From: Myxococcus hansupus
GTDB taxonomy: Bacteria; Myxococcota; Myxococcia; Myxococcales; Myxococcaceae
NCBI RefSeq assembly: GCF_000280925.3
Contig: NZ_CP012109.1
Location: 7,398,501-7,462,500 of the forward strand
DNA length: 64,000 nt
Reading direction: 5' to 3'
Position numbers and translations under genes: made by a program. This document shows positions 1 to 64,000 of this stretch, piece by piece (the first letter of the stretch is position 1; each line of letters begins with the position of its first letter). The notes under the pieces are model-generated. The model saw only the letters and a program-made list of their open reading frames with translations. It searched no databases and was not told the origin of the DNA.

Positions 1-932
1 ACCGTGGCGGCGCGGCCGCGCTCACCGTTCACGTCGTTGATGTTGGCCAGGTTGTACTGCGAACGGATGGCCGCCATCTCCCGGCCGTGCGGCTGGCTGG
101 CCGCGGCCAGGAAGTCGAACGAGAGGTCCAGGCCCTGCGACTGGATGAGCCGCATCTGCTCCTGGCTGTTCGCGTACGTGGTGCCCACGCCGCGCGTGCC
201 GTAGGCCGCCTGCTCGCAGTTGAGCGGCTGGCCGCGGAAGTCGAGGAGCTGCTTCTCGATTTCGCTGTCCAGCGCGTCCGCGCTGCCCTTGAGCGTCAGC
301 AGCAGGTCGTCCCGGCGGCTGACGCGCAGCGCGTTGGCGTAACCGCCGTAGCGGTCGTTGTACGACTCCACGTTGTAGGAGATGGACGCGATGGGCACGC
401 GCGGCTTCATCTGCCCCACGATTTCCGTGGCCGTGGAGGACCCACGCGCCGCGCTGCCAATGGGCATCTTCCCGGTGAGGAAGTAGCGGTAGCCCACCTC
501 GTGGCCCAGCGTGTTCATGTTGATGCCGCGCACCACCGTCATCAAGTCGTAGTGGGCGGCCAGCCGGGTGCCCACCGCGGGACCGAAGTCGATGTTGGAG
601 CGGCCCGCGCCCGCGCGCTCGGCGGGGATGAGCGGCCGGGACTCGAAGCGCGAGTCGTTGATCTGGTCGTAGCCCGGGAGGATTTTCGTCTCCGAGGCGC
701 GGTCCGCGGTGAACTCCGTCGGGTCCCTCGGGTCGAAGGCCAGGAGCTGGTCCCATCCACCGTTGAAGTAGACGAAGACGAAGCAGCGGTCCGCGGGTGC
801 CATCTCCGCGGCCTGCGCGAAGGCGCGGAAAGGCAGGCCTCCCAGCAGGGTGGAGCCCATGAAGCCCGCGGTGGCCTTGAGGAACGTGCGGCGGCCGTGG
901 GAGCAGTTCTCGTCGTGGCGGTTCTTCTTCAT
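1..932 (-). CDS. DUF1501 family Tat-exported protein (partial, C-terminus outside window)
   Basis: The reading frame starts at the ATG whose complement lies at 930-932 and runs off the left edge without a stop, so the C-terminus is missing. The N-terminus carries a twin-arginine signal (SHGRRTFLKATAG) followed by a hydrophobic stretch ending AFAQA, which predicts Tat export. Mature sequence such as FVYFNGGWDQL is typical of DUF1501, a sulfatase/alkaline-phosphatase-like family of unknown substrate. A GGAG precedes the start by about 8 bases. It lies 17 bases after the lipoprotein gene upstream on the same strand, and that gene is coupled to the DUF1549-like gene before it. DUF1501 proteins are commonly paired with DUF1549/DUF1553/DUF1592-type partners, as here. 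The biochemical role is unknown. Confidence 0.85.
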   Translation of the reverse strand, partial: MKKNRHDENCSHGRRTFLKATAGFMGSTLLGGLPFRAFAQAAEMAPADRCFVFVYFNGGWDQLLAFDPRDPTEFTADRASETKILPGYDQINDSRFESRPLIPAERAGAGRSNIDFGPAVGTRLAAHYDLMTVVRGINMNTLGHEVGYRYFLTGKMPIGSAARGSSTATEIVGQMKPRVPIASISYNVESYNDRYGGYANALRVSRRDDLLLTLKGSADALDSEIEKQLLDFRGQPLNCEQAAYGTRGVGTTYANSQEQMRLIQSQGLDLSFDFLAAASQPHGREMAAIRSQYNLANINDVNGERGRAAT

Positions 933-949
933 CGCTGTCACTCCGAGCG

Positions 950-1609
950 TCAGTAGGTGATGAAGCGCGGGTCGGTCAGCATGGCGATACACACCACGGC
1001 CAACGTCTCATGGCGCTTGGAAGCAGGAAGGGTCTTCACCCGGGCCGCGGCCTGCGTGAAGAAGGACGTCCACTTCGTCAGCTCCTCGCCAGCCAGCGGA
1101 GAGCCCCAGAAGCGCGTGGACATGTAGACGAGCTGCGCGCGCACTTCCGCGTCCGTCATCAGCGTCAGGTCGACCCACGTCTCCGGCATCAGCCGGCCCA
1201 GGGTGCGCGCCGACGGGTCCGTCATCCGGAGCTCGGCGTTGGCCTGATTGAGACACACCTTGCGCGCGCCGTCCTCCAGGAACTTGGCGAACACGAGGTT
1301 GGGCTCGGTGTTCTCGCTCACCACCAGGGCGTAGTCCGCGCGCCCCATGGAGGTGGCGCGCGAGTCCAGCTCCGTCCAGCGCTGCCCCACCGCCTCGATG
1401 ATGGCAGCATCCAACTGGGACACGGTGAGCCGGCGGGGCGCGCGGCCCACGCTGCCCGCCTGGGCCTCCGGGTCCGGCAGGGGCATGAAGTCCCCCGGCT
1501 GGTGCGGGTTGGCGATGGGCTCGATGACGCCGTCCGAGGCCTGCGTGTCATCCTTCGTGCAACCGGTGGCCAGCGCGAGCAGCGCGGCGGTCAAGACGAG
1601 GCGGCGCAT
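950..1609 (-). CDS. Lipoprotein with DUF1587/DUF1592-like sequence
   Basis: This is a 219-residue protein with a short lipoprotein signal peptide (LLALATGC, lipid-modified Cys at about residue 17). The mature region contains RRLTVSQLDAAI and near its end VVCIAMLTDPRFITY. These resemble the opening RRLT motif and the closing 'LTSPRF' motif of the planctomycete/myxobacterial DUF1587-DUF1592 families, but the protein is much shorter than those. Its ATG shares one base with the TGA of the upstream 674-residue gene, so the two are translationally coupled, and the DUF1501 gene follows after 17 bases. The three probably work together in the envelope. Function is unknown, and the family assignment rests only on end motifs. 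Confidence 0.75.
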   Translation of the reverse strand: MRRLVLTAALLALATGCTKDDTQASDGVIEPIANPHQPGDFMPLPDPEAQAGSVGRAPRRLTVSQLDAAIIEAVGQRWTELDSRATSMGRADYALVVSENTEPNLVFAKFLEDGARKVCLNQANAELRMTDPSARTLGRLMPETWVDLTLMTDAEVRAQLVYMSTRFWGSPLAGEELTKWTSFFTQAAARVKTLPASKRHETLAVVCIAMLTDPRFITY

Positions 1610-3633
1610 CAGTCAATCCTCCGGTAGGCGTCGGACGTCACCACGCGCTCGATGAGCGCCTTGAGGCGGTGGCCATTGCGCGCGAAGTCCTGGGCGAACG
1701 GCGCCAGGTACATGCGCTGCTCCTCCGCCGTCATCGGGCGGCCCAGGAACTCGTTCCAGATGCGCTTCACCGTGCAGCGCTCGAGGTCACCCGACTGGAG
1801 CATCTTCTGCACCAGCAGCGCGGGACCGGCCTCGATGTTCTGCTCCTCGTCCGACGTGCGGTACAGGTACGTCTTGAGCATGCCCAGGCTGCTGGCGCCA
1901 TCGCCGTCGTAGGCCTGCATGATGTACTGGCTGCACTCGCCGCCGCAGTTGGTGTCGCCGTTGAGGGCGCAGTCCCGGCACTTCGGGTCGAAGCGGGGGA
2001 ACTGGTCGGCGGCCAGGAACTGCGCGGAGCGCTCCGCGTAGCGGCCCCAGTGCGCGCCCGTGGGCTCGATGGTGGCGTGGCAGTAGTTGCAGCCGCAGCG
2101 CACCGCCAGGTTGTTCTCGCGGTTGCAGGCGTCCTCGGGCGCCGGCGACGAGGCCCCCGTCGGCGGAGCGAACGTCTTGCAGAGGAAGGCCTCGTAGAAG
2201 TGACTCACACGCGCGCGGTGCGTGGGGAACCGGTAGAGGTAGGACGGCGTGGTGAGCACGCCCGCGTGCCCCTCGGCCCGCGTGTACTCCACCCAGGCGT
2301 CCGACTCATTGAAGGGCACCGTGGGCACCGCGCCCTTGGAGGCGGGCGTCGTCACGTTGAAGACGCCCACGCCCTGCTCGTCGCGGAAGTACGAGGAGAG
2401 GGTGCCGTTCACGAACGAGCGGCGCGTGGTGAGGATGTTGAAGTAGGGCTCGTCGCGCTGCACCACCGCCTCGGCGATGCGCAGGGGCTCGTCATTGAAG
2501 GCGGCCACGCGGAGGGTGTGCACGTCGCGGATGTTCTGCGCGGCGATGGCGGGCACCTCGCAGCGGCGCATGCCCACGCCGCAGCCGCAGCTTCGGTCTC
2601 CCGAGAAGCGGGACGTCTCACAGGACGCCATCGACCACGGGTTGTGGTTGCGCTCCTGCGCGTCAATGGCGCACACCTTGACGGTCTCCGGCGTCAGCTC
2701 CGTGGCCCAGTACGGCGCGGGCTTGTTCACGAAGCCCTCGCGCAGCACACAGCCGCGCTGCACGCCGTAGTTGCCCTTGAGGCCGTTGCGCAGCTCCAGG
2801 TCCAGCGTGCAGCGCTTCAGCTCGGTGAGCGCCGGCCGGGAGTCCGGGTTCGGGTGCGTGAAGGCCACCACGCGCGTGCCACTCATCTGCTCCACCGTCA
2901 GCGCCGAGGTGGTCGCCTTGGCGGGGTCCGGCAGGCAGATGAAGGCCCCAGCGCTGGCGCCCGAGCCACGCTGGTCGCAGAAGAAGAGGTACTTGTGCTG
3001 CGGGTGGCTGGTGTTCTGCAGGTCCGTGCAGCGGGCCGTGCCCTCCGACGTGGTCGGCTGGAGCGCCGTGCAGGCATAGAAGTTGGTGTCGTAGTCGTAG
3101 CTGACGGCCAGCGGGACGCCGTACTCGTCGTGGCAGCTCGTCCGAGGTTGCGCCGTCAGCGGCGCGGCATGTGCGTCCGGCTGCGCGGCGGTGAGACACT
3201 CGCTCTGCGCGATGTCGGAATTACACGTCGCGCCATTCGCGCCGCGCAGCGTCGCCGCGGGATTGCCCGCGACGCCATAAGCCGTGGCGATACCGTTTCC
3301 GGTGACCCGCGAGTTCTGATTGTTGTTGAGGCTGCTGGAGAGGTTCGAGCGCAGCAGCGACCGGTGGTAGCTCCGGATGCGCGCGTTGAACTCTTCCTTC
3401 GTCATCATCGCGCGGATGTCTTCCGCGTCGATGGAGCCCTTGGCCTGGGCGGCCTGGTACTCCTCATAGGTGGGCGGGCGGCCCAGCAAATCCAACGAAA
3501 GCTGCCTCAAATGCCGTTCCAGGGGCACCTTGGTGACCACTGGTGAACAGACAGCCTCCTCCTGAGCGGAGGCTGGCAAGGCCAGCAGCAAGGCGGCACT
3601 CGCCAGGTGGGCGAGGTAACGCACGCGGAGCAC
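1609..3633 (-). CDS. Secreted Cys-rich protein with DUF1549/DUF1553-like ends
   Basis: This is a 674-residue protein with a Sec signal peptide (LASAALLLALPASAQ). Near the N-terminus it has LRQLSLDLLGRPPTYEEY, the hallmark opening of DUF1549-type proteins. Near the C-terminus WNEFLGRPMTAEE and VVTSDAYRRID resemble DUF1553/DUF1585 endings. A CNYCH motif inside RCGCNYCHATIEPTGAHWGR is a possible c-type haem site, and the surrounding region is rich in Cys pairs likely to form disulfides. It is the first gene of a three-gene unit (this gene, lipoprotein, DUF1501 protein) and its stop overlaps the next start. The AT-richer gap at 3634-3804 should hold its promoter and that of the divergent DUF420 gene. 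Confidence 0.8.
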   Translation of the reverse strand: MLRVRYLAHLASAALLLALPASAQEEAVCSPVVTKVPLERHLRQLSLDLLGRPPTYEEYQAAQAKGSIDAEDIRAMMTKEEFNARIRSYHRSLLRSNLSSSLNNNQNSRVTGNGIATAYGVAGNPAATLRGANGATCNSDIAQSECLTAAQPDAHAAPLTAQPRTSCHDEYGVPLAVSYDYDTNFYACTALQPTTSEGTARCTDLQNTSHPQHKYLFFCDQRGSGASAGAFICLPDPAKATTSALTVEQMSGTRVVAFTHPNPDSRPALTELKRCTLDLELRNGLKGNYGVQRGCVLREGFVNKPAPYWATELTPETVKVCAIDAQERNHNPWSMASCETSRFSGDRSCGCGVGMRRCEVPAIAAQNIRDVHTLRVAAFNDEPLRIAEAVVQRDEPYFNILTTRRSFVNGTLSSYFRDEQGVGVFNVTTPASKGAVPTVPFNESDAWVEYTRAEGHAGVLTTPSYLYRFPTHRARVSHFYEAFLCKTFAPPTGASSPAPEDACNRENNLAVRCGCNYCHATIEPTGAHWGRYAERSAQFLAADQFPRFDPKCRDCALNGDTNCGGECSQYIMQAYDGDGASSLGMLKTYLYRTSDEEQNIEAGPALLVQKMLQSGDLERCTVKRIWNEFLGRPMTAEEQRMYLAPFAQDFARNGHRLKALIERVVTSDAYRRID

Positions 3634-3713
3634 GGGGGACCTCCGGATGGGGGGGTCGGGGGAGACCGCTCTCAGTATGCAGGAATTACCGTTTCAAGAT
3701 CCAGTAACGCCTA

Positions 3714-3727
3714 ATGAAACATTTCAT
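3714..3727. promoter_or_regulatory. Dyad ATGAAA-CA-TTTCAT in a divergent promoter region
   Basis: A perfect 6-base inverted repeat around a 2-base centre lies in the AT-richer gap between the divergent DUF1549-like (minus) and DUF420 (plus) genes. The position suits an operator for either gene. This is sequence symmetry only, and no regulator is identified. Confidence 0.35.
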
Positions 3728-3804
3728 CCGACATGTAGGCTTTAGTAGTGTCAATACTTTAGGAAGGGTTGCAACGAAGCCCGGCCCGCGCGATAGGACG
3801 CACC

Positions 3805-4368
3805 ATGTCGAACGCCGCCCCTGCCGCGCTTCAGCCCCGGGTGAGTGACCGGGCCTTCTTCATTTTCACCGCGGTGGTGTCCGCGCTCGCGCTGGCCTTC
3901 ATTGGCTGGATTCTGATGGTGCGCAACGCGGGTCCGGCGGAGGGCGTGAATCTGCGCTTCCTCCCAGCGGTGAACGCGGGGCTCAATGCTACCGCCGCGG
4001 TGCTGCTCATGGGCGGCTGGTTGGCCATCAAGCGGGGCGCGCGGCAGGTCCACCAATACCTGATGGTGTCTGCCTTCACGGCGTCCGCCATCTTCCTGGT
4101 GGGCTACCTCGCCTACCACTTCGTGCATGGCGACACGCGTTACGTGGGCGACTGGCGCGGGCTGTACCTGTGCATCCTGGCCAGCCACGTGCTGCTGTCC
4201 ATGCCGGTGGTGCCCATGGCGCTGGTGGCCTTCTACTTCACGTGGCGCAAGGACTTCGCCCGGCACCGCAAGGTGACGCGGTGGCTGGCGCCCATCTGGG
4301 TCTACGTGTCGGTGACGGGCGTCGTCGTGTTCTTCATGCTGCGCGGCAGCGTCCCCGCCATTCCCTGA
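3805..4368 (+). CDS. DUF420 family membrane protein
   Basis: This 187-residue protein has about five hydrophobic helices (for example FFIFTAVVSALALAFIGWIL and ASAIFLVGYLAYHFVHG) and the family's conserved LASHVLLSM and HRKVTRWLAPIW stretches. DUF420 (CtaM/YozB-like) proteins are small integral membrane proteins linked in other bacteria to assembly of haem-copper oxidases, so a role in cytochrome oxidase maturation is plausible. Histidines in the membrane segments (AYHFVHG, LASHV, HRKV) could bind haem or metal. I chose the ATG at 3805, with AGGA 8 bases upstream, over an in-frame TTG at 3769 that has no properly spaced ribosome site. No oxidase genes are in the window. It converges with the kinase gene ending at 4378. 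Confidence 0.8.
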   Translation: MSNAAPAALQPRVSDRAFFIFTAVVSALALAFIGWILMVRNAGPAEGVNLRFLPAVNAGLNATAAVLLMGGWLAIKRGARQVHQYLMVSAFTASAIFLVGYLAYHFVHGDTRYVGDWRGLYLCILASHVLLSMPVVPMALVAFYFTWRKDFARHRKVTRWLAPIWVYVSVTGVVVFFMLRGSVPAIP

Positions 4369-4377
4369 GCCACGCCG

Positions 4378-5574
4378 TCACGGCGTGGACGAGGTGGCGG
4401 GCAGGACGTCCGCTCCCGGCGCCTCCAACAGCGACGCGGCGCGGGGCAGCCTGACGATGAAGGTGGCGCCGCGCCCCTCCTGACTCTCCACCTGGATGGT
4501 GCCGCCGTGCAGCACCACCAGGCGGCGGGCGCTGGCCAGGCCCACCCCGCTGCCGGTGACGCCGGGCGACACGTTCCGGCCGCGGCGGAAGCGCTCGAAG
4601 ACGAAGGGCAGGTCCTCGGCGGGGATGCCCATGCCCTGGTCCTCCACCTGGACACTGACATGGCCCACGGGGTTGCCCGCCTCGGACGCCAGCGTCACGG
4701 TGACGGTGGTGCCTTCGGCGCTGTACTTCACCGCGTTGCCCAGCAGGTTCTCCAGCACGCGCTCCAGCGCGCGGGTGTCCCAGGCGCCGGTGAAGTCGCC
4801 GCCCTCCGCGTGCAGCACGAAGTGGTGACGGCCCGAGGCCTCCAGCGCATGCACCTTGGAGCGCACCAGCGCCAGCAGGTCCATGGGCTCGCGGTTCAGC
4901 GGCTTCTCCTCGCTGCGCGTCGCGTCCAGGAACTGGTCGATGAGCTCGCCCATGCGGTGGGCCGCGCGGGTGATGTGCTCCAACCGTGACACCTGCGCCG
5001 CGCCGAGCTCGCTCTTCGCGAGCTGGCGCTGCAACAACTGCGCATTGAGCGTCATGATTTGCAGCGGGCCCTTGAGGTCATGCGTGGCCAGGGAGAACAG
5101 CTCGTCACGCACGGCCAAGGCCTCACGCGCGGCCCGCTCCGCGCGCTCCGTCTGGGCCCGGCGCTCCTCCAACTCGCGCGTCATGCGCACCGTGTCGACG
5201 GCGGCCTTGAGGCACCGGCGGAGCCGCTCCGCGCTGTAGGTATCCTTGACCAGGTAGTCCTGGGCCCCGGACTTCATCGCATCCACGGCGACGCGCTCGT
5301 TGCCGCTGCCGGTGAGCATCACCATCGCCGGGAGCGGCGCGCGCTCCTGGGCCTGGAGCTCGCGCAGCATCTCCAGCCCCGTCATCCCGGGCAGGTGGAA
5401 GTCGACGAGCACCACGTCCGGCGACTGCGAGAGGATGCGCGCCAGCGCCTCTTCGGCCGACGACACCGCCTCCAGCGTCCAGGACTGTTCCTCGTCCCGC
5501 TCCAGGGCCCGGCGCACGGCGAACCGGTCCGCCGGGCTGTCGTCCACGAGCAGGACACGCAGGACCTGGCTCAT
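4378..5574 (-). CDS. Receiver-histidine kinase (REC-HisKA-HATPase)
   Basis: This is a 398-residue cytoplasmic signalling protein. An N-terminal receiver (about 5-120) has acidic residues D11/D12, phospho-acceptor D58 in LVDFHLPG and K110. A coiled linker leads to a HisKA box with H165 in LATHDLKGPLQ. The HATPase domain has NLLGNAVKYSA (N box), DQGMGIP (G1) and GSGVGLASAR (G2). There is no transmembrane or sensor domain, so the input is probably phosphotransfer to the receiver. It is the last gene of the phytochrome operon and overlaps the preceding receiver gene by 4 bases. The likely path is light signal, BphP, single receiver, then this protein, although the order of phosphotransfer is inferred. 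Confidence 0.9.
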   Translation of the reverse strand: MSQVLRVLLVDDSPADRFAVRRALERDEEQSWTLEAVSSAEEALARILSQSPDVVLVDFHLPGMTGLEMLRELQAQERAPLPAMVMLTGSGNERVAVDAMKSGAQDYLVKDTYSAERLRRCLKAAVDTVRMTRELEERRAQTERAERAAREALAVRDELFSLATHDLKGPLQIMTLNAQLLQRQLAKSELGAAQVSRLEHITRAAHRMGELIDQFLDATRSEEKPLNREPMDLLALVRSKVHALEASGRHHFVLHAEGGDFTGAWDTRALERVLENLLGNAVKYSAEGTTVTVTLASEAGNPVGHVSVQVEDQGMGIPAEDLPFVFERFRRGRNVSPGVTGSGVGLASARRLVVLHGGTIQVESQEGRGATFIVRLPRAASLLEAPGADVLPATSSTP

Positions 5575-6017
5575 GTCGCCGCTCCTGTCTCCTCGGGCAG
5601 CCGCGCGGCGGAGAGCCAGAAGGCCTGGAGCGCCCGGGCCGTGGCTTCGAGCGCTTCCCCGGGCTCGGGCTTGAACAGGTAGCTGTTGGCGCCATCCAGA
5701 TAGGCGCCTTCGACGTCCTCCGGGTCTTCCGAGGACGAGAAGATGATGACCGGGATGCGGCGCAGCTTGGGGTCGGCCTTGAGCTGGGCCAGGACTTCAC
5801 GCCCGCTCATGCCAGGCATGTGCAAATCCAAGAGCACCAGGGCCGGCCGGGAAGCCCCCGCGTACGCGCCGCGGCCGTACAGATAATCCAACGCGCTTTC
5901 GCCATCGCTCACGCGGATGACCGAGACAGGCACATCCAACCGGCTGGCGATGCGCTCCAGGGCGACCGCGTCCGCGTCGCTGTCCTCCACCAGGAGCACG
6001 GGGCGGTGCAAGCTCAT
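5571..6017 (-). CDS. Single-domain response regulator (Rcp/CheY-like)
   Basis: This 148-residue stand-alone receiver has acidic pocket E11/D12, phospho-acceptor D64 in LLDLHMPGMSG, switch serine in IIFSSSE and invariant K116 in YLFKPEP. The closest functional class is the Rcp1-type response regulator that pairs with phytochromes. It sits directly behind the bacteriophytochrome gene with a 4-base overlap and ahead of the receiver-kinase gene, also with a 4-base overlap. It should therefore take phosphate from BphP and either act by protein contact or relay it on. It has no output domain. Confidence 0.92.
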   Translation of the reverse strand: MSLHRPVLLVEDSDADAVALERIASRLDVPVSVIRVSDGESALDYLYGRGAYAGASRPALVLLDLHMPGMSGREVLAQLKADPKLRRIPVIIFSSSEDPEDVEGAYLDGANSYLFKPEPGEALEATARALQAFWLSAARLPEETGAAT

Positions 6018-8287
6018 GCCGGACCTCGCCCCAGGGTGAAATAGAACGTGGCGCCCTGCCCCGGCGAGGAGTCGACCCAGAGCTCGCCACCGTGCAACCG
6101 CACCAGCCGGCGCGCGATGGCCAGCCCCGCCCCTGTCCCGCCCCCGTAGGCCTGCACGGGGTGCAGCCGGCGGAACATGTCGAAGATGGCCTCGTGGAAC
6201 CGCGAGGCGATGCCAATGCCGGGGTCCTTCACGAAGAAAACGTAGGGAGCGTCGTGCCGTGCCGCCGCCCCGGTCCGCTCCTCGCCCGGCCCGAAGTATC
6301 CCAGCTCCACCCAGTGCGGGGTTTGGGCCTGGTACTTGGCCGCGTTCGACAGCAGGTTCTCCCAGACCTGCCGGATGCGAACGTCATCACACGCGACGCG
6401 AGGCAGGCGGCGGGGCTGGCGCACCTCCACCTTCCCCTCTACGAGCCGGGGAGACACGACGGCGAGCGCCTCCTCCACCAGCGCGTGCATGTCCACCTCG
6501 TGCCAGGCCAGCTCGATGCGGCCCAGCCGGCTGTATTCGAAGAGGTCCTCCAGCAACGACTGCGCGCGGCGCGCGAGCCACCCCACCGCCTGGAGCTGCT
6601 CACGGCTGTCATTGGCGAGCGACGCGCCATGGTCCTCCAGGAAGAAGGACGTGTACTGCTGGATGCCGCGCAGCGGCTCTCGCAGGTCGTGCCCCACCGT
6701 GCCGCTGAAGGACTCCAGCTCCGCGTTGGAGCGCGCCAGCGCCCGGGACACCCGGGACAACTCCACCGCGTGACGGAGCACCACGCCGACCAGGGCGCCC
6801 TGGAAGGACTCCGCCGCCTCCACATCCGCGGAGGACCACGGGACGCTCGCGCCCCGGACCTCCTCCCGCCACGCCTCGAAGGAGGCGCGAGGATGCAGCC
6901 GCGTGTGGCCCGGCTCGGGTCGCGCGGGCTTGTTCGGATTGCCTGCCCAGGCGACGGTGCGCGCCACCTCGGGACGGAACCAGAAGACGAAGCGCGGGGC
7001 CTGTGGATCCAACCGGACCGACAGCAGGCCCGCGGCCACGTCCGCGCGTCCGGCCAGCGGAGGATGCAAGGTCTCCAGGCGCTCGGTGTGCACCGTGGTG
7101 CTCGCGCCTGGCATCTCCGCGAGCCGCGAGGCCAACGCCAACACCTCTTCACGAGAAGGCGTCCGGCCCAGGAGGACGGGCTGTTCGCCCTGCTCCAGTT
7201 CGAGGCTCTCTCCCAACAAGAGCGCCACGCCCGTCGCCCCCGTGAGCTCCATCAGCAACGCGCCGTTCGCCTTGAGCGCGGCGGGCAGCGAGGTGCCCTC
7301 TCCCAGCCCCGACACGAGCCGGGCCAGCAGCGTCGCCCGGCGCGCGTGGGCGGTCGCATCCGCCCCGCGCTCCTCCGCGCCGAGTTGGAGCGCCAACATC
7401 CGCGCGAGCACCTCACAGGCCTGACGCCGGGCGGCGGACACGAGGCGCGGCGCGTGATGGTGGCAGGCCATGAGGCCCCACAACTCACCGTCCTTCAACA
7501 ACGACACGGAGAAGGACGCGCCCACGCCCATGTTGCGCAGATACTCGAGGTGAATCTCGGACACGCTGCGCAGCGCGGCCCCGGACAGGTCCAATGGCTG
7601 TCCCGTCCCGGGCAGCGTGGGCGGCACCATCCCCACCGGCCGTGCCTGGACGTCCGCGATGAGCCGCAGGGGATTGCGCCGGTACAACGCCCTTGCCTGA
7701 ACGGGGATGTCGCTGGCCGGGTAGTGCAGGCCCATGAAGCTCTCCACGCCCTCGGCGAGGCTCTCCGCCACCACCTCGCCGTGCCAGTCCGCGTGGAAGC
7801 GGTACACCATGACGCGGTCGAAGCCGATGAGCGCGCGCACGCCATCCGCCGCGCGCTGCAACAGCGAGGAGGCGCCGCGCACCTGCCCCAGCGGCGACAC
7901 CAACGCGTGAATGGCGCTCAGCGCGGCCTCGTCCGCCTGGGCCATGGCCTCCGTGAGCGGCTCCAACTCCAGCACCTGCAGGCCGTCGCTGGCATGGAGC
8001 AACGCGGAACACGCACGGCCTCCGGCCTGGACGGCCACGGGCCCGATGAGGCTCTGCGCGCGCACCCGCCGCAACGCCGCTTCGTCGAGCACGGCGGTGA
8101 TGGACTGGCCCCGCAGCGCGGAGGGCGGCTGCCCCAGCAGGGGCTCCGCGTTACCGCTCACCACCTCGATGCGCAACGTCTCCGGATGGAAGGCCACCAG
8201 CACACCATGGGGCTGGATGCCTCCCAGCAGGTGGATGGGCTCCCGGTCGCACTGCCCCAGGTCCAGGTCAGGCGGGGAGTGCGGCAT
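6014..8287 (-). CDS. bphP: Bacteriophytochrome histidine kinase
   Basis: This is a 757-residue red/far-red photoreceptor with the full PAS-GAF-PHY-HisKA-HATPase order. The biliverdin-attaching cysteine is C13 in GQCDREPIHLLGGIQPHG. The GAF domain has the PASDIP motif and the chromophore-contacting region IHLEYLRNMGVGAS, followed by ACHHH. The kinase core has VGHDLREPLRGI (phospho-acceptor His), NLLSNAAKYQA and GGGTGAGLAIARRL. I chose the ATG at 8287 because an AGGAG lies 9 bases upstream; a longer in-frame start at 8326 falls deeper inside bphO. It overlaps bphO by 20 bases. This is a complete operon of haem oxygenase, photoreceptor and two partners. Confidence 0.95.
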   Translation of the reverse strand: MPHSPPDLDLGQCDREPIHLLGGIQPHGVLVAFHPETLRIEVVSGNAEPLLGQPPSALRGQSITAVLDEAALRRVRAQSLIGPVAVQAGGRACSALLHASDGLQVLELEPLTEAMAQADEAALSAIHALVSPLGQVRGASSLLQRAADGVRALIGFDRVMVYRFHADWHGEVVAESLAEGVESFMGLHYPASDIPVQARALYRRNPLRLIADVQARPVGMVPPTLPGTGQPLDLSGAALRSVSEIHLEYLRNMGVGASFSVSLLKDGELWGLMACHHHAPRLVSAARRQACEVLARMLALQLGAEERGADATAHARRATLLARLVSGLGEGTSLPAALKANGALLMELTGATGVALLLGESLELEQGEQPVLLGRTPSREEVLALASRLAEMPGASTTVHTERLETLHPPLAGRADVAAGLLSVRLDPQAPRFVFWFRPEVARTVAWAGNPNKPARPEPGHTRLHPRASFEAWREEVRGASVPWSSADVEAAESFQGALVGVVLRHAVELSRVSRALARSNAELESFSGTVGHDLREPLRGIQQYTSFFLEDHGASLANDSREQLQAVGWLARRAQSLLEDLFEYSRLGRIELAWHEVDMHALVEEALAVVSPRLVEGKVEVRQPRRLPRVACDDVRIRQVWENLLSNAAKYQAQTPHWVELGYFGPGEERTGAAARHDAPYVFFVKDPGIGIASRFHEAIFDMFRRLHPVQAYGGGTGAGLAIARRLVRLHGGELWVDSSPGQGATFYFTLGRGPA

Positions 8288-8870
8288 GGGCCTGCTCCTG
8301 TCGCAGCCAGGCAGCGAAGGCATCAAAGGTGGCTTGCGCGGCCTGGATGGCGCGACCGTCGAAGGCGTCGTCCGCCGCGGACTCGGAGGCCTGGTTCACG
8401 GCGTCTCCGAAGGCGCGCCAGCGGGGCCCCACCGCGTCTCCGTACGCATTGAAGAAGGAGAACGTGGCCGGCGGTGATGCGCTTTCGAACTGGCGGCGCA
8501 GGTGCCGGAGGATGAGCTGGCCCCCCAGCGTGGAGCCCTCCAGCACGTAGAGGCACCCCAGGGCCTCCGGCAGGCCGGGCAGCGCCGGCAAAGCCTCACA
8601 ACGGGGCAGCCGGGCGAGCGAGTGGGCGTCATGGCCAAACGCGCGCAGGTCCTCCTCCAGCAGCGATACCTTCCAGCGCTCCTGGATGGCGAGTCCCGCG
8701 AGTCGCTCCAGCGGCAGCGAGGCGAGTCTTGCCTCCAGCGGAGCGTAGAAGCCGAGCAGCGCTTCGAGGTGACGTCGGTACGCCGAGGGCGTCAGGTCCG
8801 CATCCATCAAGCGCACCTGTGCCTCGGTGCGCTCGTGGTGCGGGCGCGTTTCACTCTTCAGTCGCGGCAT
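8268..8870 (-). CDS. bphO: Biliverdin-producing haem oxygenase (BphO/HmuO-like)
   Basis: This 200-residue enzyme cleaves haem to biliverdin, the chromophore of the phytochrome encoded next. Signature features are an N-terminal TRPHHERTEAQ that includes the proximal haem-ligand histidine (residue 11 or 12), and the distal-helix segment CLYVLEGSTLGGQLI. The length matches bacterial haem oxygenases. The ATG at 8870 is preferred over an in-frame TTG at 8879; neither has a strong ribosome site. It is first in the bph operon and overlaps bphP by 20 bases, a standard arrangement that makes apoprotein and chromophore together. Confidence 0.93.
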   Translation of the reverse strand: MPRLKSETRPHHERTEAQVRLMDADLTPSAYRRHLEALLGFYAPLEARLASLPLERLAGLAIQERWKVSLLEEDLRAFGHDAHSLARLPRCEALPALPGLPEALGCLYVLEGSTLGGQLILRHLRRQFESASPPATFSFFNAYGDAVGPRWRAFGDAVNQASESAADDAFDGRAIQAAQATFDAFAAWLRQEQAHAALPA

Positions 8871-8952
8871 CAGGGCCAAGGTGACGACAACATGCCCCCA
8901 TCACTCTGGGGAGGGAACCTGGAACTGTGGCCAAGTGTCCACCTCCCCACCC

Positions 8953-8981
8953 CTCGGGCGCCCTGGACACGGGCACCCGAG
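8953..8981 (-). terminator. Long hairpin just after the subtilisin gene stop
   Basis: On the minus strand an 11-base-pair stem (CTCGGGTGCCC against GGGCGCCCGAG, with one U-G pair) closes a 7-base loop. It begins 2 bases after the stop codon of the serine protease gene. No T-run follows, so intrinsic termination would be weak. It separates the protease from the bph operon. Confidence 0.55.
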
Positions 8982-8983
8982 CC

Positions 8984-11539
8984 TCACCGGCAGAAGCCGC
9001 TGGGCAGGCACTGCTGCGAACCACCGCACTCCAGGTCCGTGGTCCAGCAGTTCGGTTGGCAGGCACCCGAGCCCGTGCCGTCGCTGTAGCAGACGTAGTC
9101 CGTGCGGCAGTCCCCCTGCCCCGTCCCCACCTGACGCGAGCAGGTGGCCAGACAGGCCTTGAGGCCCGTGGACGCATCCACGATGTAGCAACGCGAGCCC
9201 GCGGGGCAGGCCGAGCGGGTGCAGTCCATGGTGCAGTACCCACCCGGATAGTCCGTCACGCAAACGCCGTCCGGGCAGTCCGCGTTCGAGCGACACGTGC
9301 TGCCCACCACGAGCGCTGGGTCATCATCGATGGGCGCCAGCGGAATCAGGTCGAAGCTCACATCCGACAACGTTTCGCCCGTCTCCAACACCAAGGGCTC
9401 GAAGGCGTCCACGTTGCGCCAGTAGCCGGTGCGCTCGCCGTCCTCGAAGAAGTTGCCGTCATCGTCGTCATCGATGGTGGCCAGCGCGAAGTACGTCCGG
9501 GGCGCCAGGTTGATGCTGTACGCGTAGTTGGCCGAGGCGCGCGCCACGGTGATGGCGTCCTGCGACGTCTGCCACTCACCTCTCGCGTCCTGCCACACGA
9601 ACGCGATGATCGCATCCCGGTCGCTGGACCCATTGCCCACCCCAATCTTCACCGCCACCGTCGCCGAGCCCGCGGTCCCCGAGCCCGCGAGGCTCAGGGG
9701 CACCACGGTGTCGCCCTGCGGCAGCCCCGAGGCGTTGACCTCCACGCTCAGTGACGCCGAGCCAAACGCGGGGACCCGCACCGTGTTCCCCTGCGGGAAC
9801 GTCACCGCCGAGGCGTTGGCGCCGCTGACGCTGGCCGTCACCGTCAAGTCACCGCCGCGGTTGCCGCCCACGTTGCTCACGGTGAGCTGCTGCGTCCCGC
9901 TGCCCCGGAAGAACAGCGTGGACGTCGTCACGTTGAGCTGCGGGTCCAACGAGCCCGGGTCCACGTTGGCGATGCGCGCCAGCGCGGCACGTGCGTTGAC
10001 GAGCCCCGCGCCGCACCCCTCCGGGCACTGCGCACTGGTCAGCGGCGTGGCGGTGGCCTTGAGCGTGCTCTCCGCCACCGCGGCCGTCAGGTTCGGCTGC
10101 GCCGCCATCATCAGCGCCACCACGCCCGCGACGTGGGGCGCGGCCATGCTGGTGCCTTGCGAGAAGGCATAGGCGGGCTGTCCGTTGTCATCCAGCACCG
10201 TGGACAGCACGCCGTCCGGATAGCCGTCGCCGTTCAGGTCCTCGCGCATCTCACCGCCGGAGGCCATCACGTCCACGTCGGCGCCGAAGTTGGAGAAGCT
10301 GCTGCGCCGCCCGGCCAGGCTGGTGGAGCCCACGCAGATGACGTTCTGCTGGTTGCACGGGGTGGTGTTGCGCGCGTTCACATTCTCATTGCCCGCCGCG
10401 ACGACGAAGATGGCGCCACGGCCCACCGCCGCGTCGATGGCGTCCTGATAGAGCGCCTGCGGTGGCGCGGCGCCGCCCAGGCTCATGTTCACCACCTTCG
10501 CGGGATTGGGATTGGGCGGCACGCCCGGCACGGTGCCGCCCGTGGCCCAGGTGATGCCCGCGGCGATGTCGAAAGCGGTGCCGCCCTTGCGCCCCAGCAC
10601 TCGCACCGGGAGCAGCTTCGCGCCCCACGCCACGCCCGCGACGCCCACTTCGTTGTTCGTGTCGGCGGAGATGGTGCCCGCCACATGCGAGCCATGCCAC
10701 GACGAGCCGCCGTTGGGCGCATCGCCGCCTTCATCCCGAGGGTTGTTGTCCCGGCCGTCGCCGTCGCCCGCGTTCTCCGGGTCCGAAATCATGTCGTAGC
10801 CCGGCAGCACGTTCGCGTTCAGGTCCGGGTGGGAGACGATGCCGCTGTCGAGGACGGCCACCACCACGCTCGACGCGTCCTGCACCAGGTCCCACGCGGC
10901 CGGCAGGTTGAGCGTGGGGTAGTGCCACTGAAGGCTGTAGCCCCGGTCGTTCGGCGCGGCCATGCCGTGCATCCGCGCGTTGCGGACCGCGTAACGCACA
11001 CCGGGCACCTGCGCGAGCTGGGACACCCACTCCTGCGTCTTCGCCACCGTCACGGCCTTGCCGTCCAGGGCCTCGTAGCCCACCAGGTGCAGGTACTCGC
11101 TGGCGTAGCCCTTGTGGACCGCGCGGAAGCCCGGGCGCCTCACCCGCTCCAGCACACGCTCTGGCGACAGGCCCGCTTCCTCGAAGCGCAGGATGAGGTC
11201 CCCGGGAATCGTGGCGTCCTCGCTCGACGTGAGCTCGCGCGGCGCGGCGGGCGGCTCGGCCTGAACGATGGGGAGCCCAGGCACCTTCCGCGCCTCACGC
11301 ATGCGGCCGGCGTGGTGCTCGCGCAGCGTCTGCTTCAGCTTCTCCAATTCCCCGGCCCGGAAGGGCGACCGCACTGTCCGGGGAACATCCCCTTCGGTGG
11401 ACCGCTCACTGCTGCGGAAGGGCGTCAGCACGCCCCGGATGCGGCCCCCGGACGGCGTTGGCTCGTCCCGTGGCTCCTCGTCCCCAGAGCAGGAGGTGGC
11501 GGAGAGCAGCAACAGACTCAGCAGCAGCAGGCGACACAT
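8984..11539 (-). CDS. Subtilisin-like (S8) serine protease lipoprotein with Cys-rich tail
   Basis: This 851-residue protein has a lipoprotein signal (LLSATSC, Cys17), a propeptide-like region (about 100-200) and an S8 catalytic domain. The triad is visible as D231 in AVLDSGIVSHPDL, H282 in WHGSHVAGTI and S464 in QGTSMAAPHVAG, with oxyanion N384 in AAGNEN. A beta-rich domain follows (about 530-730). The last roughly 100 residues hold many paired cysteines (CRSNADCPDGVC, CYIVDASTG, CQPNCW), a tail common on myxobacterial exported enzymes. It is probably anchored in the outer membrane and used for extracellular proteolysis. It lies downstream of lhr with a 69-base gap. Confidence 0.92.
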   Translation of the reverse strand: MCRLLLLSLLLLSATSCSGDEEPRDEPTPSGGRIRGVLTPFRSSERSTEGDVPRTVRSPFRAGELEKLKQTLREHHAGRMREARKVPGLPIVQAEPPAAPRELTSSEDATIPGDLILRFEEAGLSPERVLERVRRPGFRAVHKGYASEYLHLVGYEALDGKAVTVAKTQEWVSQLAQVPGVRYAVRNARMHGMAAPNDRGYSLQWHYPTLNLPAAWDLVQDASSVVVAVLDSGIVSHPDLNANVLPGYDMISDPENAGDGDGRDNNPRDEGGDAPNGGSSWHGSHVAGTISADTNNEVGVAGVAWGAKLLPVRVLGRKGGTAFDIAAGITWATGGTVPGVPPNPNPAKVVNMSLGGAAPPQALYQDAIDAAVGRGAIFVVAAGNENVNARNTTPCNQQNVICVGSTSLAGRRSSFSNFGADVDVMASGGEMREDLNGDGYPDGVLSTVLDDNGQPAYAFSQGTSMAAPHVAGVVALMMAAQPNLTAAVAESTLKATATPLTSAQCPEGCGAGLVNARAALARIANVDPGSLDPQLNVTTSTLFFRGSGTQQLTVSNVGGNRGGDLTVTASVSGANASAVTFPQGNTVRVPAFGSASLSVEVNASGLPQGDTVVPLSLAGSGTAGSATVAVKIGVGNGSSDRDAIIAFVWQDARGEWQTSQDAITVARASANYAYSINLAPRTYFALATIDDDDDGNFFEDGERTGYWRNVDAFEPLVLETGETLSDVSFDLIPLAPIDDDPALVVGSTCRSNADCPDGVCVTDYPGGYCTMDCTRSACPAGSRCYIVDASTGLKACLATCSRQVGTGQGDCRTDYVCYSDGTGSGACQPNCWTTDLECGGSQQCLPSGFCR

Positions 11540-11608
11540 GCGGACGACCCCTCGGGGAAAAACGAAGGGGGCACCCTAAGCAGCTCCCCGCTACAGGGAA
11601 GTCGCGCC

Positions 11609-14600
11609 TCAGCTCGCCATCGCCTCGCCGCCGCCATCCGTGTCCTCTCCAACGTTGCCGTCGGCGGCATCGTCCAGTGCGCCGACATCCCGGGGCACAC
11701 CGTCCACGTAAATTACGACATTGCCGGGCATCGCCGGCACGCGGGGCCCTGGCGTCACCACCCCCGTGAGGTTGAGCGGGTCCACACCCGATACCTGGAC
11801 CCGGACGCCCGAGGGCGGCTGACGGCGCACCGAACGCGCCATGTCCACCGCCTCTGGCAACGCGAACTGCTCTCCCACGAAGCCGGCCACGAAACGGCCA
11901 CCGCGCACCTCGCCGCGCGCCTCCATGCGGCGGTACACGAAGAGCAGCTCACGCCACGTGGGCGCGAGCGACTCACGCATCACCAAATCCCGCCACACGA
12001 TGCCGTAGCGCTGGAGGAAGAGGCGGGCCAGCGAGTCCATGACCTCGTCATGCGACTTCGGCTCGGCCGGCGCCAGCAGGCTCCAACGGCCCGGGCCGCC
12101 GCGCTGGAGCAGCTTCTGCCGCTTGCGGTGCGCCGGGCTCTGGAGCACGCGCAGGTTCTGCACCGCGTCCGCCGTCACCAGACCTCGCGCCACCAGCTCC
12201 CACAGCGCATCCTCGATTTCAGCGGGCAGCCGCCGGGCGCGGGACACCAAATCCTGGAAGAAGCAGGCGCCTCGCCGCTCCAGCACCGCGACCACGTCCT
12301 TCGCGGCCACGCTCAAGTCCGGCGGCGTCCACACATCCCCGTCCGCCAGCACCGCATGGGGACGCGCGGCGGTGAGCATCCACTCCAGGTCCTCGCGCAA
12401 GGTGAAGGTCAGCGGCGCGTTGCGCGTGGGCGATGCGCGGGAGCGCGGAGGCGCGGGCTCCGGCGGCGTCACCGGCGCGCCTCGACGAGGCCCCGGCGTC
12501 GGCTTCACCTCCTTCGTCGTCAACCGGCCCCAAGCCACCTCACCCGCGTAACAGGCCCGCTCCAACAGGTCCGGCGTATAGCCACGCATGCGCGCGGGCA
12601 GGAGGAAGCGCTCCCACGCGGAAGCCGGTGCCTCGTAGCCCTGGAGCAGCCGCACCGCCTTCAGCAGCCCCGTGGAGCCCCGCAGCGCGTCCAGCTCCTC
12701 CAGGTGGTGCCACCGGAAGAGGAAGCGCATGAAGTCCTGCGCGCTCAGCGGCTCGATTTCCTTGCGCAGCCGCCCCACCGTCAGCCGGTGGATGCGCTGG
12801 AGCAGACGCCGGTCACACCACTCCAGCGGAGGGCTCGCGCAATCCGTGAGCGGCACCTCCAGCGGGCGGAAGCGTCCGCGCAGCACGTTGCCCTGGGACT
12901 CCAGTTGGTGGATGGCGGCGTTGACGGAGTCCTCGTCCAGGACGACGAGCTGGGCCAGCTCCGCCACCGTGGTGGGCCCCAGCATCTCCATGCGTCCGCG
13001 CACCACCTGGAGCACGGCGGCGTCCCGCTCCACGGGACGGTCATGCGCCAGCACCGGCAAGGGCGGCTGCATGGGCGCGTCCGGGAACAGCACCCGCAGC
13101 GCGTTGCCTCGCTCAGCGGACACCAGGAAGCGGCCCGCGGGCAGGTCCATCCACGCCACCCGGCCCTGCTCGAACAGCGGGGTCGCCATGCCGCGCGGCA
13201 CCTCCGCCTCGGGGAGCAGGATCAACTGCAACAGCGCGTCGTGCAGCTCGTCCTCGTCGCGCATCGGCGGGGCCGCGTCCGCCACCACCGTGGCGATGGC
13301 GCTGGCATCCAGCGCGCCAAAGGCCGTCACGTCCTCCACCGGCATGGCGCGGCGCAGGGCCACGTTGCGCACACGGCGTTCCTCGGCCGGCGCGTCGTCC
13401 AGGAAGGTGTAGGGCTGGCTGTGAATCATCGCGTGCGCGAAGAGGCTGGGCTCCGGCACGTCGCGCGCGAGCAGGCGGATGCGGCCATCACGCATGCCTC
13501 GCAGCACCTCGCGCAGGCCGTCCACGTCCATGGCCTCGCGCAGGCAGTCATCCATGGTCTGCTTCACCAGCGGATGGTCCGGCAACTCCAGGTCGCCACC
13601 GCCGTGGTTGTCCTGGCAGCCCACCTGCTCTGGAAACACCGCCGCCAGCAGGTCCTCGCTGCGCGCGCGTTGGAGGTTGGGCGCCACGCGCTTGCCGCCC
13701 ATCATCCGGTTCAGCGCGAGCGCCCGCGTGGCCACCCACCGGAAGCGCGTGCCGAAAATCGGCGCCTGGAGCACCGCCTGCACCAGCACCTCCTCCACGC
13801 CGTCCGGGTGGAGGAAGTCGAAAATCTCCGCCAGGGGGAAGGAGTGCTGCTCGCCCAGCGACAGGAGGATGCCGTCCTCCGTGGCCGCGGCCTGGAGCTC
13901 GAAGTCGAACGAGCGGCAGAAGCGCTTGCGCAGCGCCAGCCCCCACGCGCGGTTGATGCGGCTGCCGAAGGGCGCGTGGATGATGAGCTGCATCCCGCCC
14001 GCTTCGTCGAAGAAGCGCTCGGCCACGATGGTGGTGTTGCTGGGCACCGCGTCGAGCATCTTCTGCCCGGTGCGCAGGTAGCCCATCAGCGCGTCCACCG
14101 CGGGCGGCGACATGCGCAAATCCTTCGCGAGGAACTCCGGGGCGTCGTCGCGCGTCAGCAGCGATTCGCGCAGGCGGCCCACCTGGAGGGACAGCTCGTC
14201 CGTACGGCCCGGGGCCTCACCGCGCCAGAAGGGCACGTTGGGCGGAGCGCCGCGCGCGTCCTCCACCTGCACCGTGCTGCCTGACACCCGCTGGATGCGC
14301 CACGCGGTGCTGCCCAACAGGAAGATGTCTCCGGGCGAGGACTCCACCGCGAAGTCCTCGTCCAGCGTGCCCACCACCTTGCCCTCGGGCTCGGCGGTGA
14401 CGCTGAAGGTGAAGGTGTCCGGAATGGCGCCGCCGTTGGTGAGCGCGGTGATGCGCACGCCGCGCCGCCCCTTGAGGCGCTGGTTCACCCGGTCCCTGTG
14501 CAGGTGGATGCCCGCGCGGCCCCGGCGCGCCGCCACGCCTTCGGCCAGCACCTCCAGCACGCCCTGATACTCCTCCCAGGTGAGGTCACGGTACGGATAC

Positions 14601-15949
14601 GCGCGCTGGAAGAGGCTGAACAGGGCGCGCTCGTCCCACTCCTCGCAGGCGCACGCGGCGACAATCTGCTGCGCCAGCACGTCCAGCGGCTTCTCCGGAA
14701 TCCGCACCGCATCCAGGTCGCCCTCGCGCACGGCGTTGAGGAGCGCGGTGCACTCCATCAACTCGTCGCGCGTCATCGCGAACATGATGCCCTTGGAGAT
14801 GCCGGCCTTGTGGTGGCCCGCGCGGCCCACGCGCTGGAGCAACACGGCGATGGCGCGCGTGCTGCCCAACTGCACGACCAGGTCCACGTTGCCCACGTCG
14901 ATGCCCAGCTCCAGCGACGCGGTGGCCACCATCGCGCGGAGCTGGCCGGACTTCAGCTTCTCCTCCGCGGCCAGCCGGATTTCGCGCGACATGCTGCCGT
15001 GGTGCGCGGCCACGGTGCCCTCGCCCAGGCGCTCGCCCAGGTCATGCGCCACGCGCTCCGCCATCTTCCGCGTGTTGACGAAGACGAGCGTGGTCCGGTG
15101 CGCCCCCGTCAGCTCCACCAGCCGGTCGTAGACCTGCCCCCACATCTCGTGGCTGGCCAGCGACGACAGCTCCGCGTCCGGAATCTCCAGCGTCAAATCC
15201 CACGGGCGCAGGTGGCCCACCTCCACCCGCTTGCACGCATGGTGGGACGCGCCCGTCAGGAACCCGGCGATGGCGTCCAGCGGCTTCTGCGTCGCTGACA
15301 GGCCGATGAGCTGGGGCCGCGCGTCGGTGAGCGCCTTGAGCCGCTCCAGCGACAGCGCGAAGTGGCTGCCCCGCTTGTCGCGCGCCAGGGCGTGGATTTC
15401 GTCCACGATGACGGTGCGCACCGAGCACAGCGTGGCGCGCGCCTTCTCCGCCGTCAGATAGAGATAGAAGGACTCCGGCGTGGTGATGAGGATGTGCGGC
15501 GGGCGGCGCACCATCTGCGCGCGCTCGGAGGCCGGCGTGTCCCCGCTGCGCACCTGGACGCGCAGCGCCTGCGGCTGGTAGCCCTCCGAGCGGGCTCGCG
15601 CGAGCAGCTCCTCCAGCGGCTGGAGCAGGTTCTTCTGCACGTCGTTGCCCAGCGCCTTGAGCGGCGACACGTAGAGCACCTGGGTGCAGTCGGTCAGCGT
15701 GCCCTCCAGCGCCAGACGAAACAGCGAGTCCAACGCGGCGAGGAAGGCCGTCAGCGTCTTGCCGCTGCCCGTGGGCGCGGCGATGAGCACGTCCTGCCCC
15801 GCCTGGATGAGCGGCCAGCCCTCCACCTGCGGGCGGCTGGGCTCTCCCAGGCGCTCCGCGAACCAGCGACGCACCACGGGATGAAACGGCGCCAATGCCG
15901 GATGCGCCTCGTACTCCGCTACGAAGTCGAGGCTGATTTGCGGGGCCAT
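11609..15949 (-). CDS. lhr: Lhr-type ATP-dependent helicase (DEAD/DEAH)
   Basis: This 1446-residue superfamily 2 helicase has Walker A APTGSGKT at residues 58-65, the DExH box VDEIHAL, motif III LSATQKP, and motif VI QRVGRAGHH. The long C-terminal extension (winged helix and Lhr-specific domains) gives the full length expected of bacterial Lhr. Lhr unwinds DNA and DNA-RNA hybrids with 3'-5' polarity and is linked to repair. GGAGG sits 8 bases before the ATG. The segment around residues 1155-1180 is a low-complexity Pro/Arg/Ala linker. No Lhr-partner nuclease or ligase gene is adjacent. Confidence 0.93.
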   Translation of the reverse strand: MAPQISLDFVAEYEAHPALAPFHPVVRRWFAERLGEPSRPQVEGWPLIQAGQDVLIAAPTGSGKTLTAFLAALDSLFRLALEGTLTDCTQVLYVSPLKALGNDVQKNLLQPLEELLARARSEGYQPQALRVQVRSGDTPASERAQMVRRPPHILITTPESFYLYLTAEKARATLCSVRTVIVDEIHALARDKRGSHFALSLERLKALTDARPQLIGLSATQKPLDAIAGFLTGASHHACKRVEVGHLRPWDLTLEIPDAELSSLASHEMWGQVYDRLVELTGAHRTTLVFVNTRKMAERVAHDLGERLGEGTVAAHHGSMSREIRLAAEEKLKSGQLRAMVATASLELGIDVGNVDLVVQLGSTRAIAVLLQRVGRAGHHKAGISKGIMFAMTRDELMECTALLNAVREGDLDAVRIPEKPLDVLAQQIVAACACEEWDERALFSLFQRAYPYRDLTWEEYQGVLEVLAEGVAARRGRAGIHLHRDRVNQRLKGRRGVRITALTNGGAIPDTFTFSVTAEPEGKVVGTLDEDFAVESSPGDIFLLGSTAWRIQRVSGSTVQVEDARGAPPNVPFWRGEAPGRTDELSLQVGRLRESLLTRDDAPEFLAKDLRMSPPAVDALMGYLRTGQKMLDAVPSNTTIVAERFFDEAGGMQLIIHAPFGSRINRAWGLALRKRFCRSFDFELQAAATEDGILLSLGEQHSFPLAEIFDFLHPDGVEEVLVQAVLQAPIFGTRFRWVATRALALNRMMGGKRVAPNLQRARSEDLLAAVFPEQVGCQDNHGGGDLELPDHPLVKQTMDDCLREAMDVDGLREVLRGMRDGRIRLLARDVPEPSLFAHAMIHSQPYTFLDDAPAEERRVRNVALRRAMPVEDVTAFGALDASAIATVVADAAPPMRDEDELHDALLQLILLPEAEVPRGMATPLFEQGRVAWMDLPAGRFLVSAERGNALRVLFPDAPMQPPLPVLAHDRPVERDAAVLQVVRGRMEMLGPTTVAELAQLVVLDEDSVNAAIHQLESQGNVLRGRFRPLEVPLTDCASPPLEWCDRRLLQRIHRLTVGRLRKEIEPLSAQDFMRFLFRWHHLEELDALRGSTGLLKAVRLLQGYEAPASAWERFLLPARMRGYTPDLLERACYAGEVAWGRLTTKEVKPTPGPRRGAPVTPPEPAPPRSRASPTRNAPLTFTLREDLEWMLTAARPHAVLADGDVWTPPDLSVAAKDVVAVLERRGACFFQDLVSRARRLPAEIEDALWELVARGLVTADAVQNLRVLQSPAHRKRQKLLQRGGPGRWSLLAPAEPKSHDEVMDSLARLFLQRYGIVWRDLVMRESLAPTWRELLFVYRRMEARGEVRGGRFVAGFVGEQFALPEAVDMARSVRRQPPSGVRVQVSGVDPLNLTGVVTPGPRVPAMPGNVVIYVDGVPRDVGALDDAADGNVGEDTDGGGEAMAS

Positions 15950-16091
15950 GCGGAACCTCCAGACCTAGCCTGAACACAGGTACAGCCCAGCGTCAACGCG
16001 ACGGAACGTCGTGAGTAGCCTCCCACTGCCGGTATGCGGGCCAGCGGCAGACGCCCCGGCGAAGCGCCGTGCTTGCGTTCGAGCGTGACGT

Positions 16092-16122
16092 TGACGCGTC
16101 ACGCAAGACGCATGACGCGTCA
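16092..16122. promoter_or_regulatory. Twin 10-base palindromes TGACGCGTCA, 21 bases apart
   Basis: The perfect palindrome TGACGCGTCA occurs at 16092-16101 and again at 16113-16122, exactly two helical turns apart on the same DNA face. A further half-site GTGACG lies at 16085-16090. They are between lhr (minus, starts 15949) and the small ORF/flavoprotein unit (plus, starts 16264). This is a good candidate for cooperative binding of a dimeric regulator. The rest of 15950-16220 shows no gene. Confidence 0.6.
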
Positions 16123-16220
16123 CCTGCGAGGCCGGACGTGCCGAAAGCCGCGAAACACCGCGGGTTTTCCACCATCAATCGGCGCGCGCGCCCGTCCGTC
16201 ACGCATTGGGCGCGGGGGGA

Positions 16221-16257
16221 ATGTGCCTTGCACATCGCACCTCGGCATATCGAGGAG
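16221..16257 (+). promoter_or_regulatory. Two hairpins ahead of the 33-codon ORF, one covering its ribosome site
   Basis: ATGTGC-ctt-GCACAT (16221-16235) is followed by CCTCG-gcatat-CGAGG (16240-16255). The 3' arm of the second stem overlaps the ribosome site GAGGAG at 16252-16257 that serves the ATG at 16264. Folding would therefore lower translation of the small ORF and, by coupling, of the flavoprotein. Confidence 0.4.
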
Positions 16258-16263
16258 CAACGC

Positions 16264-16365
16264 ATGAGCCCAACCCATCAGATTCTCCGGGCGAACGTCG
16301 AGGAGGGGAGCCCTTCTCCCCTGCGTGAACGCGCGCGCGCTGACGCACGAATGGACGCACCATGA
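16264..16365 (+). CDS. 33-residue ORF translationally coupled to flavoprotein
   Basis: A short ORF (begins MSPTHQILRANVEEG, ends ADARMDAP) has a strong ribosome site GAGGAG 6 bases before its ATG. Its stop overlaps the flavoprotein start as ATGA. The flavoprotein itself has no good ribosome site, so ribosomes probably reach it through this ORF. The peptide is hydrophilic, Arg/Ala/Glu-rich, and lacks Cys and Trp. It could be a coupling leader, a tiny partner protein, or a modification substrate. I recognise no family. Confidence 0.5.
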   Translation: MSPTHQILRANVEEGSPSPLRERARADARMDAP

Positions 16366-17528
16366 GCGAGGCGACCTGCGACATCGCCATCATCGGGGGC
16401 GGTCCCGCGGGCGCGGCCATGGCCGTGGCCCTGCGCGACCAGGCCCCCTTCCTCTCCGTCACGCTCATCGAGCGCACCGCCTATGACACGCCGCGCTCCG
16501 GCGAGACGCTGTCCCCGGAGGTTCGCCTGCCCCTGTCGCGCCTCGGCGTCTGGGGCAGCTTCCTCCGGGATGGACATCTGGCGTCGCGAGGAACGGCCTC
16601 GTGCTGGAGCCGCCCGGAGCCGAGCACTCAGGACACGCACATGTCGCCGTGGGGGTCCGCGTGGCACCTGGACCGGGCCCGCTTCGACGAACGGCTGAGC
16701 CTGGAGGCCACGCGGCTGGGCGTCCAGATGCTTCGCCTGACGACCTTGTTGGACTCGGAGCGGCTGGGGAAGGACGGTTATCGCCTGCACCTCTCCCAGC
16801 GGAAGGCGGGCGCCACCACGCTGCGGGCGCGCTTCGTGGTGGATGCGACGGGATGGAAGGCCACCTTCGCCATGTCCCAGGGCGCCCGTCGCCGCGTGAG
16901 AGACCGCTGCATCGCCGTGTACGGCACGTTCCAACGCCGAACCGGAGAGCCGTTCCCCACCGAGGCCCTGGTGGAGTCCTGCCCCGAAGGCTGGTGGCAC
17001 TCCGCGCTCCTGCCCAACGGGCGTGTCGCCGTCGCGCTGGTGGGTGATGGCGATTCCCTGCACGGGCTGCGGTGGGCGACACCCCAGCCCTGGATGGCCC
17101 TGCTGGACCAGGCTCCCGCCACCCAGGCGAGGCTGGCGGTGTGCGACTTCGCGGGCGAGTCACTCGTCGCCGCGCCCATCCTCGTCGGACAGCTCGACGC
17201 GATGCACGGCGAGCGCTGGGTCGCCGTGGGGGATGCGGCCTGCACCCAGGACCCGCTGTCCGCGCAGGGGGTCGCCAGCGCGATGGACTCCGCGCTGCTC
17301 GCCGCCGGGGCCGTGGGGCAATACCTGCGGGGCGACTCAGAGGCGTTGCGTGACTACGAGGCGACGCTCCAACGGCGGTTCGAGGACCACTTGCGGCTGC
17401 GCGGCCACGCGTACCGCGAGGAGCAGCGGTGGCGGGACGCCCCCTTCTGGAAGAACCGGCACGAGGCCTTCCCCGCCCCGCCGACGGCGCACCAGCAGCA
17501 CTCGACGCCGGGCGGACTCCCCACGTGA
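16362..17528 (+). CDS. FAD-dependent oxidoreductase, tryptophan halogenase/LodB-like
   Basis: This 388-residue flavoprotein has an N-terminal FAD-binding GGGPAGAAMA (Rossmann GxGxxG variant), a mid-domain GWWHSALLPNGRVAVAL and the distal FAD motif VGDAACTQDPLSAQGVASA. These fit the p-hydroxybenzoate hydroxylase/halogenase superfamily, nearest in style to LodB/GoxB/QhpG-type enzymes that modify a Trp in a partner protein. The halogenase WxWxIP motif is absent, so true halogenation is unlikely. The start overlaps the stop of a 33-codon ORF. No LodA/GoxA-like oxidase is in the window, so the substrate is unknown. It converges with the ABC ATPase gene, with 11 bases between them. Confidence 0.8.
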   Translation: MSEATCDIAIIGGGPAGAAMAVALRDQAPFLSVTLIERTAYDTPRSGETLSPEVRLPLSRLGVWGSFLRDGHLASRGTASCWSRPEPSTQDTHMSPWGSAWHLDRARFDERLSLEATRLGVQMLRLTTLLDSERLGKDGYRLHLSQRKAGATTLRARFVVDATGWKATFAMSQGARRRVRDRCIAVYGTFQRRTGEPFPTEALVESCPEGWWHSALLPNGRVAVALVGDGDSLHGLRWATPQPWMALLDQAPATQARLAVCDFAGESLVAAPILVGQLDAMHGERWVAVGDAACTQDPLSAQGVASAMDSALLAAGAVGQYLRGDSEALRDYEATLQRRFEDHLRLRGHAYREEQRWRDAPFWKNRHEAFPAPPTAHQQHSTPGGLPT

Positions 17529-17539
17529 GATGGCGCGCG

Positions 17540-18595
17540 TCAGAAAATCCAGAGGCGCTCTTTCGGGAACGCGAGCGTGTACGCGCCGGGCGCCAGGGAT
17601 TCACGCGTGGTGGCGCGCAGCGTCTGTCCTTCGAGCTGGAACTGGTGCTCCCAGCGCCCGCCCACGTAGAGGGAGTTCGCCAAGGTCGCGGGCAGCCGGT
17701 TCTCACCGGGGCCGGACGCCAGTTGGAGCTCCTCCACGCGAATGACGCCGGTGGCCTCGCCGCCACCGCCCCCGCCACCCCGCTGCTGTCCCCACAGCGA
17801 CTGGCCGCCCACCTGGAGCCGCGCTTCCCCGTCACGCCGCTCCACCACGCGCCCCGGCAGCGTGTTGTTCACGCCCATGAAGTTCGCGGCGAAGAGACTC
17901 TGGGGCTGCGTGTAGAGCTGCTCCGGCGTCCCGTCCTGCACCACGCGCCCACCGTCCAGCAGCATGATGCGGTCCGCGATGGCCATGGCCTCCACCTGGT
18001 CATGGGTGACGAAGAGCGCGGTGAGGCCCAGACGTTTGATGAGCGCGCGAATCCACACCCGCGCCTCCTCCCGCAGCTTCGCGTCCAGGTTGGACAGCGG
18101 CTCATCCAGGAGCACCAGCGGCGGCCCGTAGACGAGCGCCCGCGCCAACGCCACGCGCTGCTGCTGTCCACCGGAAAGCTGGCTGGGGAAGCGGTCGCCA
18201 TAGCCCTCGAGGCCCACGCCCTGGAGCACCTCGCGCACGGCCCGGTCCACCTGTTGGCTGGACTGCTTTCGCAGCCGCAGGCCATAGGCCACGTTGTCGA
18301 ACACCGTCTTGTGCGGCCACAGCGCGTAGGACTGGAACACCAACCCCAAATCCCGCCGCTCCGGCGGAAGGTTCACCTTCGCCGCCGCGTCGAACACCGT
18401 GCGTTCACCAATGTGGATGCGCCCACTCACCGGCGTCTCCAGCCCCGCGACGGAGCGCAGCAGCGTGGACTTGCCGCTGCCGGAGCGCCCCAGCAGCGCC
18501 ACCACCTCGCCGTCCCGGAAGTCGGCGGTGATGCCCTTCAGGATGTCATTCGCGCCGAGCCGGACGTGGACGTCCTCGACGAGCAACCGGGCCAT
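17540..18595 (-). CDS. Orphan ABC transporter ATPase, FbpC/PotA/UgpC-like with TOBE domain
   Basis: This 351-residue ATPase has Walker A GRSGSGKS at 36-43, signature LSGGQQQRVALARA at 140-153, Walker B VLLDEP at 161-166 and switch H198. A C-terminal TOBE-like regulatory domain is interrupted by a poly-Gly linker. The sequence type is that of importers of ferric iron, polyamines, sulfate/molybdate or sugars. I took the ATG at 18595 (AGGACG upstream) because the longer in-frame extension is not conserved-looking. There is no permease or binding-protein gene beside it, so its partners must be elsewhere and the substrate cannot be named. Confidence 0.85.
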   Translation of the reverse strand: MARLLVEDVHVRLGANDILKGITADFRDGEVVALLGRSGSGKSTLLRSVAGLETPVSGRIHIGERTVFDAAAKVNLPPERRDLGLVFQSYALWPHKTVFDNVAYGLRLRKQSSQQVDRAVREVLQGVGLEGYGDRFPSQLSGGQQQRVALARALVYGPPLVLLDEPLSNLDAKLREEARVWIRALIKRLGLTALFVTHDQVEAMAIADRIMLLDGGRVVQDGTPEQLYTQPQSLFAANFMGVNNTLPGRVVERRDGEARLQVGGQSLWGQQRGGGGGGGEATGVIRVEELQLASGPGENRLPATLANSLYVGGRWEHQFQLEGQTLRATTRESLAPGAYTLAFPKERLWIF

Positions 18596-18695
18596 GGGGT
18601 GACGTCCTTCCGAACAGGCAGCGCGTCCGGACGGCATCGTGCGACAGCGCATGGCCCGGGGCCAGCACCAATGCCCCTGCCTCGCAGCGCCGCGC

Positions 18696-19295
18696 TCAGA
18701 AGATGCGGCGGGGACCGGCCGACGCCACGGGCGCGCGGCCGGCGGCCTTCGTCCAGGTGACGCGGAACGTCGCGGCCGTGCCGTCGAAGGCGATGGGCTC
18801 CACCTTCACCTGCCCCGCGCCCGCGGACCGCAGCGTCTCCGCCAGGAAGCCCGCCGCGAAGTCCGGCGTGTCCGCCGTGACGTCCTTCATCCACAGCGTG
18901 GCGCTGTCCTTCGTGGACTCCTCCACGCGGACTTCATTGAAGTTGTTGCCGGCGCGCACGTTGTACGGAACGCGCTCCAGCGTGCGCTGGGGCCCCAACT
19001 GCGTCACCAACTGCATGCTGGCCCGGCCCACCGACGTCTGTCGGAAACCCTGCAGAAAGCGCGCGCCCAACGCGAAGCTGGCCTCGTGGGGCGGCAGCTC
19101 CGGGAAGACGTCCCGGGCCGCCACGCGCAAGAAGCCGCGCCACTGCTCCAGTGTGTACTGAGGGCGCAGAGGCTCCGACAGGTCGAGCCCCACCGCCTTC
19201 AAGCGCTGGCGTCCCTCTCGGGTGAGATACGGCCCGAGCGCCCGGATGAAGAGCGCTTCCACCGACTGAGCGAACATGAGCTTCTCTGACGCCAT
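18696..19295 (-). CDS. DUF2378 family protein (Myxococcus paralogous family)
   Basis: This is a 199-residue soluble protein without signal peptide. Features such as FIRALGPYLT, LGARFLQGFRQT and RAGNNFNEVRVEE match the DUF2378/TIGR02265 family, which is expanded in myxobacteria and has no established function. The mid-protein 'G..F..G...T.VG' helix bundle resembles haem/nitric-oxide-binding-like folds suggested for the family, but no ligand residue can be assigned here. It stands between the ABC ATPase gene (100 bases) and the hybrid kinase gene (66 bases), all on the minus strand. It could be co-transcribed with the kinase, though nothing proves it. Confidence 0.85.
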   Translation of the reverse strand: MASEKLMFAQSVEALFIRALGPYLTREGRQRLKAVGLDLSEPLRPQYTLEQWRGFLRVAARDVFPELPPHEASFALGARFLQGFRQTSVGRASMQLVTQLGPQRTLERVPYNVRAGNNFNEVRVEESTKDSATLWMKDVTADTPDFAAGFLAETLRSAGAGQVKVEPIAFDGTAATFRVTWTKAAGRAPVASAGPRRIF

Positions 19296-19361
19296 GCACG
19301 GAAGGTGGCAGCGGCAACCCCATTGCGGGAGTCGCGATGTGCCCCATTCGTCAAATGGTCA

Positions 19362-20822
19362 TCATCGTGGCAACCGGATGAGGAAGGTGGTGCCGTCCGT
19401 CGCACTGGACGCCACCTGCGCGTCGCCGTCATGGGCCCGGACAATCTGCCGGGTGATGTAGAGCCCCAGGCCCAGGCCGCTGGGCGCGCCCACGTCGCTC
19501 GCCAGACGCCGGCCGCGGCGCCACGCCCCGAAGACGTGGGGCAGGTCCTCCGGGGGAATGGGCGAGCCGTGGTTGTGGATGCGCAGCACCACCTCACGCT
19601 CGAAGCCCTCGGCCCCCACCCACACGGCGCTCTCCGAGGGGCTGTACTTCAGCGCGTTGCCCACCAGGTTGCCCACCGCCTGCTCCAGCCGGTCGGAGTC
19701 CCACTTCCCCTCGCCGTCCCCCCGCGACTCCAGCAGCACCACCCGGCCGGGGTGGCTGGCGCGAAGCTCCTCCACGGTGCGGCGCACCACGTCGAAGACG
19801 TCACCCGGCGCGCGCACCACCGGGATGCCGCCGCCCAGGCGCGAGCGAGCGAAATCCAGCAGTTGGCGGATCATCCGGTCCATGCGATCGGCGCTGGTGA
19901 GGATGCGCTCGGTGAGCATGCCCTGGCGCTCATCCAGGCCACCCTTGCGCCGCAACTGCTGCGCGGACATGGACAGCGCGTTGAGCGGATTGCGCAGGTC
20001 GTGCCCGAGCATCCCGATGAACTGCTCGCGAAACTCCTCCGCGCTGCGCGCCACGGTGACGTCGCTCATGGAGGACATCACCGCCAGCACCTGCCCGTTG
20101 GCGTCTACCGTGGGTGACAACACGACGTCGAAGTGACGCAGCCCCCGGTCCGACTCCAAGGCGACGGTGCCGCGCTGGACCTTGCCCGTGCGCAGGGCCA
20201 CCCGGACCAACTCCAGATACGGCCCCAGCGATGCGTCCTCCGCCAGCATCCCATTCAGCGTCTTGCCCGGAGCGTGGACCGCGCGGCTCCCGCGCGAGGT
20301 ATACAGGGCCTGGTTGGCTGACAGGACGCGCCCCGTCTCGTCGTAGAGCACGATGGGGTCCGCCGCGGAGGAGATGGCCAGCTCCAACAGCTTCTGCTGA
20401 CGCGCCACCTCGCGGGACAGCTCCCGCACCTCGCGCTCCGCCTGACGCAGCCGGAGCAGCGCGTGGACCTGCGCCACCAGCTCCTCCGGGTCCACCGGCG
20501 CCATGAGGTAGCCATCCGCCCCATGCTCCAGGCCCTGCGCCCGGTCCCCCGGCCCCACGGCCTGCGCCGACAGGTGGAGCACCAGCACGCCCTGCGTGCG
20601 GGGCGTGGACTTCAACCGCTGACAGACCTCCAACCCACTGATGTCCGGCAGCCGCACATCCAGGATGACGAGGTCCGTCTCCTCGCTCGCCAGGGCCAGC
20701 GCTTCATGCCCGGAGCCCGCATCCACCACGCGAAAGCCCGCGAGCCCCAGAACGCGCGAGGTGACGTAGCGGCTGGCCACGTCGTCATTGACGTTGAGGA
20801 TGAGCGCGGGTGTCGAGGTCAT
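19362..20822 (-). CDS. Hybrid REC-PAS-histidine kinase
   Basis: This 486-residue cytoplasmic kinase has a receiver (5-125) with N11-N12-D13-D14 in place of a pure acidic pair, D55 in ILDVRLPD, and YLMAPVDP where receivers normally have YLxKP. The invariant lysine therefore appears to be alanine. A coiled linker and PAS domain (about 145-260) follow. HisKA has H274 in MLGHDLRNPLN, and the HATPase has NLVGNALKYSP and GLGLGLYITRQI. The missing lysine suggests that phosphorylation of this receiver may not produce the usual switch, or that it acts as a pseudo-receiver. No cognate response regulator gene adjoins it. Confidence 0.9.
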   Translation of the reverse strand: MTSTPALILNVNDDVASRYVTSRVLGLAGFRVVDAGSGHEALALASEETDLVILDVRLPDISGLEVCQRLKSTPRTQGVLVLHLSAQAVGPGDRAQGLEHGADGYLMAPVDPEELVAQVHALLRLRQAEREVRELSREVARQQKLLELAISSAADPIVLYDETGRVLSANQALYTSRGSRAVHAPGKTLNGMLAEDASLGPYLELVRVALRTGKVQRGTVALESDRGLRHFDVVLSPTVDANGQVLAVMSSMSDVTVARSAEEFREQFIGMLGHDLRNPLNALSMSAQQLRRKGGLDERQGMLTERILTSADRMDRMIRQLLDFARSRLGGGIPVVRAPGDVFDVVRRTVEELRASHPGRVVLLESRGDGEGKWDSDRLEQAVGNLVGNALKYSPSESAVWVGAEGFEREVVLRIHNHGSPIPPEDLPHVFGAWRRGRRLASDVGAPSGLGLGLYITRQIVRAHDGDAQVASSATDGTTFLIRLPR

Positions 20823-20899
20823 GGGGGGAGGACGAGCGAGACTTCTTTCGTAGCCGCGCCTCTGGCTGAACGCCAGATGTTACGGACTCCAACATGCCC

Positions 20900-20921
20900 C
20901 CTGTCTGTGCGGGCAGACAGG
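20900..20921. promoter_or_regulatory. Dyad CCTGTCTG-N6-CAGACAGG
   Basis: A perfect 8-base inverted repeat with a 6-base centre lies in the 169-base gap between the divergent hybrid kinase (minus) and the cysteine synthase-like gene (plus, 20992). It could be an operator or an RNA hairpin in the leader of the latter. No binding protein is known. Confidence 0.45.
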
Positions 20922-20991
20922 CGGCGGCCCGTCACCCGGCAAAATATTCATGGCCGGTGCCGAAGACGCCGTTTCGCGATAGGGATGCCGC

Positions 20992-21957
20992 ATGCGCCCT
21001 CCCTGTCGACCCCTTCCCGCGGACGGCCGCTTCCTCCAGGCCGTGGGTCCCACCCCGCTCGTCCCCGTGTGCTTGCACGAGGGGGGGCCCACCATCTGGT
21101 GCAAGCTGGAGTTCCTCAATCCCAGCGGCTCCACCAAGGACCGCATCGCGCGTTACATGCTGGAGAAGGCCTGGCGGCAGGGCGAGCTGGCACCCGGCGG
21201 AGAGGTCATCGAGGCCTCCAGCGGCTCGACGAGCATCGCCCTGGCCCTGGCCTGCGCGCAGATGGGCCTGCGCTTCACCGCGGTGATGCCGGAGGGTGTC
21301 ACGGGCGAGCGCATCCTCACCATCCGCGCCTATGGCGGTGACGTGGTGCTGGTGCCGCGCGAGGCCGGCGTGCAGGGCGCCATCGTGAAGGCCGAGGAAC
21401 TGGCGCGTGAGCGCAAGGCCTTCGCGCCTCGCCAGTTCGAGAACCTGGACAACGCCGAGGCCCACCGCGTGTGGACGGGCCAGGAGATTCTGTCGCAGGT
21501 GCCGGGCGGACTGGTGCACGGCGTGGTCAGCGGCGTGGGCACGGGCGGCACCGTGGTGGGCCTGTACCAGGCCTTCGCGGAAGCGGGCTGTCCGGTGACG
21601 GCCTTCGTGGCGCGCCCCATTGCCGGGCTCGGTTGCGATGTCGAATGTTGCAGCTTCAGCCCTCGGGTTCCGGGCGTGGTGGATGGGATGTCGCGGCTGT
21701 ACCGCGAGGCGGACATGCCGGGCCGCGTCGAAATCGACGTGTCGGATGACGCGGCCATGAACACCGCGCGGGCGCTCATCCGCCGCGGCTTCCCGGTGGG
21801 ACCGTCGTCCGGCCTCAACTACGTGGCCGCGGTGGAGGCAGCGAAGCGACTGGGCCCCGGCGCGCAGGTGGTGACGGTGTTCCCCGACCGCATGGAGCGC
21901 TACTTCTCCACCGAGCTCATCCAGCCCAAGCCCGTGCCCGCACGCGGCGCGGCCTGA
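20992..21957 (+). CDS. PLP-dependent cysteine synthase / beta-replacing enzyme
   Basis: This 321-residue fold-type II PLP enzyme binds PLP through the Lys of NPSGSTKDRIARYML. A substrate/phosphate loop is seen in EASSGSTSIALALA, GVGTGGTVVG forms the PLP phosphate cup, and GPSSGLNYVAA lies near the C-terminus. These are marks of the cysteine synthase/cystathionine beta-synthase family. Length fits O-acetylserine sulfhydrylase. The reaction is likely O-acetyl- (or phospho-) serine plus sulfide to cysteine. A less typical TSI replaces the usual GNTGI in the Asn loop, so a related beta-replacement reaction (for example in siderophore or 2,3-diaminopropionate pathways) is possible. It precedes a Cys-rich exported protein gene by 78 bases. 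Confidence 0.85.
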   Translation: MRPPCRPLPADGRFLQAVGPTPLVPVCLHEGGPTIWCKLEFLNPSGSTKDRIARYMLEKAWRQGELAPGGEVIEASSGSTSIALALACAQMGLRFTAVMPEGVTGERILTIRAYGGDVVLVPREAGVQGAIVKAEELARERKAFAPRQFENLDNAEAHRVWTGQEILSQVPGGLVHGVVSGVGTGGTVVGLYQAFAEAGCPVTAFVARPIAGLGCDVECCSFSPRVPGVVDGMSRLYREADMPGRVEIDVSDDAAMNTARALIRRGFPVGPSSGLNYVAAVEAAKRLGPGAQVVTVFPDRMERYFSTELIQPKPVPARGAA

Positions 21958-21960
21958 AGT

Positions 21961-21977
21961 CCCCGGGAATGACGGGG
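21961..21977 (+). terminator. Short CCCCG/CGGGG hairpin after the cysteine synthase gene
   Basis: A 5-base-pair stem with a 7-base loop begins 3 bases after the stop codon. No T-run follows. It is a weak terminator candidate only. Confidence 0.3.
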
Positions 21978-22035
21978 CTCGCGCGCAGTTGCGTGCCCCG
22001 GCATCCCGCGCTATCTGCTGGGCAAGCCCACGGTC

Positions 22036-22446
22036 ATGCTCTTCCGAGTCCTGACATTGCTGGTGGTCCTGGCGCTGCCTCCCATCGCGGGGGCGGCCGA
22101 GGGGCTGTTCCATCTCTGCCAGGGCACCGTGAAGCTGGATTTGACGTGTGCCTGCCATCAGGCGAAGCGAGCGAAGGCCGCGCCGGCCAGCAGCCCGGAA
22201 GCGGCCATCGTCGTCGACCACCACGATTGCTGCGGTGAGCTGGCCGTCCGGATCCCCGCGCCCGAGCCCGTCACCGCGAGCGCCGGGCCGTCGTGGACGC
22301 TGACGCCCATGGCGGTGATTCCCCAGGCGGTGGTCCAGGTGCCTCCGGCGCCGGAGGCCCTGCCGTCGTCGTGGGTGCGCACCCGGGGCGTGCATCGCTC
22401 CACCGCGCCACCGCTGTACCGTCAGAACTGCTCCTACCTCATTTGA
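22036..22446 (+). CDS. Small exported Cys/His-rich protein ahead of RND efflux genes
   Basis: This is a 136-residue protein with a clear Sec signal peptide (LFRVLTLLVVLALPPIAGA). The mature part has clustered potential metal ligands: LCQGT, CACHQAK and DHHDCCGEL, then a Pro-rich tail ending NCSYLI. I know no named family for it. Position suggests a periplasmic metal-binding or sensing role, since it is 127 bases upstream of a TolC/adaptor/RND pump set and on the same strand. It could equally be a leader protein of the operon. The high Cys/His density relative to size is the main reason to link it to metals. Confidence 0.65.
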   Translation: MLFRVLTLLVVLALPPIAGAAEGLFHLCQGTVKLDLTCACHQAKRAKAAPASSPEAAIVVDHHDCCGELAVRIPAPEPVTASAGPSWTLTPMAVIPQAVVQVPPAPEALPSSWVRTRGVHRSTAPPLYRQNCSYLI

Positions 22447-22478
22447 GACGTCCGGCCCCCGTGCGTTGAGGCCTGGCG

Positions 22479-22542
22479 GGTGGACGCGTGTCCACCGGCC
22501 GGATTCCGCCTGTTGCCGGTGACGTCCTTCTCCCGGCGACAG
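22479..22542 (+). promoter_or_regulatory. Two consecutive hairpins in the leader of the RND efflux genes
   Basis: GGTGGAC-gcgt-GTCCACC (22479-22496, perfect 7 base pairs) is followed by CTGTTGCCGG paired with CCGGCGACAG (22510-22519/22533-22542, one U-G pair). Both lie in the 127-base gap between the small Cys-rich gene and the TolC-like gene. They may attenuate or stabilise the message, or the first may be a DNA operator. Confidence 0.4.
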
Positions 22543-22573
22543 GCTCGATTCCCGTCATCTGGAGCAGGAAGTC

Positions 22574-23944
22574 ATGTCGTTCCATCGAAGCTGGACGCGG
22601 TCCGCGACGCGGGCCGTGCTCGCCACCGGCTCCGCCGTGTGGTTGGGCTCTGGCGCGGCCGGAGCCAGTGAGCAGCGGTATCAATCCCAACTCGAAGCCA
22701 TCGCGCGCCAGGCGCCTCGGGCCCAGGACGCGGAGCCCTTCACGAGCGCGCCTGTCTTGGAGCGCGCGGAGCTGGTGCGGCAGGTGCTCGCGCGCAATCC
22801 CTCGCTGGAGGCGGCCCGGGAGGCCTGGCGCGCCAGCCTCGAACGCTACCCGCGTGAGACGGCGCTCGAGGACCCGATGCTCTCCTACGGCGTCGCGCCG
22901 CTGAGCATCGCCGGCAGCGCGCGCTTCGGGCAGTCCGTGGAGCTGAGTCAACAGCTCCCCTTCCCCGGCAAGCGCGGCCTGCGCGGCGAGATGGCGCTGG
23001 CGGAGGCACAGTCGATGCGCGAGGACCGCGAGGCGATGCGCCTGCGCATGGCGCTGATGGCGTCCACGCTCTTCGACGAGTTGTTCGTCGTGGAGCGCTC
23101 GCTCGCCGTCACCGAGGAACACCTGCGGCTGCTGGGCCAGCTCAAGAAGAGCGCGGAGGCGCAGTACGTCACCGGCCGCGCCTCGCAGCAGGACCCGCTC
23201 CAGGCCGAAGTGGAGCTGAGCGAGGTGCTGCGGGAACAGGTGATGTTCGAGGCCGAGCGCGAGCGGCTGCGCGCCCAGCTCAACGGCCTGCTGCACCGCG
23301 CGCCCCAGGCGCCGCTTCCACCGTTGCCGGAGGCGTTGCCCACGCTGGTGACAGAGGCCTTGTCCGCGGAGCGGCTCCAGGACGAGGCCCTGCGCCTGCG
23401 GCCGGAGCTGGAGGGCCTGCGCGCGCGGGTTGGCGGAGGCGAGGCCGCCGTCCGGCTCGCGAAACGCGACTACTACCCGGACGTCATGGTGATGGGCGCG
23501 TACAACTCCATGTGGATGGACACGCCCCACCAGTTCATGGCGGGCGTCACCGTCAACATCCCCCTCGACTTCGGCAAGCGGAAGGCCGCGGTGCACGAGG
23601 CGGAGGCGGGCCTGAAGCGCCTGCGGCGGGAAGAGGAACAGCTCATCGACGACATCCGCGTCGAGGTGGAGCAGGCCCGCTCGCGCGCCGATGAAACGCG
23701 GCGCGTGGTGGCGCTCTTCCAGGAGCGGCTCGCCCCCGCGGCGCGGGACCAGGTGGCCGCCGCGCGCGCCGGCTTCGAGAGCGGCAAGAACAGCTTCCAG
23801 GTCCTCATCGAGGCGGAGCGCAACCTGCGCCGCGTCGAGCTGCGTGAACAGACAGCCCTGGCGGACGTGCAGCGCCGTCAGGCGGAACTTGACCGGGCCC
23901 TGGGCCACATCCCGGGGCTGCCCCGGAACGGAGAGACGCGATGA
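22574..23944 (+). CDS. TolC-family outer membrane component of heavy-metal efflux (CusC/CzcC-like)
   Basis: This 456-residue exported protein has long alpha-helical heptad stretches and the outer-membrane-factor pattern of two related halves (for example VSLSQQLPFPGKRGLRGE-like and FGKRKAAVHEAEAG segments). LSQQLPFPGKR is characteristic of heavy-metal TolC relatives. It forms the outer membrane channel for the adaptor and RND pump encoded immediately downstream. Its stop overlaps the adaptor start by 4 bases, so the operon is tightly coupled. A signal peptide ends around GAAGAS. Confidence 0.88.
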   Translation: MSFHRSWTRSATRAVLATGSAVWLGSGAAGASEQRYQSQLEAIARQAPRAQDAEPFTSAPVLERAELVRQVLARNPSLEAAREAWRASLERYPRETALEDPMLSYGVAPLSIAGSARFGQSVELSQQLPFPGKRGLRGEMALAEAQSMREDREAMRLRMALMASTLFDELFVVERSLAVTEEHLRLLGQLKKSAEAQYVTGRASQQDPLQAEVELSEVLREQVMFEAERERLRAQLNGLLHRAPQAPLPPLPEALPTLVTEALSAERLQDEALRLRPELEGLRARVGGGEAAVRLAKRDYYPDVMVMGAYNSMWMDTPHQFMAGVTVNIPLDFGKRKAAVHEAEAGLKRLRREEEQLIDDIRVEVEQARSRADETRRVVALFQERLAPAARDQVAAARAGFESGKNSFQVLIEAERNLRRVELREQTALADVQRRQAELDRALGHIPGLPRNGETR

Positions 23945-25656
23945 GCCCCCCGACCCGCCGCCGTATCGGCCCCTGGCTGGGCCTGCTCGCGATTGCCGTC
24001 CTCGTCGTCGTGGCCTGGAGGCCCCTGGTGGGCTGGTTCACTGGCGCGCCGTCTCACACAGGCACGGCGCCCGCGCAGCCTGGCGCCCCCCTTCCCACGC
24101 CCGCGCTGGAGTACGCGCGCGCGGCCTTCGAGTCCTACGAGGCCCTGCGCGCGCTGCTCGCCCAGGACAGCCTGGAGGGACTCTCCCCCCGGGCCGGGGA
24201 GCTGAAGTCAGCGCTCCAGCAGGCCGCGGAGGCCACGCACGGTGACGCCGCGCCGCTGGCCGCGTGGCTCCAGCAGGGCGCGGAGGCCGCGTCCCAGTTG
24301 GCCACGGCGAAGGACGCCGAAGCGGCGCGCATCCCCTTCGCGCGGCTGAGCGAGGCGCTCATCGCCCTGGCCGCCGCGGACCCTCGGCTCCAGGAAGGCT
24401 GGCATGTCTTCGAGTGCCCCATGGTGGACGGGGTGAATCAGTGGCTCCAGCGCGAACCGAAGCTGGAGAACCCCTACATGGGCCGCCGCATGCTCGCGTG
24501 TGGCACGTCGAGCGAGTGGCGCGCGGCCTCGGCGCCGGCCTCCCACGGTGAAGGCGAGGTCGCGCACTACACGTGCCCCATGCACCCGTCCGTGAAGCAG
24601 CACGGGCCCGGCGCGTGCCCCATCTGCGGCATGGACCTCACGCCCGTCACCCGCGCCGAACTGGAGAGCGGCATCATCCTCGTGGACGACGTGCGGCGCC
24701 AGCGCATCGGGGTGACAACGGCTCCCGCGAAGGCCGCGCCCATGGACCTGTCCCTGCGCGCGCTTGGCCGCGTCACCTTCGACGAGAAGTCCCTGGTGGA
24801 CGTCACGCTCAAGTTGGACGGCTACATCCACGAGCTGCGCGTCAACGCCACGGGCGAGCCGGTGAAGAAAGGCGCGGTCCTCTTCACCCTCTACAGTCCG
24901 GAGCTCTACGCCGCGCAGCAGGAGTACCTGCTGGCGCGTCAGAGCCAGAGCGCGGCCAACGCGTCCCTCGTGGGCGCGGCGCGCAAGCGGCTGGAGCTGT
25001 GGGGCCTGTCGTCCGCGCAAATCGAGCGCGTGGCGCAGCGCGGGCAGCCCGTGGAGAACATGCCCTTCCTGGCGCCCGCCAGCGGCTTCGTGCTGGAGAA
25101 GAACGTGGTGGAGGGCGCGGCGGTGAAGGCCGGCGAGCGCCTGTTCCGCATCGCCCCGCTGGAGAAGGTCTGGGTGGAGGCGGACGTGTACGAACAGGAC
25201 CTGGCGCGCGTGAAGCCCGGCCAGCCGGTGGAGGTCACCCTGCCCTACCTGCCCGGCAAGACGTACGCGGGCCGCGTCGGCTACGTGTACCCGTCCCTGC
25301 AAGGGGCCACGCGCACCGGCCGCATCCGCATCGAGCTGCCCAACCCCGAGCTGGAGTTGAAGCCCGACATGTACGCGGACGTTCGCTTCGTCATGCAAGG
25401 TGGCTCGCGGCTCCAGATTCCCGACTCGGCCGTCATCTACACGGGCCCCCGGCGGCTGGTGTTCGTGGACATGGGCGAGGGGCGGCTGCGGCCCCAGGAG
25501 GTGAAGCTGGGCCTCAAGGGCGAGAGCACCTACGAGGTGCTGGAGGGCCTGTCCCCCGGCGACGTGGTGGTGACGAGCGGCAACTTCCTCATCGCCGCGG
25601 AGAGCCGCATCCGCTCCGCCACGGACGCCTTCGGAGGCAGCCATGCAGCCCACTGA
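23941..25656 (+). CDS. RND efflux periplasmic adaptor with metal-binding domains (CusB-like)
   Basis: This 571-residue adaptor has an N-terminal membrane anchor. Residues about 40-190 match the DUF3347 copper-associated domain (FECPMVDGVNQWLQ, NPYMGRRMLACG). At about 209-236 is a heavy-metal-binding domain (YTCPMHPSV, GACPICGMDLTP). The usual barrel-sandwich/beta-barrel adaptor core follows (LDGYIHELRVNATGEPVKKG, FLAPASGFVLEKNVVEGAAV). The adaptor would pass metal, most likely Cu(I)/Ag(I), to the pump. The same CPMxP...CGM domain occurs twice in the P-type ATPase at 37-40 kb. The stop overlaps the pump gene start by 14 bases. Confidence 0.92.
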   Translation: MSPPTRRRIGPWLGLLAIAVLVVVAWRPLVGWFTGAPSHTGTAPAQPGAPLPTPALEYARAAFESYEALRALLAQDSLEGLSPRAGELKSALQQAAEATHGDAAPLAAWLQQGAEAASQLATAKDAEAARIPFARLSEALIALAAADPRLQEGWHVFECPMVDGVNQWLQREPKLENPYMGRRMLACGTSSEWRAASAPASHGEGEVAHYTCPMHPSVKQHGPGACPICGMDLTPVTRAELESGIILVDDVRRQRIGVTTAPAKAAPMDLSLRALGRVTFDEKSLVDVTLKLDGYIHELRVNATGEPVKKGAVLFTLYSPELYAAQQEYLLARQSQSAANASLVGAARKRLELWGLSSAQIERVAQRGQPVENMPFLAPASGFVLEKNVVEGAAVKAGERLFRIAPLEKVWVEADVYEQDLARVKPGQPVEVTLPYLPGKTYAGRVGYVYPSLQGATRTGRIRIELPNPELELKPDMYADVRFVMQGGSRLQIPDSAVIYTGPRRLVFVDMGEGRLRPQEVKLGLKGESTYEVLEGLSPGDVVVTSGNFLIAAESRIRSATDAFGGSHAAH

Positions 25657-28600
25657 GCACGGCGAGCAGAGCTTCATCGGCCGCCTCATCGGGGCCTGCG
25701 CGCGCAACCCGTTCCTCACCCTGCTGCTGGTGGGCGCGCTGGCGGCCTGGGCCATCCACGCCGTTCGCGGCACCAAGCTGGACGCCATCCCCGACCTGTC
25801 CGACACCCAGGTGATTGTCTTCACCGAATGGATGGGACGCGGGCCGGACCTGGTCGAGGACCAGATTACCTACCCCATCTCCTCGTCGCTGCTGTCGGCG
25901 CCGAAGGTGAAGGCCGTGCGTGGCCAGTCCATGTTCGGCATGTCCTTCGTCTACGTCATTTTCGAAGACGGCACGGACATGTACTGGGCGCGCAGCCGCG
26001 TGCTCGAATACATGGAGACGGCGCGAGGCCGCCTGCCCGCGGGCGTGTCACCCACGCTGGGGCCGGACGCCACCGGCGTGGGCTGGGTGTTCGAGTACGC
26101 GCTGGTGGACGAAAGCGGCAAGCACTCGCTCGCGGACCTGCGCAGCCTCCAGGACTGGAACGTGCGTTACGCGCTCTCCAGCGTCCCGGGCGTGGCGGAG
26201 GTCGCCAGCGTGGGCGGCATCGTGAAGCAGTACCAGGTGCAGGTGGACCCCAACCAGCTCCGCGCCTATGGCGTGACGTTGGGCGAGGTGACGCGCGCCG
26301 TCCGTGAATCCAACGAGGACGTGGGCGGCCGGGTGATGGAGATCGCCGGGCACGAGCACGTCATCCGCGGGCGCGGCTACATCCGCTCCACGCAGGACAT
26401 CGAGACCATCCCCCTGAAGGTGAGCGACGACGGCACGCCGGTCCTGGTGCGCAACGTGGCCCGGGTGAGCCTGGGGCCGGACATCCGCCGGGGCGTGGCG
26501 GAGCTGGACGGCAAGGGCGAGGTGGCCGGCGGCATCGTCGTCATGCGCTATGGCGAAAACGCGCTGTCCGTCATCGAGGCGGTGAAGGAGCGCCTGGAGG
26601 AGGTCCGCGCGGGGCTGCCGGAGGGCGTGGAGCTGGTCGTCACCTACGACCGCTCGGGGATCATCGAAGAGTCCATCGACACGCTCAGCCGGGCGCTGGT
26701 GGAGGAGATGCTGGTGGTCAGCCTCATCATCTTCCTCTTCCTGATGCATGCGCGCAGCGCGCTGGTCACCATCCTCACGCTGCCCGTGGCGGTGCTGCTC
26801 GCGTTCATCCCCATGTACTACCAGGGGCTCACCGCCAACATCATGAGCCTGGGCGGCATCATCGTCGCCATTGGCGCCATGGTGGATGCCTCCATCATCA
26901 TCGTGGAGAACATCCACAAGAAGCTGGAGACGTGGGAAGCAGAGGGCCGTCCCGGCGAGCGCCGCGAGGTCATCATCGCCGCGATGCAGGAGGTGGGGCC
27001 CTCCATCTTCGGCACGCTGCTGGTGCTCACCGTCGCCTTCCTGCCCGTCTTCACGCTGGAGGCCACCGAGGGGCGCCTCTTCAAGCCGCTGGCGTACACG
27101 AAGACGTACTCCATGGGCTTCGCCGCGGTGCTCGCGGTGACGCTGACGCCCGCGCTGGCGGTGCTCTTCATCCGCGGACGCATCCGCCGCGAGGATGAGA
27201 ACCCCATCAACCGCTGGCTGGTGGCGCTCTATGTGCCGGTGGTGCGCTTCGTCGTGCGACACGCCAAGGCGGTGGTGGCGATGTCCGTGGTGGCCATGGC
27301 GCTGACGGTGCCGGCCTTCATGCGCCTGGGCCACGAGTTCATGCCGCCGCTCAACGAGGGCGCCATCCTCTACATGCCCACCTCGCCGCCGGGCATGTCC
27401 ATCACCGAGGCCATTCGCATCCTCCAGTCCATGGACGCGCAGTTGAAGCGCATCCCGGAGGTGGTCAGCGTCTTCGGCAAGGCGGGCCGCGCGGAGACGC
27501 CCACGGACCCCGCGCCGCTGTCCATGTTCGAGACCACGGTGGTGCTCAAGCCGAAGTCCGAATGGCGCAAGGGCCTGAGCTGGGAAGCGCTGCTCGCGGA
27601 GATGGACGAGACGCTCCAGTACCCTGGCATGCCCAACATCTTCTGGATGCCCATCCAGACGCGCACGGAGATGCTGGCCACGGGCATCCGCAGCCCGCTG
27701 GGCATCCAGGTGTTTGGCGACAACCTGAACACGCTGGAGCAGACGGCGGTCGCCATCGAGAAGGCCGTGGCGCAGGTGCCCGGCACGCGCAGCGCGTTCG
27801 CGGACCGCTCCACGGGCGGCTTCTACGTGGACATCGCGGTGAAGCGGGAAGAGGCCGCGCGCCTGGGGCTGGGCGTGAAGGACGTCAACGAGGTGGTGAT
27901 GGGCGCCATCGGCGGGGAGAACATCTCCCAGACGGTGGAGGGCCGCGAGCGCTACCCCATCAACGTGCGCTACGCGCGCGAGTACCGCGACAGCCCCGAG
28001 CTGCTCAAGGAGGTGTTGGTGCCCACGCCCACCGGCGCCCAGGTGCCGTTGACCCAGGTGGCGGACGTGCGCTTCGTGCAGGGGCCTCCCATGATTCGCA
28101 GCGAGGGCGGCAAGCTCGTCACCTACGTCTTCGTGGACACCGAGCGGCCCATCGCGGACTACGTGAAGGACGCGAAGGCGGCGGTGGCGCGCGAGGTGAA
28201 GACGCCCACGGGCGTGCGCGTGGAGTGGAGCGGCCAGTTCAAGTACTTCGAGCGCGCCACCGAGAAGCTCCAGGTGGTCATCCCCGTCACCCTGCTGCTC
28301 GTGTGCCTGCTCCTGTACTTCAGCACGAAGTCCGTGGTGGAGACGGGCATCGTCCTGCTGGCGGTGCCATTCAGCCTTATTGGCGCCGTGTGGCTGTTGT
28401 ACCTGCTGGGCTACAACATGAGCATCGCCGTATGGGTGGGGCTCATCGCGCTTGCGGGGCTCGACGCGGAGACGGGCGTGGTGATGCTGCTCTACCTCAC
28501 GCTCGCCCATAAAAAGGCGGACCAGGAGGGCCGGCTGCGCTCCATGGCCGACCTCACGGAGACCATCGTTGATGGCGCGGCGCGTCGAATCCGTCCCAAG

Positions 28601-28843
28601 TTGATGACGGTGCTGACGGACATGATCGGCCTGCTTCCCGTGCTGTGGAGCACCGGCACGGGCGCGGACGTCATGAAACGCATCGCGGCACCGCTCGTGG
28701 GCGGACTTGTGACGTCGTTTTTACTCGAGCTGACTGTGTATCCGGCCATCTTCGCCCTCTGGAAGAAACGCCACCTTCCCCAGGAGCAGCCCGAGGAAGG
28801 CACGGGTGAGCGCTCGCTCCCCGCCAAGCCCCAAACAGCCTGA
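25643..28843 (+). CDS. Heavy-metal efflux RND transporter (CusA/CzcA family)
   Basis: This 1066-residue inner membrane proton antiporter has two repeats of one plus five transmembrane helices and two large periplasmic loops. The transmembrane helix 4 region GAMVDASIIIVENIHKK carries the proton-relay acidic residue typical of the heavy-metal branch. GHEFMPPLNEGAILYMPTS and PNIFWMPIQTRTEMLATGI are hallmark periplasmic segments of CusA/CzcA. With the CusC- and CusB-like proteins it forms a tripartite pump. The metal is inferred as copper/silver from the adaptor domains and from the copper genes further along; Co/Zn/Cd cannot be excluded by sequence alone. Confidence 0.93.
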   Translation: MQPTEHGEQSFIGRLIGACARNPFLTLLLVGALAAWAIHAVRGTKLDAIPDLSDTQVIVFTEWMGRGPDLVEDQITYPISSSLLSAPKVKAVRGQSMFGMSFVYVIFEDGTDMYWARSRVLEYMETARGRLPAGVSPTLGPDATGVGWVFEYALVDESGKHSLADLRSLQDWNVRYALSSVPGVAEVASVGGIVKQYQVQVDPNQLRAYGVTLGEVTRAVRESNEDVGGRVMEIAGHEHVIRGRGYIRSTQDIETIPLKVSDDGTPVLVRNVARVSLGPDIRRGVAELDGKGEVAGGIVVMRYGENALSVIEAVKERLEEVRAGLPEGVELVVTYDRSGIIEESIDTLSRALVEEMLVVSLIIFLFLMHARSALVTILTLPVAVLLAFIPMYYQGLTANIMSLGGIIVAIGAMVDASIIIVENIHKKLETWEAEGRPGERREVIIAAMQEVGPSIFGTLLVLTVAFLPVFTLEATEGRLFKPLAYTKTYSMGFAAVLAVTLTPALAVLFIRGRIRREDENPINRWLVALYVPVVRFVVRHAKAVVAMSVVAMALTVPAFMRLGHEFMPPLNEGAILYMPTSPPGMSITEAIRILQSMDAQLKRIPEVVSVFGKAGRAETPTDPAPLSMFETTVVLKPKSEWRKGLSWEALLAEMDETLQYPGMPNIFWMPIQTRTEMLATGIRSPLGIQVFGDNLNTLEQTAVAIEKAVAQVPGTRSAFADRSTGGFYVDIAVKREEAARLGLGVKDVNEVVMGAIGGENISQTVEGRERYPINVRYAREYRDSPELLKEVLVPTPTGAQVPLTQVADVRFVQGPPMIRSEGGKLVTYVFVDTERPIADYVKDAKAAVAREVKTPTGVRVEWSGQFKYFERATEKLQVVIPVTLLLVCLLLYFSTKSVVETGIVLLAVPFSLIGAVWLLYLLGYNMSIAVWVGLIALAGLDAETGVVMLLYLTLAHKKADQEGRLRSMADLTETIVDGAARRIRPKLMTVLTDMIGLLPVLWSTGTGADVMKRIAAPLVGGLVTSFLLELTVYPAIFALWKKRHLPQEQPEEGTGERSLPAKPQTA

Positions 28844-28883
28844 AGCAGTGCAATCTGATTGAATTAAGACAGCCAGGTTGTGA

Positions 28884-28907
28884 CCCGGGAGTTACGCAAC
28901 TCCCGGG
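28884..28907 (+). terminator. Perfect 10-base-pair hairpin after the RND operon
   Basis: CCCGGGAGTT and AACTCCCGGG form a perfect 10-base-pair stem with a 4-base loop, 40 bases after the pump stop. The following bases (GGATTGG) have no T-run, so it is a terminator-like or mRNA 3'-end stabilising hairpin. Confidence 0.55.
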
Positions 28908-28964
28908 GATTGGTCGTCGATAATTCGGGCAGGTTCACTTCACTCCCATCCCCCCGGAGTCCTC

Positions 28965-29807
28965 ATGCGACTGCCCTCGCTTTCGTCCGTGTTCCGCGCC
29001 CCCTCGGCGCAGACTTCCCGCACCGCCGCCGCCTCCTCCTCGGTCTCCGCGCCGCCGGCAGGCATTCGCAAGGGAGACACGGGTCCGAAGGTGAAGCAGC
29101 TCCAGGACGCGCTCGTGAAGGTGGGCTACATGACGCGGGCGCAGGTGAACACGGGCCCGGGCACCTTCGGTCCGCAGACGGAAGCGGCGGTGAAGAAGTT
29201 CCAGGCCGACAACAAGCTGCCCACCACGGGCTTCTACGGCGACCTCACGCACGCGGCGCTGAAGAAGGCGCTGGGCTCCACCGGCCCCACGCCCACCACG
29301 CCGACGACGCCGGGCGGCAAGTTCACCAAGCCCACGGTCATCAGCGCGCCCTCGCCGAACCAGAACTCGCGCGGCGGCACGAAGATCGACACCATCGTCA
29401 TGCACCACACCGCGTCCAACAACGGCGCGGGCGACCTGTCGTGGATGCGCAACCCGCAGAGCAAGGTGTCCGCGCACTACATGGTGGACCGCGACGGAAA
29501 GATTTATCAGCTCGTCGGTGACGACAAGCGCGCCTGGCACGCGGGCAAGGGCGAGCTGCACGGCGTGCCCTCGGACATCAACAGCCGCTCCATCGGCATT
29601 GAAATCGTCAACGACGGCAGCGGCAAGACGCCCTTCACCGAGGCCCAGTACAAGGCCCTCACCCAGCTCACCGGGTTCCTGAAGCAGGAGCACAACATCC
29701 CCACGAAGAACATCGTGGGCCACGCCGACGTCGCGGTGCCCAAGGGCCGCAAGACGGACCCCGCACCGAACTTCGACTGGAACCGGCTGATGCGCGGCAT
29801 CTCCTGA
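28965..29807 (+). CDS. N-acetylmuramoyl-L-alanine amidase (Amidase_2) with PG-binding domain
   Basis: This 280-residue protein has a PG_binding_1 domain (about 35-103: GDTGPKVKQLQDAL, TFGPQTEAAVKKFQ), a Thr/Pro linker and an Amidase_2 catalytic domain (about 138-275). Likely zinc ligands are H147 in VMHHTAS, H253 in VGHADVAV and D265 in KTDPAPNFDW, where many relatives have Cys or His. It cleaves the bond between N-acetylmuramic acid and the stem peptide of peptidoglycan. No convincing Sec signal peptide is visible; the first 33 residues are Ser/Ala-rich rather than hydrophobic. The route out of the cytoplasm is unclear. The next gene is a PAAR-like DUF4150 protein. Confidence 0.88.
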   Translation: MRLPSLSSVFRAPSAQTSRTAAASSSVSAPPAGIRKGDTGPKVKQLQDALVKVGYMTRAQVNTGPGTFGPQTEAAVKKFQADNKLPTTGFYGDLTHAALKKALGSTGPTPTTPTTPGGKFTKPTVISAPSPNQNSRGGTKIDTIVMHHTASNNGAGDLSWMRNPQSKVSAHYMVDRDGKIYQLVGDDKRAWHAGKGELHGVPSDINSRSIGIEIVNDGSGKTPFTEAQYKALTQLTGFLKQEHNIPTKNIVGHADVAVPKGRKTDPAPNFDWNRLMRGIS

Positions 29808-29857
29808 GATAGGGCAGCCCCGCCTCTCAACGCCAAACGTCCGTTCCTCAACCGCTT

Positions 29858-29891
29858 GCGCCCCGGGCCGCCAGGATGCGGCACGGGGCGC
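29858..29891 (+). terminator. GC-rich hairpin between amidase and PAAR-like gene
   Basis: GCGCCCCG and CGGGGCGC (8 base pairs), with an inner CCGC/GCGG stem, form a stable hairpin followed by TATGCTTTG. It lies 50 bases after the amidase stop and 12 bases before the PAAR-like start. It may end the amidase message or shape the leader of the next one. Confidence 0.5.
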
Positions 29892-29903
29892 TATGCTTTG
29901 GGC

Positions 29904-30371
29904 ATGGGGAAGAACTTCGTTGGCGTCAACAAGCTCTCCATCGTCAATGCGGACTCTGGGGGCGTGACGGTCGCGTTCCCGGACGTCTGCAAGACGCCGA
30001 GCCCGGCGGGCCCCGTTCCCATTCCATACCCGAACATCGCCCGCTCGGCGGACACCGCGAAGGGGTCGAAGCAGGTCTCCGTGGAGGGAAAGCCCCTCTG
30101 CCTCAAGGACTCGAACTTCTCCACCAGCACGGGGGACGAAGCCGGTACCGCGGGCGGCGTGGCTTCAGGGAAGACGAAGGGCCAGGCCGAGTTCGTCAAC
30201 TACTCGTTCGACGTCTGCATCGAGGGAAAGAACGTGCCGCGAGCGTTCGACCTCATGCTCCACAACGACAAGAACACGCCGCCGTTTCCGCTCATGCAGC
30301 CGCCCGTCGTCGCTCCGCACGAGGACGATGAGGCGCTCCCATGTCCCTGCTGTGGAGAGCCACAGACCTGA
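29904..30371 (+). CDS. DUF4150 / PAAR-like domain protein
   Basis: This 155-residue protein has the family motif FPDVCKTPSPAGPVPIPYPN and continues with KQVSVEGKPLCLKDS, matching DUF4150, a PAAR-like spike-tip family of type VI and related contractile secretion systems. Such proteins cap the VgrG spike and recruit effectors. The C-terminus ends CPCCGE, a possible metal site. No toxin domain is fused to it. I chose the ATG at 29904, where the conserved region begins; it has no clear ribosome site. It is followed after 18 bases by a DUF6484 gene, a frequent partner, and faces a nuclease/immunity operon. Confidence 0.88.
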   Translation: MGKNFVGVNKLSIVNADSGGVTVAFPDVCKTPSPAGPVPIPYPNIARSADTAKGSKQVSVEGKPLCLKDSNFSTSTGDEAGTAGGVASGKTKGQAEFVNYSFDVCIEGKNVPRAFDLMLHNDKNTPPFPLMQPPVVAPHEDDEALPCPCCGEPQT

Positions 30372-30389
30372 CCGGGGAGCGTTCAGCGC

Positions 30390-30908
30390 ATGGCCCAGGA
30401 CGCGCCCGCCAAGGCAACCACCACGGTCTTCTCGGATGACGAGCCGCCCATCCACGGGATGCGCGTTGGCTGGGTCGCGGGTGTGGACGCGGACGGCTCG
30501 GTCCGAATCGATTTCCCCGCCAACAAACACGGGCCGCTGCTCGCGCGCACCACCGTCCCGCTCGAGCCCGAGCAATGGCAACAGGCCGCGCGTGAACGAA
30601 GGGAGGTAACGCTCTTTTTCGATGACGGCAGGCCCTCCCGCCCTGTCCTCACGGGCCTGCTCCAGCCAATGCCTCCCACGCCCCTGCTCGACGCGATGCT
30701 GGCGCAGCGGCTCCCCATGGCCTCCCGGGAGGCCCAGGTGGACGGCCGGCGGGTCCTGCTGGAAGGACGTGACGAGGTGGTGCTGCGGTGTGGCAAAGCC
30801 ACCCTCATCCTCCGCGCGGATGGACGCGTCATCCTTCGTGGCGTGGAGGTTCTCACCGAGGCGGAGGGCGTCCACCGCATCCGCGGCGGGAAGGTGAAGA
30901 TCAACTGA
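30390..30908 (+). CDS. DUF6484 domain protein (T6SS accessory-like)
   Basis: This is a 172-residue soluble protein. The N-terminal part (GMRVGWVAGVDADGSVRIDFP) is a small beta-domain resembling gp5/VgrG OB-like segments, and the C-terminus (VLRCGKATLILRADGRVILRG) shows short beta-repeats like the needle of spike proteins. The overall layout fits DUF6484 proteins found beside DUF4150 PAAR-like genes. It probably helps load or adapt an effector onto the spike. GGGGAG sits 9 bases before the ATG. It ends 9 bases from the convergent Imm49-like gene. Confidence 0.75.
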   Translation: MAQDAPAKATTTVFSDDEPPIHGMRVGWVAGVDADGSVRIDFPANKHGPLLARTTVPLEPEQWQQAARERREVTLFFDDGRPSRPVLTGLLQPMPPTPLLDAMLAQRLPMASREAQVDGRRVLLEGRDEVVLRCGKATLILRADGRVILRGVEVLTEAEGVHRIRGGKVKIN

Positions 30909-30917
30909 GGCTAGACG

Positions 30918-31682
30918 CTAGAACTCCAGCGCCTCTGGCAATGGCGCAGACGGGGCTCGGAAAGCCTCCGCGGGCATGAAGGGCAGACGCGGACGCGCGG
31001 GGATTCCCCACAGCTCCGCCAACCGGACCAGCGCGAGTCCCTCCACGAAAATGGAGGCCTCCGTCTGCGCGAAATACGCATCGAGCGCGTCCTGGCGCCG
31101 GTCGGCTTCGATGCCCTCCTCCCACTCCCGGGTGAGCGCCGACAAGGCCGCCCAGAAGGCGTCCGCATCCTCGCGCATGAGCGCGGACAGGACATCGAAG
31201 CGAGTGGAGGGCTCCTCCAGGCAACGCTCGAAGGCCGCCAGCCGGACCGCATCCTGCCGCCGCTCCAACAGCGGACCGGAGAGCAGGTCGAAGTAGCGGA
31301 AGTCTTCTTCGGGCTCCATCTTCGGGGCCCAGGGCGTGTCCAGCTTCGCGCCCATGTCTCTCGCCAAAGTCAGTTGGTTGAGCGCGAGTGCATCCAGCAG
31401 CGGCGACGCCCGGGACTTGCAGAGGTAGTACGTGTCCAGTCCGGGCTGAGTGGCGCGCTGGTCCAGCAGCCACGTGTAGAGGAGCGCGCTTTGATGGAGC
31501 GCGTGCTGGAAACCATCCGCGTCCAGGTCGATGAGCAGCAGGCCACAGCCGAGCTGACGGGACCGGGCGCAGACATCCAAGACAGTGGCCGCGTCTGGCC
31601 CTTCCTCGCGCAACCGCGACAGGCCGTCTTGGATTTCCTCCTCGAGGTTCCCCAGCGTGATGTCCAGTTCGAGCGTTCCCAT
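30918..31682 (-). CDS. Imm49-family immunity protein
   Basis: This is a 254-residue all-alpha cytoplasmic protein. Segments such as SALLYTWLLDQRATQPGLD, EDFRYFDLLSGPLLERR and a C-terminal IFVEGLALVRLAELWGI match the Imm49 family of polymorphic-toxin immunity proteins. The ribosome site AGGAG is 6 bases before the ATG and overlaps the stop region of the upstream DUF1629-like gene (8-base gap). It is last in the operon TIGR02270-KS, AHH nuclease, DUF1629, Imm49. The target toxin is either the AHH nuclease or an effector not encoded here. Confidence 0.75.
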   Translation of the reverse strand: MGTLELDITLGNLEEEIQDGLSRLREEGPDAATVLDVCARSRQLGCGLLLIDLDADGFQHALHQSALLYTWLLDQRATQPGLDTYYLCKSRASPLLDALALNQLTLARDMGAKLDTPWAPKMEPEEDFRYFDLLSGPLLERRQDAVRLAAFERCLEEPSTRFDVLSALMREDADAFWAALSALTREWEEGIEADRRQDALDAYFAQTEASIFVEGLALVRLAELWGIPARPRLPFMPAEAFRAPSAPLPEALEF

Positions 31683-31690
31683 GTTGGCTC

Positions 31691-32281
31691 CTAGAACAAA
31701 GGCTCGCCCATGGCGGCGACGCTGATACCCGTGCAGTCGGCGGCCCTGAGCTTCTCCAACAAGTCGGAGCGAATGAGGATGCGATTCTTCAACTCCCCCA
31801 GACGGAAGAACATGGCGTCTTTCGGAACCTTGTCCTCCAGCACATGCAGCTTGCTGAGACTGGTGCTCACCACCTTCCGCTTGTTCGGGTAGAGGCCGTA
31901 CTCGGAGCGGTCCCAGTCGAAGCAGTCGAAGCTCTGAAGGGCGTTTGCGATGAAGTAAGGCTCCGGGACCTTCTTACGCTTGCGGTCCTTGAGGGTGAAG
32001 GGCAGGTACTCCACCTGCTCGGGACCAAGCCCCGCCTGCTCCATGATGCCCTTTGCCTTCTCGGAGACCAGCACCGCCTTGTGAATGTTGTCGACGAAGT
32101 CGGTGATCATGTCGCCACGCTTGTTCGACAGTGAGAGGGAGATCTTGGGAGGGTACTTGTCTCCCAACATCATGCATTCACTCAGCATCCAATAGTCTTC
32201 GAAGGCATCATCAAGGTTCTCAACCGTGCCAACACGACGGTCGTCGCTGACAACAAAGATGAAGTACTCATGACGTGCCAT
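31691..32281 (-). CDS. DUF1629/Imm11-type immunity protein
   Basis: This is a 196-residue soluble protein beginning MARHEYFIFVVSD. A central KRKKVPEPYFIANALQSFDCFDWDRSEYGLYP and a closing LIRSDLLEKLRAADCTGISV match the DUF1629 (Imm11) pattern of immunity proteins common in myxobacteria. It is placed 17 bases after the AHH nuclease gene, the classic toxin-then-immunity order, so it is the most likely antidote for that nuclease. Base composition over this gene and the nuclease is visibly less GC-rich than the flanks, consistent with horizontal acquisition. Confidence 0.75.
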   Translation of the reverse strand: MARHEYFIFVVSDDRRVGTVENLDDAFEDYWMLSECMMLGDKYPPKISLSLSNKRGDMITDFVDNIHKAVLVSEKAKGIMEQAGLGPEQVEYLPFTLKDRKRKKVPEPYFIANALQSFDCFDWDRSEYGLYPNKRKVVSTSLSKLHVLEDKVPKDAMFFRLGELKNRILIRSDLLEKLRAADCTGISVAAMGEPLF

Positions 32282-32298
32282 GTCCTGACCTTATCCCC

Positions 32299-33204
32299 TC
32301 ATCCAGTGATTACCCGGCCGATCTGTCTGCCCGGCCGCATGGCCTTGATTTGCCTGAGAATTTGATTGGAAATGAAATCAAGGTCCACCACCACTTCGTC
32401 CACGTCCTCACAGGCCTGAGTCGTGATGGCTTTATCGAGCTTCAGCTTCACGTCCTTCAACATGTCCTTCATCGAACTGGAATAGGCCACGTGTTCCTTC
32501 ATGTCCCAGGGACAGTGTGCTGGCAGCTCGACAATCTTCGAAACGGAGATCTCCTGTGGCAACAGGACCATGTTGTCCTGTCCGTTGATATTCCACTTTG
32601 AGCTACACAGGATGTCGACGCGGCGCTTCGTCTTGTCGTCGTTGCCGCAGACGTATTCCTGAAGGGCGCCCTGGGGAATCAGGTGGTGGTAGTTGTGGTG
32701 GTAGGGGTACCAGGCGCCGTATCCGCCAGCGGCCCCGTTCTTCACCGCGAAGGTCGGCTGCTGCCTCTGCATGTGCTTTCTGGGAACATGCTCCACCGGG
32801 AGTATGTAGCCGTAGTGCCAGCCCTCTTTGTTGAGGCTCAGCCATTTGATGGACCCACCAAAGCGGCCCTCGAAGCGTTTACGGAAGGCCTCCCGCCATT
32901 CACTCGGCTTCTGGATACTTCGCGCCTTGGCCCCCACTTCCTTCGAAATCATGGAGGTGAGGATGAGGTCCCCGCGACGGCGCCTGTCACCCGAGACATC
33001 CAGGACGTAGCCCAATGCCAGGGCATTCTGGCGGTGGTCCTTGTTGTACATGTCCTGACGCAAGGCACTGACCTGGTAGCCATTCATCGCGTAGTGGCAG
33101 GCCGACGTCCCGTACCCAGGTGCATGGCGCCAGATACACCCGGTCGTATCGTCCTGGTGGTAGTCCACCTTGAAGTCCCAAGAGACGTGCTTCTTCCTTC
33201 CCAT
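32299..33204 (-). CDS. AHH-domain nuclease (predicted toxin)
   Basis: This is a 301-residue protein. The C-terminal half carries an HNH/ENDO VII-type AHH nuclease signature: NYHHLIPQGALQEYV (171-185), WNINGQDNMVLLP (204-216) and a downstream KEHVAYSSSMKDML with H238. AHH domains are DNA/RNA-cleaving toxin tips in polymorphic toxins. The first 155 residues, rich in aromatics and charges, match nothing I recognise and may be a delivery or chaperone-binding part. No signal peptide is seen. I chose the ATG at 33204 (GGGAGG upstream). The TIGR02270-ketosynthase gene is upstream and immunity genes are downstream. Confidence 0.8.
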   Translation of the reverse strand: MGRKKHVSWDFKVDYHQDDTTGCIWRHAPGYGTSACHYAMNGYQVSALRQDMYNKDHRQNALALGYVLDVSGDRRRRGDLILTSMISKEVGAKARSIQKPSEWREAFRKRFEGRFGGSIKWLSLNKEGWHYGYILPVEHVPRKHMQRQQPTFAVKNGAAGGYGAWYPYHHNYHHLIPQGALQEYVCGNDDKTKRRVDILCSSKWNINGQDNMVLLPQEISVSKIVELPAHCPWDMKEHVAYSSSMKDMLKDVKLKLDKAITTQACEDVDEVVVDLDFISNQILRQIKAMRPGRQIGRVITG

Positions 33205-33224
33205 GATGAGACCTCCCGTGGGCC

Positions 33225-35623
33225 TCAAGCCCGGGAGAGTCGCGCCGCCGCGAACTCTCCAGAGTCGGAACTGGACCAGACGAGCGCCTGCTCGCCATGA
33301 GCATATCCCCGGGCGAAGCCCTGAAGACTGGCACACATGGAAATGAGTCCACCGGCAGCCCCGGTGTCGCCCAGACACTCCGCGGGAGCGTGAATGTGGG
33401 CCCCCGCCACCGGGTGGGTCTCCTGGAGCAGGGCCTGCGCGGAGCCCCACTCCAAGGCGCGCGCGTGCTCTCCATTGACGTCACAATAGATGTCTCCCAC
33501 GAGGGAAGACCCCTCGGGCCAGACTTGACGGATGACCCGCGCCAGTGCGCGCCCGGACTCGACGCCTCTGCGCACGTCCCCTTCCATCCGCGCAACCCCC
33601 ACCGCGGCCAGCGAGCCCAACAAGGTCGCTCCACGTCGAGCAGCCTCGGCGTGCGACTCCACCAGCACCGCGACGGCCGCCTCCCCCGGCATCAAGCCCA
33701 TGGGAGACTCCGGTGTCTTCAGCCGCCTTCGGTCTGCAAGCCACTGGAGCGAATCCGCGTCCACCAGGCTGTCGACCCCCAGCACCACGGCACGTTGAAA
33801 CCGCCGCTCCTGGAGATGCTGGGACACCTGATGGAGCGCGAGCAACCCCGCGGCATGCCCCGCGTGCAGCACCGACACGTTCTGCATGGGGAGGGACAGC
33901 CCGCAGTGCGCCAACAACCGCGAGGGGAGTTTCTCGACGATGAGCTCGTCCTGGAAATCGAAGTCATCCCGACGCGTCGGAGACAGGCAGAGCAGCAGGG
34001 CCGTCTGCCGAAAGAAAGCAGCATCGCTCGCGGAAAGCCCCGTTGACTGAAGCAAGTCCTCCAACGCGAAGGCGCCCAACTTGAGGAGCCGAGCCATCCC
34101 CGTGAAGCCATCCAGCAGCCCTCGCAGAGGGTGGCCCGTGGGCACGACCTCACCGGGCGCGTCTCTCCGGAGAATCGAAAACGGTAACGGGCGGGGCCGG
34201 ACGATACGCGCCCGGAGGGCGGCACAGGACTCAACGGCGCCATGGCCAATGGCACTCACCATCCCCGTTCCGGTGACGACGAGCCCACTCGATGCCGGTG
34301 CGCGGGACTCTCTCCGAATCATGCGCTCGGCGCGCGGTGCGGCGGAGGAGGACGTCCCACCTCGCATCAACTCCCGAAATGGGCCCGCCGGAACCCGCCC
34401 CAGGTCGCCCCGCAGGTTCGCCACCTCTCGCAGTTGCTGAGCCACGAGGAGCCCGGTGTCGAGCTGGCATCGCCCGCCCGTGCGAATCGCCAATTCCAGG
34501 GCCAGCACGGGCCGGCGGCGCATGGAGCCGTGGTCGAGAAGCTCGACCAGCCGCTCAGGACTCCATGGGACACCGCTCAGGTAACGCTCGGCAGGATTGA
34601 AGCGGCCGCGCGCGGTCTTCCACCACGCTTCGATGCGTACCGCATCCGGCACGGGCAGGTCCCCCTCCGTATCCTCATCAGAAGGGACGCTGTACCCCTG
34701 AGCCACTGGGAGCCCCGTGATGGCTGCGAACGCCTCGCCTGCCAACGGCCCCAAGGCGTTGTCGCGCAGCCAAGGCAGCAGCGCCTCCGCGCCCTCGCGT
34801 CTTCCACTGAAGCCCAGCGCCCAGAGGGCATCGCGACGTCGGCCAGGGTCGTCGAGCCCCTTCAGCAATGGCGCGAGTTCCTCCCCGGACGTCCCCAAAG
34901 CCCAGACGACCGCCGCGAGCCTCCAGGACTCCGTGGGGCGGGCAATCGCCTGTTCATACGCGGACCACGCCTCGGGAAGCCCGAGGACCAGCCCCACCTC
35001 CTGAGCCACGTCACGCACCGAGGGCAATTCCGAACGCAGCGCCTGCCGCACCAAAGCCTGGTCCACGTGGGCAGGAAAGTGGCGGGCCGCACGCAAGGCG
35101 GCGCAAGCCAGTTCCGGAGTTCCCTCGGACACGAGCATGCCCAGATTCACGGGAGGTGGGTGCCCCCGAGCCACGAGGACATCCAGGAGCGCGGCTCGCG
35201 CGAAAGCACTGGCGCGCTCAAACGCGGCCAACAGTCGCGGCTCCAAACCGGGGCGACCCGAAAAGCGGAGTGCGTCTCGAAGCCCCTCGCGCTGGGCGGG
35301 CTCCCCCTCCAGCAAGACGTCCAGGATGGACGCGCTCCAATCCGCGTCCATGCCGAGAAGCGCGAGCCCGGCCACGAAGGACTCCTCGCGGCTTTCCGCG
35401 GACAGCCTTGGAAGCAACAGCCGCCGGGCCACCTGCTCCCCCCCAGCGCCAGCGCATCCACATGCGCCAGCAGGCGCTCCTCCGGTCCGCTCACGACCTC
35501 TCGTGGCGTGTAGCGCGAGGAGCCATGACTGTCCTCCCACCGCTTGAATAGAAACGCGGCTTCGTCCAGGTGCTCCTCCGCGATGTCCCAGCGAAGGAGC
35601 TGCGGGGCTGCATGGATGGCCAT
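33225..35623 (-). pseudogene. TIGR02270 protein fused to ketosynthase-like domain, frameshifted at a G7 tract
   Basis: Translation from 35623 gives MAIHAAPQLLRWDIAEEHLD through VDALALGG (62 residues), typical of TIGR02270. The frame is then lost at the minus-strand G7 tract (35438-35444). One extra G would restore EQVARRLLLPRLSA and an uninterrupted product of about 799 residues. Residues to about 420 are HEAT-like TIGR02270. From about 435 (VVTGTGMVSAIGHG) follows a beta-ketoacyl-synthase-like domain. Its nucleophile region reads LHAGHAAG with no Cys, and the two His motifs read NGEHARALE and ECLGDTGAAGG, so it is probably not catalytic. It leads the toxin/immunity operon. Either a sequencing error or a real inactivating shift would explain the break. 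Confidence 0.75.
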
Positions 35624-35684
35624 GACGGCTTGAACGTTAGCCGTCAGCCGCCCCTCACGCCCAAGGCCCCAGACCTCGCTTCTT

Positions 35685-35710
35685 CTTGCAAACGTTCAAT
35701 CCATTGCAAG
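35685..35710. promoter_or_regulatory. Inverted repeat CTTGCAA-N12-TTGCAAG upstream of the toxin operon
   Basis: Perfect 7-base arms with centres 19 bases apart lie 62-87 bases upstream of the TIGR02270 start, in an AT-richer part of the 111-base gap. This suits an operator or promoter element for the minus-strand operon. Confidence 0.45.
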
Positions 35711-35734
35711 TCCGAAGCAACCCCGCAATCCCTC

Positions 35735-36826
35735 TCAGGTCCGCATCTTCAGCCGCGTCTCGTGGACAGCATCGCCCACGGCGCCGGCCTTCTCTCGCTC
35801 GGCGGCGCGCAGCAGGCGGAGGATGCCAGGGCCGAGCACGTCGATTTCCGTGGAGGCATAGGCCTCCGTGCCGAAGCGCCGGATGGTCTCCGTCTGCTTT
35901 TTGAGGATGCGCGCGTCCTGCCCGAAGATGTGGAGCGCCACCGGCATGATGAGCGGCAGCGCCGCGCGCACCAGCCACCGGGGCAAGGGCAGACGGAACG
36001 TCACCACCGCGAACACCAGCGTGTCCCACTCCGACACGGGCGTCATCGCCGACGTCACCATGATGTGGCTGGTATCCCCGATGCGGTACTCCACCTGCGC
36101 GATGGATGGCATCAGGAAGCGGTCGAAGTGCTGCACCACCCCGCCGCCCGGCGCCAGCAACTTGCCCACGAGCCCGCTGGGACGCGGCTCGCCGATGTAC
36201 TCGGCCTCCACCTTGTCCGCGCTCCGGCGCACCACGACTTCAATCTCGTTGCGCTTCTCCTCCGTGCGGAACAATCCCCCGTGGAGGTACGCCGTATGCG
36301 GCACGTCCAGCGTGTTCTCCAGCGTGGCGTGTAGCGAGCCCGGGGCGCGCAGCATGCGGCGCACGGTGGAGTACTCCCGCGCCTCCAGCAGCGGGAAGCG
36401 GTAGGGCTCCGTCGTCGGCTCGACGCCGGGCGTGGAGTAGACCCAGACGAAGCCATCCTGCTCCCGCGTGGCATGCGCCGTGGCGCAGCGGGCACGGGCC
36501 CCCGGCTCCCCGAGGAAGCCCGGAATGGCGCGGCACTGGCCCGCGCCGTCGAAGCGCCAGCCGTGATAGCCGCACTGGAGCTGCCCTTCCTTCACCCGGC
36601 CGAGTGACAGCGGCACGTTCCGGTGCGGACAGCGGTCCACCAGGGTCGCGGGCTTGCCCCCCTCCCCTCGAAAGAGCACCAGGGGCGAGCCCTGGAGCGT
36701 TCGCGCCAGGGGCTTGTCTCCCAGCTCGCTCGAAGCGCAGAGGATGAACCAGGCGTTGGGCAGGTGGACGACGGAGATATGTCCGGCGGGCGTACCAGGG
36801 GTGCGCCCCTCCTCGCGAGAGCTCAT
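35735..36826 (-). CDS. Rieske [2Fe-2S] aromatic-ring oxygenase alpha subunit-like
   Basis: This 363-residue protein has a Rieske domain (about 20-125) with both ligand pairs, DRCPHRNVPLSLG and QCGYHGWRFD. A C-terminal oxygenase domain has a mononuclear iron site suggested by NTLDVPHTAYLHGG (Asp/His/His). Such enzymes hydroxylate or demethylate small molecules using electrons from a reductase, which is not encoded nearby. I chose the ATG at 36826; a GTG three codons earlier is possible. It lies downstream of the copper storage gene on the same strand (84 bases) but has no obvious copper role. Confidence 0.85.
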   Translation of the reverse strand: MSSREEGRTPGTPAGHISVVHLPNAWFILCASSELGDKPLARTLQGSPLVLFRGEGGKPATLVDRCPHRNVPLSLGRVKEGQLQCGYHGWRFDGAGQCRAIPGFLGEPGARARCATAHATREQDGFVWVYSTPGVEPTTEPYRFPLLEAREYSTVRRMLRAPGSLHATLENTLDVPHTAYLHGGLFRTEEKRNEIEVVVRRSADKVEAEYIGEPRPSGLVGKLLAPGGGVVQHFDRFLMPSIAQVEYRIGDTSHIMVTSAMTPVSEWDTLVFAVVTFRLPLPRWLVRAALPLIMPVALHIFGQDARILKKQTETIRRFGTEAYASTEIDVLGPGILRLLRAAEREKAGAVGDAVHETRLKMRT

Positions 36827-36910
36827 GGAGGACACTCTAATCGGCCTCGACCGCGAGTGAAGGCCTCCGCGATGTCCGACCCGCCATGCCTGGACACCCG
36901 GGTGCCCTCC

Positions 36911-37324
36911 TTACGCGGGCAGGTTCGCGGCGCGCTGCGCGGCCTCCGGGTTGGGGGTCTGCGGCATGACACCGCCCCCCATCCGCCAGCAGGACTCCGA
37001 GCACCGCGCACACATGTCCGCGCACGCCTTCAGCAGCCTGTCCTCGCCCAGGCGCGCGCAGGACTCCGCGCAGCGCCCGCAGACCTCCGAGCACGCGAAG
37101 CAGGTCCGGGAGTGGAGCTCCGAGCCACGCAGCATGAAGTTCGCGCTCGTCTGGCAGATCTCCGCGCAATCCATGAGCAGGCGCAGGTGCTTCGCCTCCG
37201 CATGCCTGCCACCCTTCCCCAGACAGTACGTCAGTGTCTCCAGGCAGACGCGCTGACAGGCCAGGCAGTCCTCGATGCACTGGCTCAACTCGGTGTCGAA
37301 CGTCATCACCTCGGCAGGGGCCAT
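36911..37324 (-). CDS. Cytosolic four-helix-bundle copper storage protein (Csp3-like)
   Basis: This 137-residue protein has 16 cysteines spaced as CxxxC/CxxC along predicted helices (SQCIEDCLACQRVC, MDCAEICQ, RTCFACSEVCGRCAESC, KACADMCARCSESC). This is the layout of Csp proteins, in which Cys line the core of a four-helix bundle and bind many Cu(I) ions. There is no Tat or Sec signal, so it belongs with cytosolic Csp3 rather than exported Csp1. The ATG at 37324 has GGTGGAG upstream. It lies 99 bases behind the copper ATPase gene on the same strand, in keeping with copper buffering plus export. Confidence 0.88.
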   Translation of the reverse strand: MAPAEVMTFDTELSQCIEDCLACQRVCLETLTYCLGKGGRHAEAKHLRLLMDCAEICQTSANFMLRGSELHSRTCFACSEVCGRCAESCARLGEDRLLKACADMCARCSESCWRMGGGVMPQTPNPEAAQRAANLPA

Positions 37325-37423
37325 GGGCTCCACCTTTCAGGGTCGCGGGGTTGGACCTCAACGGTGGGCATCCCCCAAGGCCCCTCCCTGGACCCCAGAC
37401 GGGCCGCCTGCACCCCATGCGTC

Positions 37424-39904
37424 CTAGAGCTTCAGCTTCCGCAGCCGGAGCGCGTTGCCGATGACGGACACCGACGACAGGCTCATGGCGGCGCTGGCGA
37501 AGATGGGGCTCAGGAGCAGGCCGAAGACGGGGTACAGCACTCCGGCGGCCAACGGCACCCCCACCGCGTTGTAGATGAAGGCGAAGAAGAGGTTCTGCCG
37601 GATGTTGCGCAGCGTGCCCTGACTCAGGCGGCGAGCCCGGGCGATGGCGCGCAGGTCCCCCTTCACCAGCGTCACCGCCGCGCTCTCCATGGCGATGTCC
37701 GTCCCCGTGCCCATGGCGATGCCCACGTCCGCCTGCGCCAGCGCGGGCGCGTCGTTGACGCCGTCCCCCGCCATGGCCACCACGCGGCCCTCCCGCTGAA
37801 GCCGATGGACGGCGTCGCCCTTCGCCTCGGGCTGCACGCCGGCGATGACCTCGGTGATGCCCAACCGGCGCGCCACCGCGTCCGCCGTCGTCTGGCTGTC
37901 CCCCGTGAGCATCACCACCCGGAGCCCCTCCGCGCGCAGCAGCGCCAGGGCCTCCGGCGTGGAGTCCTTCACCGGGTCCTCCACGCCCAGCGCGCCCGCC
38001 ACCTGCCCGTCCACCGCCACCAGCACCACCGTCTGGCCTTCGGCCCGCAGCGCCTCGGCGCGGCCCGCCAGCGGCCCCACCTCCACCGGGAGCGTCTCCA
38101 TCAACGCCGCGTTGCCCAGCGCCACCTCGGCCCCCTCCACGCGCCCCGTGACGCCCTTCCCCGTCAGTGAGCGGAAGTCCTCCACCGGCGACACGGGCGC
38201 GCCCCGCGCCTTCGCGCCCGCGACGATGGCGGACGCCAATGGATGCTCGCTGCCACGCTCCAGGCTCGCGGCCAGGTGCAGCAGCCGCGTCTCATCGAAG
38301 CCTCGCGCGGGAAGCACCGTCACCAGGCGCGGCTTGCCCTCGGTGAGCGTGCCTGTCTTGTCCACCACGAGCGTGTCCACCGCCTCCAACCGCTCCAGCG
38401 CCGCCGCGTCGCGGATGAGCACCCCCGCCTGGGCGCCGCGCCCCGTGCCCACCATCACGGACATGGGCGTGGCCAGTCCCAGCGCACAGGGGCAGGCGAT
38501 GATGAGCACCGCCACCGCGTTCACCACCGCGTGCGCCAGCCGGGGCTCGGGGCCCCAGAGGGCCCACACCCCGGCCGTCACCACCGCCACCGCGATGACT
38601 CCCGGAACGAAGACGGCCGCCACCTTGTCCGCGAGCCGTTGGATGGGCGCTCGCGTCCGCTGCGCCTCGCTCACCCGCTGGACGATTCGCGACAGCAGCG
38701 TGTCCTGCCCCACCCGCTGCGCCCGCATCACCAGCGAGCCCGTCCCATTCACCGTGCCGCCCGTCACCTGCGCGTCCGGGCCCTTCTCCAGCGGGAGCGA
38801 TTCCCCCGTCACCATCGATTCATCCACGGCGCTGGCGCCTTGAAGCACCACGCCGTCCACGGGGACCTTCTCTCCCGGGCGGACACGCAGCGTGTCGCCG
38901 GGCTGGACCTGCGTGAGAGGGACGTCTTCCTCGTGTCCCTCAGCGTCGATGCGCCGGGCCACCGCGGGTGCCAGGCTCAGCAGCGCGCGCAACGCCCCCG
39001 ACGTGGCGTGCCGGGCCCGCAGCTCCAGGACCTGCCCCAGCGCGACCAGGGTGACGATGACGGCGGCGGCCTCGAAGTAGAGCGGCGCGGTGCCGCCGTG
39101 CCCCGTGCGCAGGCCTTGCGGCAGGGCCTGGGGCAGCAGCGTGGCGAAGACGCTGAAGAGATACGCCGCGCCCGTGCCCAGCGCGATGAGGGTGAACATG
39201 TTCAGGTGCCGGTTGCGCACCGATGCCCAGCCGCGCTGGAAGAAGGGCCACCCGGCCCAGAGCACCACCGGCGTGGCCAGCACGAGCTGCGCCCAGGCCA
39301 GCACGCTCGCGGACACCGCGTGCTGCACCGGCTGACCGGGAAGCATGTCCGACATGGCCAGCACGAGCAGCGGCACGGTGAACGCCAGCCCCACGCGGAA
39401 GCGCAGCCGCATGGATTGGAGCTCCGGGTCCGGCGCCTCCTCGGGCAGCACGGTGCGCGGCTCCAGCGCCATGCCGCAGACAGGGCAGCTCCCCGGGCCG
39501 TCCTTCACCACCTCCGGGTGCATGGGGCACACGTATTCGACGTGGGTCCGTGGCACGGGCGGCGCCTCGGGCTCCAGCGCCATGCCGCACTTCGGGCAGG
39601 CCCCGGGATGCGACTGCCGGACCTCCGGGTCCATGGGGCAGACGTACACGGCGCCGGGCGCGGCGGGTGCTGGCACGGCCTCCGCCGACGAGAGATACCG
39701 CTCCGGGTCGGCGCGGAAGCGCTCCCGGCACTTCGGGTTGCAGAAGGAATAGGTGTGGCCGGCGTGCTCCCACCGTCCGCCCCGCGGGGCCTCTGGGTCG
39801 ACCGTCATTCCGCAGACGGGGTCGAAAGCGGGCGCCTCTCCGGACGGAGAGGGAGGAGGCAGGTGGGAATGTGGCGCGTGGGGGTGCGAATGGGGCTGAG
39901 ACAT
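37424..39904 (-). CDS. copA: Copper-translocating P-type ATPase with YHS and two CPM-type metal-binding domains
   Basis: This 826-residue P1B-type ATPase has a His-rich N-terminus, a YHS domain (28-73: [17 protein letters not shown]) and two heavy-metal-binding domains (87-113 and 124-150: [32 protein letters not shown]). Membrane helices follow, with the CPC ion-binding motif in [11 protein letters not shown], phosphorylation site [19 protein letters not shown] and two final helices. The classical GMTCxxC HMA domains are absent. It exports Cu(I) from the cytoplasm. AGGAG precedes the ATG at 39904. It is divergent from the ClC gene; the gap has an imperfect dyad CAGGG-tgtctt-CCCTG at 39958-39973. 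Confidence 0.92.
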
Positions 39905-39957
39905 GGCGCTGGGAGGCTCCTTTCGCCCAGGCCAACGAAGCACCCGGTCGGCTCTTA

Positions 39958-39973
39958 CAGGGTGTCTTCCCTG
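39958..39973. promoter_or_regulatory. Short dyad CAGGG-N6-CCCTG in copA promoter region
   Basis: A 5-base inverted repeat lies in the 130-base divergent gap between the copper ATPase and ClC genes, flanked by TTA and GGTAA. Its position is appropriate for a copper-responsive operator, but it does not match a known MerR/CsoR consensus closely. Confidence 0.25.
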
Positions 39974-40034
39974 AGGTAATTCCTCCTGTGCCCACGGGCA
40001 TTTACTTCGGACACAAACAACGTAGCCTCCTGCC

Positions 40035-41425
40035 ATGGCAGGCCGTCGCGAACCCCTGGACGAGGAGCAGCGAGCCCTTCACGACTCATGGGACACGGTG
40101 CTCCGCACGGTGGGCCGGGTGGTGCTGGGGACGGTGCTCATCTGGGGCGTGTGCTCGGCGCTGCGCTACGGCGTCCACGCCACCAGTGACACGCTGCTCG
40201 CGTTCGCCGCGGGGCGGGTCCTGTGGTGGGCGCCGCTGGTGCTCGCGGCGGTGCTGCTGCTGGGGGGCTGCTGCGCGGGTTGCTCAACCGCCGGCCTGGC
40301 TGGAGTGACGTGGCGTCGGACGGCGTGAATGTCGCGCTGGCCAACTACCACATCACCTACGAGGACCCGGCGGACGACCCACGCCCGCGCTACTCCCTGC
40401 CAGCCATCGGGCTGGCGCTCCGCAAGGCGTTCGCGACGCTGCTGACGTTGGGCACCGGGGCGTCGGGCGGCCTGGAAGGCCCCGTGGTGCTGGTGGGCGA
40501 GTCCCTGGGCGCGGGCGTGGCCCGGCTGACGCGCGCCCGCTCCGAACACACGCTGCGCACCTGTCAGCTCGCGGGCATCACCGCGGCGGTGGGGACGCTG
40601 CTCAATGCCCCCTTCGCCGCGGCGCTCTTCGCGCTCGAGGTCGTCTACGGCAACCGCATCGTCTACCGGAAGCTGGCGTATTGCCTGCTGGCGGCCGTCA
40701 TCACCTACGCGCTCAACAACCGCCTCTACGGCTTTCGCCCCATCTTCGTGGCACCGCCCCACGCGCACACGTACACGCTGGGCGAGTATGGGCTCACCGC
40801 GCTGGTGGCCGTCGCGGTGTCCGCGCCCATCGCGCTGCTGTTCGGTCTGACGATGAAACACACGCGCCAGGTGGTGGAGCACGTCAGCCCCGTGCTCCGA
40901 GGCGCCATGGGCGCGCTGTGCACGGTGCTGGTGGCCGGAGGGCTCTTCTACGGCGTGGGCATGGACTTCCGGCACGTGCTGGGCATGGGCGAGCACACCA
41001 TCACCCAACTGCTCGCGAACACGCCGGGGCCGCTGACCCAGTGGTGGTTCCTGCTGCTCATCGTGGGAGGGAAGCTGCTCACCACGGGGTTCACCGTGCA
41101 GTCGGGCGGCTCCGCCGGCATGCTCATTCCCAGCATGGTGCTGGGCGGCGTGTCTGGCGCGGCCACGGCGCAGCTCCTCGCCTCCGTGGTGGGGGCCGGG
41201 TCCGCGGATGTGACGGTGTTCGTGGTGGTGGGCATCGCCTCCGCGCTGGTGGCGGTGGTTGGCGTCCCGCTGGCCGCCATTGCCCTGGTGCTGGAGGTGT
41301 TCGGCTCCGCGTATGGGCCGCCCGCCGTCCTCGCCTGCTGCGTCACGTACGTGCTGACGCTGCGGCTGTCCGTCTACAACGAGCAGCGCCACGTGCGGGC
41401 GGAGGAGCCCATCGCGAGCACGTGA
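40035..41425 (+). pseudogene. ClC-family chloride channel/antiporter, frameshifted at a G6 tract
   Basis: The first 77-78 residues (from [12 protein letters not shown] to LVLAAVLLLGG) include the first membrane helix. The frame breaks at the G6 tract 40262-40267; one more G would continue as LLRGLLNRRPGWSDVASDGV and on to the end. The second part has ClC hallmarks: LGTGASGGLEGP (where many channels have GxEGP), AVGTLLNAPFAAALFALEV and GGSAGMLIPSMVLGG. Restored length is about 463 residues, normal for the family. It would move chloride across the inner membrane. The intact flanking reading frames favour a recent shift or a base-count error over an old pseudogene. Confidence 0.8.
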
Positions 41426-41481
41426 AGCCAGGCGCGCCCACCGCCAAGGGCGCTTGGCCCCTGGCGGCCCGCGCCCGCCAA

Positions 41482-41826
41482 TCAGGCCACGCCGATGTGG
41501 TAGTTGAAGATGGTCTTTCCGGACGAGCCGAACCCATTGATGGGGGAGATCTTCAAGTCGAACACGCCGGCCGTGCTGCCCGAGGAGGCCACCTCGAAGC
41601 GGAACTCCTCCTTCGGGTACTGGCTGCTGAACTCCAGGTCGGACTGGAGCCCCTTGAAGTACTTCGCGAGCTGCTCGAAGTCTTCCTGGCTGATGGTGTA
41701 CCGGTGCGTGTCAGGGAAGTTCGGAGAGGGCTGGTCGTACAGACCGATGGCGGCGAAGCCTCGCTGGTACGCCGAGGCCTTGAGGCACTGCCGCAACTGC
41801 ATCTCCGCCTGCCAATAGCTCTCCAT
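41482..41826 (-). CDS. Hypothetical 114-residue protein
   Basis: This is a small soluble protein (begins MESYWQAEMQLRQCL, ends KTIFNYHIGVA) with no signal peptide or membrane segment. The pattern of alternating aromatics and charges (DTHRYTISQEDFEQLAKYFKGLQ) suggests an alpha/beta fold. I recognise no family. It is less GC-rich than its neighbours and is preceded by a promoter with recognisable -35 and -10 elements, so it is probably expressed as a single-gene unit. It lies between the ClC and MbnH genes. Confidence 0.6.
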   Translation of the reverse strand: MESYWQAEMQLRQCLKASAYQRGFAAIGLYDQPSPNFPDTHRYTISQEDFEQLAKYFKGLQSDLEFSSQYPKEEFRFEVASSGSTAGVFDLKISPINGFGSSGKTIFNYHIGVA

Positions 41827-41891
41827 GTTCCGCGCTCCCTGAAGGTGAGGTCCTGGAACGCCGCTTGTCAGGCGTTGCCGGTGCCGCTTGC

Positions 41892-41921
41892 ATTAAAGCT
41901 TTGAAAAGCCTTGCCTGTAAA
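41892..41921 (-). promoter_or_regulatory. Sigma-70-like promoter for the 114-residue hypothetical gene
   Basis: On the minus strand TTTACA (-35) and TTTAAT (-10) are separated by 18 bases, in an AT-rich island that stands out from the GC-rich surroundings. The -10 ends 66 bases before the ATG at 41826. Confidence 0.5.
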
Positions 41922-41971
41922 CGCTCCGGGCCCTTGTTCACCCATGCTGAAACCGGGTTGCGGAAGCCCCA

Positions 41972-43111
41972 TCATGGTGAGTTGGCCGGGTCCGAGAAGC
42001 GCGGGTCCGTCAGGAAGACCGGGTCGGTGAGTGACTCGAGGAACGCCAGCACGTCTTCCTTCTCCTGCGCCGTCAGGGTGAAGCCCCGGACGAAGCCACT
42101 CTGGAGCGGGCTGGCCTCTCCGCCGCTCACCCGCCGCGCGTGCCCTCCCGCCGCGTAGTGGTCCAACACGTCCGACAGCGTCTCCAGACTGCCGTCATGC
42201 ATGTACGGGCCCGTGACGGCCACGTTGCGCAGCGACTGCGCCCGGAAGCGGCCCATGTCCTCCGCGCGGCCCGTCAGCTCGATGAGCCCCGGGTCCGTTG
42301 CGGGATACGTCCCCTGCCCGTCCTCGTTGTAGAGGCCCGTGTTGTGGAAGGGCAGGATGGGCTCGGACGTCGTCTCGTGGACCGTGGCGTCCTGGAAGTT
42401 GAAGCCGGAATGGCAGTGGTCACACTCCAGCCGCTCGGAGAAGAACAGCTCCATGCCCCGCTTCTGCTGCCGGGTCATCGCGTCCACTTCATTGCCGTAG
42501 ATGTAGCGGTCGTACGCGGAGTTGCCTGAGATGAGTGAGCGCTGGAACGACGCCAGCGCGCGCGTCAGCGTGGCCACCGACACTGGCTCCGCCGCGTCTG
42601 GAAACGCGCCCTGGAACTCCGCCGCCAGCGCCGCGTCCGAGCGCAGCCGCTCCAGCAGCTCCGGCTCCCGGTCACCAAAGCCCAGCTCCACGGGCTCCTT
42701 GCCGAACAAGGGCACCAGGGCCTGCGCCTCCAGCGAGGTGAGCGCGGGATTCGCCCACGTGAGGCTGGTGACGTAGGCCACGTTGGCCAGGCCCTGTGCG
42801 TTCCGGCGGTGCACGTGCCCCGTGCTCCCCACCGAGGTGACGCGGCCGTCCGTGAAGGCCCGCGCCTGCTCGTGACAGGAGGCACAGGACTGCGTGCCGT
42901 TCTGGGACAGGCGCACGTCGTAGAACAGCCGCCGCCCCAACCGCACCTTCGCCTCCGTCATCGGGTTGTCCGCGGGCACCCGAGGCGTGGGGAACCCCGC
43001 CGGCAACTTCCAGTCATAGGTCTCCGCCCCGCTGCCATCGCCGCCACAGCCCGCGCCCAGCCAGGCCAGCGCCGTCAACAGCCCCACTCGAGTTCCCACG
43101 CGCCAGGTCAT
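41972..43111 (-). CDS. mbnH: MbnH-like di-haem enzyme (MauG/cytochrome c peroxidase family)
   Basis: This 379-residue lipoprotein (GAGC, Cys at about 22) has two c-type haem motifs, C76-A-S-C-H80 and C230-D-H-C-H234, in the bacterial cytochrome c peroxidase/MauG fold. The immediately upstream gene encodes MbnP, defining the 'metallo-mystery pair'. In characterised pairs MbnH oxidises a tryptophan of MbnP to kynurenine, which creates a copper site. The start at 43111 has GAGGGA upstream, overlapping the mbnP stop, so the two are co-translated. No methanobactin precursor or biosynthesis gene is in the window. Confidence 0.88.
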   Translation of the reverse strand: MTWRVGTRVGLLTALAWLGAGCGGDGSGAETYDWKLPAGFPTPRVPADNPMTEAKVRLGRRLFYDVRLSQNGTQSCASCHEQARAFTDGRVTSVGSTGHVHRRNAQGLANVAYVTSLTWANPALTSLEAQALVPLFGKEPVELGFGDREPELLERLRSDAALAAEFQGAFPDAAEPVSVATLTRALASFQRSLISGNSAYDRYIYGNEVDAMTRQQKRGMELFFSERLECDHCHSGFNFQDATVHETTSEPILPFHNTGLYNEDGQGTYPATDPGLIELTGRAEDMGRFRAQSLRNVAVTGPYMHDGSLETLSDVLDHYAAGGHARRVSGGEASPLQSGFVRGFTLTAQEKEDVLAFLESLTDPVFLTDPRFSDPANSP

Positions 43112-43121
43112 GACGTTCCCT

Positions 43122-43988
43122 CTACTCCGCCTTGAAGAACACCTGGGCACCGGGCGCGGCCGTCTGGCTCCGGTGCGTCAGCCCCATCCGACTGAAGATG
43201 GGCGCGCAGTCCGGGTCCGTCTGCTGCGACATGCACCCCACGGAGGTGTTGGGCACGTCCGCGTTCTCGTCCAGGTTGGAGCCCGCGAAGAGCGCGCCCA
43301 GGTCCAGCACCACCTTGCCGGACTCCAGGTTCAGCGAATCCAACGCCACCTCCGGGCGGTTGCCGAACGTACACCCCGCGGTGCCCTGCGTCTGTCCCTC
43401 CGGCGGCGGCGCGCAGTCGGTGCTCCCCAGGTGCATGACGTGGCCCTCGGGCAGCCCCCTCGTCCGGCCCTCGATGCGCGTGTAGAGATAACCGGAGCGC
43501 CAGCTCCAATAGAGGCTCGTGTCGTTCAAGGGCGCGGGCGCCGTGGACACGTCCAGGTGGTTGAGCGTCTCCGGCACGCCCAGCTTGAAGCGCAGGCCCG
43601 TGTAGCTGCCCTCCGGCACCGTGCCGACGATGCGCAGGTTCGTCGCCTCCGTGCCCTGGGTGCACTGCCCCGACTTGTCGGCGAAGTCGAGCAGCGCCGT
43701 GCCCTGCGTCTGCCAGCGGCGGTCCTCCGTCAGCGTCAGCGCAACCTCGTCTCCATCCGCCGTGACGAGCCGGATGTCGTGGAGGTACACGCGCAGGTCC
43801 ATGGGCTCGTACGTCGTCCCCGTCGTCCCCACCCCGGTATAGGTGCGGCCACATGCGAAGGGCTCGCTGCCCACCCGCGCCTCGAAGGGGATGGCCACGT
43901 CCATGCGGGGTTCGTCGACATCACAGCCCAGGACGCCCAACAGCAGGAAGGGGAAGGAACGGACGACGTGGCGACGAACGGACGGCAT
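43122..43988 (-). CDS. mbnP: MbnP-family copper-binding lipoprotein
   Basis: This 288-residue exported lipoprotein (lipobox GVLGC, Cys22) begins its mature part with DVAIPFEARVGSEPFACG and has the family's YLHDIRLV segment and W161-S-W163 motif (SLYWSWRSGY). Cysteines at 46, 109, 192, 206, 252 and 261 could form disulfides. The WxW region is the probable site of the MbnH-made kynurenine, although which Trp is modified cannot be read from sequence. It is the first gene of the pair, 10 bases ahead of mbnH, and starts at 43988 with GGGAGC upstream. It probably binds copper in the periplasm or at the outer membrane. Confidence 0.88.
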   Translation of the reverse strand: MPSVRRHVVRSFPFLLLGVLGCDVDEPRMDVAIPFEARVGSEPFACGRTYTGVGTTGTTYEPMDLRVYLHDIRLVTADGDEVALTLTEDRRWQTQGTALLDFADKSGQCTQGTEATNLRIVGTVPEGSYTGLRFKLGVPETLNHLDVSTAPAPLNDTSLYWSWRSGYLYTRIEGRTRGLPEGHVMHLGSTDCAPPPEGQTQGTAGCTFGNRPEVALDSLNLESGKVVLDLGALFAGSNLDENADVPNTSVGCMSQQTDPDCAPIFSRMGLTHRSQTAAPGAQVFFKAE

Positions 43989-44104
43989 GGCGGGCTCCCG
44001 TGAAATGGAGTCTCCGCGTAACGCAATCACGCCAGGCGGAGAACGTGGCATGTTGCCACAGCCCCAGGTCCTTGCTCGATGACGGGCAGCAGGCGAGCGT
44101 GGCC

Positions 44105-45103
44105 TCACGCGCCTTGCATGTTGTAGCCGGATTCACCAAAGGGTTTGAGCCGGTCCAGCCAGAGCGCCTCCAGCACCGCCAGCTCCTCCTTCGCGTCCAC
44201 GCCGGGCTCCTCGGAGGGCTTCAGCACATCGAGCACCTCGAAGGTGAACTGCGCCTCGCCGTAGCGCCGCCAGTCCTCCAGCAGTGTGGGGAGGCGGTCC
44301 ATGCCCGTCGTCAGCTCGAAGCGGATGCGGTTGAGCATGCCCTGGACGTTGGCGCTCGCGCCCACCAGCACCTTGCCGTTGGCGAGGCACCGCACCGCGT
44401 ACACCCCCATGGGAGGCGGTGCCTCCTTGTAGGAGCGCTTCAGCTCGGAGCGGCGGGACGTACGGCCAGGGGTCTGCGCGGATTCATCCGTGGACATGGA
44501 GGACCTCGTTTCGGAAACAGCGGGAGAAGTGGAGGCGTGCGACGCCGTGAGCAGAGAGAGCTTCGCTGCGAGCCGAGACCAGGCTTCCGCATCCCTGGGC
44601 GCCAACCAGTCACGGCCCATGCGCGCCCAGTCGGCATCCGTGGGGTCCGCGCCCAGCGCTTCGAGGAGGCTGGCCTCACAGACGAAGAACTGCTCGCGGT
44701 ACGGGAAGAGGAAGCCGCCCTCCGTCCGCAGCGAGGCGGCGGCCTCCGCGTAGGAGGTGAACCAGCGATTGAGATGGGCGCCGCCGACGCGAGAGAGCAG
44801 GTGCTCGAAGTCGACGCGCGGAGGCCCGGCCTCACCCTCGCGAGCGGCCTTCAGTTCCACCCACGTGGCGTGCCCCTGCTCCCGCGCGATGACGGCCAAC
44901 GCGTGCTTGCGGCGCACGGTGTCCTTGCGCGCGAGCACCTCGCCCAGGGACAGGCCCGCGAAGCCCGGCAGGACGCGCAGTCGCTCCGCGGCCCTGGCGG
45001 CGCGCGCGGCCTCCGGCGCGTCCAAGTCCTTGAGCAGGATGGACGCGCGAACCTTGCATTCCTGGAGGGAGAGGGGTGCTGCGGTGGAAGCGTCGGTTCC
45101 CAT
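44105..45103 (-). CDS. GIY-YIG nuclease-family protein with added N-terminal domain
   Basis: This is a 332-residue protein. The C-terminal part (about 225-332) matches a GIY-YIG superfamily domain: MGVYAVRCLANGKVLVGAS (GIY as GVY, YIG as VLVG) with the later conserved Glu and YNMQG end. The N-terminal part (KHALAVIAREQGHATWVELK) resembles a helical module found in other hypothetical proteins. An internal methionine before SKRSYKEAPPP-like sequence marks where stand-alone relatives usually begin, so this looks like a fusion. The degenerate YIG motif makes nuclease activity uncertain. The ATG at 45103 was chosen because it starts the well-formed region. Confidence 0.7.
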   Translation of the reverse strand: MGTDASTAAPLSLQECKVRASILLKDLDAPEAARAARAAERLRVLPGFAGLSLGEVLARKDTVRRKHALAVIAREQGHATWVELKAAREGEAGPPRVDFEHLLSRVGGAHLNRWFTSYAEAAASLRTEGGFLFPYREQFFVCEASLLEALGADPTDADWARMGRDWLAPRDAEAWSRLAAKLSLLTASHASTSPAVSETRSSMSTDESAQTPGRTSRRSELKRSYKEAPPPMGVYAVRCLANGKVLVGASANVQGMLNRIRFELTTGMDRLPTLLEDWRRYGEAQFTFEVLDVLKPSEEPGVDAKEELAVLEALWLDRLKPFGESGYNMQGA

Positions 45104-45270
45104 GAAAAGTCCCTTGGCGCCGGCCCTCACCCGATTGTGGGCCGTGGAAGGAACTCATCGAGAACTGTCGAGCTGCCGGGAACTGCGAGGGTGACGTCGT
45201 CTTTTCGGGCAGGCGCCCCTCGGCACCTGCGCGTGAGTTAACGAGGGCGCCGCTTCGGGTGCAAGCGCTT

Positions 45271-45891
45271 TCAGGCCCCGGGCGGGCAGCCCACGGAGTT
45301 CCCGCCTCCCTGGCCGGCTGGCTTGCACGTGCAGTCCAGGCACCCGTGCGAAGCGCAGGTGCCGCAGCTTCGTTCGAGCTGCTTCTTGAGCGCCTGACGC
45401 GCCCGGTGCAGCCGCACGCCCGCGTTGTTCGCGGTGATGCCCGCCTCGCGCGCCACCTCCGGAACGCCTCGCTCCTCCAGGTCCACCTGCCGGAGGATGT
45501 CCGCGTACTCCGGCTTCAGCGTGGGGAGCAGCTCGCCCACGCAGGCGCAGACGGCCTGCTTCAACTCCGCGTCCACGGAGGTCTCCTCCACTTCACGCGC
45601 CTCGCGCTCCAACGCGCGCCCCTCCGCCGCGCTCCGGCGGTAATGGTCCACGAGCGCGTTGCGCAGCAGGCGGTAGAACCACGTCACCGCGCCCTCGCCA
45701 TCCCGCAGCGCCCCGCCCTTCTCCAACGTCTTCACGAAGGCCGTCTGGAGGAGCTCCTCGGCGATGGCGCGGCTGCCCACGCGCCGCTCCAGGAAGCCGA
45801 GGAACTGGCGGTGGTTGTCCACCAACGCACGCACCACCTCGTCGCTCAGGTCCTCGGTCCGCGTCACGTCGTGCTCCTTCCCCTGCGTCAT
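45271..45891 (-). CDS. CorE-like (ECF44) metal-responsive sigma factor with Cys-rich tail
   Basis: This is a 206-residue ECF sigma factor. Region 2 (about 25-90: FLERRVGSRAIAEELLQTAFVK, WFYRLLRNALVDHYRR) and region 4 (about 120-172: YADILRQVDLEERGVPEVAREAGI, NNAGVRLHRARQALKKQL) are clear. A C115-A-C117 motif lies in the linker, and the C-terminus (SCGTCASHGCLDCTCK) holds C176, C179, C184, C187 and C189. CorE-type ECF44 factors of Myxococcus use such a CxC motif plus Cys-rich domain to sense copper or other metals directly, without an anti-sigma factor. GGAG lies 9 bases before the ATG at 45891. It is near copper genes and is the best candidate for their regulator. Confidence 0.82.
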   Translation of the reverse strand: MTQGKEHDVTRTEDLSDEVVRALVDNHRQFLGFLERRVGSRAIAEELLQTAFVKTLEKGGALRDGEGAVTWFYRLLRNALVDHYRRSAAEGRALEREAREVEETSVDAELKQAVCACVGELLPTLKPEYADILRQVDLEERGVPEVAREAGITANNAGVRLHRARQALKKQLERSCGTCASHGCLDCTCKPAGQGGGNSVGCPPGA

Positions 45892-46014
45892 CTGCCCATC
45901 TCCGCGCGTGTTTTCAACGCGTTGACACCGGCGAGCGCCCTGGGCACCGGGCATTCCCATCAAATCCTGACGTGAATGGAAGCTGCCGTGACGGAAGTGA
46001 AACCACGTGAGGCA

Positions 46015-46043
46015 TTGACAGACACCCGGATCCACGTTTATTT
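46015..46043 (+). promoter_or_regulatory. Sigma-70-like promoter of the methionine transcript
   Basis: TTGACA (46015-46020) and TTATTT (46038-46043) are 17 bases apart. Transcription would start near 46050, immediately at the first helix of the riboswitch. The -35 is a perfect consensus match. Confidence 0.65.
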
Positions 46044-46046
46044 CGT

Positions 46047-46152
46047 CCGCAGCATCAAGAGCGGTCCCGCCTCGCGCGGTGGCCCGACAACCTGGAGACG
46101 GACCTCCAAGGTGTCCAAACGATGCGGCTCGGGGAGCAGGGGCTCCACGAGC
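46047..46152 (+). promoter_or_regulatory. SAM-I/IV-clan riboswitch
   Basis: P1 pairs GCATC (46052-46056) with GATGC (46121-46125). After P1 comes AAGAGCGG, as in SAM-I. P2 uses CCGC/GCGG (46067-46070/46076-46079) with outer GG/CC pairs. The conserved GGCCCGACAACC is at 46081-46092. P3 is CC-t-GGAG/CTCC-aa-GG (46091-46097/46104-46111), followed by GGTGTCCAAA, the counterpart of the SAM-I 'GGUGCcAA'. There is no P4; instead a hairpin GCTCG..GGAGC/GCTCC..CGAGC (46127-46152) follows P1, as in SAM-IV and SAM-I/IV variants. It lies at the predicted 5' end of the aspartokinase-homoserine dehydrogenase message, so S-adenosylmethionine should repress that gene. Confidence 0.8.
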
Positions 46153-46467
46153 AATCCAAGTGTCCGAGGCCGGAGGACTCCTCCAGCGCTCGGTGAGAGA
46201 GGACCTCCGTGGTTCCATCCACCTGCTCCGCACCGTCCGTTACCGCTCACGCGTCGCGCATGAACCACCACGTCCTCGTCGCGCATCGAATGCGTCGGCC
46301 CGGCGGCATGCACTAGCCCGCCAGGGCTCCCTTCCCAGCACCTTCTTCCTTCTTGCCGTGGGCGCGTGAGCGCCGCGTCCAGCCGGCGTGTGTCCGGGGC
46401 GCGGTGCCATGTCTGCCCTTCGCTTGCGACGCGGGGCCACGCGGCCCGTTCGAGTTCGAGGTTCTCC
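46153..46467 (+). other. Long leader between the riboswitch and aspartokinase gene
   Basis: No conserved gene is seen. The leader contains GGAGG-act-CCTCC (about 46171-46183), an 18-codon ORF starting at 46260 (MNHHVLVAHRMRRPGGMH), and a hairpin AGCCC-gcca-GGGCT (46315-46328) followed by a pyrimidine-rich stretch CTTCTTCCTTCTTG. The last of these is the best candidate for a terminator-type expression platform. The ribosome site GAGG lies at about 46458. Confidence 0.4.
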
Positions 46468-48963
46468 ATGAGCAGCACGTCTTTGCAGGTGATGAAGTTC
46501 GGCGGTTCGTCCGTGGGTGCGCCCGCGCGGCTTCGCCAGGTCGTCGAGCTGATTGGACAACACGCGAAGCGCGGCCCCCTGGCGGTGGTCGTCTCCGCGA
46601 TGGGCGACACCACCGACTGGCTGCTGGACGCGGCCCGGCTCGCCACGGAGGGAGACCTGGAGGGCTCGCTCACCGTGGCCACGCGCATCGCGGACCTGGC
46701 GAAGGCCAACGTCGCGGCGCTCGCGCCCGCGCGGGCCACCGTGCTGGCGGAGCGTGTCGATGCGCTCCTCTCTCCGCTGCGGCAACTGCTCCAGGGCATC
46801 TCCCTCACGCGGGAGTGCTCGGCCCCCACGCGAGACCGGGTGCTGTCCTTTGGAGAGGTCGTCTCCGCGACGCTGCTCGCGGAGCTGCTCACGGCCCACG
46901 GCACCGCCGCGGCGTTCCGCGATGCGCGGCAACTGCTCGTGACGGATGAGCGCTTTGGCGCGGCGCGGGTGGACCTGGTGCGCACGCGGGAGCGGCTGCA
47001 AGCCGCGGCGGAGACATGGGGCGGCGAGGTGCCCGTCATCCCCGGCTTCATCGCCGCGACGCCGGACGGCCGCACCACCACGCTGGGCCGCAATGGCTCC
47101 GACTACACCGCCGCGCTGGTGGCCCAGGGCCTGGGCGCGACGGAAGTCACGGTGTGGACGGACGTGCTCGGGCTGCACACGGCGGACCCGGACCTCGTCA
47201 CGGACGCGTACCCCGTGGCGCACCTCACCCACGGCGAGGGCCTGGAGCTGGCCGCGGTGGGCGCGCGCATGCTGCACCCGCGCACGATGATTCCCCTCAT
47301 CGAGTCCGGCATCTCCCTGCGCATCCGCAACACCATGGAGCCGGAGCACCCGGGCACGCTCATCGACGCCATCGGTTCACGAGACGGCCAGCGCCCCGCG
47401 TGCATCGCGACGCGCGAGGACCTGGCGCTGCTCGGCATCGAGGTGCGCAAGCTGTCGGACCAGTTCCAGCTCGGCGAGCGGGTGCTGGCCGCGCTGCGCC
47501 AGGCGAACGTGACGGTGTGGATGACCGCGCAGTCCGCCAATGGCCAATCCCTGGCCGTCGTCGTCCCCCGCGCCGACGCGGAGCACGCGCGGACCGTGCT
47601 CGCCGCGGAGCTGGCCCAGGAGCTGTCCCGCCGCGAGGTGGAGCCGCTGGAGGTGCGCCAGCCGGTGACGCTGCTGACGCTGGTCGCCGAGACGATGGGC
47701 CATGGCGTCAACGTGGCCGGACGCTTCTTCAGCGCCCTGGGCGCGGTGGGCGTCAATGTGCGCGCCAGCGCCCAGGGAGCCAGCTCGCGCTCGCTGTCGT
47801 GTGTCGTCGACGCGGCGGACACCGCCATCGCGGCGCGCACCACGCACGCGGCCTTCAACCTGGCCCATCAGCAGGTGAGCCTCTTCGTCCTCGGCCACGG
47901 CACGGTGGGCGGGCAGCTCCTGGCGCAGCTTCGGGCGCAACAGGCGCTGCTCCGGGACAAGCACGGCATCGCGCTGCGCGTCGTGGGCATCGCTGACAGC
48001 AAGCGTGCCCTCTTCGAGGCCTCGGGGTTGTCGCTGGAGGGGCTGGAGGCGCGGCTGTCGCGCGAGACGCCCGAGGCGCCGGAGACGCGCTCCCTGGTGC
48101 CGCTGCTGGAGGCGCTGCGGCGACTGCCCGTGCCCATCCTGGTGGACTGCACCGCCGCAGGCGGGCTGGAGACGCTCTACACGGAGGCCTTCCAGCGCGG
48201 CATCCACGTGGTGGCGGCGAACAAGAAGCCGCTGGCGCTCCCGTGGGAGGCGCGCGAGGCGCTGCTGGCCACGGCGCGGAGAAACCACGTCGCGTACCAC
48301 TACGAGACGACGGTGGCCTCCAGCCTGCCCGTCATCGACACGCTGGCGAACCTCGTGCGCACGGGGGACACGGTCCACCTCATCACCGCGTCGCTGTCCG
48401 GCAGCCTGGGCTTCATCTGCAACGAGCTGACGGCGGGCGTGCCGCTGTCCCGGGCCGTCCGCGCCGCTCGCGAGCGGGGCTACACGGAGCCCGACCCGCG
48501 CGAGGACCTGAGCGGCACGGACGTCGCGCGCAAGGCGCTCATCCTGGCGCGGGAGCTGGGCCTGCCGCTCTCGCTGGCCGACGTGGCGTTGGAGCCCTTC
48601 GTCACCACGCGGGAGGGAACTTCCGTGGACGCGTTCTTCCAGGAACTGGCGCAGCAGGACGCGGCCTTCGAGGAGCGCGTGGCCCGCTGCCGGCAAAGCG
48701 GCACCGTGCCGCGCTACCTGGCCCGCATCGACCCGTCGAAGGCGGGCACCGGCAGTCCCGTCATCCGCGTGGGCACCGTGAACATCGAAGCGGGCCACCC
48801 CGCCGCGCACCTCCGCGGCTCCGAGTCCTTCGTGTCTTTCACCACCACCCGCCACAGCGACTTCCCGCTCACCGTCCGCGGCGCGGGCGCGGGCGGCGCC
48901 GTCACCGCCTCCGGTGTGCTGGCCGACATCCTCCGCATCTCCCAGACGCTGCGGGGCCGCTGA
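46468..48963 (+). CDS. thrA: Bifunctional aspartokinase / homoserine dehydrogenase
   Basis: This is an 831-residue two-enzyme protein. The aspartokinase part has N-terminal VMKFGGSSVG, the FGE(V/L) stretch DRVLSFGEVVSATLLAELL and GRNGSDYTAAL, then ACT domains (about 300-450). The homoserine dehydrogenase part has NAD(P)-binding GHGTVGGQLL, DCTAAGGLETLY and NKKPLAL, and SLSGSLGFICNEL. It catalyses the first and third steps from aspartate to homoserine, feeding methionine and threonine. The SAM-class riboswitch upstream implies methionine-dependent control, making it MetL-like in regulation. The start at 46468 is taken because MSSTSLQVMKFGG is the natural N-terminus and GAGG precedes it. Two trans-sulfuration genes follow. 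Confidence 0.93.
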   Translation: MSSTSLQVMKFGGSSVGAPARLRQVVELIGQHAKRGPLAVVVSAMGDTTDWLLDAARLATEGDLEGSLTVATRIADLAKANVAALAPARATVLAERVDALLSPLRQLLQGISLTRECSAPTRDRVLSFGEVVSATLLAELLTAHGTAAAFRDARQLLVTDERFGAARVDLVRTRERLQAAAETWGGEVPVIPGFIAATPDGRTTTLGRNGSDYTAALVAQGLGATEVTVWTDVLGLHTADPDLVTDAYPVAHLTHGEGLELAAVGARMLHPRTMIPLIESGISLRIRNTMEPEHPGTLIDAIGSRDGQRPACIATREDLALLGIEVRKLSDQFQLGERVLAALRQANVTVWMTAQSANGQSLAVVVPRADAEHARTVLAAELAQELSRREVEPLEVRQPVTLLTLVAETMGHGVNVAGRFFSALGAVGVNVRASAQGASSRSLSCVVDAADTAIAARTTHAAFNLAHQQVSLFVLGHGTVGGQLLAQLRAQQALLRDKHGIALRVVGIADSKRALFEASGLSLEGLEARLSRETPEAPETRSLVPLLEALRRLPVPILVDCTAAGGLETLYTEAFQRGIHVVAANKKPLALPWEAREALLATARRNHVAYHYETTVASSLPVIDTLANLVRTGDTVHLITASLSGSLGFICNELTAGVPLSRAVRAARERGYTEPDPREDLSGTDVARKALILARELGLPLSLADVALEPFVTTREGTSVDAFFQELAQQDAAFEERVARCRQSGTVPRYLARIDPSKAGTGSPVIRVGTVNIEAGHPAAHLRGSESFVSFTTTRHSDFPLTVRGAGAGGAVTASGVLADILRISQTLRGR

Positions 48964-48989
48964 GCGCGCGCCTTCGAAGGAGCCCTTCC

Positions 48990-50090
48990 ATGAAACTCGC
49001 CACCGCCCTCGTCCATGCCGGCGTGCGCCGCGATGCCGCCACCGGCGCCGTCTCCGTCCCCATCTACCAGTCCGCCACCTTCCAGCACCCCGCGCTCGGG
49101 CAGTCCACGGGCTATGACTATTCGCGCACGAAGAACCCCACCCGCTCCGCGCTCGAGGACGCGCTGGCGCGGCTGGAGGGCGGCAGCCGTGGCCTCGCCT
49201 TCAGCTCCGGCATGGCCGCGCTGCACTGCGCGCTCCAGCTCTTCGGCCCACAGGACCACGTCCTGCTCACCGAGGACCTCTACGGCGGCACATACCGGCT
49301 GGTGGACCGCCTCCTCCACGTGCCCTGCACCTTCGTGGACACCTCGCGTCCCAGCGCCGTGCGGGACGCGCTGCGCCCCAACACCCGCGCCATCGTCGTG
49401 GAGACGCCGACGAACCCGATGATGCGCACGGCGGACATCGCCGTGCTGGCGGACATCGCGCGCAAGGCCGGGGCGCTGCTCATCGTCGACAACACCTTCC
49501 TCACGCCGTGGCTGCAACGCCCGCTGGAGCTGGGCGCGGACATCGTCGTGCACAGCGCGACGAAGTACCTGTCCGGGCACAACGACGTCGTCGCGGGCGC
49601 GCTCGTGGCCAAGGACGCCGCGCTGGGCGAGAAGCTCGCGTTCATCCAGAACGGCATCGGCGCGATTCTGGGTCCGCAGGACGCGTTCCTCGTGATTCGC
49701 GGCCTGAAGACGCTGGCCCTGCGCATGGAGCGGCACCAGTCCAACGCGCGCGAGGTGGCCGCGTGGCTGCGCGCCCATCCCGCCGTGGAGCGCGTCTTCT
49801 ATCCCGGCCTGGGCGGCATGCTGTCCTTCACCGTCACGCAAGCGGCCCTGGTGCCCCAGGTGCTCGCGTCCGTGCAGTTGTGTCTCTTCGCCGAGTCGCT
49901 CGGCGGCGTGGAGACGCTCATCACCTACCCCACCACCCAGACCCACGCCGACATCCCCGCCGAGCGCAGGGAAGCGCTGGGCATCTCCGACCGGCTGCTC
50001 CGGCTCTCCGTAGGAATCGAGGACTCCCATGACATCATCGCCGACCTGGCCCACGCGCTTCGCGACCCGTCTGCTGCACACGGGGCATGA
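48990..50090 (+). CDS. Trans-sulfuration PLP enzyme (cystathionine gamma-synthase/beta-lyase family), copy 1
   Basis: This 366-residue Cys/Met metabolism PLP enzyme has AFSSGMAALHCALQL, TEDLYGGTYRL, ETPTNPMMR and the PLP lysine in HSATKYLSGHNDVVAG. In this operon it is the likely cystathionine gamma-synthase or O-acyl-homoserine sulfhydrylase that turns activated homoserine into cystathionine or homocysteine. Exact specificity within the family cannot be decided by eye. AAGGAG lies 9 bases upstream of the ATG, and the gene follows the aspartokinase-homoserine dehydrogenase gene by 26 bases. Its last 62 bases overlap the start of a paralogous gene. Confidence 0.88.
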   Translation: MKLATALVHAGVRRDAATGAVSVPIYQSATFQHPALGQSTGYDYSRTKNPTRSALEDALARLEGGSRGLAFSSGMAALHCALQLFGPQDHVLLTEDLYGGTYRLVDRLLHVPCTFVDTSRPSAVRDALRPNTRAIVVETPTNPMMRTADIAVLADIARKAGALLIVDNTFLTPWLQRPLELGADIVVHSATKYLSGHNDVVAGALVAKDAALGEKLAFIQNGIGAILGPQDAFLVIRGLKTLALRMERHQSNAREVAAWLRAHPAVERVFYPGLGGMLSFTVTQAALVPQVLASVQLCLFAESLGGVETLITYPTTQTHADIPAERREALGISDRLLRLSVGIEDSHDIIADLAHALRDPSAAHGA

Positions 50091-51159
50091 GCAGGACCCC
50101 GCGACGGGCGCCGCCGCCGTCCCCATCTACCAGGTGTCCATGTTCGACCAGCCGGGCCTGGAGACGCCCGGCGAGTTCGACTACGCGCGCTCCGGCAACC
50201 CCACGCGCAAGGCGCTGGAGGGCGTGCTCGCCGCGCTGGACGAGGGCGCCGCGGCCTTTGCCTTCAGCTCCGGCATGGCCGCGGTGTCCAACGTCCTGAT
50301 GCTCTTCAGCGCGGGCGACCACCTCGTCGTCACCGATGACTGTTACGGCGGCACCTACCGGGTGCTCACCCGCGTCTTCAGCCGCTTCGGACTGCAGGCC
50401 ACCTTCGTGGACACCAGCAACCCGGACGCGGTGCGCGCGGCCCTGCGCCCCAACACGAAGGCGCTCTTCGTGGAGAGCGTGAGCAACCCCTTCCTCAAGC
50501 GCACCGACATCCCCGCGGTGGCCCGCATCGCGAAGGAACACGGGGCGCTGCTCATCGTGGACAACACCTTCCTGTCCCCGTGCCTGTCGCGCCCGCTGAC
50601 CGAGGGCGCCGACGTCGTGATTCACTCCGCCACCAAGTACCTGGGCGGCCACAGCGACGTCATCGCCGGGACGGTAGCGGTGCGGACGCCCGCGCTCGCG
50701 CAGGAGCTCGGCTTCCTGCAGAACGCGGTGGGCGCGGTGCTGGGCCCCCAGGACTGCTTCCTCCTCCAGCGGGGCATCAAGACCTTGCAGGTTCGGCTGG
50801 AGCGGCAGGTGCAAACGGCGAAGGCGTTGGCGAAGTGGCTCGCCAGCAGGCCGGAGGTGGAGCAGGTCTTCTATCCGGACACCGGCGCGGTGGTGTCGTT
50901 CCGGCTGGCCCGCGACACGCTGGCGGCGCCCTTCGTGGAGTCGCTCCAGCTTCCGCTGCTGGGCGTGTCACTGGGCGCGGTGGAGAGCATCGTCACAGTC
51001 CCCGCGCGGCACTCGCATGCCGCCGTCCCCGCGCCGGAGCGGCAGCGCCGAGGCATCACGGATGGGCTCATCCGTTTCTCCGTGGGACTGGAGGAGCTGG
51101 AAGACCTGCAAGAGGACCTCGCCCAAGCGTTCGCGAAGGCCCTGCGCGTGGCGGCCTAG
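50029..51159 (+). CDS. Trans-sulfuration PLP enzyme, copy 2 (possible cystathionine beta-lyase)
   Basis: This 376-residue paralogue of the preceding gene has AFSSGMAAVSNVLML, TDDCYGGTYRV, ESVSNPFLKR and PLP lysine in HSATKYLGGHSDVIAG. As the second of a tandem pair it may be the beta-lyase that splits cystathionine to homocysteine, or the gamma-lyase. The ATG at 50029 (GAGGAC upstream) gives an unusual 62-base overlap with the previous gene. The conserved domain begins at RFATRLLHTGHEQDP, so a later start would remove conserved sequence and the overlap is probably real. A 267-base gap with its own signals separates it from metN. Confidence 0.88.
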   Translation: MTSSPTWPTRFATRLLHTGHEQDPATGAAAVPIYQVSMFDQPGLETPGEFDYARSGNPTRKALEGVLAALDEGAAAFAFSSGMAAVSNVLMLFSAGDHLVVTDDCYGGTYRVLTRVFSRFGLQATFVDTSNPDAVRAALRPNTKALFVESVSNPFLKRTDIPAVARIAKEHGALLIVDNTFLSPCLSRPLTEGADVVIHSATKYLGGHSDVIAGTVAVRTPALAQELGFLQNAVGAVLGPQDCFLLQRGIKTLQVRLERQVQTAKALAKWLASRPEVEQVFYPDTGAVVSFRLARDTLAAPFVESLQLPLLGVSLGAVESIVTVPARHSHAAVPAPERQRRGITDGLIRFSVGLEELEDLQEDLAQAFAKALRVAA

Positions 51160-51168
51160 GCCGTCAGG

Positions 51169-51197
51169 TTGACAGGCCGCGTCAGCTCCATTACCTG
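51169..51197 (+). promoter_or_regulatory. Candidate promoter of metNIQ
   Basis: TTGACA (51169-51174) lies 17 bases ahead of TACCTG (51192-51197). The -35 is consensus and the -10 is weak. A start site near 51204 would place the first base almost on the ATG of the Met/Cys-rich small ORF at 51207. Confidence 0.45.
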
Positions 51198-51206
51198 TCT
51201 GCGCCG

Positions 51207-51293
51207 ATGCTCACTGGTTGCGCCATGTTCGGACCCTGTTTCGGAGGCATGTGTTGTCATGCTTCCACGGGTCCGTCCGTTCGCGCGCGCTGA
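51207..51293 (+). CDS. Met/Cys-rich leader ORF upstream of metNIQ
   Basis: This is a 28-codon ORF beginning MLTGCAMFGPCFGGMCCH (three Met and four Cys among its first 18 residues) and ending STGPSVRAR; an internal in-frame ATG lies at 51225. Such density of sulfur amino acids ahead of a methionine importer is what a ribosome-based attenuator would need. It is nearly leaderless relative to the candidate promoter. Downstream, CCTGG at 51323 and at 51339 could each pair with CCAGG at 51349-51353, giving mutually exclusive hairpins. It could instead be chance, and conservation has not been tested. Confidence 0.45.
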   Translation: MLTGCAMFGPCFGGMCCHASTGPSVRAR

Positions 51294-51426
51294 GCCTCCC
51301 TCACCCCACGAACCGATGTTCCCCTGGACCGGCCTTCCCCTGGCGCGTCCAGGACCGGGCCGCCCACCGCGTGCACTCGCGCGCGGTCCCCCTCTCACCC
51401 GACGCGGTTTCCCAGGAGCAGTGCAC

Positions 51427-52419
51427 GTGATTGCCTTTCGCGGGGTCAGCAAGGTCTACACATCGGGCGGGCGCGAGGTCGCCGCGCTGAGGAACGTGTC
51501 CCTCCGGGTCGAGGCGGGCGAAGTCCACGGGGTGCTGGGACAGAGTGGCGCGGGCAAGTCCACGCTCATCCGCTGCGCGAACCTCCTGGAGCGGCCGAGC
51601 CAGGGCACGGTCCACGTCGATGGTCAGGACCTGCTGGCCCTGAGCCCCGAGGCGCTGCGCAAGGCGCGCCAGAGCATCGGGATGATCTTCCAGCACTTCA
51701 ACCTCTTCCCCTCGAAGACGGTGGCCGCGAACGTCGCCTATCCCCTGGAGGTCGCGGGCGTCCCACGCGCCCAGGTGCGCGAGCGCGTGGAGGAGCTGCT
51801 CTCCCTGGTGGGGCTGTCCGACAAGGCGCTGGCCTATCCCGCGCAACTCTCCGGAGGACAGAAGCAGCGGGTGGGCATCGCGCGGGCGCTGGCGCCCCGT
51901 CCCCGCGTCCTGCTCTCCGACGAGGCCACGTCCGCGCTGGACCCGGAGACGGCGCGCTCGGTGTTGGAGCTGCTGCGCGACATCAACCGCCGGCTCGGCG
52001 TGACGCTGCTGCTCATCACGCACCAGATGGACGTGGTGAAGGCCATCTGCGACTCGGCATCGGTGCTGGAGCGAGGACGGCTGGTGGAGCAAGGCAAGGT
52101 GACGGAGCTGCTCGCCCGTCCCGGCACGAGGCTCCATGAGCTGTGCTTCCCGCCTTTCTCCACGGGGACGGAGGCGCCCACCGGCCGGCGCGTGGCGTTG
52201 ACGGTGGCGGGTGAGAACGCGCGGCGGCCCCTGCTCTCCACCCTGGCGCGCCAGTTCGACGTGGATGCCCTGCTGGTGGAGGGCGCCGTGGAACGCGTGG
52301 GCGCCATTCGCGTGGGCCGGCTGCTCTTCGACCTCCAGGGCACCGCCGACGCCGTGAGCCAGGCCCTCACCTATCTGCGTGAGCAGGGCCTGACGCCCGA
52401 GGAGGTTCCCCATGGATAG
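51427..52419 (+). CDS. metN: Methionine ABC transporter ATPase MetN
   Basis: This 330-residue ATPase has Walker A GQSGAGKS at 38-45, a Q-loop in MIFQHFNLFPSKTV, signature LSGGQKQRVGIARAL, Walker B VLLSDEATSALDP and a C-terminal NIL-type regulatory domain (about 250-330). This is the MetN arrangement, in which methionine binding to the C-terminal domain inhibits transport. The GTG at 51427 is preferred because AGGAG lies 8 bases upstream; a GTG at 51421 is too close to it. It overlaps metI by 8 bases and heads the metNIQ unit for uptake of methionine (L- or D-). Confidence 0.93.
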   Translation: MIAFRGVSKVYTSGGREVAALRNVSLRVEAGEVHGVLGQSGAGKSTLIRCANLLERPSQGTVHVDGQDLLALSPEALRKARQSIGMIFQHFNLFPSKTVAANVAYPLEVAGVPRAQVRERVEELLSLVGLSDKALAYPAQLSGGQKQRVGIARALAPRPRVLLSDEATSALDPETARSVLELLRDINRRLGVTLLLITHQMDVVKAICDSASVLERGRLVEQGKVTELLARPGTRLHELCFPPFSTGTEAPTGRRVALTVAGENARRPLLSTLARQFDVDALLVEGAVERVGAIRVGRLLFDLQGTADAVSQALTYLREQGLTPEEVPHG

Positions 52420-53083
52420 CCAGCTTCCGCGCATGCTCGGCGTGGCCACCGCGGAGACGCTCTACATGACGTCCGTGGCCGCGCTGCTCGTCCTCCTCGC
52501 GGGCGTTCCCCTGGGCGTGCTGCTGGTCATCACCGACCGGGGCGGGCTGTGGGAACGTCCCGCGTTGAACCGGGTGCTGGGCGCGCTCGTCAACGTGGGC
52601 CGCTCCATCCCGTTCATCATCTTGATGGTGGCCATCGTCCCGCTCACCCGCTTGCTGGTGGGCACCACCATTGGCACCACCGCCGCCATTGTCCCGCTGG
52701 TGGTCGCGGCCATTCCCTTCATGGGCCGCATCGTCGAGCAGAGCCTGCGCGAGGTGGAGCACGGCCTGGTGGAGGCCGCCATCGCCATGGGCTCCACCCA
52801 CCGCCGCGTCATCTTCCAGGTGCTCATCCCGGAGGCGCTGCCGTCGCTCGTGCGCGGCACGGCGATCATGGTCATCAGCCTTCTGGGCTACAGCGCCATG
52901 GCCGGCGCGGTGGGCGGCGGCGGCCTGGGCGACCTCGCGGTGAAGTACGGCTACATGCGCTTCCGCACCGACGTCATGGTGGGCTGCCTCGCCGTGCTGC
53001 TGGTGCTGGTGCAGTTCGTCCAGTGGTTCGGTGACGTGCTGGCCTCCCGCTTCGAGCCCGCTGGCGCGCGGACCTCTCGCTGA
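52412..53083 (+). CDS. metI: Methionine ABC transporter permease MetI
   Basis: This 223-residue inner membrane permease has about five helices and the BPD_transp_1 coupling loop EAAIAMGSTHRRVIFQVLIPEA, which docks to MetN. Features typical of MetI are NVGRSIPFIILMVAIVPLTR and GGGGLGDLAVKYGY. It is translationally coupled to metN (8-base overlap) and followed by metQ after 47 bases. Confidence 0.94.
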   Translation: MDSQLPRMLGVATAETLYMTSVAALLVLLAGVPLGVLLVITDRGGLWERPALNRVLGALVNVGRSIPFIILMVAIVPLTRLLVGTTIGTTAAIVPLVVAAIPFMGRIVEQSLREVEHGLVEAAIAMGSTHRRVIFQVLIPEALPSLVRGTAIMVISLLGYSAMAGAVGGGGLGDLAVKYGYMRFRTDVMVGCLAVLLVLVQFVQWFGDVLASRFEPAGARTSR

Positions 53084-53130
53084 AACGTCTTTCACCCGCT
53101 TCCTTCCCGAAGTCCTTGGAGTCCCCCGTC

Positions 53131-53964
53131 ATGAAGTCCCCTTCTCGTTCCCTGCTCACCCCGCTGCTGCTGGCCGTGAGCGTGCTGCTCGCGGCCTGCC
53201 AGAAGCAGGAGGCGTCTTCGGGCGAGTCCTCGAAAACCCGCGCCTTGAAGGTCGGCGTCAATCCGGTGCCGCACGGCGACATTCTCCGCGCCGCGGCCGC
53301 CGTGGCGCTGCGCGACGGCGTGCGCGTGGAGGTGGTGGAGTTCACCGACTACATCCAGCCGAACATCGCGCTCGCGGAGGGAGACCTCGACGCCAACTAC
53401 TTCCAGCACGTGCCCTACCTGGAGCGCTTCGCGGGCGACCGGAAGCTCGCGCTGACCAGCGCGGGGGCCGTGCACCTGGAGCCGCTGGCGCTCTACTCCA
53501 CGAAGTTCAGCCAGCTCGCGGAGCTGCCCGAAGGCTCGCAGGTGACGCTGCCCGCGGACCCCAGCAACCTGGCGCGGGCGCTCCGGCTGCTCGAGGCCCA
53601 GGGCCTGCTGCGCCTGAGCGACGGGGCTGGTGCCACGGCCACGGTGAAGGACGTGGTGGGCAACCCGCGCAAGCTCGACCTGCGCGAGATTGATGCGGAG
53701 CAGCAGCCGCGCACCCTGGAGGACGTCGCCGCCGCCGTCATCAACGGCAACTACTTCCTGGAGGCCCAGAAGCACCTCCGGCTGGACGCGAAGGTGCTGG
53801 CCCGCGAGTCCGCGAAGCAGAATCCCTACGCCAACGTGCTCGCCGTGCGGCGGGGCGACGAGGCCCGTCCCGAGGTGCAGGCGCTGGTCAAGGCGCTCCA
53901 CTCCGAGGAGGTGCGCCAGCACATCGAGTCCCGCTACGCCGGCGCGGTGGTGCCCGCCTTCTGA
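53131..53964 (+). CDS. metQ: Methionine-binding lipoprotein MetQ (NlpA family)
   Basis: This 277-residue substrate-binding protein has a lipoprotein signal (VLLAAC). The NlpA/MetQ family is shown by KVGVNPVPHGDIL, VEFTDYIQPNIAL, DANYFQHVPYLE and ALYSTKF. It captures methionine and delivers it to MetI. The ATG at 53131 has GGAG upstream; an in-frame TTG at 53116 would add five residues without improving the signal peptide. Confidence 0.94.
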   Translation: MKSPSRSLLTPLLLAVSVLLAACQKQEASSGESSKTRALKVGVNPVPHGDILRAAAAVALRDGVRVEVVEFTDYIQPNIALAEGDLDANYFQHVPYLERFAGDRKLALTSAGAVHLEPLALYSTKFSQLAELPEGSQVTLPADPSNLARALRLLEAQGLLRLSDGAGATATVKDVVGNPRKLDLREIDAEQQPRTLEDVAAAVINGNYFLEAQKHLRLDAKVLARESAKQNPYANVLAVRRGDEARPEVQALVKALHSEEVRQHIESRYAGAVVPAF

Positions 53965-54059
53965 CGCGCACGTCTTCCTTGCGCTCCATGTCGTGCCCGA
54001 GCATGACTTGGGCACACGGGACGCAGGGGCCCTGCCCCGCCGAGCGAAGGAGCGAGCAC

Positions 54060-54995
<936 letters not shown>

Positions 54996-55026
54996 AACCC
55001 ATCAGGGCCTATGTTGTGGGAGGGGC

Positions 55027-56799
55027 ATGCTCCTGCCCACCCTCCTCGCCCTGACACTGCATCAGGCACCGCCGCTCACCACCGTCTCCGAACAGAGTGG
55101 TTGGACGCGCACGGGCCGCTACCCGGAAGTGGAAACCCTCTGCCGCGCCTTCCCCAAGGCGTATCCGGGGAAGGTCCGCTGCGACACGCTCGGCACCACG
55201 CCGGAGGGGCGCCCGATGCTCGCGCTCGTCGCCAGCGCGGATGGCACGCTCACCCCCGCCGCCGCGGCGAAGAAGCAGCGCCCCGTCGTCTTCTTCCAGG
55301 GCGGCATCCACTCGGGCGAGATTGACGGCAAGGACGCGGGCTTCTGGCTGCTGCGCGATTTGCTCGCGGGCAAGGAGCAGCCCGGCGTGCTCAAGCGCGT
55401 CACCGCCGTCTTCGTGCCCGTCTTCAACGTGGACGGACACGAGCGCTTCGGCCCCAACCACCGGCCCAACCAGAACGGTCCCGAGGAGATGGGCTGGCGC
55501 GCCACCGCGCAGAACCTCAACCTCAACCGCGACTACGCCAAGGCCGAGGCCCCGGAGATGGTGGCCCTGCTGAAGTACCTCCATGCGTGGGACCCGCTCG
55601 TCTACGCGGACCTGCACGCCACCAACGGCGCCAAGTTCGAGCACGACGTGTCCGTGGGCCTGGAGCCGCAGCAGTCCGGCCCCGCACCGCTGCGGGCGCT
55701 GGGCGTGAAGCTGCGCGAGGAGCTCTTCACCGAGCTGGAGTCCCAGCAGCACCTGCCGGTGCCCTTCTACCCGTCCTTCATCGAGGACGATGACCCGAGC
55801 TCCGGCTTCGCCTACGGCGTGCCGCCGCCGCGCTTCAGCCATGCCTACTGGGCCGCGCACCGCCGCTTCGGCGTGCTGGTGGAGACGCACTCCTGGAAGC
55901 CCTACGCGGAGCGCGTGAAGGCCACCCGCGACGTGGTGGCGGGCCTGCTGCGGTTGGTGGCGCGCGACGGCGCCACGCTGCGCGCCGCGGTGAAGGCGGC
56001 GGACACGGAGGCCGCGGCCGGCAAGACGCGCGAGGTGGTGCTCGCGTGGAAGAACACGGAGCAGCGCCGCACCATCGACTTCCGGGGCTATGCGTACGAG
56101 CGCGGCGCGTCCGACCTCTCCGGCCAGACCTGGATTCGTTACGACGACACGAAGCCCCAAATCTGGCAGGTGCCCTACTTCGACACGATTCAGCCCGTGC
56201 TCACCGCCACGCTGCCCGCCGGCGGCTACCTGGTGCCCCCCGCGCACGCCGCCTGGGTGGAGGCGAAGCTCGCCGCGCACGGCCTCCGCTCGCAGCGCGT
56301 CACCCGGCCCGTGGCCAGCGCGCAGGTGGAGCGCTTCCGCACCACCGACTGGAAGTGGAGCACCCAGTCCATGGAGAACCGGCAGACGCTCAACGTGAAG
56401 GGAACGTGGGAGCCGCAGACGCAGGCCGTGCCCGCGGGCACGCTGTACATCCCCGTGGCCCAGAAGGGCGTGGAGCTGGTGGCCCACCTGCTGGAGCCCC
56501 AGGGCGCGGACTCGCTGCTGTCGTGGGGCTTCTTCAACGCCCACTTCGAGCAGAAGGAGTACGTCGAGGACTACGTGCTGGAGCCCTTCGCGCGGGAGCT
56601 GCTCGCGAAGGACGCCACCGTGAAGGCGGAGTGGGACGCGAAGCTGAAGGACCCGGCCTTCGCCAAGGACGCCCGCGCCCGCCTGCGCTTCTTCTACGAG
56701 CGCCACCCGGCCCGTGACACGCAGCTCCGCGTCTACCCCGTGCTGCGCATCCAGGCCGCGCCCGAGGGACTGACGGCGGTGAAGGCCGCGAAGCCGTAG
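55027..56799 (+). CDS. M14 family zinc carboxypeptidase-like protein
   Basis: This 590-residue exported protein has a short signal peptide (LLPTLLALTLHQAP). The peptidase M14 domain has zinc ligands H95 and E98 in GGIHSGEIDG and the third His in YADLHATNGAKF, with NLNRDYAKAEAPE as the usual substrate-binding loop. The C-terminal half (about 340-590) is beta-rich without recognised motifs. It probably trims peptides, possibly from peptidoglycan or prey proteins, in the periplasm or outside the cell. The start at 55027 has GGGAGG close upstream. It ends at a strong bidirectional terminator. Confidence 0.85.
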   Translation: MLLPTLLALTLHQAPPLTTVSEQSGWTRTGRYPEVETLCRAFPKAYPGKVRCDTLGTTPEGRPMLALVASADGTLTPAAAAKKQRPVVFFQGGIHSGEIDGKDAGFWLLRDLLAGKEQPGVLKRVTAVFVPVFNVDGHERFGPNHRPNQNGPEEMGWRATAQNLNLNRDYAKAEAPEMVALLKYLHAWDPLVYADLHATNGAKFEHDVSVGLEPQQSGPAPLRALGVKLREELFTELESQQHLPVPFYPSFIEDDDPSSGFAYGVPPPRFSHAYWAAHRRFGVLVETHSWKPYAERVKATRDVVAGLLRLVARDGATLRAAVKAADTEAAAGKTREVVLAWKNTEQRRTIDFRGYAYERGASDLSGQTWIRYDDTKPQIWQVPYFDTIQPVLTATLPAGGYLVPPAHAAWVEAKLAAHGLRSQRVTRPVASAQVERFRTTDWKWSTQSMENRQTLNVKGTWEPQTQAVPAGTLYIPVAQKGVELVAHLLEPQGADSLLSWGFFNAHFEQKEYVEDYVLEPFARELLAKDATVKAEWDAKLKDPAFAKDARARLRFFYERHPARDTQLRVYPVLRIQAAPEGLTAVKAAKP

Positions 56800-56820
56800 C
56801 GAGGGAGCGCGACCTCCTGA

Positions 56821-56864
56821 AATGAAGACGCCCCGGAGCCATGTGGCCCCGGGGCGTTTTCATT
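56821..56864. terminator. Strong bidirectional terminator
   Basis: ACGCCCCGG (56828-56836) pairs with CCGGGGCGT (56849-56857). Inner GCC/GGC and outer AATGAA/TTCATT pairs extend the stem, with a T-run on the plus strand and the matching A-rich arm giving T's on the minus strand. It sits between the convergent M14 peptidase and CglD-like genes. Confidence 0.9.
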
Positions 56865-56919
56865 CAAACCCGCTGACTCCGGCCCCCTTCATCCACGAAG
56901 GCCGGAGCGTGGCGCATCA

Positions 56920-59900
56920 TCAGCCGATGCGGCCTTCGCAGGCGCAGGTGCTCTGGTTGCAGGTCGCGTTCGGACCGCAGCCGCCGCAGTCCGACTTGCA
57001 CACGCAGGCGCAGGCGTTGGCGTCCGGCTGGTACCGGTCACCGCAGCTCAGCGCGCCCGTGTCACACACGCAGCCGCAGGCGTCCTGGCTGAACGTGTAG
57101 CCCGGAGCACAGGAGGCCGACTGGCGGCACGTGCAGGAGCAGGTGTCCGTGTTGCACGTCTCGTAGGTGCCACACGCGCCGCCGCAGTCCGGCGCGCAGG
57201 TGAAGGCGCACACCGCGGGGTCCGTGTTGCAGACCTGCCCCGGATCACCGCCGCCGCCGCAATCCGACGGGCACTCGCACCGGTCCGTGGTGCGGTTGCA
57301 CGTCAGCTTGCCTTCGCAGAAGTCCGGGTCGTTGGGGTCATGGTACGGGTCCGCCGCGCAAGGCGCGGGGATGCCATCCGGGTTCGGCGTGCGGTCCGTC
57401 CAGTAGCGGTAGGACAGCGCCGCCTGGGTGGTGCCCGGCGTCTGCGGACGGCAACCGCCGAAGAACGACACCGCGCGGCTGATGCCGTCCACGTCGAAGC
57501 CGTGGGTGCGGCTGCGCGGCAGGTCCGCCGGCGTGGGGCACTGCGACGCGTTCGCCACGGAGTCCATGGCCACCTTCAGCGAGGCGCCGATGGGCGGCTT
57601 CTGCGTCCGGTAACCCACCGAGGCGATGACGCTGTCGATGATGGCGTTGATGGTGGTGGTGATGGACCCCGAGTCACGGATGGAGCCGTACACACCGCCG
57701 GTGGCCTGGATGATGTCCAGGTGGCGCGGGTTCCGGGGGTCCTCCTGGTTCTGGCACCAGGTGCTGGTGTCAGCCGTGGCGTTCTCATGCGGGCAGAGGA
57801 TGCCGTGCACGTCGATGGGCTGATTCAGCGGATTGCGGTTCGTCTCCACCTGGTTGCCCGTGCCCAGGAAGTACTGGGTATACGTGTTGACGGTGTCGGA
57901 GGACTGGTCCCGCGTGTCCGTCAGGATGACGACCACGACCTTGGCGCCCGCGCGGAAGCGCGTCTCCGGCGAGCCACCGGCGGAGGCCAGGAGGTTGATG
58001 ACGGCGCGAGCGGCCTGCAGCGGACGCTCCGTGCCGTTGCCGCTCTGCCCCACCCAGCACTGGGCGTTGGCGGAACACGTCGTCTGCTCGGAGCCCGGGG
58101 GAATGGTGATGCCAGAGCACTGGCCGCCACTACACGTGCTGTTCTGCGACAGCCAGGCGCGGAACTGATTGATGTTCTGCGTGAAGCCACGCAGCAGGCC
58201 CGAGTTCGACCCACTGCCGTAGGTATAGGTGGTGGTCACCATCGACAAGCGCCAGTCCAGCGTGGCGTTGGCGAGCTTGTCCGCCACCGCCGTGGCCGCG
58301 TTGGCCAGCGACTGCTGCGACGAGGCCATGGAGCCGCTGTCGTCCACCACGAAGATGAAGTCCACCATCGCCCGACGCACGGTGAACTTCTCGCACTGGA
58401 CCGCGTCCGTGTCGCCGAACTGCGCCAGCGCCGAGCCGCCCGCCGTGTCCGCCGTCGTGAAGAGGCTGCCCGCCTCGTTGTAACGGGACGTGGGGGTGAT
58501 GGCGAGCACCACCACCACGCTCTGGTCGGAGCGGTGGACGTACTGCGCCTGCATGGTGAACGGACCGGTGATGCCCGCCGTGCCCGGCAGCTCCCCGGTG
58601 CTCCCGGGCACCAGCGAGCGAACCAGCGTGTTGGTGTACGTCTTCAGGTCGGCGTTGCCAGTCAGGGCATAACGCGCCGACAGCGCGGCGTAGCCATCCC
58701 AGGTGGTGAACGTCTGCTGGAAGTCACGCGTGGCGGAGTTGAACGACGCGGTGCGGATGCCCGCCTCGTCGCCCGTGGGCGTCGACGATGAGCCCACGCG
58801 GCCCCGCTTGTACGCAATCACCGTCACCTGCTTGGTGGCGTCCCAACCGATGATGCCCGCCGCGGTGTTGCCGTCGCGGATGGTGCGCAGGTTGGCGTCC
58901 GTGAAGGTGGACGGCAGCGCCAGCCGCAGGTCCGCGCCGTTCTCCTCCTTGAACGTCACCGTGCGCAGGTTGGACGTGCGGCACGCCTGGCCCGCCGGCG
59001 TGTTGGCCGCGCCGTCGCTGGGGTCGTTCGGGTTCAGCTCGCCCTCGTCCACGCGGCCGTTCTGGTTGGCGTCCTCGGCGCCGTCCTGGATGCCGTCGCC
59101 GTCCGTGTCCGGGTTCAAGGGATTGGTGGTGGTGGTCGGGTCCTCATCGCCCAGGTAGCCGCAGTCCTGACGCGGCGCCTGCGCCGTCGTCACGCCCACC
59201 TCCAGGCCGTCCAGCAGGCCGTCGCCGTCCGTGTCCGGGTTGGTCGGGTCCGTCTCGCCCGGGTCCACGCGGCCGTTGCCGTTGGTGTCCTCGCCGCGGA
59301 AGCCATTGCGGCCCGGGCCATCCTGCAGGCCGTCACAGTCCGTATCCGTCAGGCGGGGGTCCGTCTCACCGGAGTCCACGCGGCCGTTGCGGTTCTTGTC
59401 CTCGACGCCGTCGGGGATGCCGTCGCCATCCGTGTCCGGGTTGTTCGGGTCCGTACCCGTCGCGATCTCAATGTGGTCCGGGATGCCGTCGAAGTCCGAG
59501 TCCAGCACCGCCGCGGCGCAGTCCGCCACGCGCGGGTCCGTCTCGTTGCCGTCCACGATGCCGTTGCGGTTGACGTCCTCGTCACCGTCGCTGCACGTGT
59601 CGCCGTCCGTGTCCGGGTTCAGCGGGTCGGTGCCCGTGCGCACCTCCAGGCCGTCATCCAGACCGTCGCCGTCCGTGTCGCGCTTGCGCGGGTCCGTCTC
59701 GCCGGGGCTCACCACGCCGTTGCGGTTGGCGTCCTCCTCGCCGTCCGCGAGGCCGTCACCGTCCGAGTCGATGGCGTTCGGGTCCGTCTCACCGGGGTCC
59801 CTGCGGCCGTTGCGGTTGAGGTCCTCCAGGCCGTCCGGGATGCCGTCGCCGTCCGTGTCCGCCAGCACCGGCGAGGTGCGCGTGCTCGGGTCCTGGTCAC

Positions 59901-60312
59901 CGGGGAAGTTGCAGCGAGGGTCGACGCTGGTCGTGCGGCCCAGCTCCACGCCGTCACGGATGCCGTCGCCGTCCGTGTCGCGCAGACCGGGGTCCGTCTT
60001 CAGGCCGCCGGGGTACACCGTGGAGAACTCCTCCGCGTCCGTCAGGCCGTCGCAGTCAGAGTCCTTCGTCGCATTGTCCGGGTCGTCGATGTCCGTGGGC
60101 ACACGGCCTGGATCCGGATCCGGGTCGGGGATGATGCCCGCGTCCTCTTCGCCAGGACCGGCATCCGTGCCGCCGTCGCCACCGCCACCACCACCACCAC
60201 CGTCTTCGTTCGGTTGTGGATTGGGGTCAGGGTTGCTCCCACCTTCGCAGCCAGTCAGCAACGACGCTGCCAGCAACGCGCAGGTGAAGTACCGCATCAA
60301 GGAGTTGCGCAT
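56920..60312 (-). CDS. TSP3-repeat/VWA lipoprotein, CglD-like gliding motility protein
   Basis: This is a 1130-residue exported lipoprotein ([10 protein letters not shown]). After a Gly/Asp-rich linker comes a long array of thrombospondin type 3 calcium-binding repeats (DTDGDG.. D/EE units, about 75-440). A VWA domain with MIDAS motif DDSGSMASS follows (about 650-890), then a Cys-rich tail. This combination and size resemble Myxococcus CglD, a cell-surface protein of adventurous gliding, but other myxobacterial adhesins share the layout, so the name is tentative. GGAG lies about 10 bases before the ATG at 60312. Calcium would stiffen the repeats. Confidence 0.85.
59027..60066 (-). repeat. DNA repeats encoding TSP type 3 calcium-binding units
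   Basis: Within the CglD-like gene, near-identical units coding DTDGDGxxDGxE and NRNGxxDxGETDP recur about a dozen times. Identical 12-18-base stretches (for example GTCCGTGTCCGGGTT) make the region prone to unequal recombination. Copy number may vary between strains. Confidence 0.85.
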
Positions 60313-60319
60313 CGTCTTT

Positions 60320-60387
60320 GACTCCAATGACTCCGACTCCAAATGGGGGGGGTGAGTCGAAGCAGACTTCCATTGTAGAGAACAATG
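60320..60387. promoter_or_regulatory. CglD-like gene upstream region: GGAGTC triplicate, G8 tract and CATTGT-N5-ACAATG
   Basis: Three GGAGTC copies (minus strand; 60320-60325, 60329-60334, 60335-60340) and a G8 tract (60345-60352) precede the CglD-like start. A perfect dyad CATTGT-agaga-ACAATG lies at 60371-60387; on the minus strand it contains TACAAT, a good -10 candidate. The gap is shared with the divergent PilZ gene. Confidence 0.45.
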
Positions 60388-60531
60388 CAGGACTTTCCGA
60401 GCACCTACTCCCCCTGGGGCAACTCTGAGTCGGGGTCTGGATGCTCCCAGTCCAGTGTCGCGATGAGATTGCGCTCAGGCTGTTGGCAAACAGGGTTCGC
60501 GGGTTTGAGGCGCTCGGCTATCGTCCCGCCC

Positions 60532-61377
60532 GTGCCCGTCTTCGGTCTTGCGGCATTGTGGAATGGCTCGGCTCCCCCGGAGCGCGTGGCAGCTTGGGTG
60601 GAAGGGATTGGCGAGGTGCTCACCTCCGCGCAGTCACTCCAACTCGTGGTGTCGCTGCGTCCGGAGGACGCGGGCATTGAATTGAAAGTCGAAGCGCCCG
60701 GCTACCCGCGCTCCGCCGTGGAGAAGCTCGCCGAGGAGGCAAAGCGCAGCGGAGGAACCTTCGTGGAGTTGTGGCGTCTGCCCAAAACCGAGCGCGACGC
60801 CTTTCGCGCGTCGACCTTCGGAGGTGGCACCACCTACCGAGGCGAAGAGCGCTCCGCCGCGGCCCGCGCGCTCCAACAACACCTGTCCACCCTGCCGGTG
60901 AGCAACGAGCGCCCGGCGGTACCGGGGAGCGGCGCCACACCTCCTGGCACCGCCAAGGCGGCGCCCCCGCCGAGCGCACCCGCGGCGCCCGCCGAGGTGC
61001 CCGCGCCCACGTCCAGCAGCCCCTCTCACCAGGTGCCTGTCCGGCTGTCTGACAGTCCGCAGCGGCGCGGACGTCGCTTCGCGGTGAAGCTGGAGATGGT
61101 GTTCCGGACCGAGCTGGACTTCGTGCGAGAGCATGCCCTCAACATCTCCAACGGCGGCCTCTTCGTGCGCACCGCGCACCGGCCGCTGCCCGACAGCGTC
61201 GTCACCGTGGACGTGAAGCTGCCCAACGGCGATCGCCTGCAAGGTGACGCGGTGGTGGTCCACGTGGTGGATGACCCGTACACGGGCGGCGTGGGCCTGG
61301 CGTTCCTCAATGACGACGTGACGTTCTCCCAGACGTTGGACACGTACCTGGCGAGCCTCGCGGGCGGCCTGGCCTGA
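60532..61377 (+). CDS. PilZ-domain protein (TIGR02266-like)
   Basis: This is a 281-residue protein. A C-terminal PilZ domain (about 170-275) shows the c-di-GMP-binding RxxxR-type motif in RRGRRFAVKL and NISNGGLFVRT (D/NxSxxG). The N-terminal 100 residues are an alpha/beta module, joined by a Pro/Ala-rich linker. It probably reports c-di-GMP level to motility or surface machinery. The start is uncertain: GTG at 60532 gives a natural N-terminus (PVFGLAALWNG), while an in-frame ATG at 60463 would add 23 residues. Neither has a clear ribosome site. The Ser/Thr kinase follows after 2 bases. Confidence 0.8.
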   Translation: MPVFGLAALWNGSAPPERVAAWVEGIGEVLTSAQSLQLVVSLRPEDAGIELKVEAPGYPRSAVEKLAEEAKRSGGTFVELWRLPKTERDAFRASTFGGGTTYRGEERSAAARALQQHLSTLPVSNERPAVPGSGATPPGTAKAAPPPSAPAAPAEVPAPTSSSPSHQVPVRLSDSPQRRGRRFAVKLEMVFRTELDFVREHALNISNGGLFVRTAHRPLPDSVVTVDVKLPNGDRLQGDAVVVHVVDDPYTGGVGLAFLNDDVTFSQTLDTYLASLAGGLA

Positions 61378-61379
61378 CC

Positions 61380-62303
61380 ATGGAAGAAGTGCGGGAAACC
61401 TGGCCTCGCGACCACGGTCGCTTCGAACTGATGTCCCGGCTCGGGCGCGGTGGCATGGCGGAGGTGTTTCTCGCGCACATGAAGCAGGGCCCGCATGCGG
61501 GCGAGCACGTGGCCGTCAAACGCGTGCGGCCCGAACGCCTGCGCGACCCCGAGGCCCACGAGCAGCTCCTGCATGAGGCTGAACTCGCCCGCTGCCTGCG
61601 CCACCCCTACATCGTGGGCTTCGTGGAGTACGGCGAGCTGCCGGACGGCGGCTACCTCGCGCTGGAGCTGGTGGAGGGGCCCGACCTGGGGCGCGTGCTC
61701 GCGCGGTGCCGCCGCCGCCGCATCGAGCTGCCCATCGACATCTCCGTGCTCATCGTCCGGCAGGTGCTGGAGGCCCTCGCGCACGCGCACCATGCCGTCA
61801 GCACCACGGGCCGCCCGCTGGGCGTGGTGCACTGTGACGTGTCCCCTCACAACGTGCTGCTGTCCCGCACGGGTGAGGTGAAGCTGACGGACTTCGGCGT
61901 GGCGCGCTCCCGCGCGGGCGCGGTGAAGGACATCCGGCGGTTGGGCAAGCAGCACTACCGCTCCCCCGAGCTGCTCGCGGGCGACGTGTCCGTGGCGGTG
62001 GACCTGTGGGCCACCGCGGTGCTGCTCTACGAGCTGCTGGCATTGGAATCACCCTTCCCCTCCGGGCCCGAGGAGCAGGTGGAGTCCTCCATCCGCGGAG
62101 GCAGGGTGACGCCGGTGCGCATGCGGGTGCCCCAGGTGTCCGACGCGCTGGCGCTGGTGCTGGACCGCGCCCTGGCGCCCGTGCCGTCCCAGCGCTTCAG
62201 CTCCGCGGAGCAGTTCGCCCGAGCCCTCGCGCCGCTGAGCGACGACCGCGTGGCCACGCCCCTGGCCGTGGCCGCCGTGGTGCGCGGGCTGATGGAGACC
62301 TGA
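61380..62303 (+). CDS. Eukaryote-like serine/threonine protein kinase
   Basis: This is a 307-residue cytoplasmic kinase with no membrane segment. It has Gly loop GRGGMAEVF, ATP-binding K47 in HVAVKRV, catalytic loop HCDVSPHN (D153, a non-RD 'HCD' form common in myxobacterial kinases), DFG at 171-173, and activation/P+1 segment KQHYRSPE. It is placed 2 bases after the PilZ gene and probably co-transcribed, suggesting joint control by c-di-GMP and phosphorylation, though that link is inference. It converges with sbcC, 14 bases apart. Confidence 0.92.
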   Translation: MEEVRETWPRDHGRFELMSRLGRGGMAEVFLAHMKQGPHAGEHVAVKRVRPERLRDPEAHEQLLHEAELARCLRHPYIVGFVEYGELPDGGYLALELVEGPDLGRVLARCRRRRIELPIDISVLIVRQVLEALAHAHHAVSTTGRPLGVVHCDVSPHNVLLSRTGEVKLTDFGVARSRAGAVKDIRRLGKQHYRSPELLAGDVSVAVDLWATAVLLYELLALESPFPSGPEEQVESSIRGGRVTPVRMRVPQVSDALALVLDRALAPVPSQRFSSAEQFARALAPLSDDRVATPLAVAAVVRGLMET

Positions 62304-62317
62304 GCCCGCGCGGCCCT

Positions 62318-64000
62318 TCACGCCACCTGATGGCCCACGGCGGGGGGCACCATGCCCAGGTCGCCCTCCACCACCAGCCGGCTGCGCCCGCCGCCCTGTT
62401 TCACCACCCGCACCTGCACGCCGATGCGCTCGGCCATGCCGCTGACGTGGGAGATGATGCCCACCTGCCGGCCCGTGGCCTGGAGCGCGTCCAGCGTGGC
62501 CAGGGCCACCTCCAGCGTCTCCGGGTCCAACGTGCCGAAGCCCTCGTCGATGAAGAGCGTCTCGACCTGGGTCGTCTCCGAGGAGAGGGACGCGAGCCCC
62601 AGCGCGAGCGCGAGCGACACCAGGAAGCTCTCGCCACCCGACAGGCTGGCCACGCTGCGGACCTCGTCGCCCATGTCTCCGTCCACCACCTGGAGGTCCA
62701 GGTCGTGCCCGGGCACGCGCATCAACCGGTAGCGCCGCGCCAGCTCACGCAGGTGCGCGTTGGCATGCAGCAGCAGGGCGTCCAACGTGAGGCTCTGGGC
62801 GAAGACCTTGAAGCGCTTGCCGTCATGCGAGCCGATGAGGTCGCCCAACACCTTCCACACCTCCGCCGCGCGGCGGCCTTCCTCCAGGGCCGCCGCTTCG
62901 GCGCCATGCCGCGACCTCGCGCGGTCGTCGGCTTCCAGACGCGCCTTCAAGGTGGCCTCGGCGTGACGGCGCACCTCGGTTTCCGCGCGCAATCGCGCAC
63001 AGGCCTCGCCCGCCTCCTGCTCCGACAACGCGGGAGCGCCCGAGGCCTCATGCCGCGCGCGCTGCTCGCCGCGCTCCGCCAGCACCGCGGCGGCCTGGGC
63101 GAGCGCCTCACGCAACGCGGCCAGGGCCCGCGTCTCCGATTCGAGCCAGGCCGCGTCGTAGGCCAGCAGCGCTCGCACGGCCTCCAGCGTGGTGCCTCGC
63201 GTGGCGAGCCGAGCCGCCAACGCGGTGGCCTCGGACTCTCGCAGGGACAAGGCCTCCGCCCGGGTGCGAACGGCGTCCTCGGCGCGGGCCGTGGCGACCT
63301 GCACCGCCTGCTTCGCCGCCTCGGCGTGCTCACGGGCCCGCTCGAACGCGGACTCCGTGGCGTCCAGCCGCGACTGCAGCTCGGCGCGGACCTCGGCCGT
63401 GGGGCGGCCTTGCAGCAGCGCCGCGCGGGCACGGGCCAGCTCGCCGCGCTCCTGCTCCTTGCGGGCGGCGAAGGCCTGGTGCTCCTCGGCGTGCCGGGCG
63501 CTCACCTCCATCAACCCCTGCGCCCGGGCGCGATGCCGCTGCTCCTCGGCCTCGCGCGCTTCGGCCTTCTGCCGCGCGTCCTCCTTGCCCTTCCACATCA
63601 CCACGCGCTCGCCGCACTTGCGGCGGAAGGTGGCCGGGTCGTCCTCCAGCTTGCGGTCCCAACCCGCGTCCGCGGTGAAGACGGGTGACACCTCCGCGAG
63701 GACCTGCCGCAGCGTCTGCTCGGCGGCCTCGAGCCGGGCGTGAATCTCCTTGAGCACCGTCTCCGCGCGAGCCAGCATCTCCTCGGCCTGACGCAGCGCC
63801 TCCGCCGCCACCTCGCGCCGCATGCGCTGCGTCTCCAGCGCCGCGCGAGCGTCGCGTGCCGTCCGGGCGCGGGACTCGGCCGCCTGCTCTTCGTCCTTCA
63901 GCGCCGCGAGCCGCTCCGAGACCTCGACGCGCTCCGCGTCCAGCCAGGAACCCGCCAACGGCGAACCGCCAGTCGCGGGCGGCTCGGTCGCATCGGAGCC
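62318..64000 (-). CDS. sbcC: SbcC-like nuclease ATPase subunit (partial, N-terminus outside window)
   Basis: The reading frame is open to the right edge, so only the C-terminal 561 residues are present. A very long coiled coil (Arg/Glu/Ala-rich heptads) is followed by the ABC signature LSGGESFLVSLALALGL, Walker B LFIDEGFGTLDPETLEV and the H-loop GIISHVSGM. This is the SbcC/Rad50 C-terminal lobe. With SbcD it forms a nuclease that opens hairpins and processes double-strand breaks. The Walker A part and sbcD, if present, lie beyond 64000. Confidence 0.9.
   Translation of the reverse strand, partial: GSDATEPPATGGSPLAGSWLDAERVEVSERLAALKDEEQAAESRARTARDARAALETQRMRREVAAEALRQAEEMLARAETVLKEIHARLEAAEQTLRQVLAEVSPVFTADAGWDRKLEDDPATFRRKCGERVVMWKGKEDARQKAEAREAEEQRHRARAQGLMEVSARHAEEHQAFAARKEQERGELARARAALLQGRPTAEVRAELQSRLDATESAFERAREHAEAAKQAVQVATARAEDAVRTRAEALSLRESEATALAARLATRGTTLEAVRALLAYDAAWLESETRALAALREALAQAAAVLAERGEQRARHEASGAPALSEQEAGEACARLRAETEVRRHAEATLKARLEADDRARSRHGAEAAALEEGRRAAEVWKVLGDLIGSHDGKRFKVFAQSLTLDALLLHANAHLRELARRYRLMRVPGHDLDLQVVDGDMGDEVRSVASLSGGESFLVSLALALGLASLSSETTQVETLFIDEGFGTLDPETLEVALATLDALQATGRQVGIISHVSGMAERIGVQVRVVKQGGGRSRLVVEGDLGMVPPAVGHQVA

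Follow-up and report, generated by a model that had tools for sequence, protein, structure and literature searches.

A SAM-I/IV riboswitch and, behind it, a methionine leader-peptide attenuator seem together to control one predicted methionine biosynthesis and uptake operon of Myxococcus hansupus, a reading to which we give a probability of roughly 0.5. Because a conserved mini-gene enriched in methionine codons lies directly behind the SAM sensor, the operon seems to read both SAM and the supply of charged Met-tRNA. Our tentative view of how this works, held at a little short of even odds, is that the riboswitch exerts no direct control over the operon: SAM would gate translation of the Met-codon leader peptide, whose stalling would decide transcription, and the aptamer would have been placed before an older Met/Cys attenuator that relatives still use alone. 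Taken by itself, the aptamer is unremarkable for the SAM-I/IV class; what is new is the composite arrangement into which this known RNA has been built. The initial annotation of this DNA was incomplete, as it overlooked the conserved methionine-codon leader ORF between the aptamer and thrA. The features are collected in Table 1, with coordinates counted along the window, that is, the whole 64-kb stretch analysed.

Table 1. Features of the thrA leader and operon, and metY leader peptides found elsewhere
Feature	Position	Strand	Evidence or remark
Promoter, TTGACA (46015-46020), 17-nt spacer, TTATTT (46038-46043)	46015-46043	+	sequence
SAM-I/IV aptamer, RF01725	46047-46168	+	cmscan, 48.6 bits
P1 closing helix, GCATC (46052-46056) / GATGC (46121-46125)	46052-46125	+	nearly invariant
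P3 with SAM-binding core, GACAACC...AAGGTGTC	46086-46115	+	core invariant in 33 relatives; double changes at two P3 pairs
PK-2 5' strand CGGAC, in P3 loop	46099-46103	+	pairs with 46162-46166
P5 hairpin after P1	46127-46152	+	double and single-side changes preserving pairing
PK-2 3' strand GTCCG, overlapping P6 5' strand	46162-46166	+	alignment
P6 hairpin CCGAGGC...GCTCGG, unable to form together with PK-2	46164-46193	+	conserved pairing, covariation at one pair, variable loop length
Leader ORF Shine-Dalgarno GAGAGG	46197-46202	+	GAGAG(G/T) in 32/32 leaders
Leader ORF, 35 codons, GTG start, TAG stop, MVPSTCSAPSVTAHASRMNHHVLVAHRMRRPGGMH	46209-46316	+	frame kept in 32/32 riboswitch-thrA leaders
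Control codons CGA-ATG-CGT (Arg-Met-Arg)	46287-46295	+	CGA-ATG-CGY in 32/32 leaders
P8 hairpin GGCCCGGCGG...CCCGCCAGGGC around leader stop codon	46297-46327	+	moderate support
C/U-rich (G-poor) unstructured stretch, possible Rho loading site	46328-46357	+	sequence, alignment; function inferred
Hairpin GGCGC-GTGA-GCGCC	46361-46374	+	conserved pairing, three double changes
thrA, bifunctional aspartokinase-homoserine dehydrogenase	46468-48963	+	NF006959 770.9 bits, cut-off 726; Pfam domains; ATG 46468
metB-like Cys/Met metabolism PLP enzyme, cystathionine gamma-synthase-like	48990-50090	+	PF01053; best NCBIfam below cut-off
metC-like Cys/Met metabolism PLP enzyme, cystathionine beta-lyase-like	50029-51159	+	PF01053; best NCBIfam below cut-off
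MetN-like methionine ABC transporter ATPase, start codon uncertain	51421-52419	+	TIGR02314 best match, below cut-off; NIL domain
MetI-like permease	52412-53083	+	NF008049 210.9 bits, cut-off 212
MetQ/NlpA-like lipoprotein	53131-53964	+	PF03180
Own-genome metY leader ORF MTSLNAMCRMSMPGGLMPSRFG, then stop	in locus L109, C1:1150512-1151765	reverse	elsewhere on chromosome; metY without riboswitch
g9 metY leader peptide MTLIRSRMPMSMEAMLMRGPGMRAFAGECCPSCCR, then stop			
g7 metY leader peptide MRKFTSQMRRSMRLEAMHMRGPGGRPVAGECCRRCC, then stop			
g36 metY leader peptide MKSSSASMWMCPEAMLMRGPGMRASAGECCCGCRI, then stop			
g31 metY leader peptide, C-terminal part ..MFVTSAMCMCSMPVPGGPKPAAAG, then stop			

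The initial annotation had assigned the RNA to the SAM-I/IV group, and this assignment held. When the window was searched against Rfam by cmscan, the best match within the SAM clan was RF01725 (SAM-I-IV), which scored above its gathering cut-off of 41.1 bits (E 6.9e-5 over the whole 64 kb), and the core and helices are kept in relatives. RF01725 was the sole Rfam family to reach its curated threshold within the window; a permissive Rfam search near the site also returned adapt33_4, Ms_IGR-8 and Fluoride, all below cut-off and chance-like. Besides the score, the RNA possesses P1, an unsplit P2, P3 with the CAACC/GGUG core, P5 after P1, and PK-2. SAM-I (RF00162) was ruled out as the class by the absence of P4 and of the kink-turn/PK-1 in P2, which is unsplit apart from one bulge. 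The unsplit P2 likewise ruled out SAM-IV (RF00634), in which P2 is divided into P2a and P2b with PK-1 (PMC6890682). The RNA thus almost certainly belongs to the SAM-I/IV class, and SAM binding is predicted.

P1, the AAGAG junction, P3, the core and the hairpin directly after P1 (P5) were all found as earlier claimed, and only 5 nt lie between P3 and P1, so that P4 is indeed absent. The aptamer in the originally annotated interval, 46015-46152, is therefore real, whereas the 3' end of that interval was drawn too short: it left out the 3' strand of PK-2 and the leader that follows. PK-2 is newly added here; it occurs in every sequence with letters at these positions and is invariant within the family, while the Rfam consensus and two other Myxococcota members (L028, L035) use different complementary strands. 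Among 33 aligned relatives, pairing is kept in 98.7% of the cells of the structure as drawn. None of 500 shuffles and no slid version reached the observed covariation score, an excess that kinship of the sequences can also cause. The covariation anticipated for this RNA was seen in P2, P3 and P5, each of which has double changes; P1 and the core, being nearly invariant, say little on this point. The promoter also lies where it had been claimed, and every aligned leader from the genus keeps its TTGACA. An automatic promoter scan did not list TTGACA-N17-TTATTT because the -10 element departs from the rule of the scan. The promoter would place the transcript start at about P1.

Of the 27 genomes of the genus, 25 scored at once, and the other two proved to hold the complete riboswitch when the region upstream of their thrA was inspected. 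Hence, the riboswitch occurs in 27/27 genomes, with P1, P2, P3, P5, the SAM core and the promoter all kept. More copies were found in other genera of the family, plus a few across the rest of the phylum, and the core pattern is present in records named Myxococcus xanthus, Pyxidicoccus, Citreicoccus, Hyalangium and an Archangium MAG. A Myxococcus-type riboswitch was also seen in L144 (BNCN01000002.1), a record titled Comamonas sp. KCTC 72670, whose name looks wrong. Three other genera carry the same riboswitch upstream of metY (O-acetylhomoserine sulfhydrylase, identified from sequence).

The downstream gene had been named as an aspartokinase-homoserine dehydrogenase and a methionine-pathway control point, and both statements were borne out, the former by the NF006959 match above cut-off from ATG 46468 and the latter by the genes that follow. 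Judged by their domain and family matches, the genes from 46468 onwards form a methionine biosynthesis and uptake operon. As called, the two PLP enzyme genes overlap by 62 nt (50029-50090); the second may in truth begin further downstream. The thrA operon and metY as targets both fit a SAM sensor.

The aptamer is not adjacent to the thrA ribosome site; some 300 nt of leader separate it from thrA. All relatives read have in this leader GAGAG(G/T), then GTG and an ORF of 35-46 codons whose TAG stop lies at the hairpin. Nine different distances separate the GTG from the last CGAATG in the 32 leaders, all of them (32/32) multiples of three, in a test anchored on two nucleotide motifs rather than on ORF ends chosen in frame. 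The flanking distances, from P1 to the GTG and from CGAATG to the thrA ATG, fall in all three residues modulo 3. In 29 of the 30 leaders tabulated, the control ATG lies 8 codons before the stop. These observations bear on one alternative, a plain SAM-I/IV riboswitch that targets either transcription or the far-off ribosome site of thrA, next to which the short ORF is incidental. Although direct control is known for the class and the residues between the ends of the leader peptide are not conserved, such a device appears improbable given nine ORF lengths that all preserve the frame, the constant Shine-Dalgarno, start, stop and control codons, and the occurrence of similar Met-rich ORFs in relatives without the riboswitch.

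Met accounts for 64 of 1268 internal leader codons (5.0%, against 1.07% in operon genes) and CGA for 46 of 240 Arg codons in the leader ORFs (against 3.4% in operon genes), with counts that come from related genomes and are not independent. The leader peptide of the window contains three internal Met codons, one of them strictly conserved. No excess of synonymous changes was found in the ORF frame across the 32 leaders; conservation at the peptide level was thereby ruled out, and the peptide elsewhere is free to vary. Since the frame and Arg-Met-Arg are kept while the remaining peptide varies, the pattern, as read from the alignment, is that of a control-codon leader and not of a conserved peptide. 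It is very probable that the leader ORF is functional, and its translation is predicted; that it senses methionine is somewhat more likely than not. Nascent-peptide arrest by Arg-Met-Arg, rather than scarcity of tRNA, strikes us as highly improbable: the residues upstream, those expected inside the exit tunnel, are unconstrained within the riboswitch genus, and runs of Met and Cys codons in relatives match the amino acids of the pathway, even though the triplet is conserved, CGA is a rare Arg codon here, and genera g8 and g9 share a longer peptide that is near-identical at the DNA level.

Genus g8 has thrA without the riboswitch, but with a promoter-like TTGACA and a leader ORF in 6/6 genomes (L038, L039, L059-L062). 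In all six, this ORF contains PVTRMPMSMEAMLMRGPGMRA, with six internal Met codons and again CGA-ATG; near-identical DNA precedes metY in g9 (L075). In L038, the Shine-Dalgarno CGTCTGGAG is able to pair with the downstream CTCCAGACG. Further DNA matches to the g8 leader (L087-L102) were set aside as chance, those read being inside genes. More generally, met operons of relatives lacking the riboswitch begin with longer Met/Cys-rich leader peptides, and Met/Cys leader ORFs lie upstream of metY in g7, g8, g9, g31, g33, g36 and the window's own genome. Being rich in Met and Cys, these ORFs encode the amino acids of the pathway. No Rfam family was found in metY-type leaders at the five loci tested. 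In the own-genome metY leader, GGGTGGGCTC, located close to where the ORF ends, is able to form an antiterminator with GAGCCCATCC (mean -21.7 kcal/mol in 27 family leaders); otherwise, GAGCCCATCC is part of a terminator hairpin (mean -27.3 kcal/mol in the same 27) followed by CGTCGTTT. As modelled, this is a textbook antiterminator/terminator pair.

The copies in which the riboswitch precedes metY (L005, L027, L029) have mini-ORFs encoding MMCHPLN, MCRCYLP and MCCCRPPQR, each followed by a stop codon, in which Cys is kept and internal Met is almost absent. The Shine-Dalgarno of these mini-ORFs lies inside a GGCGG...CCGCC hairpin. Within this sample, riboswitch copies carry fewer Met codons than riboswitch-less leaders.

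How SAM might reach the leader ORF is suggested by P6, which immediately precedes the leader Shine-Dalgarno in all copies and has a CCGG/CCGG counterpart in the metY copies. PK-2 and P6 share GTCCG, and therefore only one of them can form fully. When the PK-2 strand was blocked in silico, partition-function folding moved the mean accessibility of the Shine-Dalgarno only from 0.38 to 0.34. Sequestration of the Shine-Dalgarno by a P7 hairpin upon PK-2 formation, attractive by eye, was thus unsupported by folding and is kept only as conjecture; with so small a shift, the effect of SAM on leader initiation is one that we infer. We give close to an even chance to the view that SAM acts through the leader ORF.

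The folding result, together with the use of the leader peptide alone in relatives, would suit an arrangement in which the two devices are independent, SAM acting via PK-2/P6 on a target other than leader initiation while the peptide attenuates on Met-tRNA. We think this unlikely in view of the invariable position of P6 directly ahead of the leader Shine-Dalgarno and of canonical members in which the Shine-Dalgarno is itself the 3' strand of PK-2. L028 (G073) and L035 (G158), other Myxococcota RF01725 matches above cut-off with a short platform, are of this kind, their PK-2 3' strand being the Shine-Dalgarno of the next ORF. In L035, the strand reads AGGAGG just ahead of the start codon, and a member of this type could block the ribosome site directly. 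Unlike in L035, the PK-2 3' strand in the window is no Shine-Dalgarno.

Competing hairpins of the attenuator type are clear in the metY leaders, whereas the thrA leader shows only P8, moderate in its support (mean z of -1.39 against shuffles, 20/32 leaders below -1) and without a U tract. A pattern scan of the thrA leader found no U-tract intrinsic terminator, and this candidate was dropped; termination, if any, may proceed via Rho at the C/U-rich stretch. It is conceivable that the riboswitch controls whether the leader ORF is translated and that the ORF does no more than protect the RNA against Rho, with Met codons that sense nothing. The C/U-rich, G-poor stretch directly after the ORF, the want of a U-tract terminator and the freedom of most of the peptide to vary are what such a shield predicts; an invariant CGA-ATG-CGY just ahead of the hairpin, the surplus of Met codons and the occurrence of Met/Cys-rich ORFs in relatives are not, and they leave the shield rather unlikely.

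Under the reading that we prefer, in which SAM gates a methionine-sensing leader peptide, high SAM would stabilise the aptamer and PK-2, blocking P6 and lowering initiation at the leader ORF. Left untranslated, the leader would then permit termination, probably Rho-dependent, at P8, within the C/U tract or further on. Under low SAM, the leader ORF would be translated. CGA-ATG lies a few nucleotides ahead of P8, so a ribosome awaiting Met-tRNA would cover the P8 5' arm; if low SAM coincided with scarce Met-tRNA, the ribosome would stall at CGA-ATG, mask this arm and let the polymerase pass.

SAM-I/IV RNAs were described in 2010 as typical of metagenomes, with Myxococcus unmentioned in the main text (Weinberg 2010, PMC2864571). 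The RNA in the window shares with the published class (RF01725; PMC2864571) the P1-P2-P3 core, the unsplit P2, the lack of P4 in the Rfam model, and P5 and PK-2 after P1; it differs in that no Shine-Dalgarno is formed by the 3' strand of PK-2 and that a leader ORF and about 300 nt precede the first gene. The nearest two-input case is the SAM-I leader of a methionine operon in Xanthomonas campestris, which responds to SAM and also senses uncharged initiator tRNA, and thus the state of methionine tRNA (PMC7270179). There, however, the tRNA is bound directly by the platform of another riboswitch class, and no separate Met-codon leader peptide is described, whereas here a translated Met-codon leader would do the sensing (PMC7270179). 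The nearest case of action at a distance is Sinorhizobium meliloti metA, where a SAM-II riboswitch acts and a terminator separates the gene from a start lying upstream; in contrast to the window, the abstract describes an in-frame second start of the same gene and no Met-codon leader peptide (PMC9373788).

The leaders studied here are Met/Cys-specific, five such loci have no Rfam match, and in the window the leader is joined to a riboswitch, features that set them apart from classical attenuators. In the trp, his and thr leader-peptide attenuators, competing hairpins follow a short ORF whose codons include those for the end product of the pathway, a design that the metY leaders reproduce most clearly. 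No methionine leader-peptide attenuator was found among Rfam matches or in the open-access literature. That literature held nothing relevant on a SAM riboswitch with a leader peptide, on myxobacterial SAM riboswitches or on methionine-codon attenuation, an absence that is no proof of novelty.

The usual view of a riboswitch is of a device with one input, which acts on whichever ribosome site or terminator comes next. In the present case, the riboswitch appears to be coupled in series to another RNA device, an attenuator of the leader-peptide type that serves the same pathway. Close relatives carry each arrangement: the attenuator alone, the riboswitch with a Met ORF, and the riboswitch with a Cys mini-ORF. 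If our reading is true, these arrangements would let the grafting of one metabolite sensor onto another be followed. Furthermore, the tractable Myxococcus xanthus has the aptamer, which makes the two-input logic directly testable.
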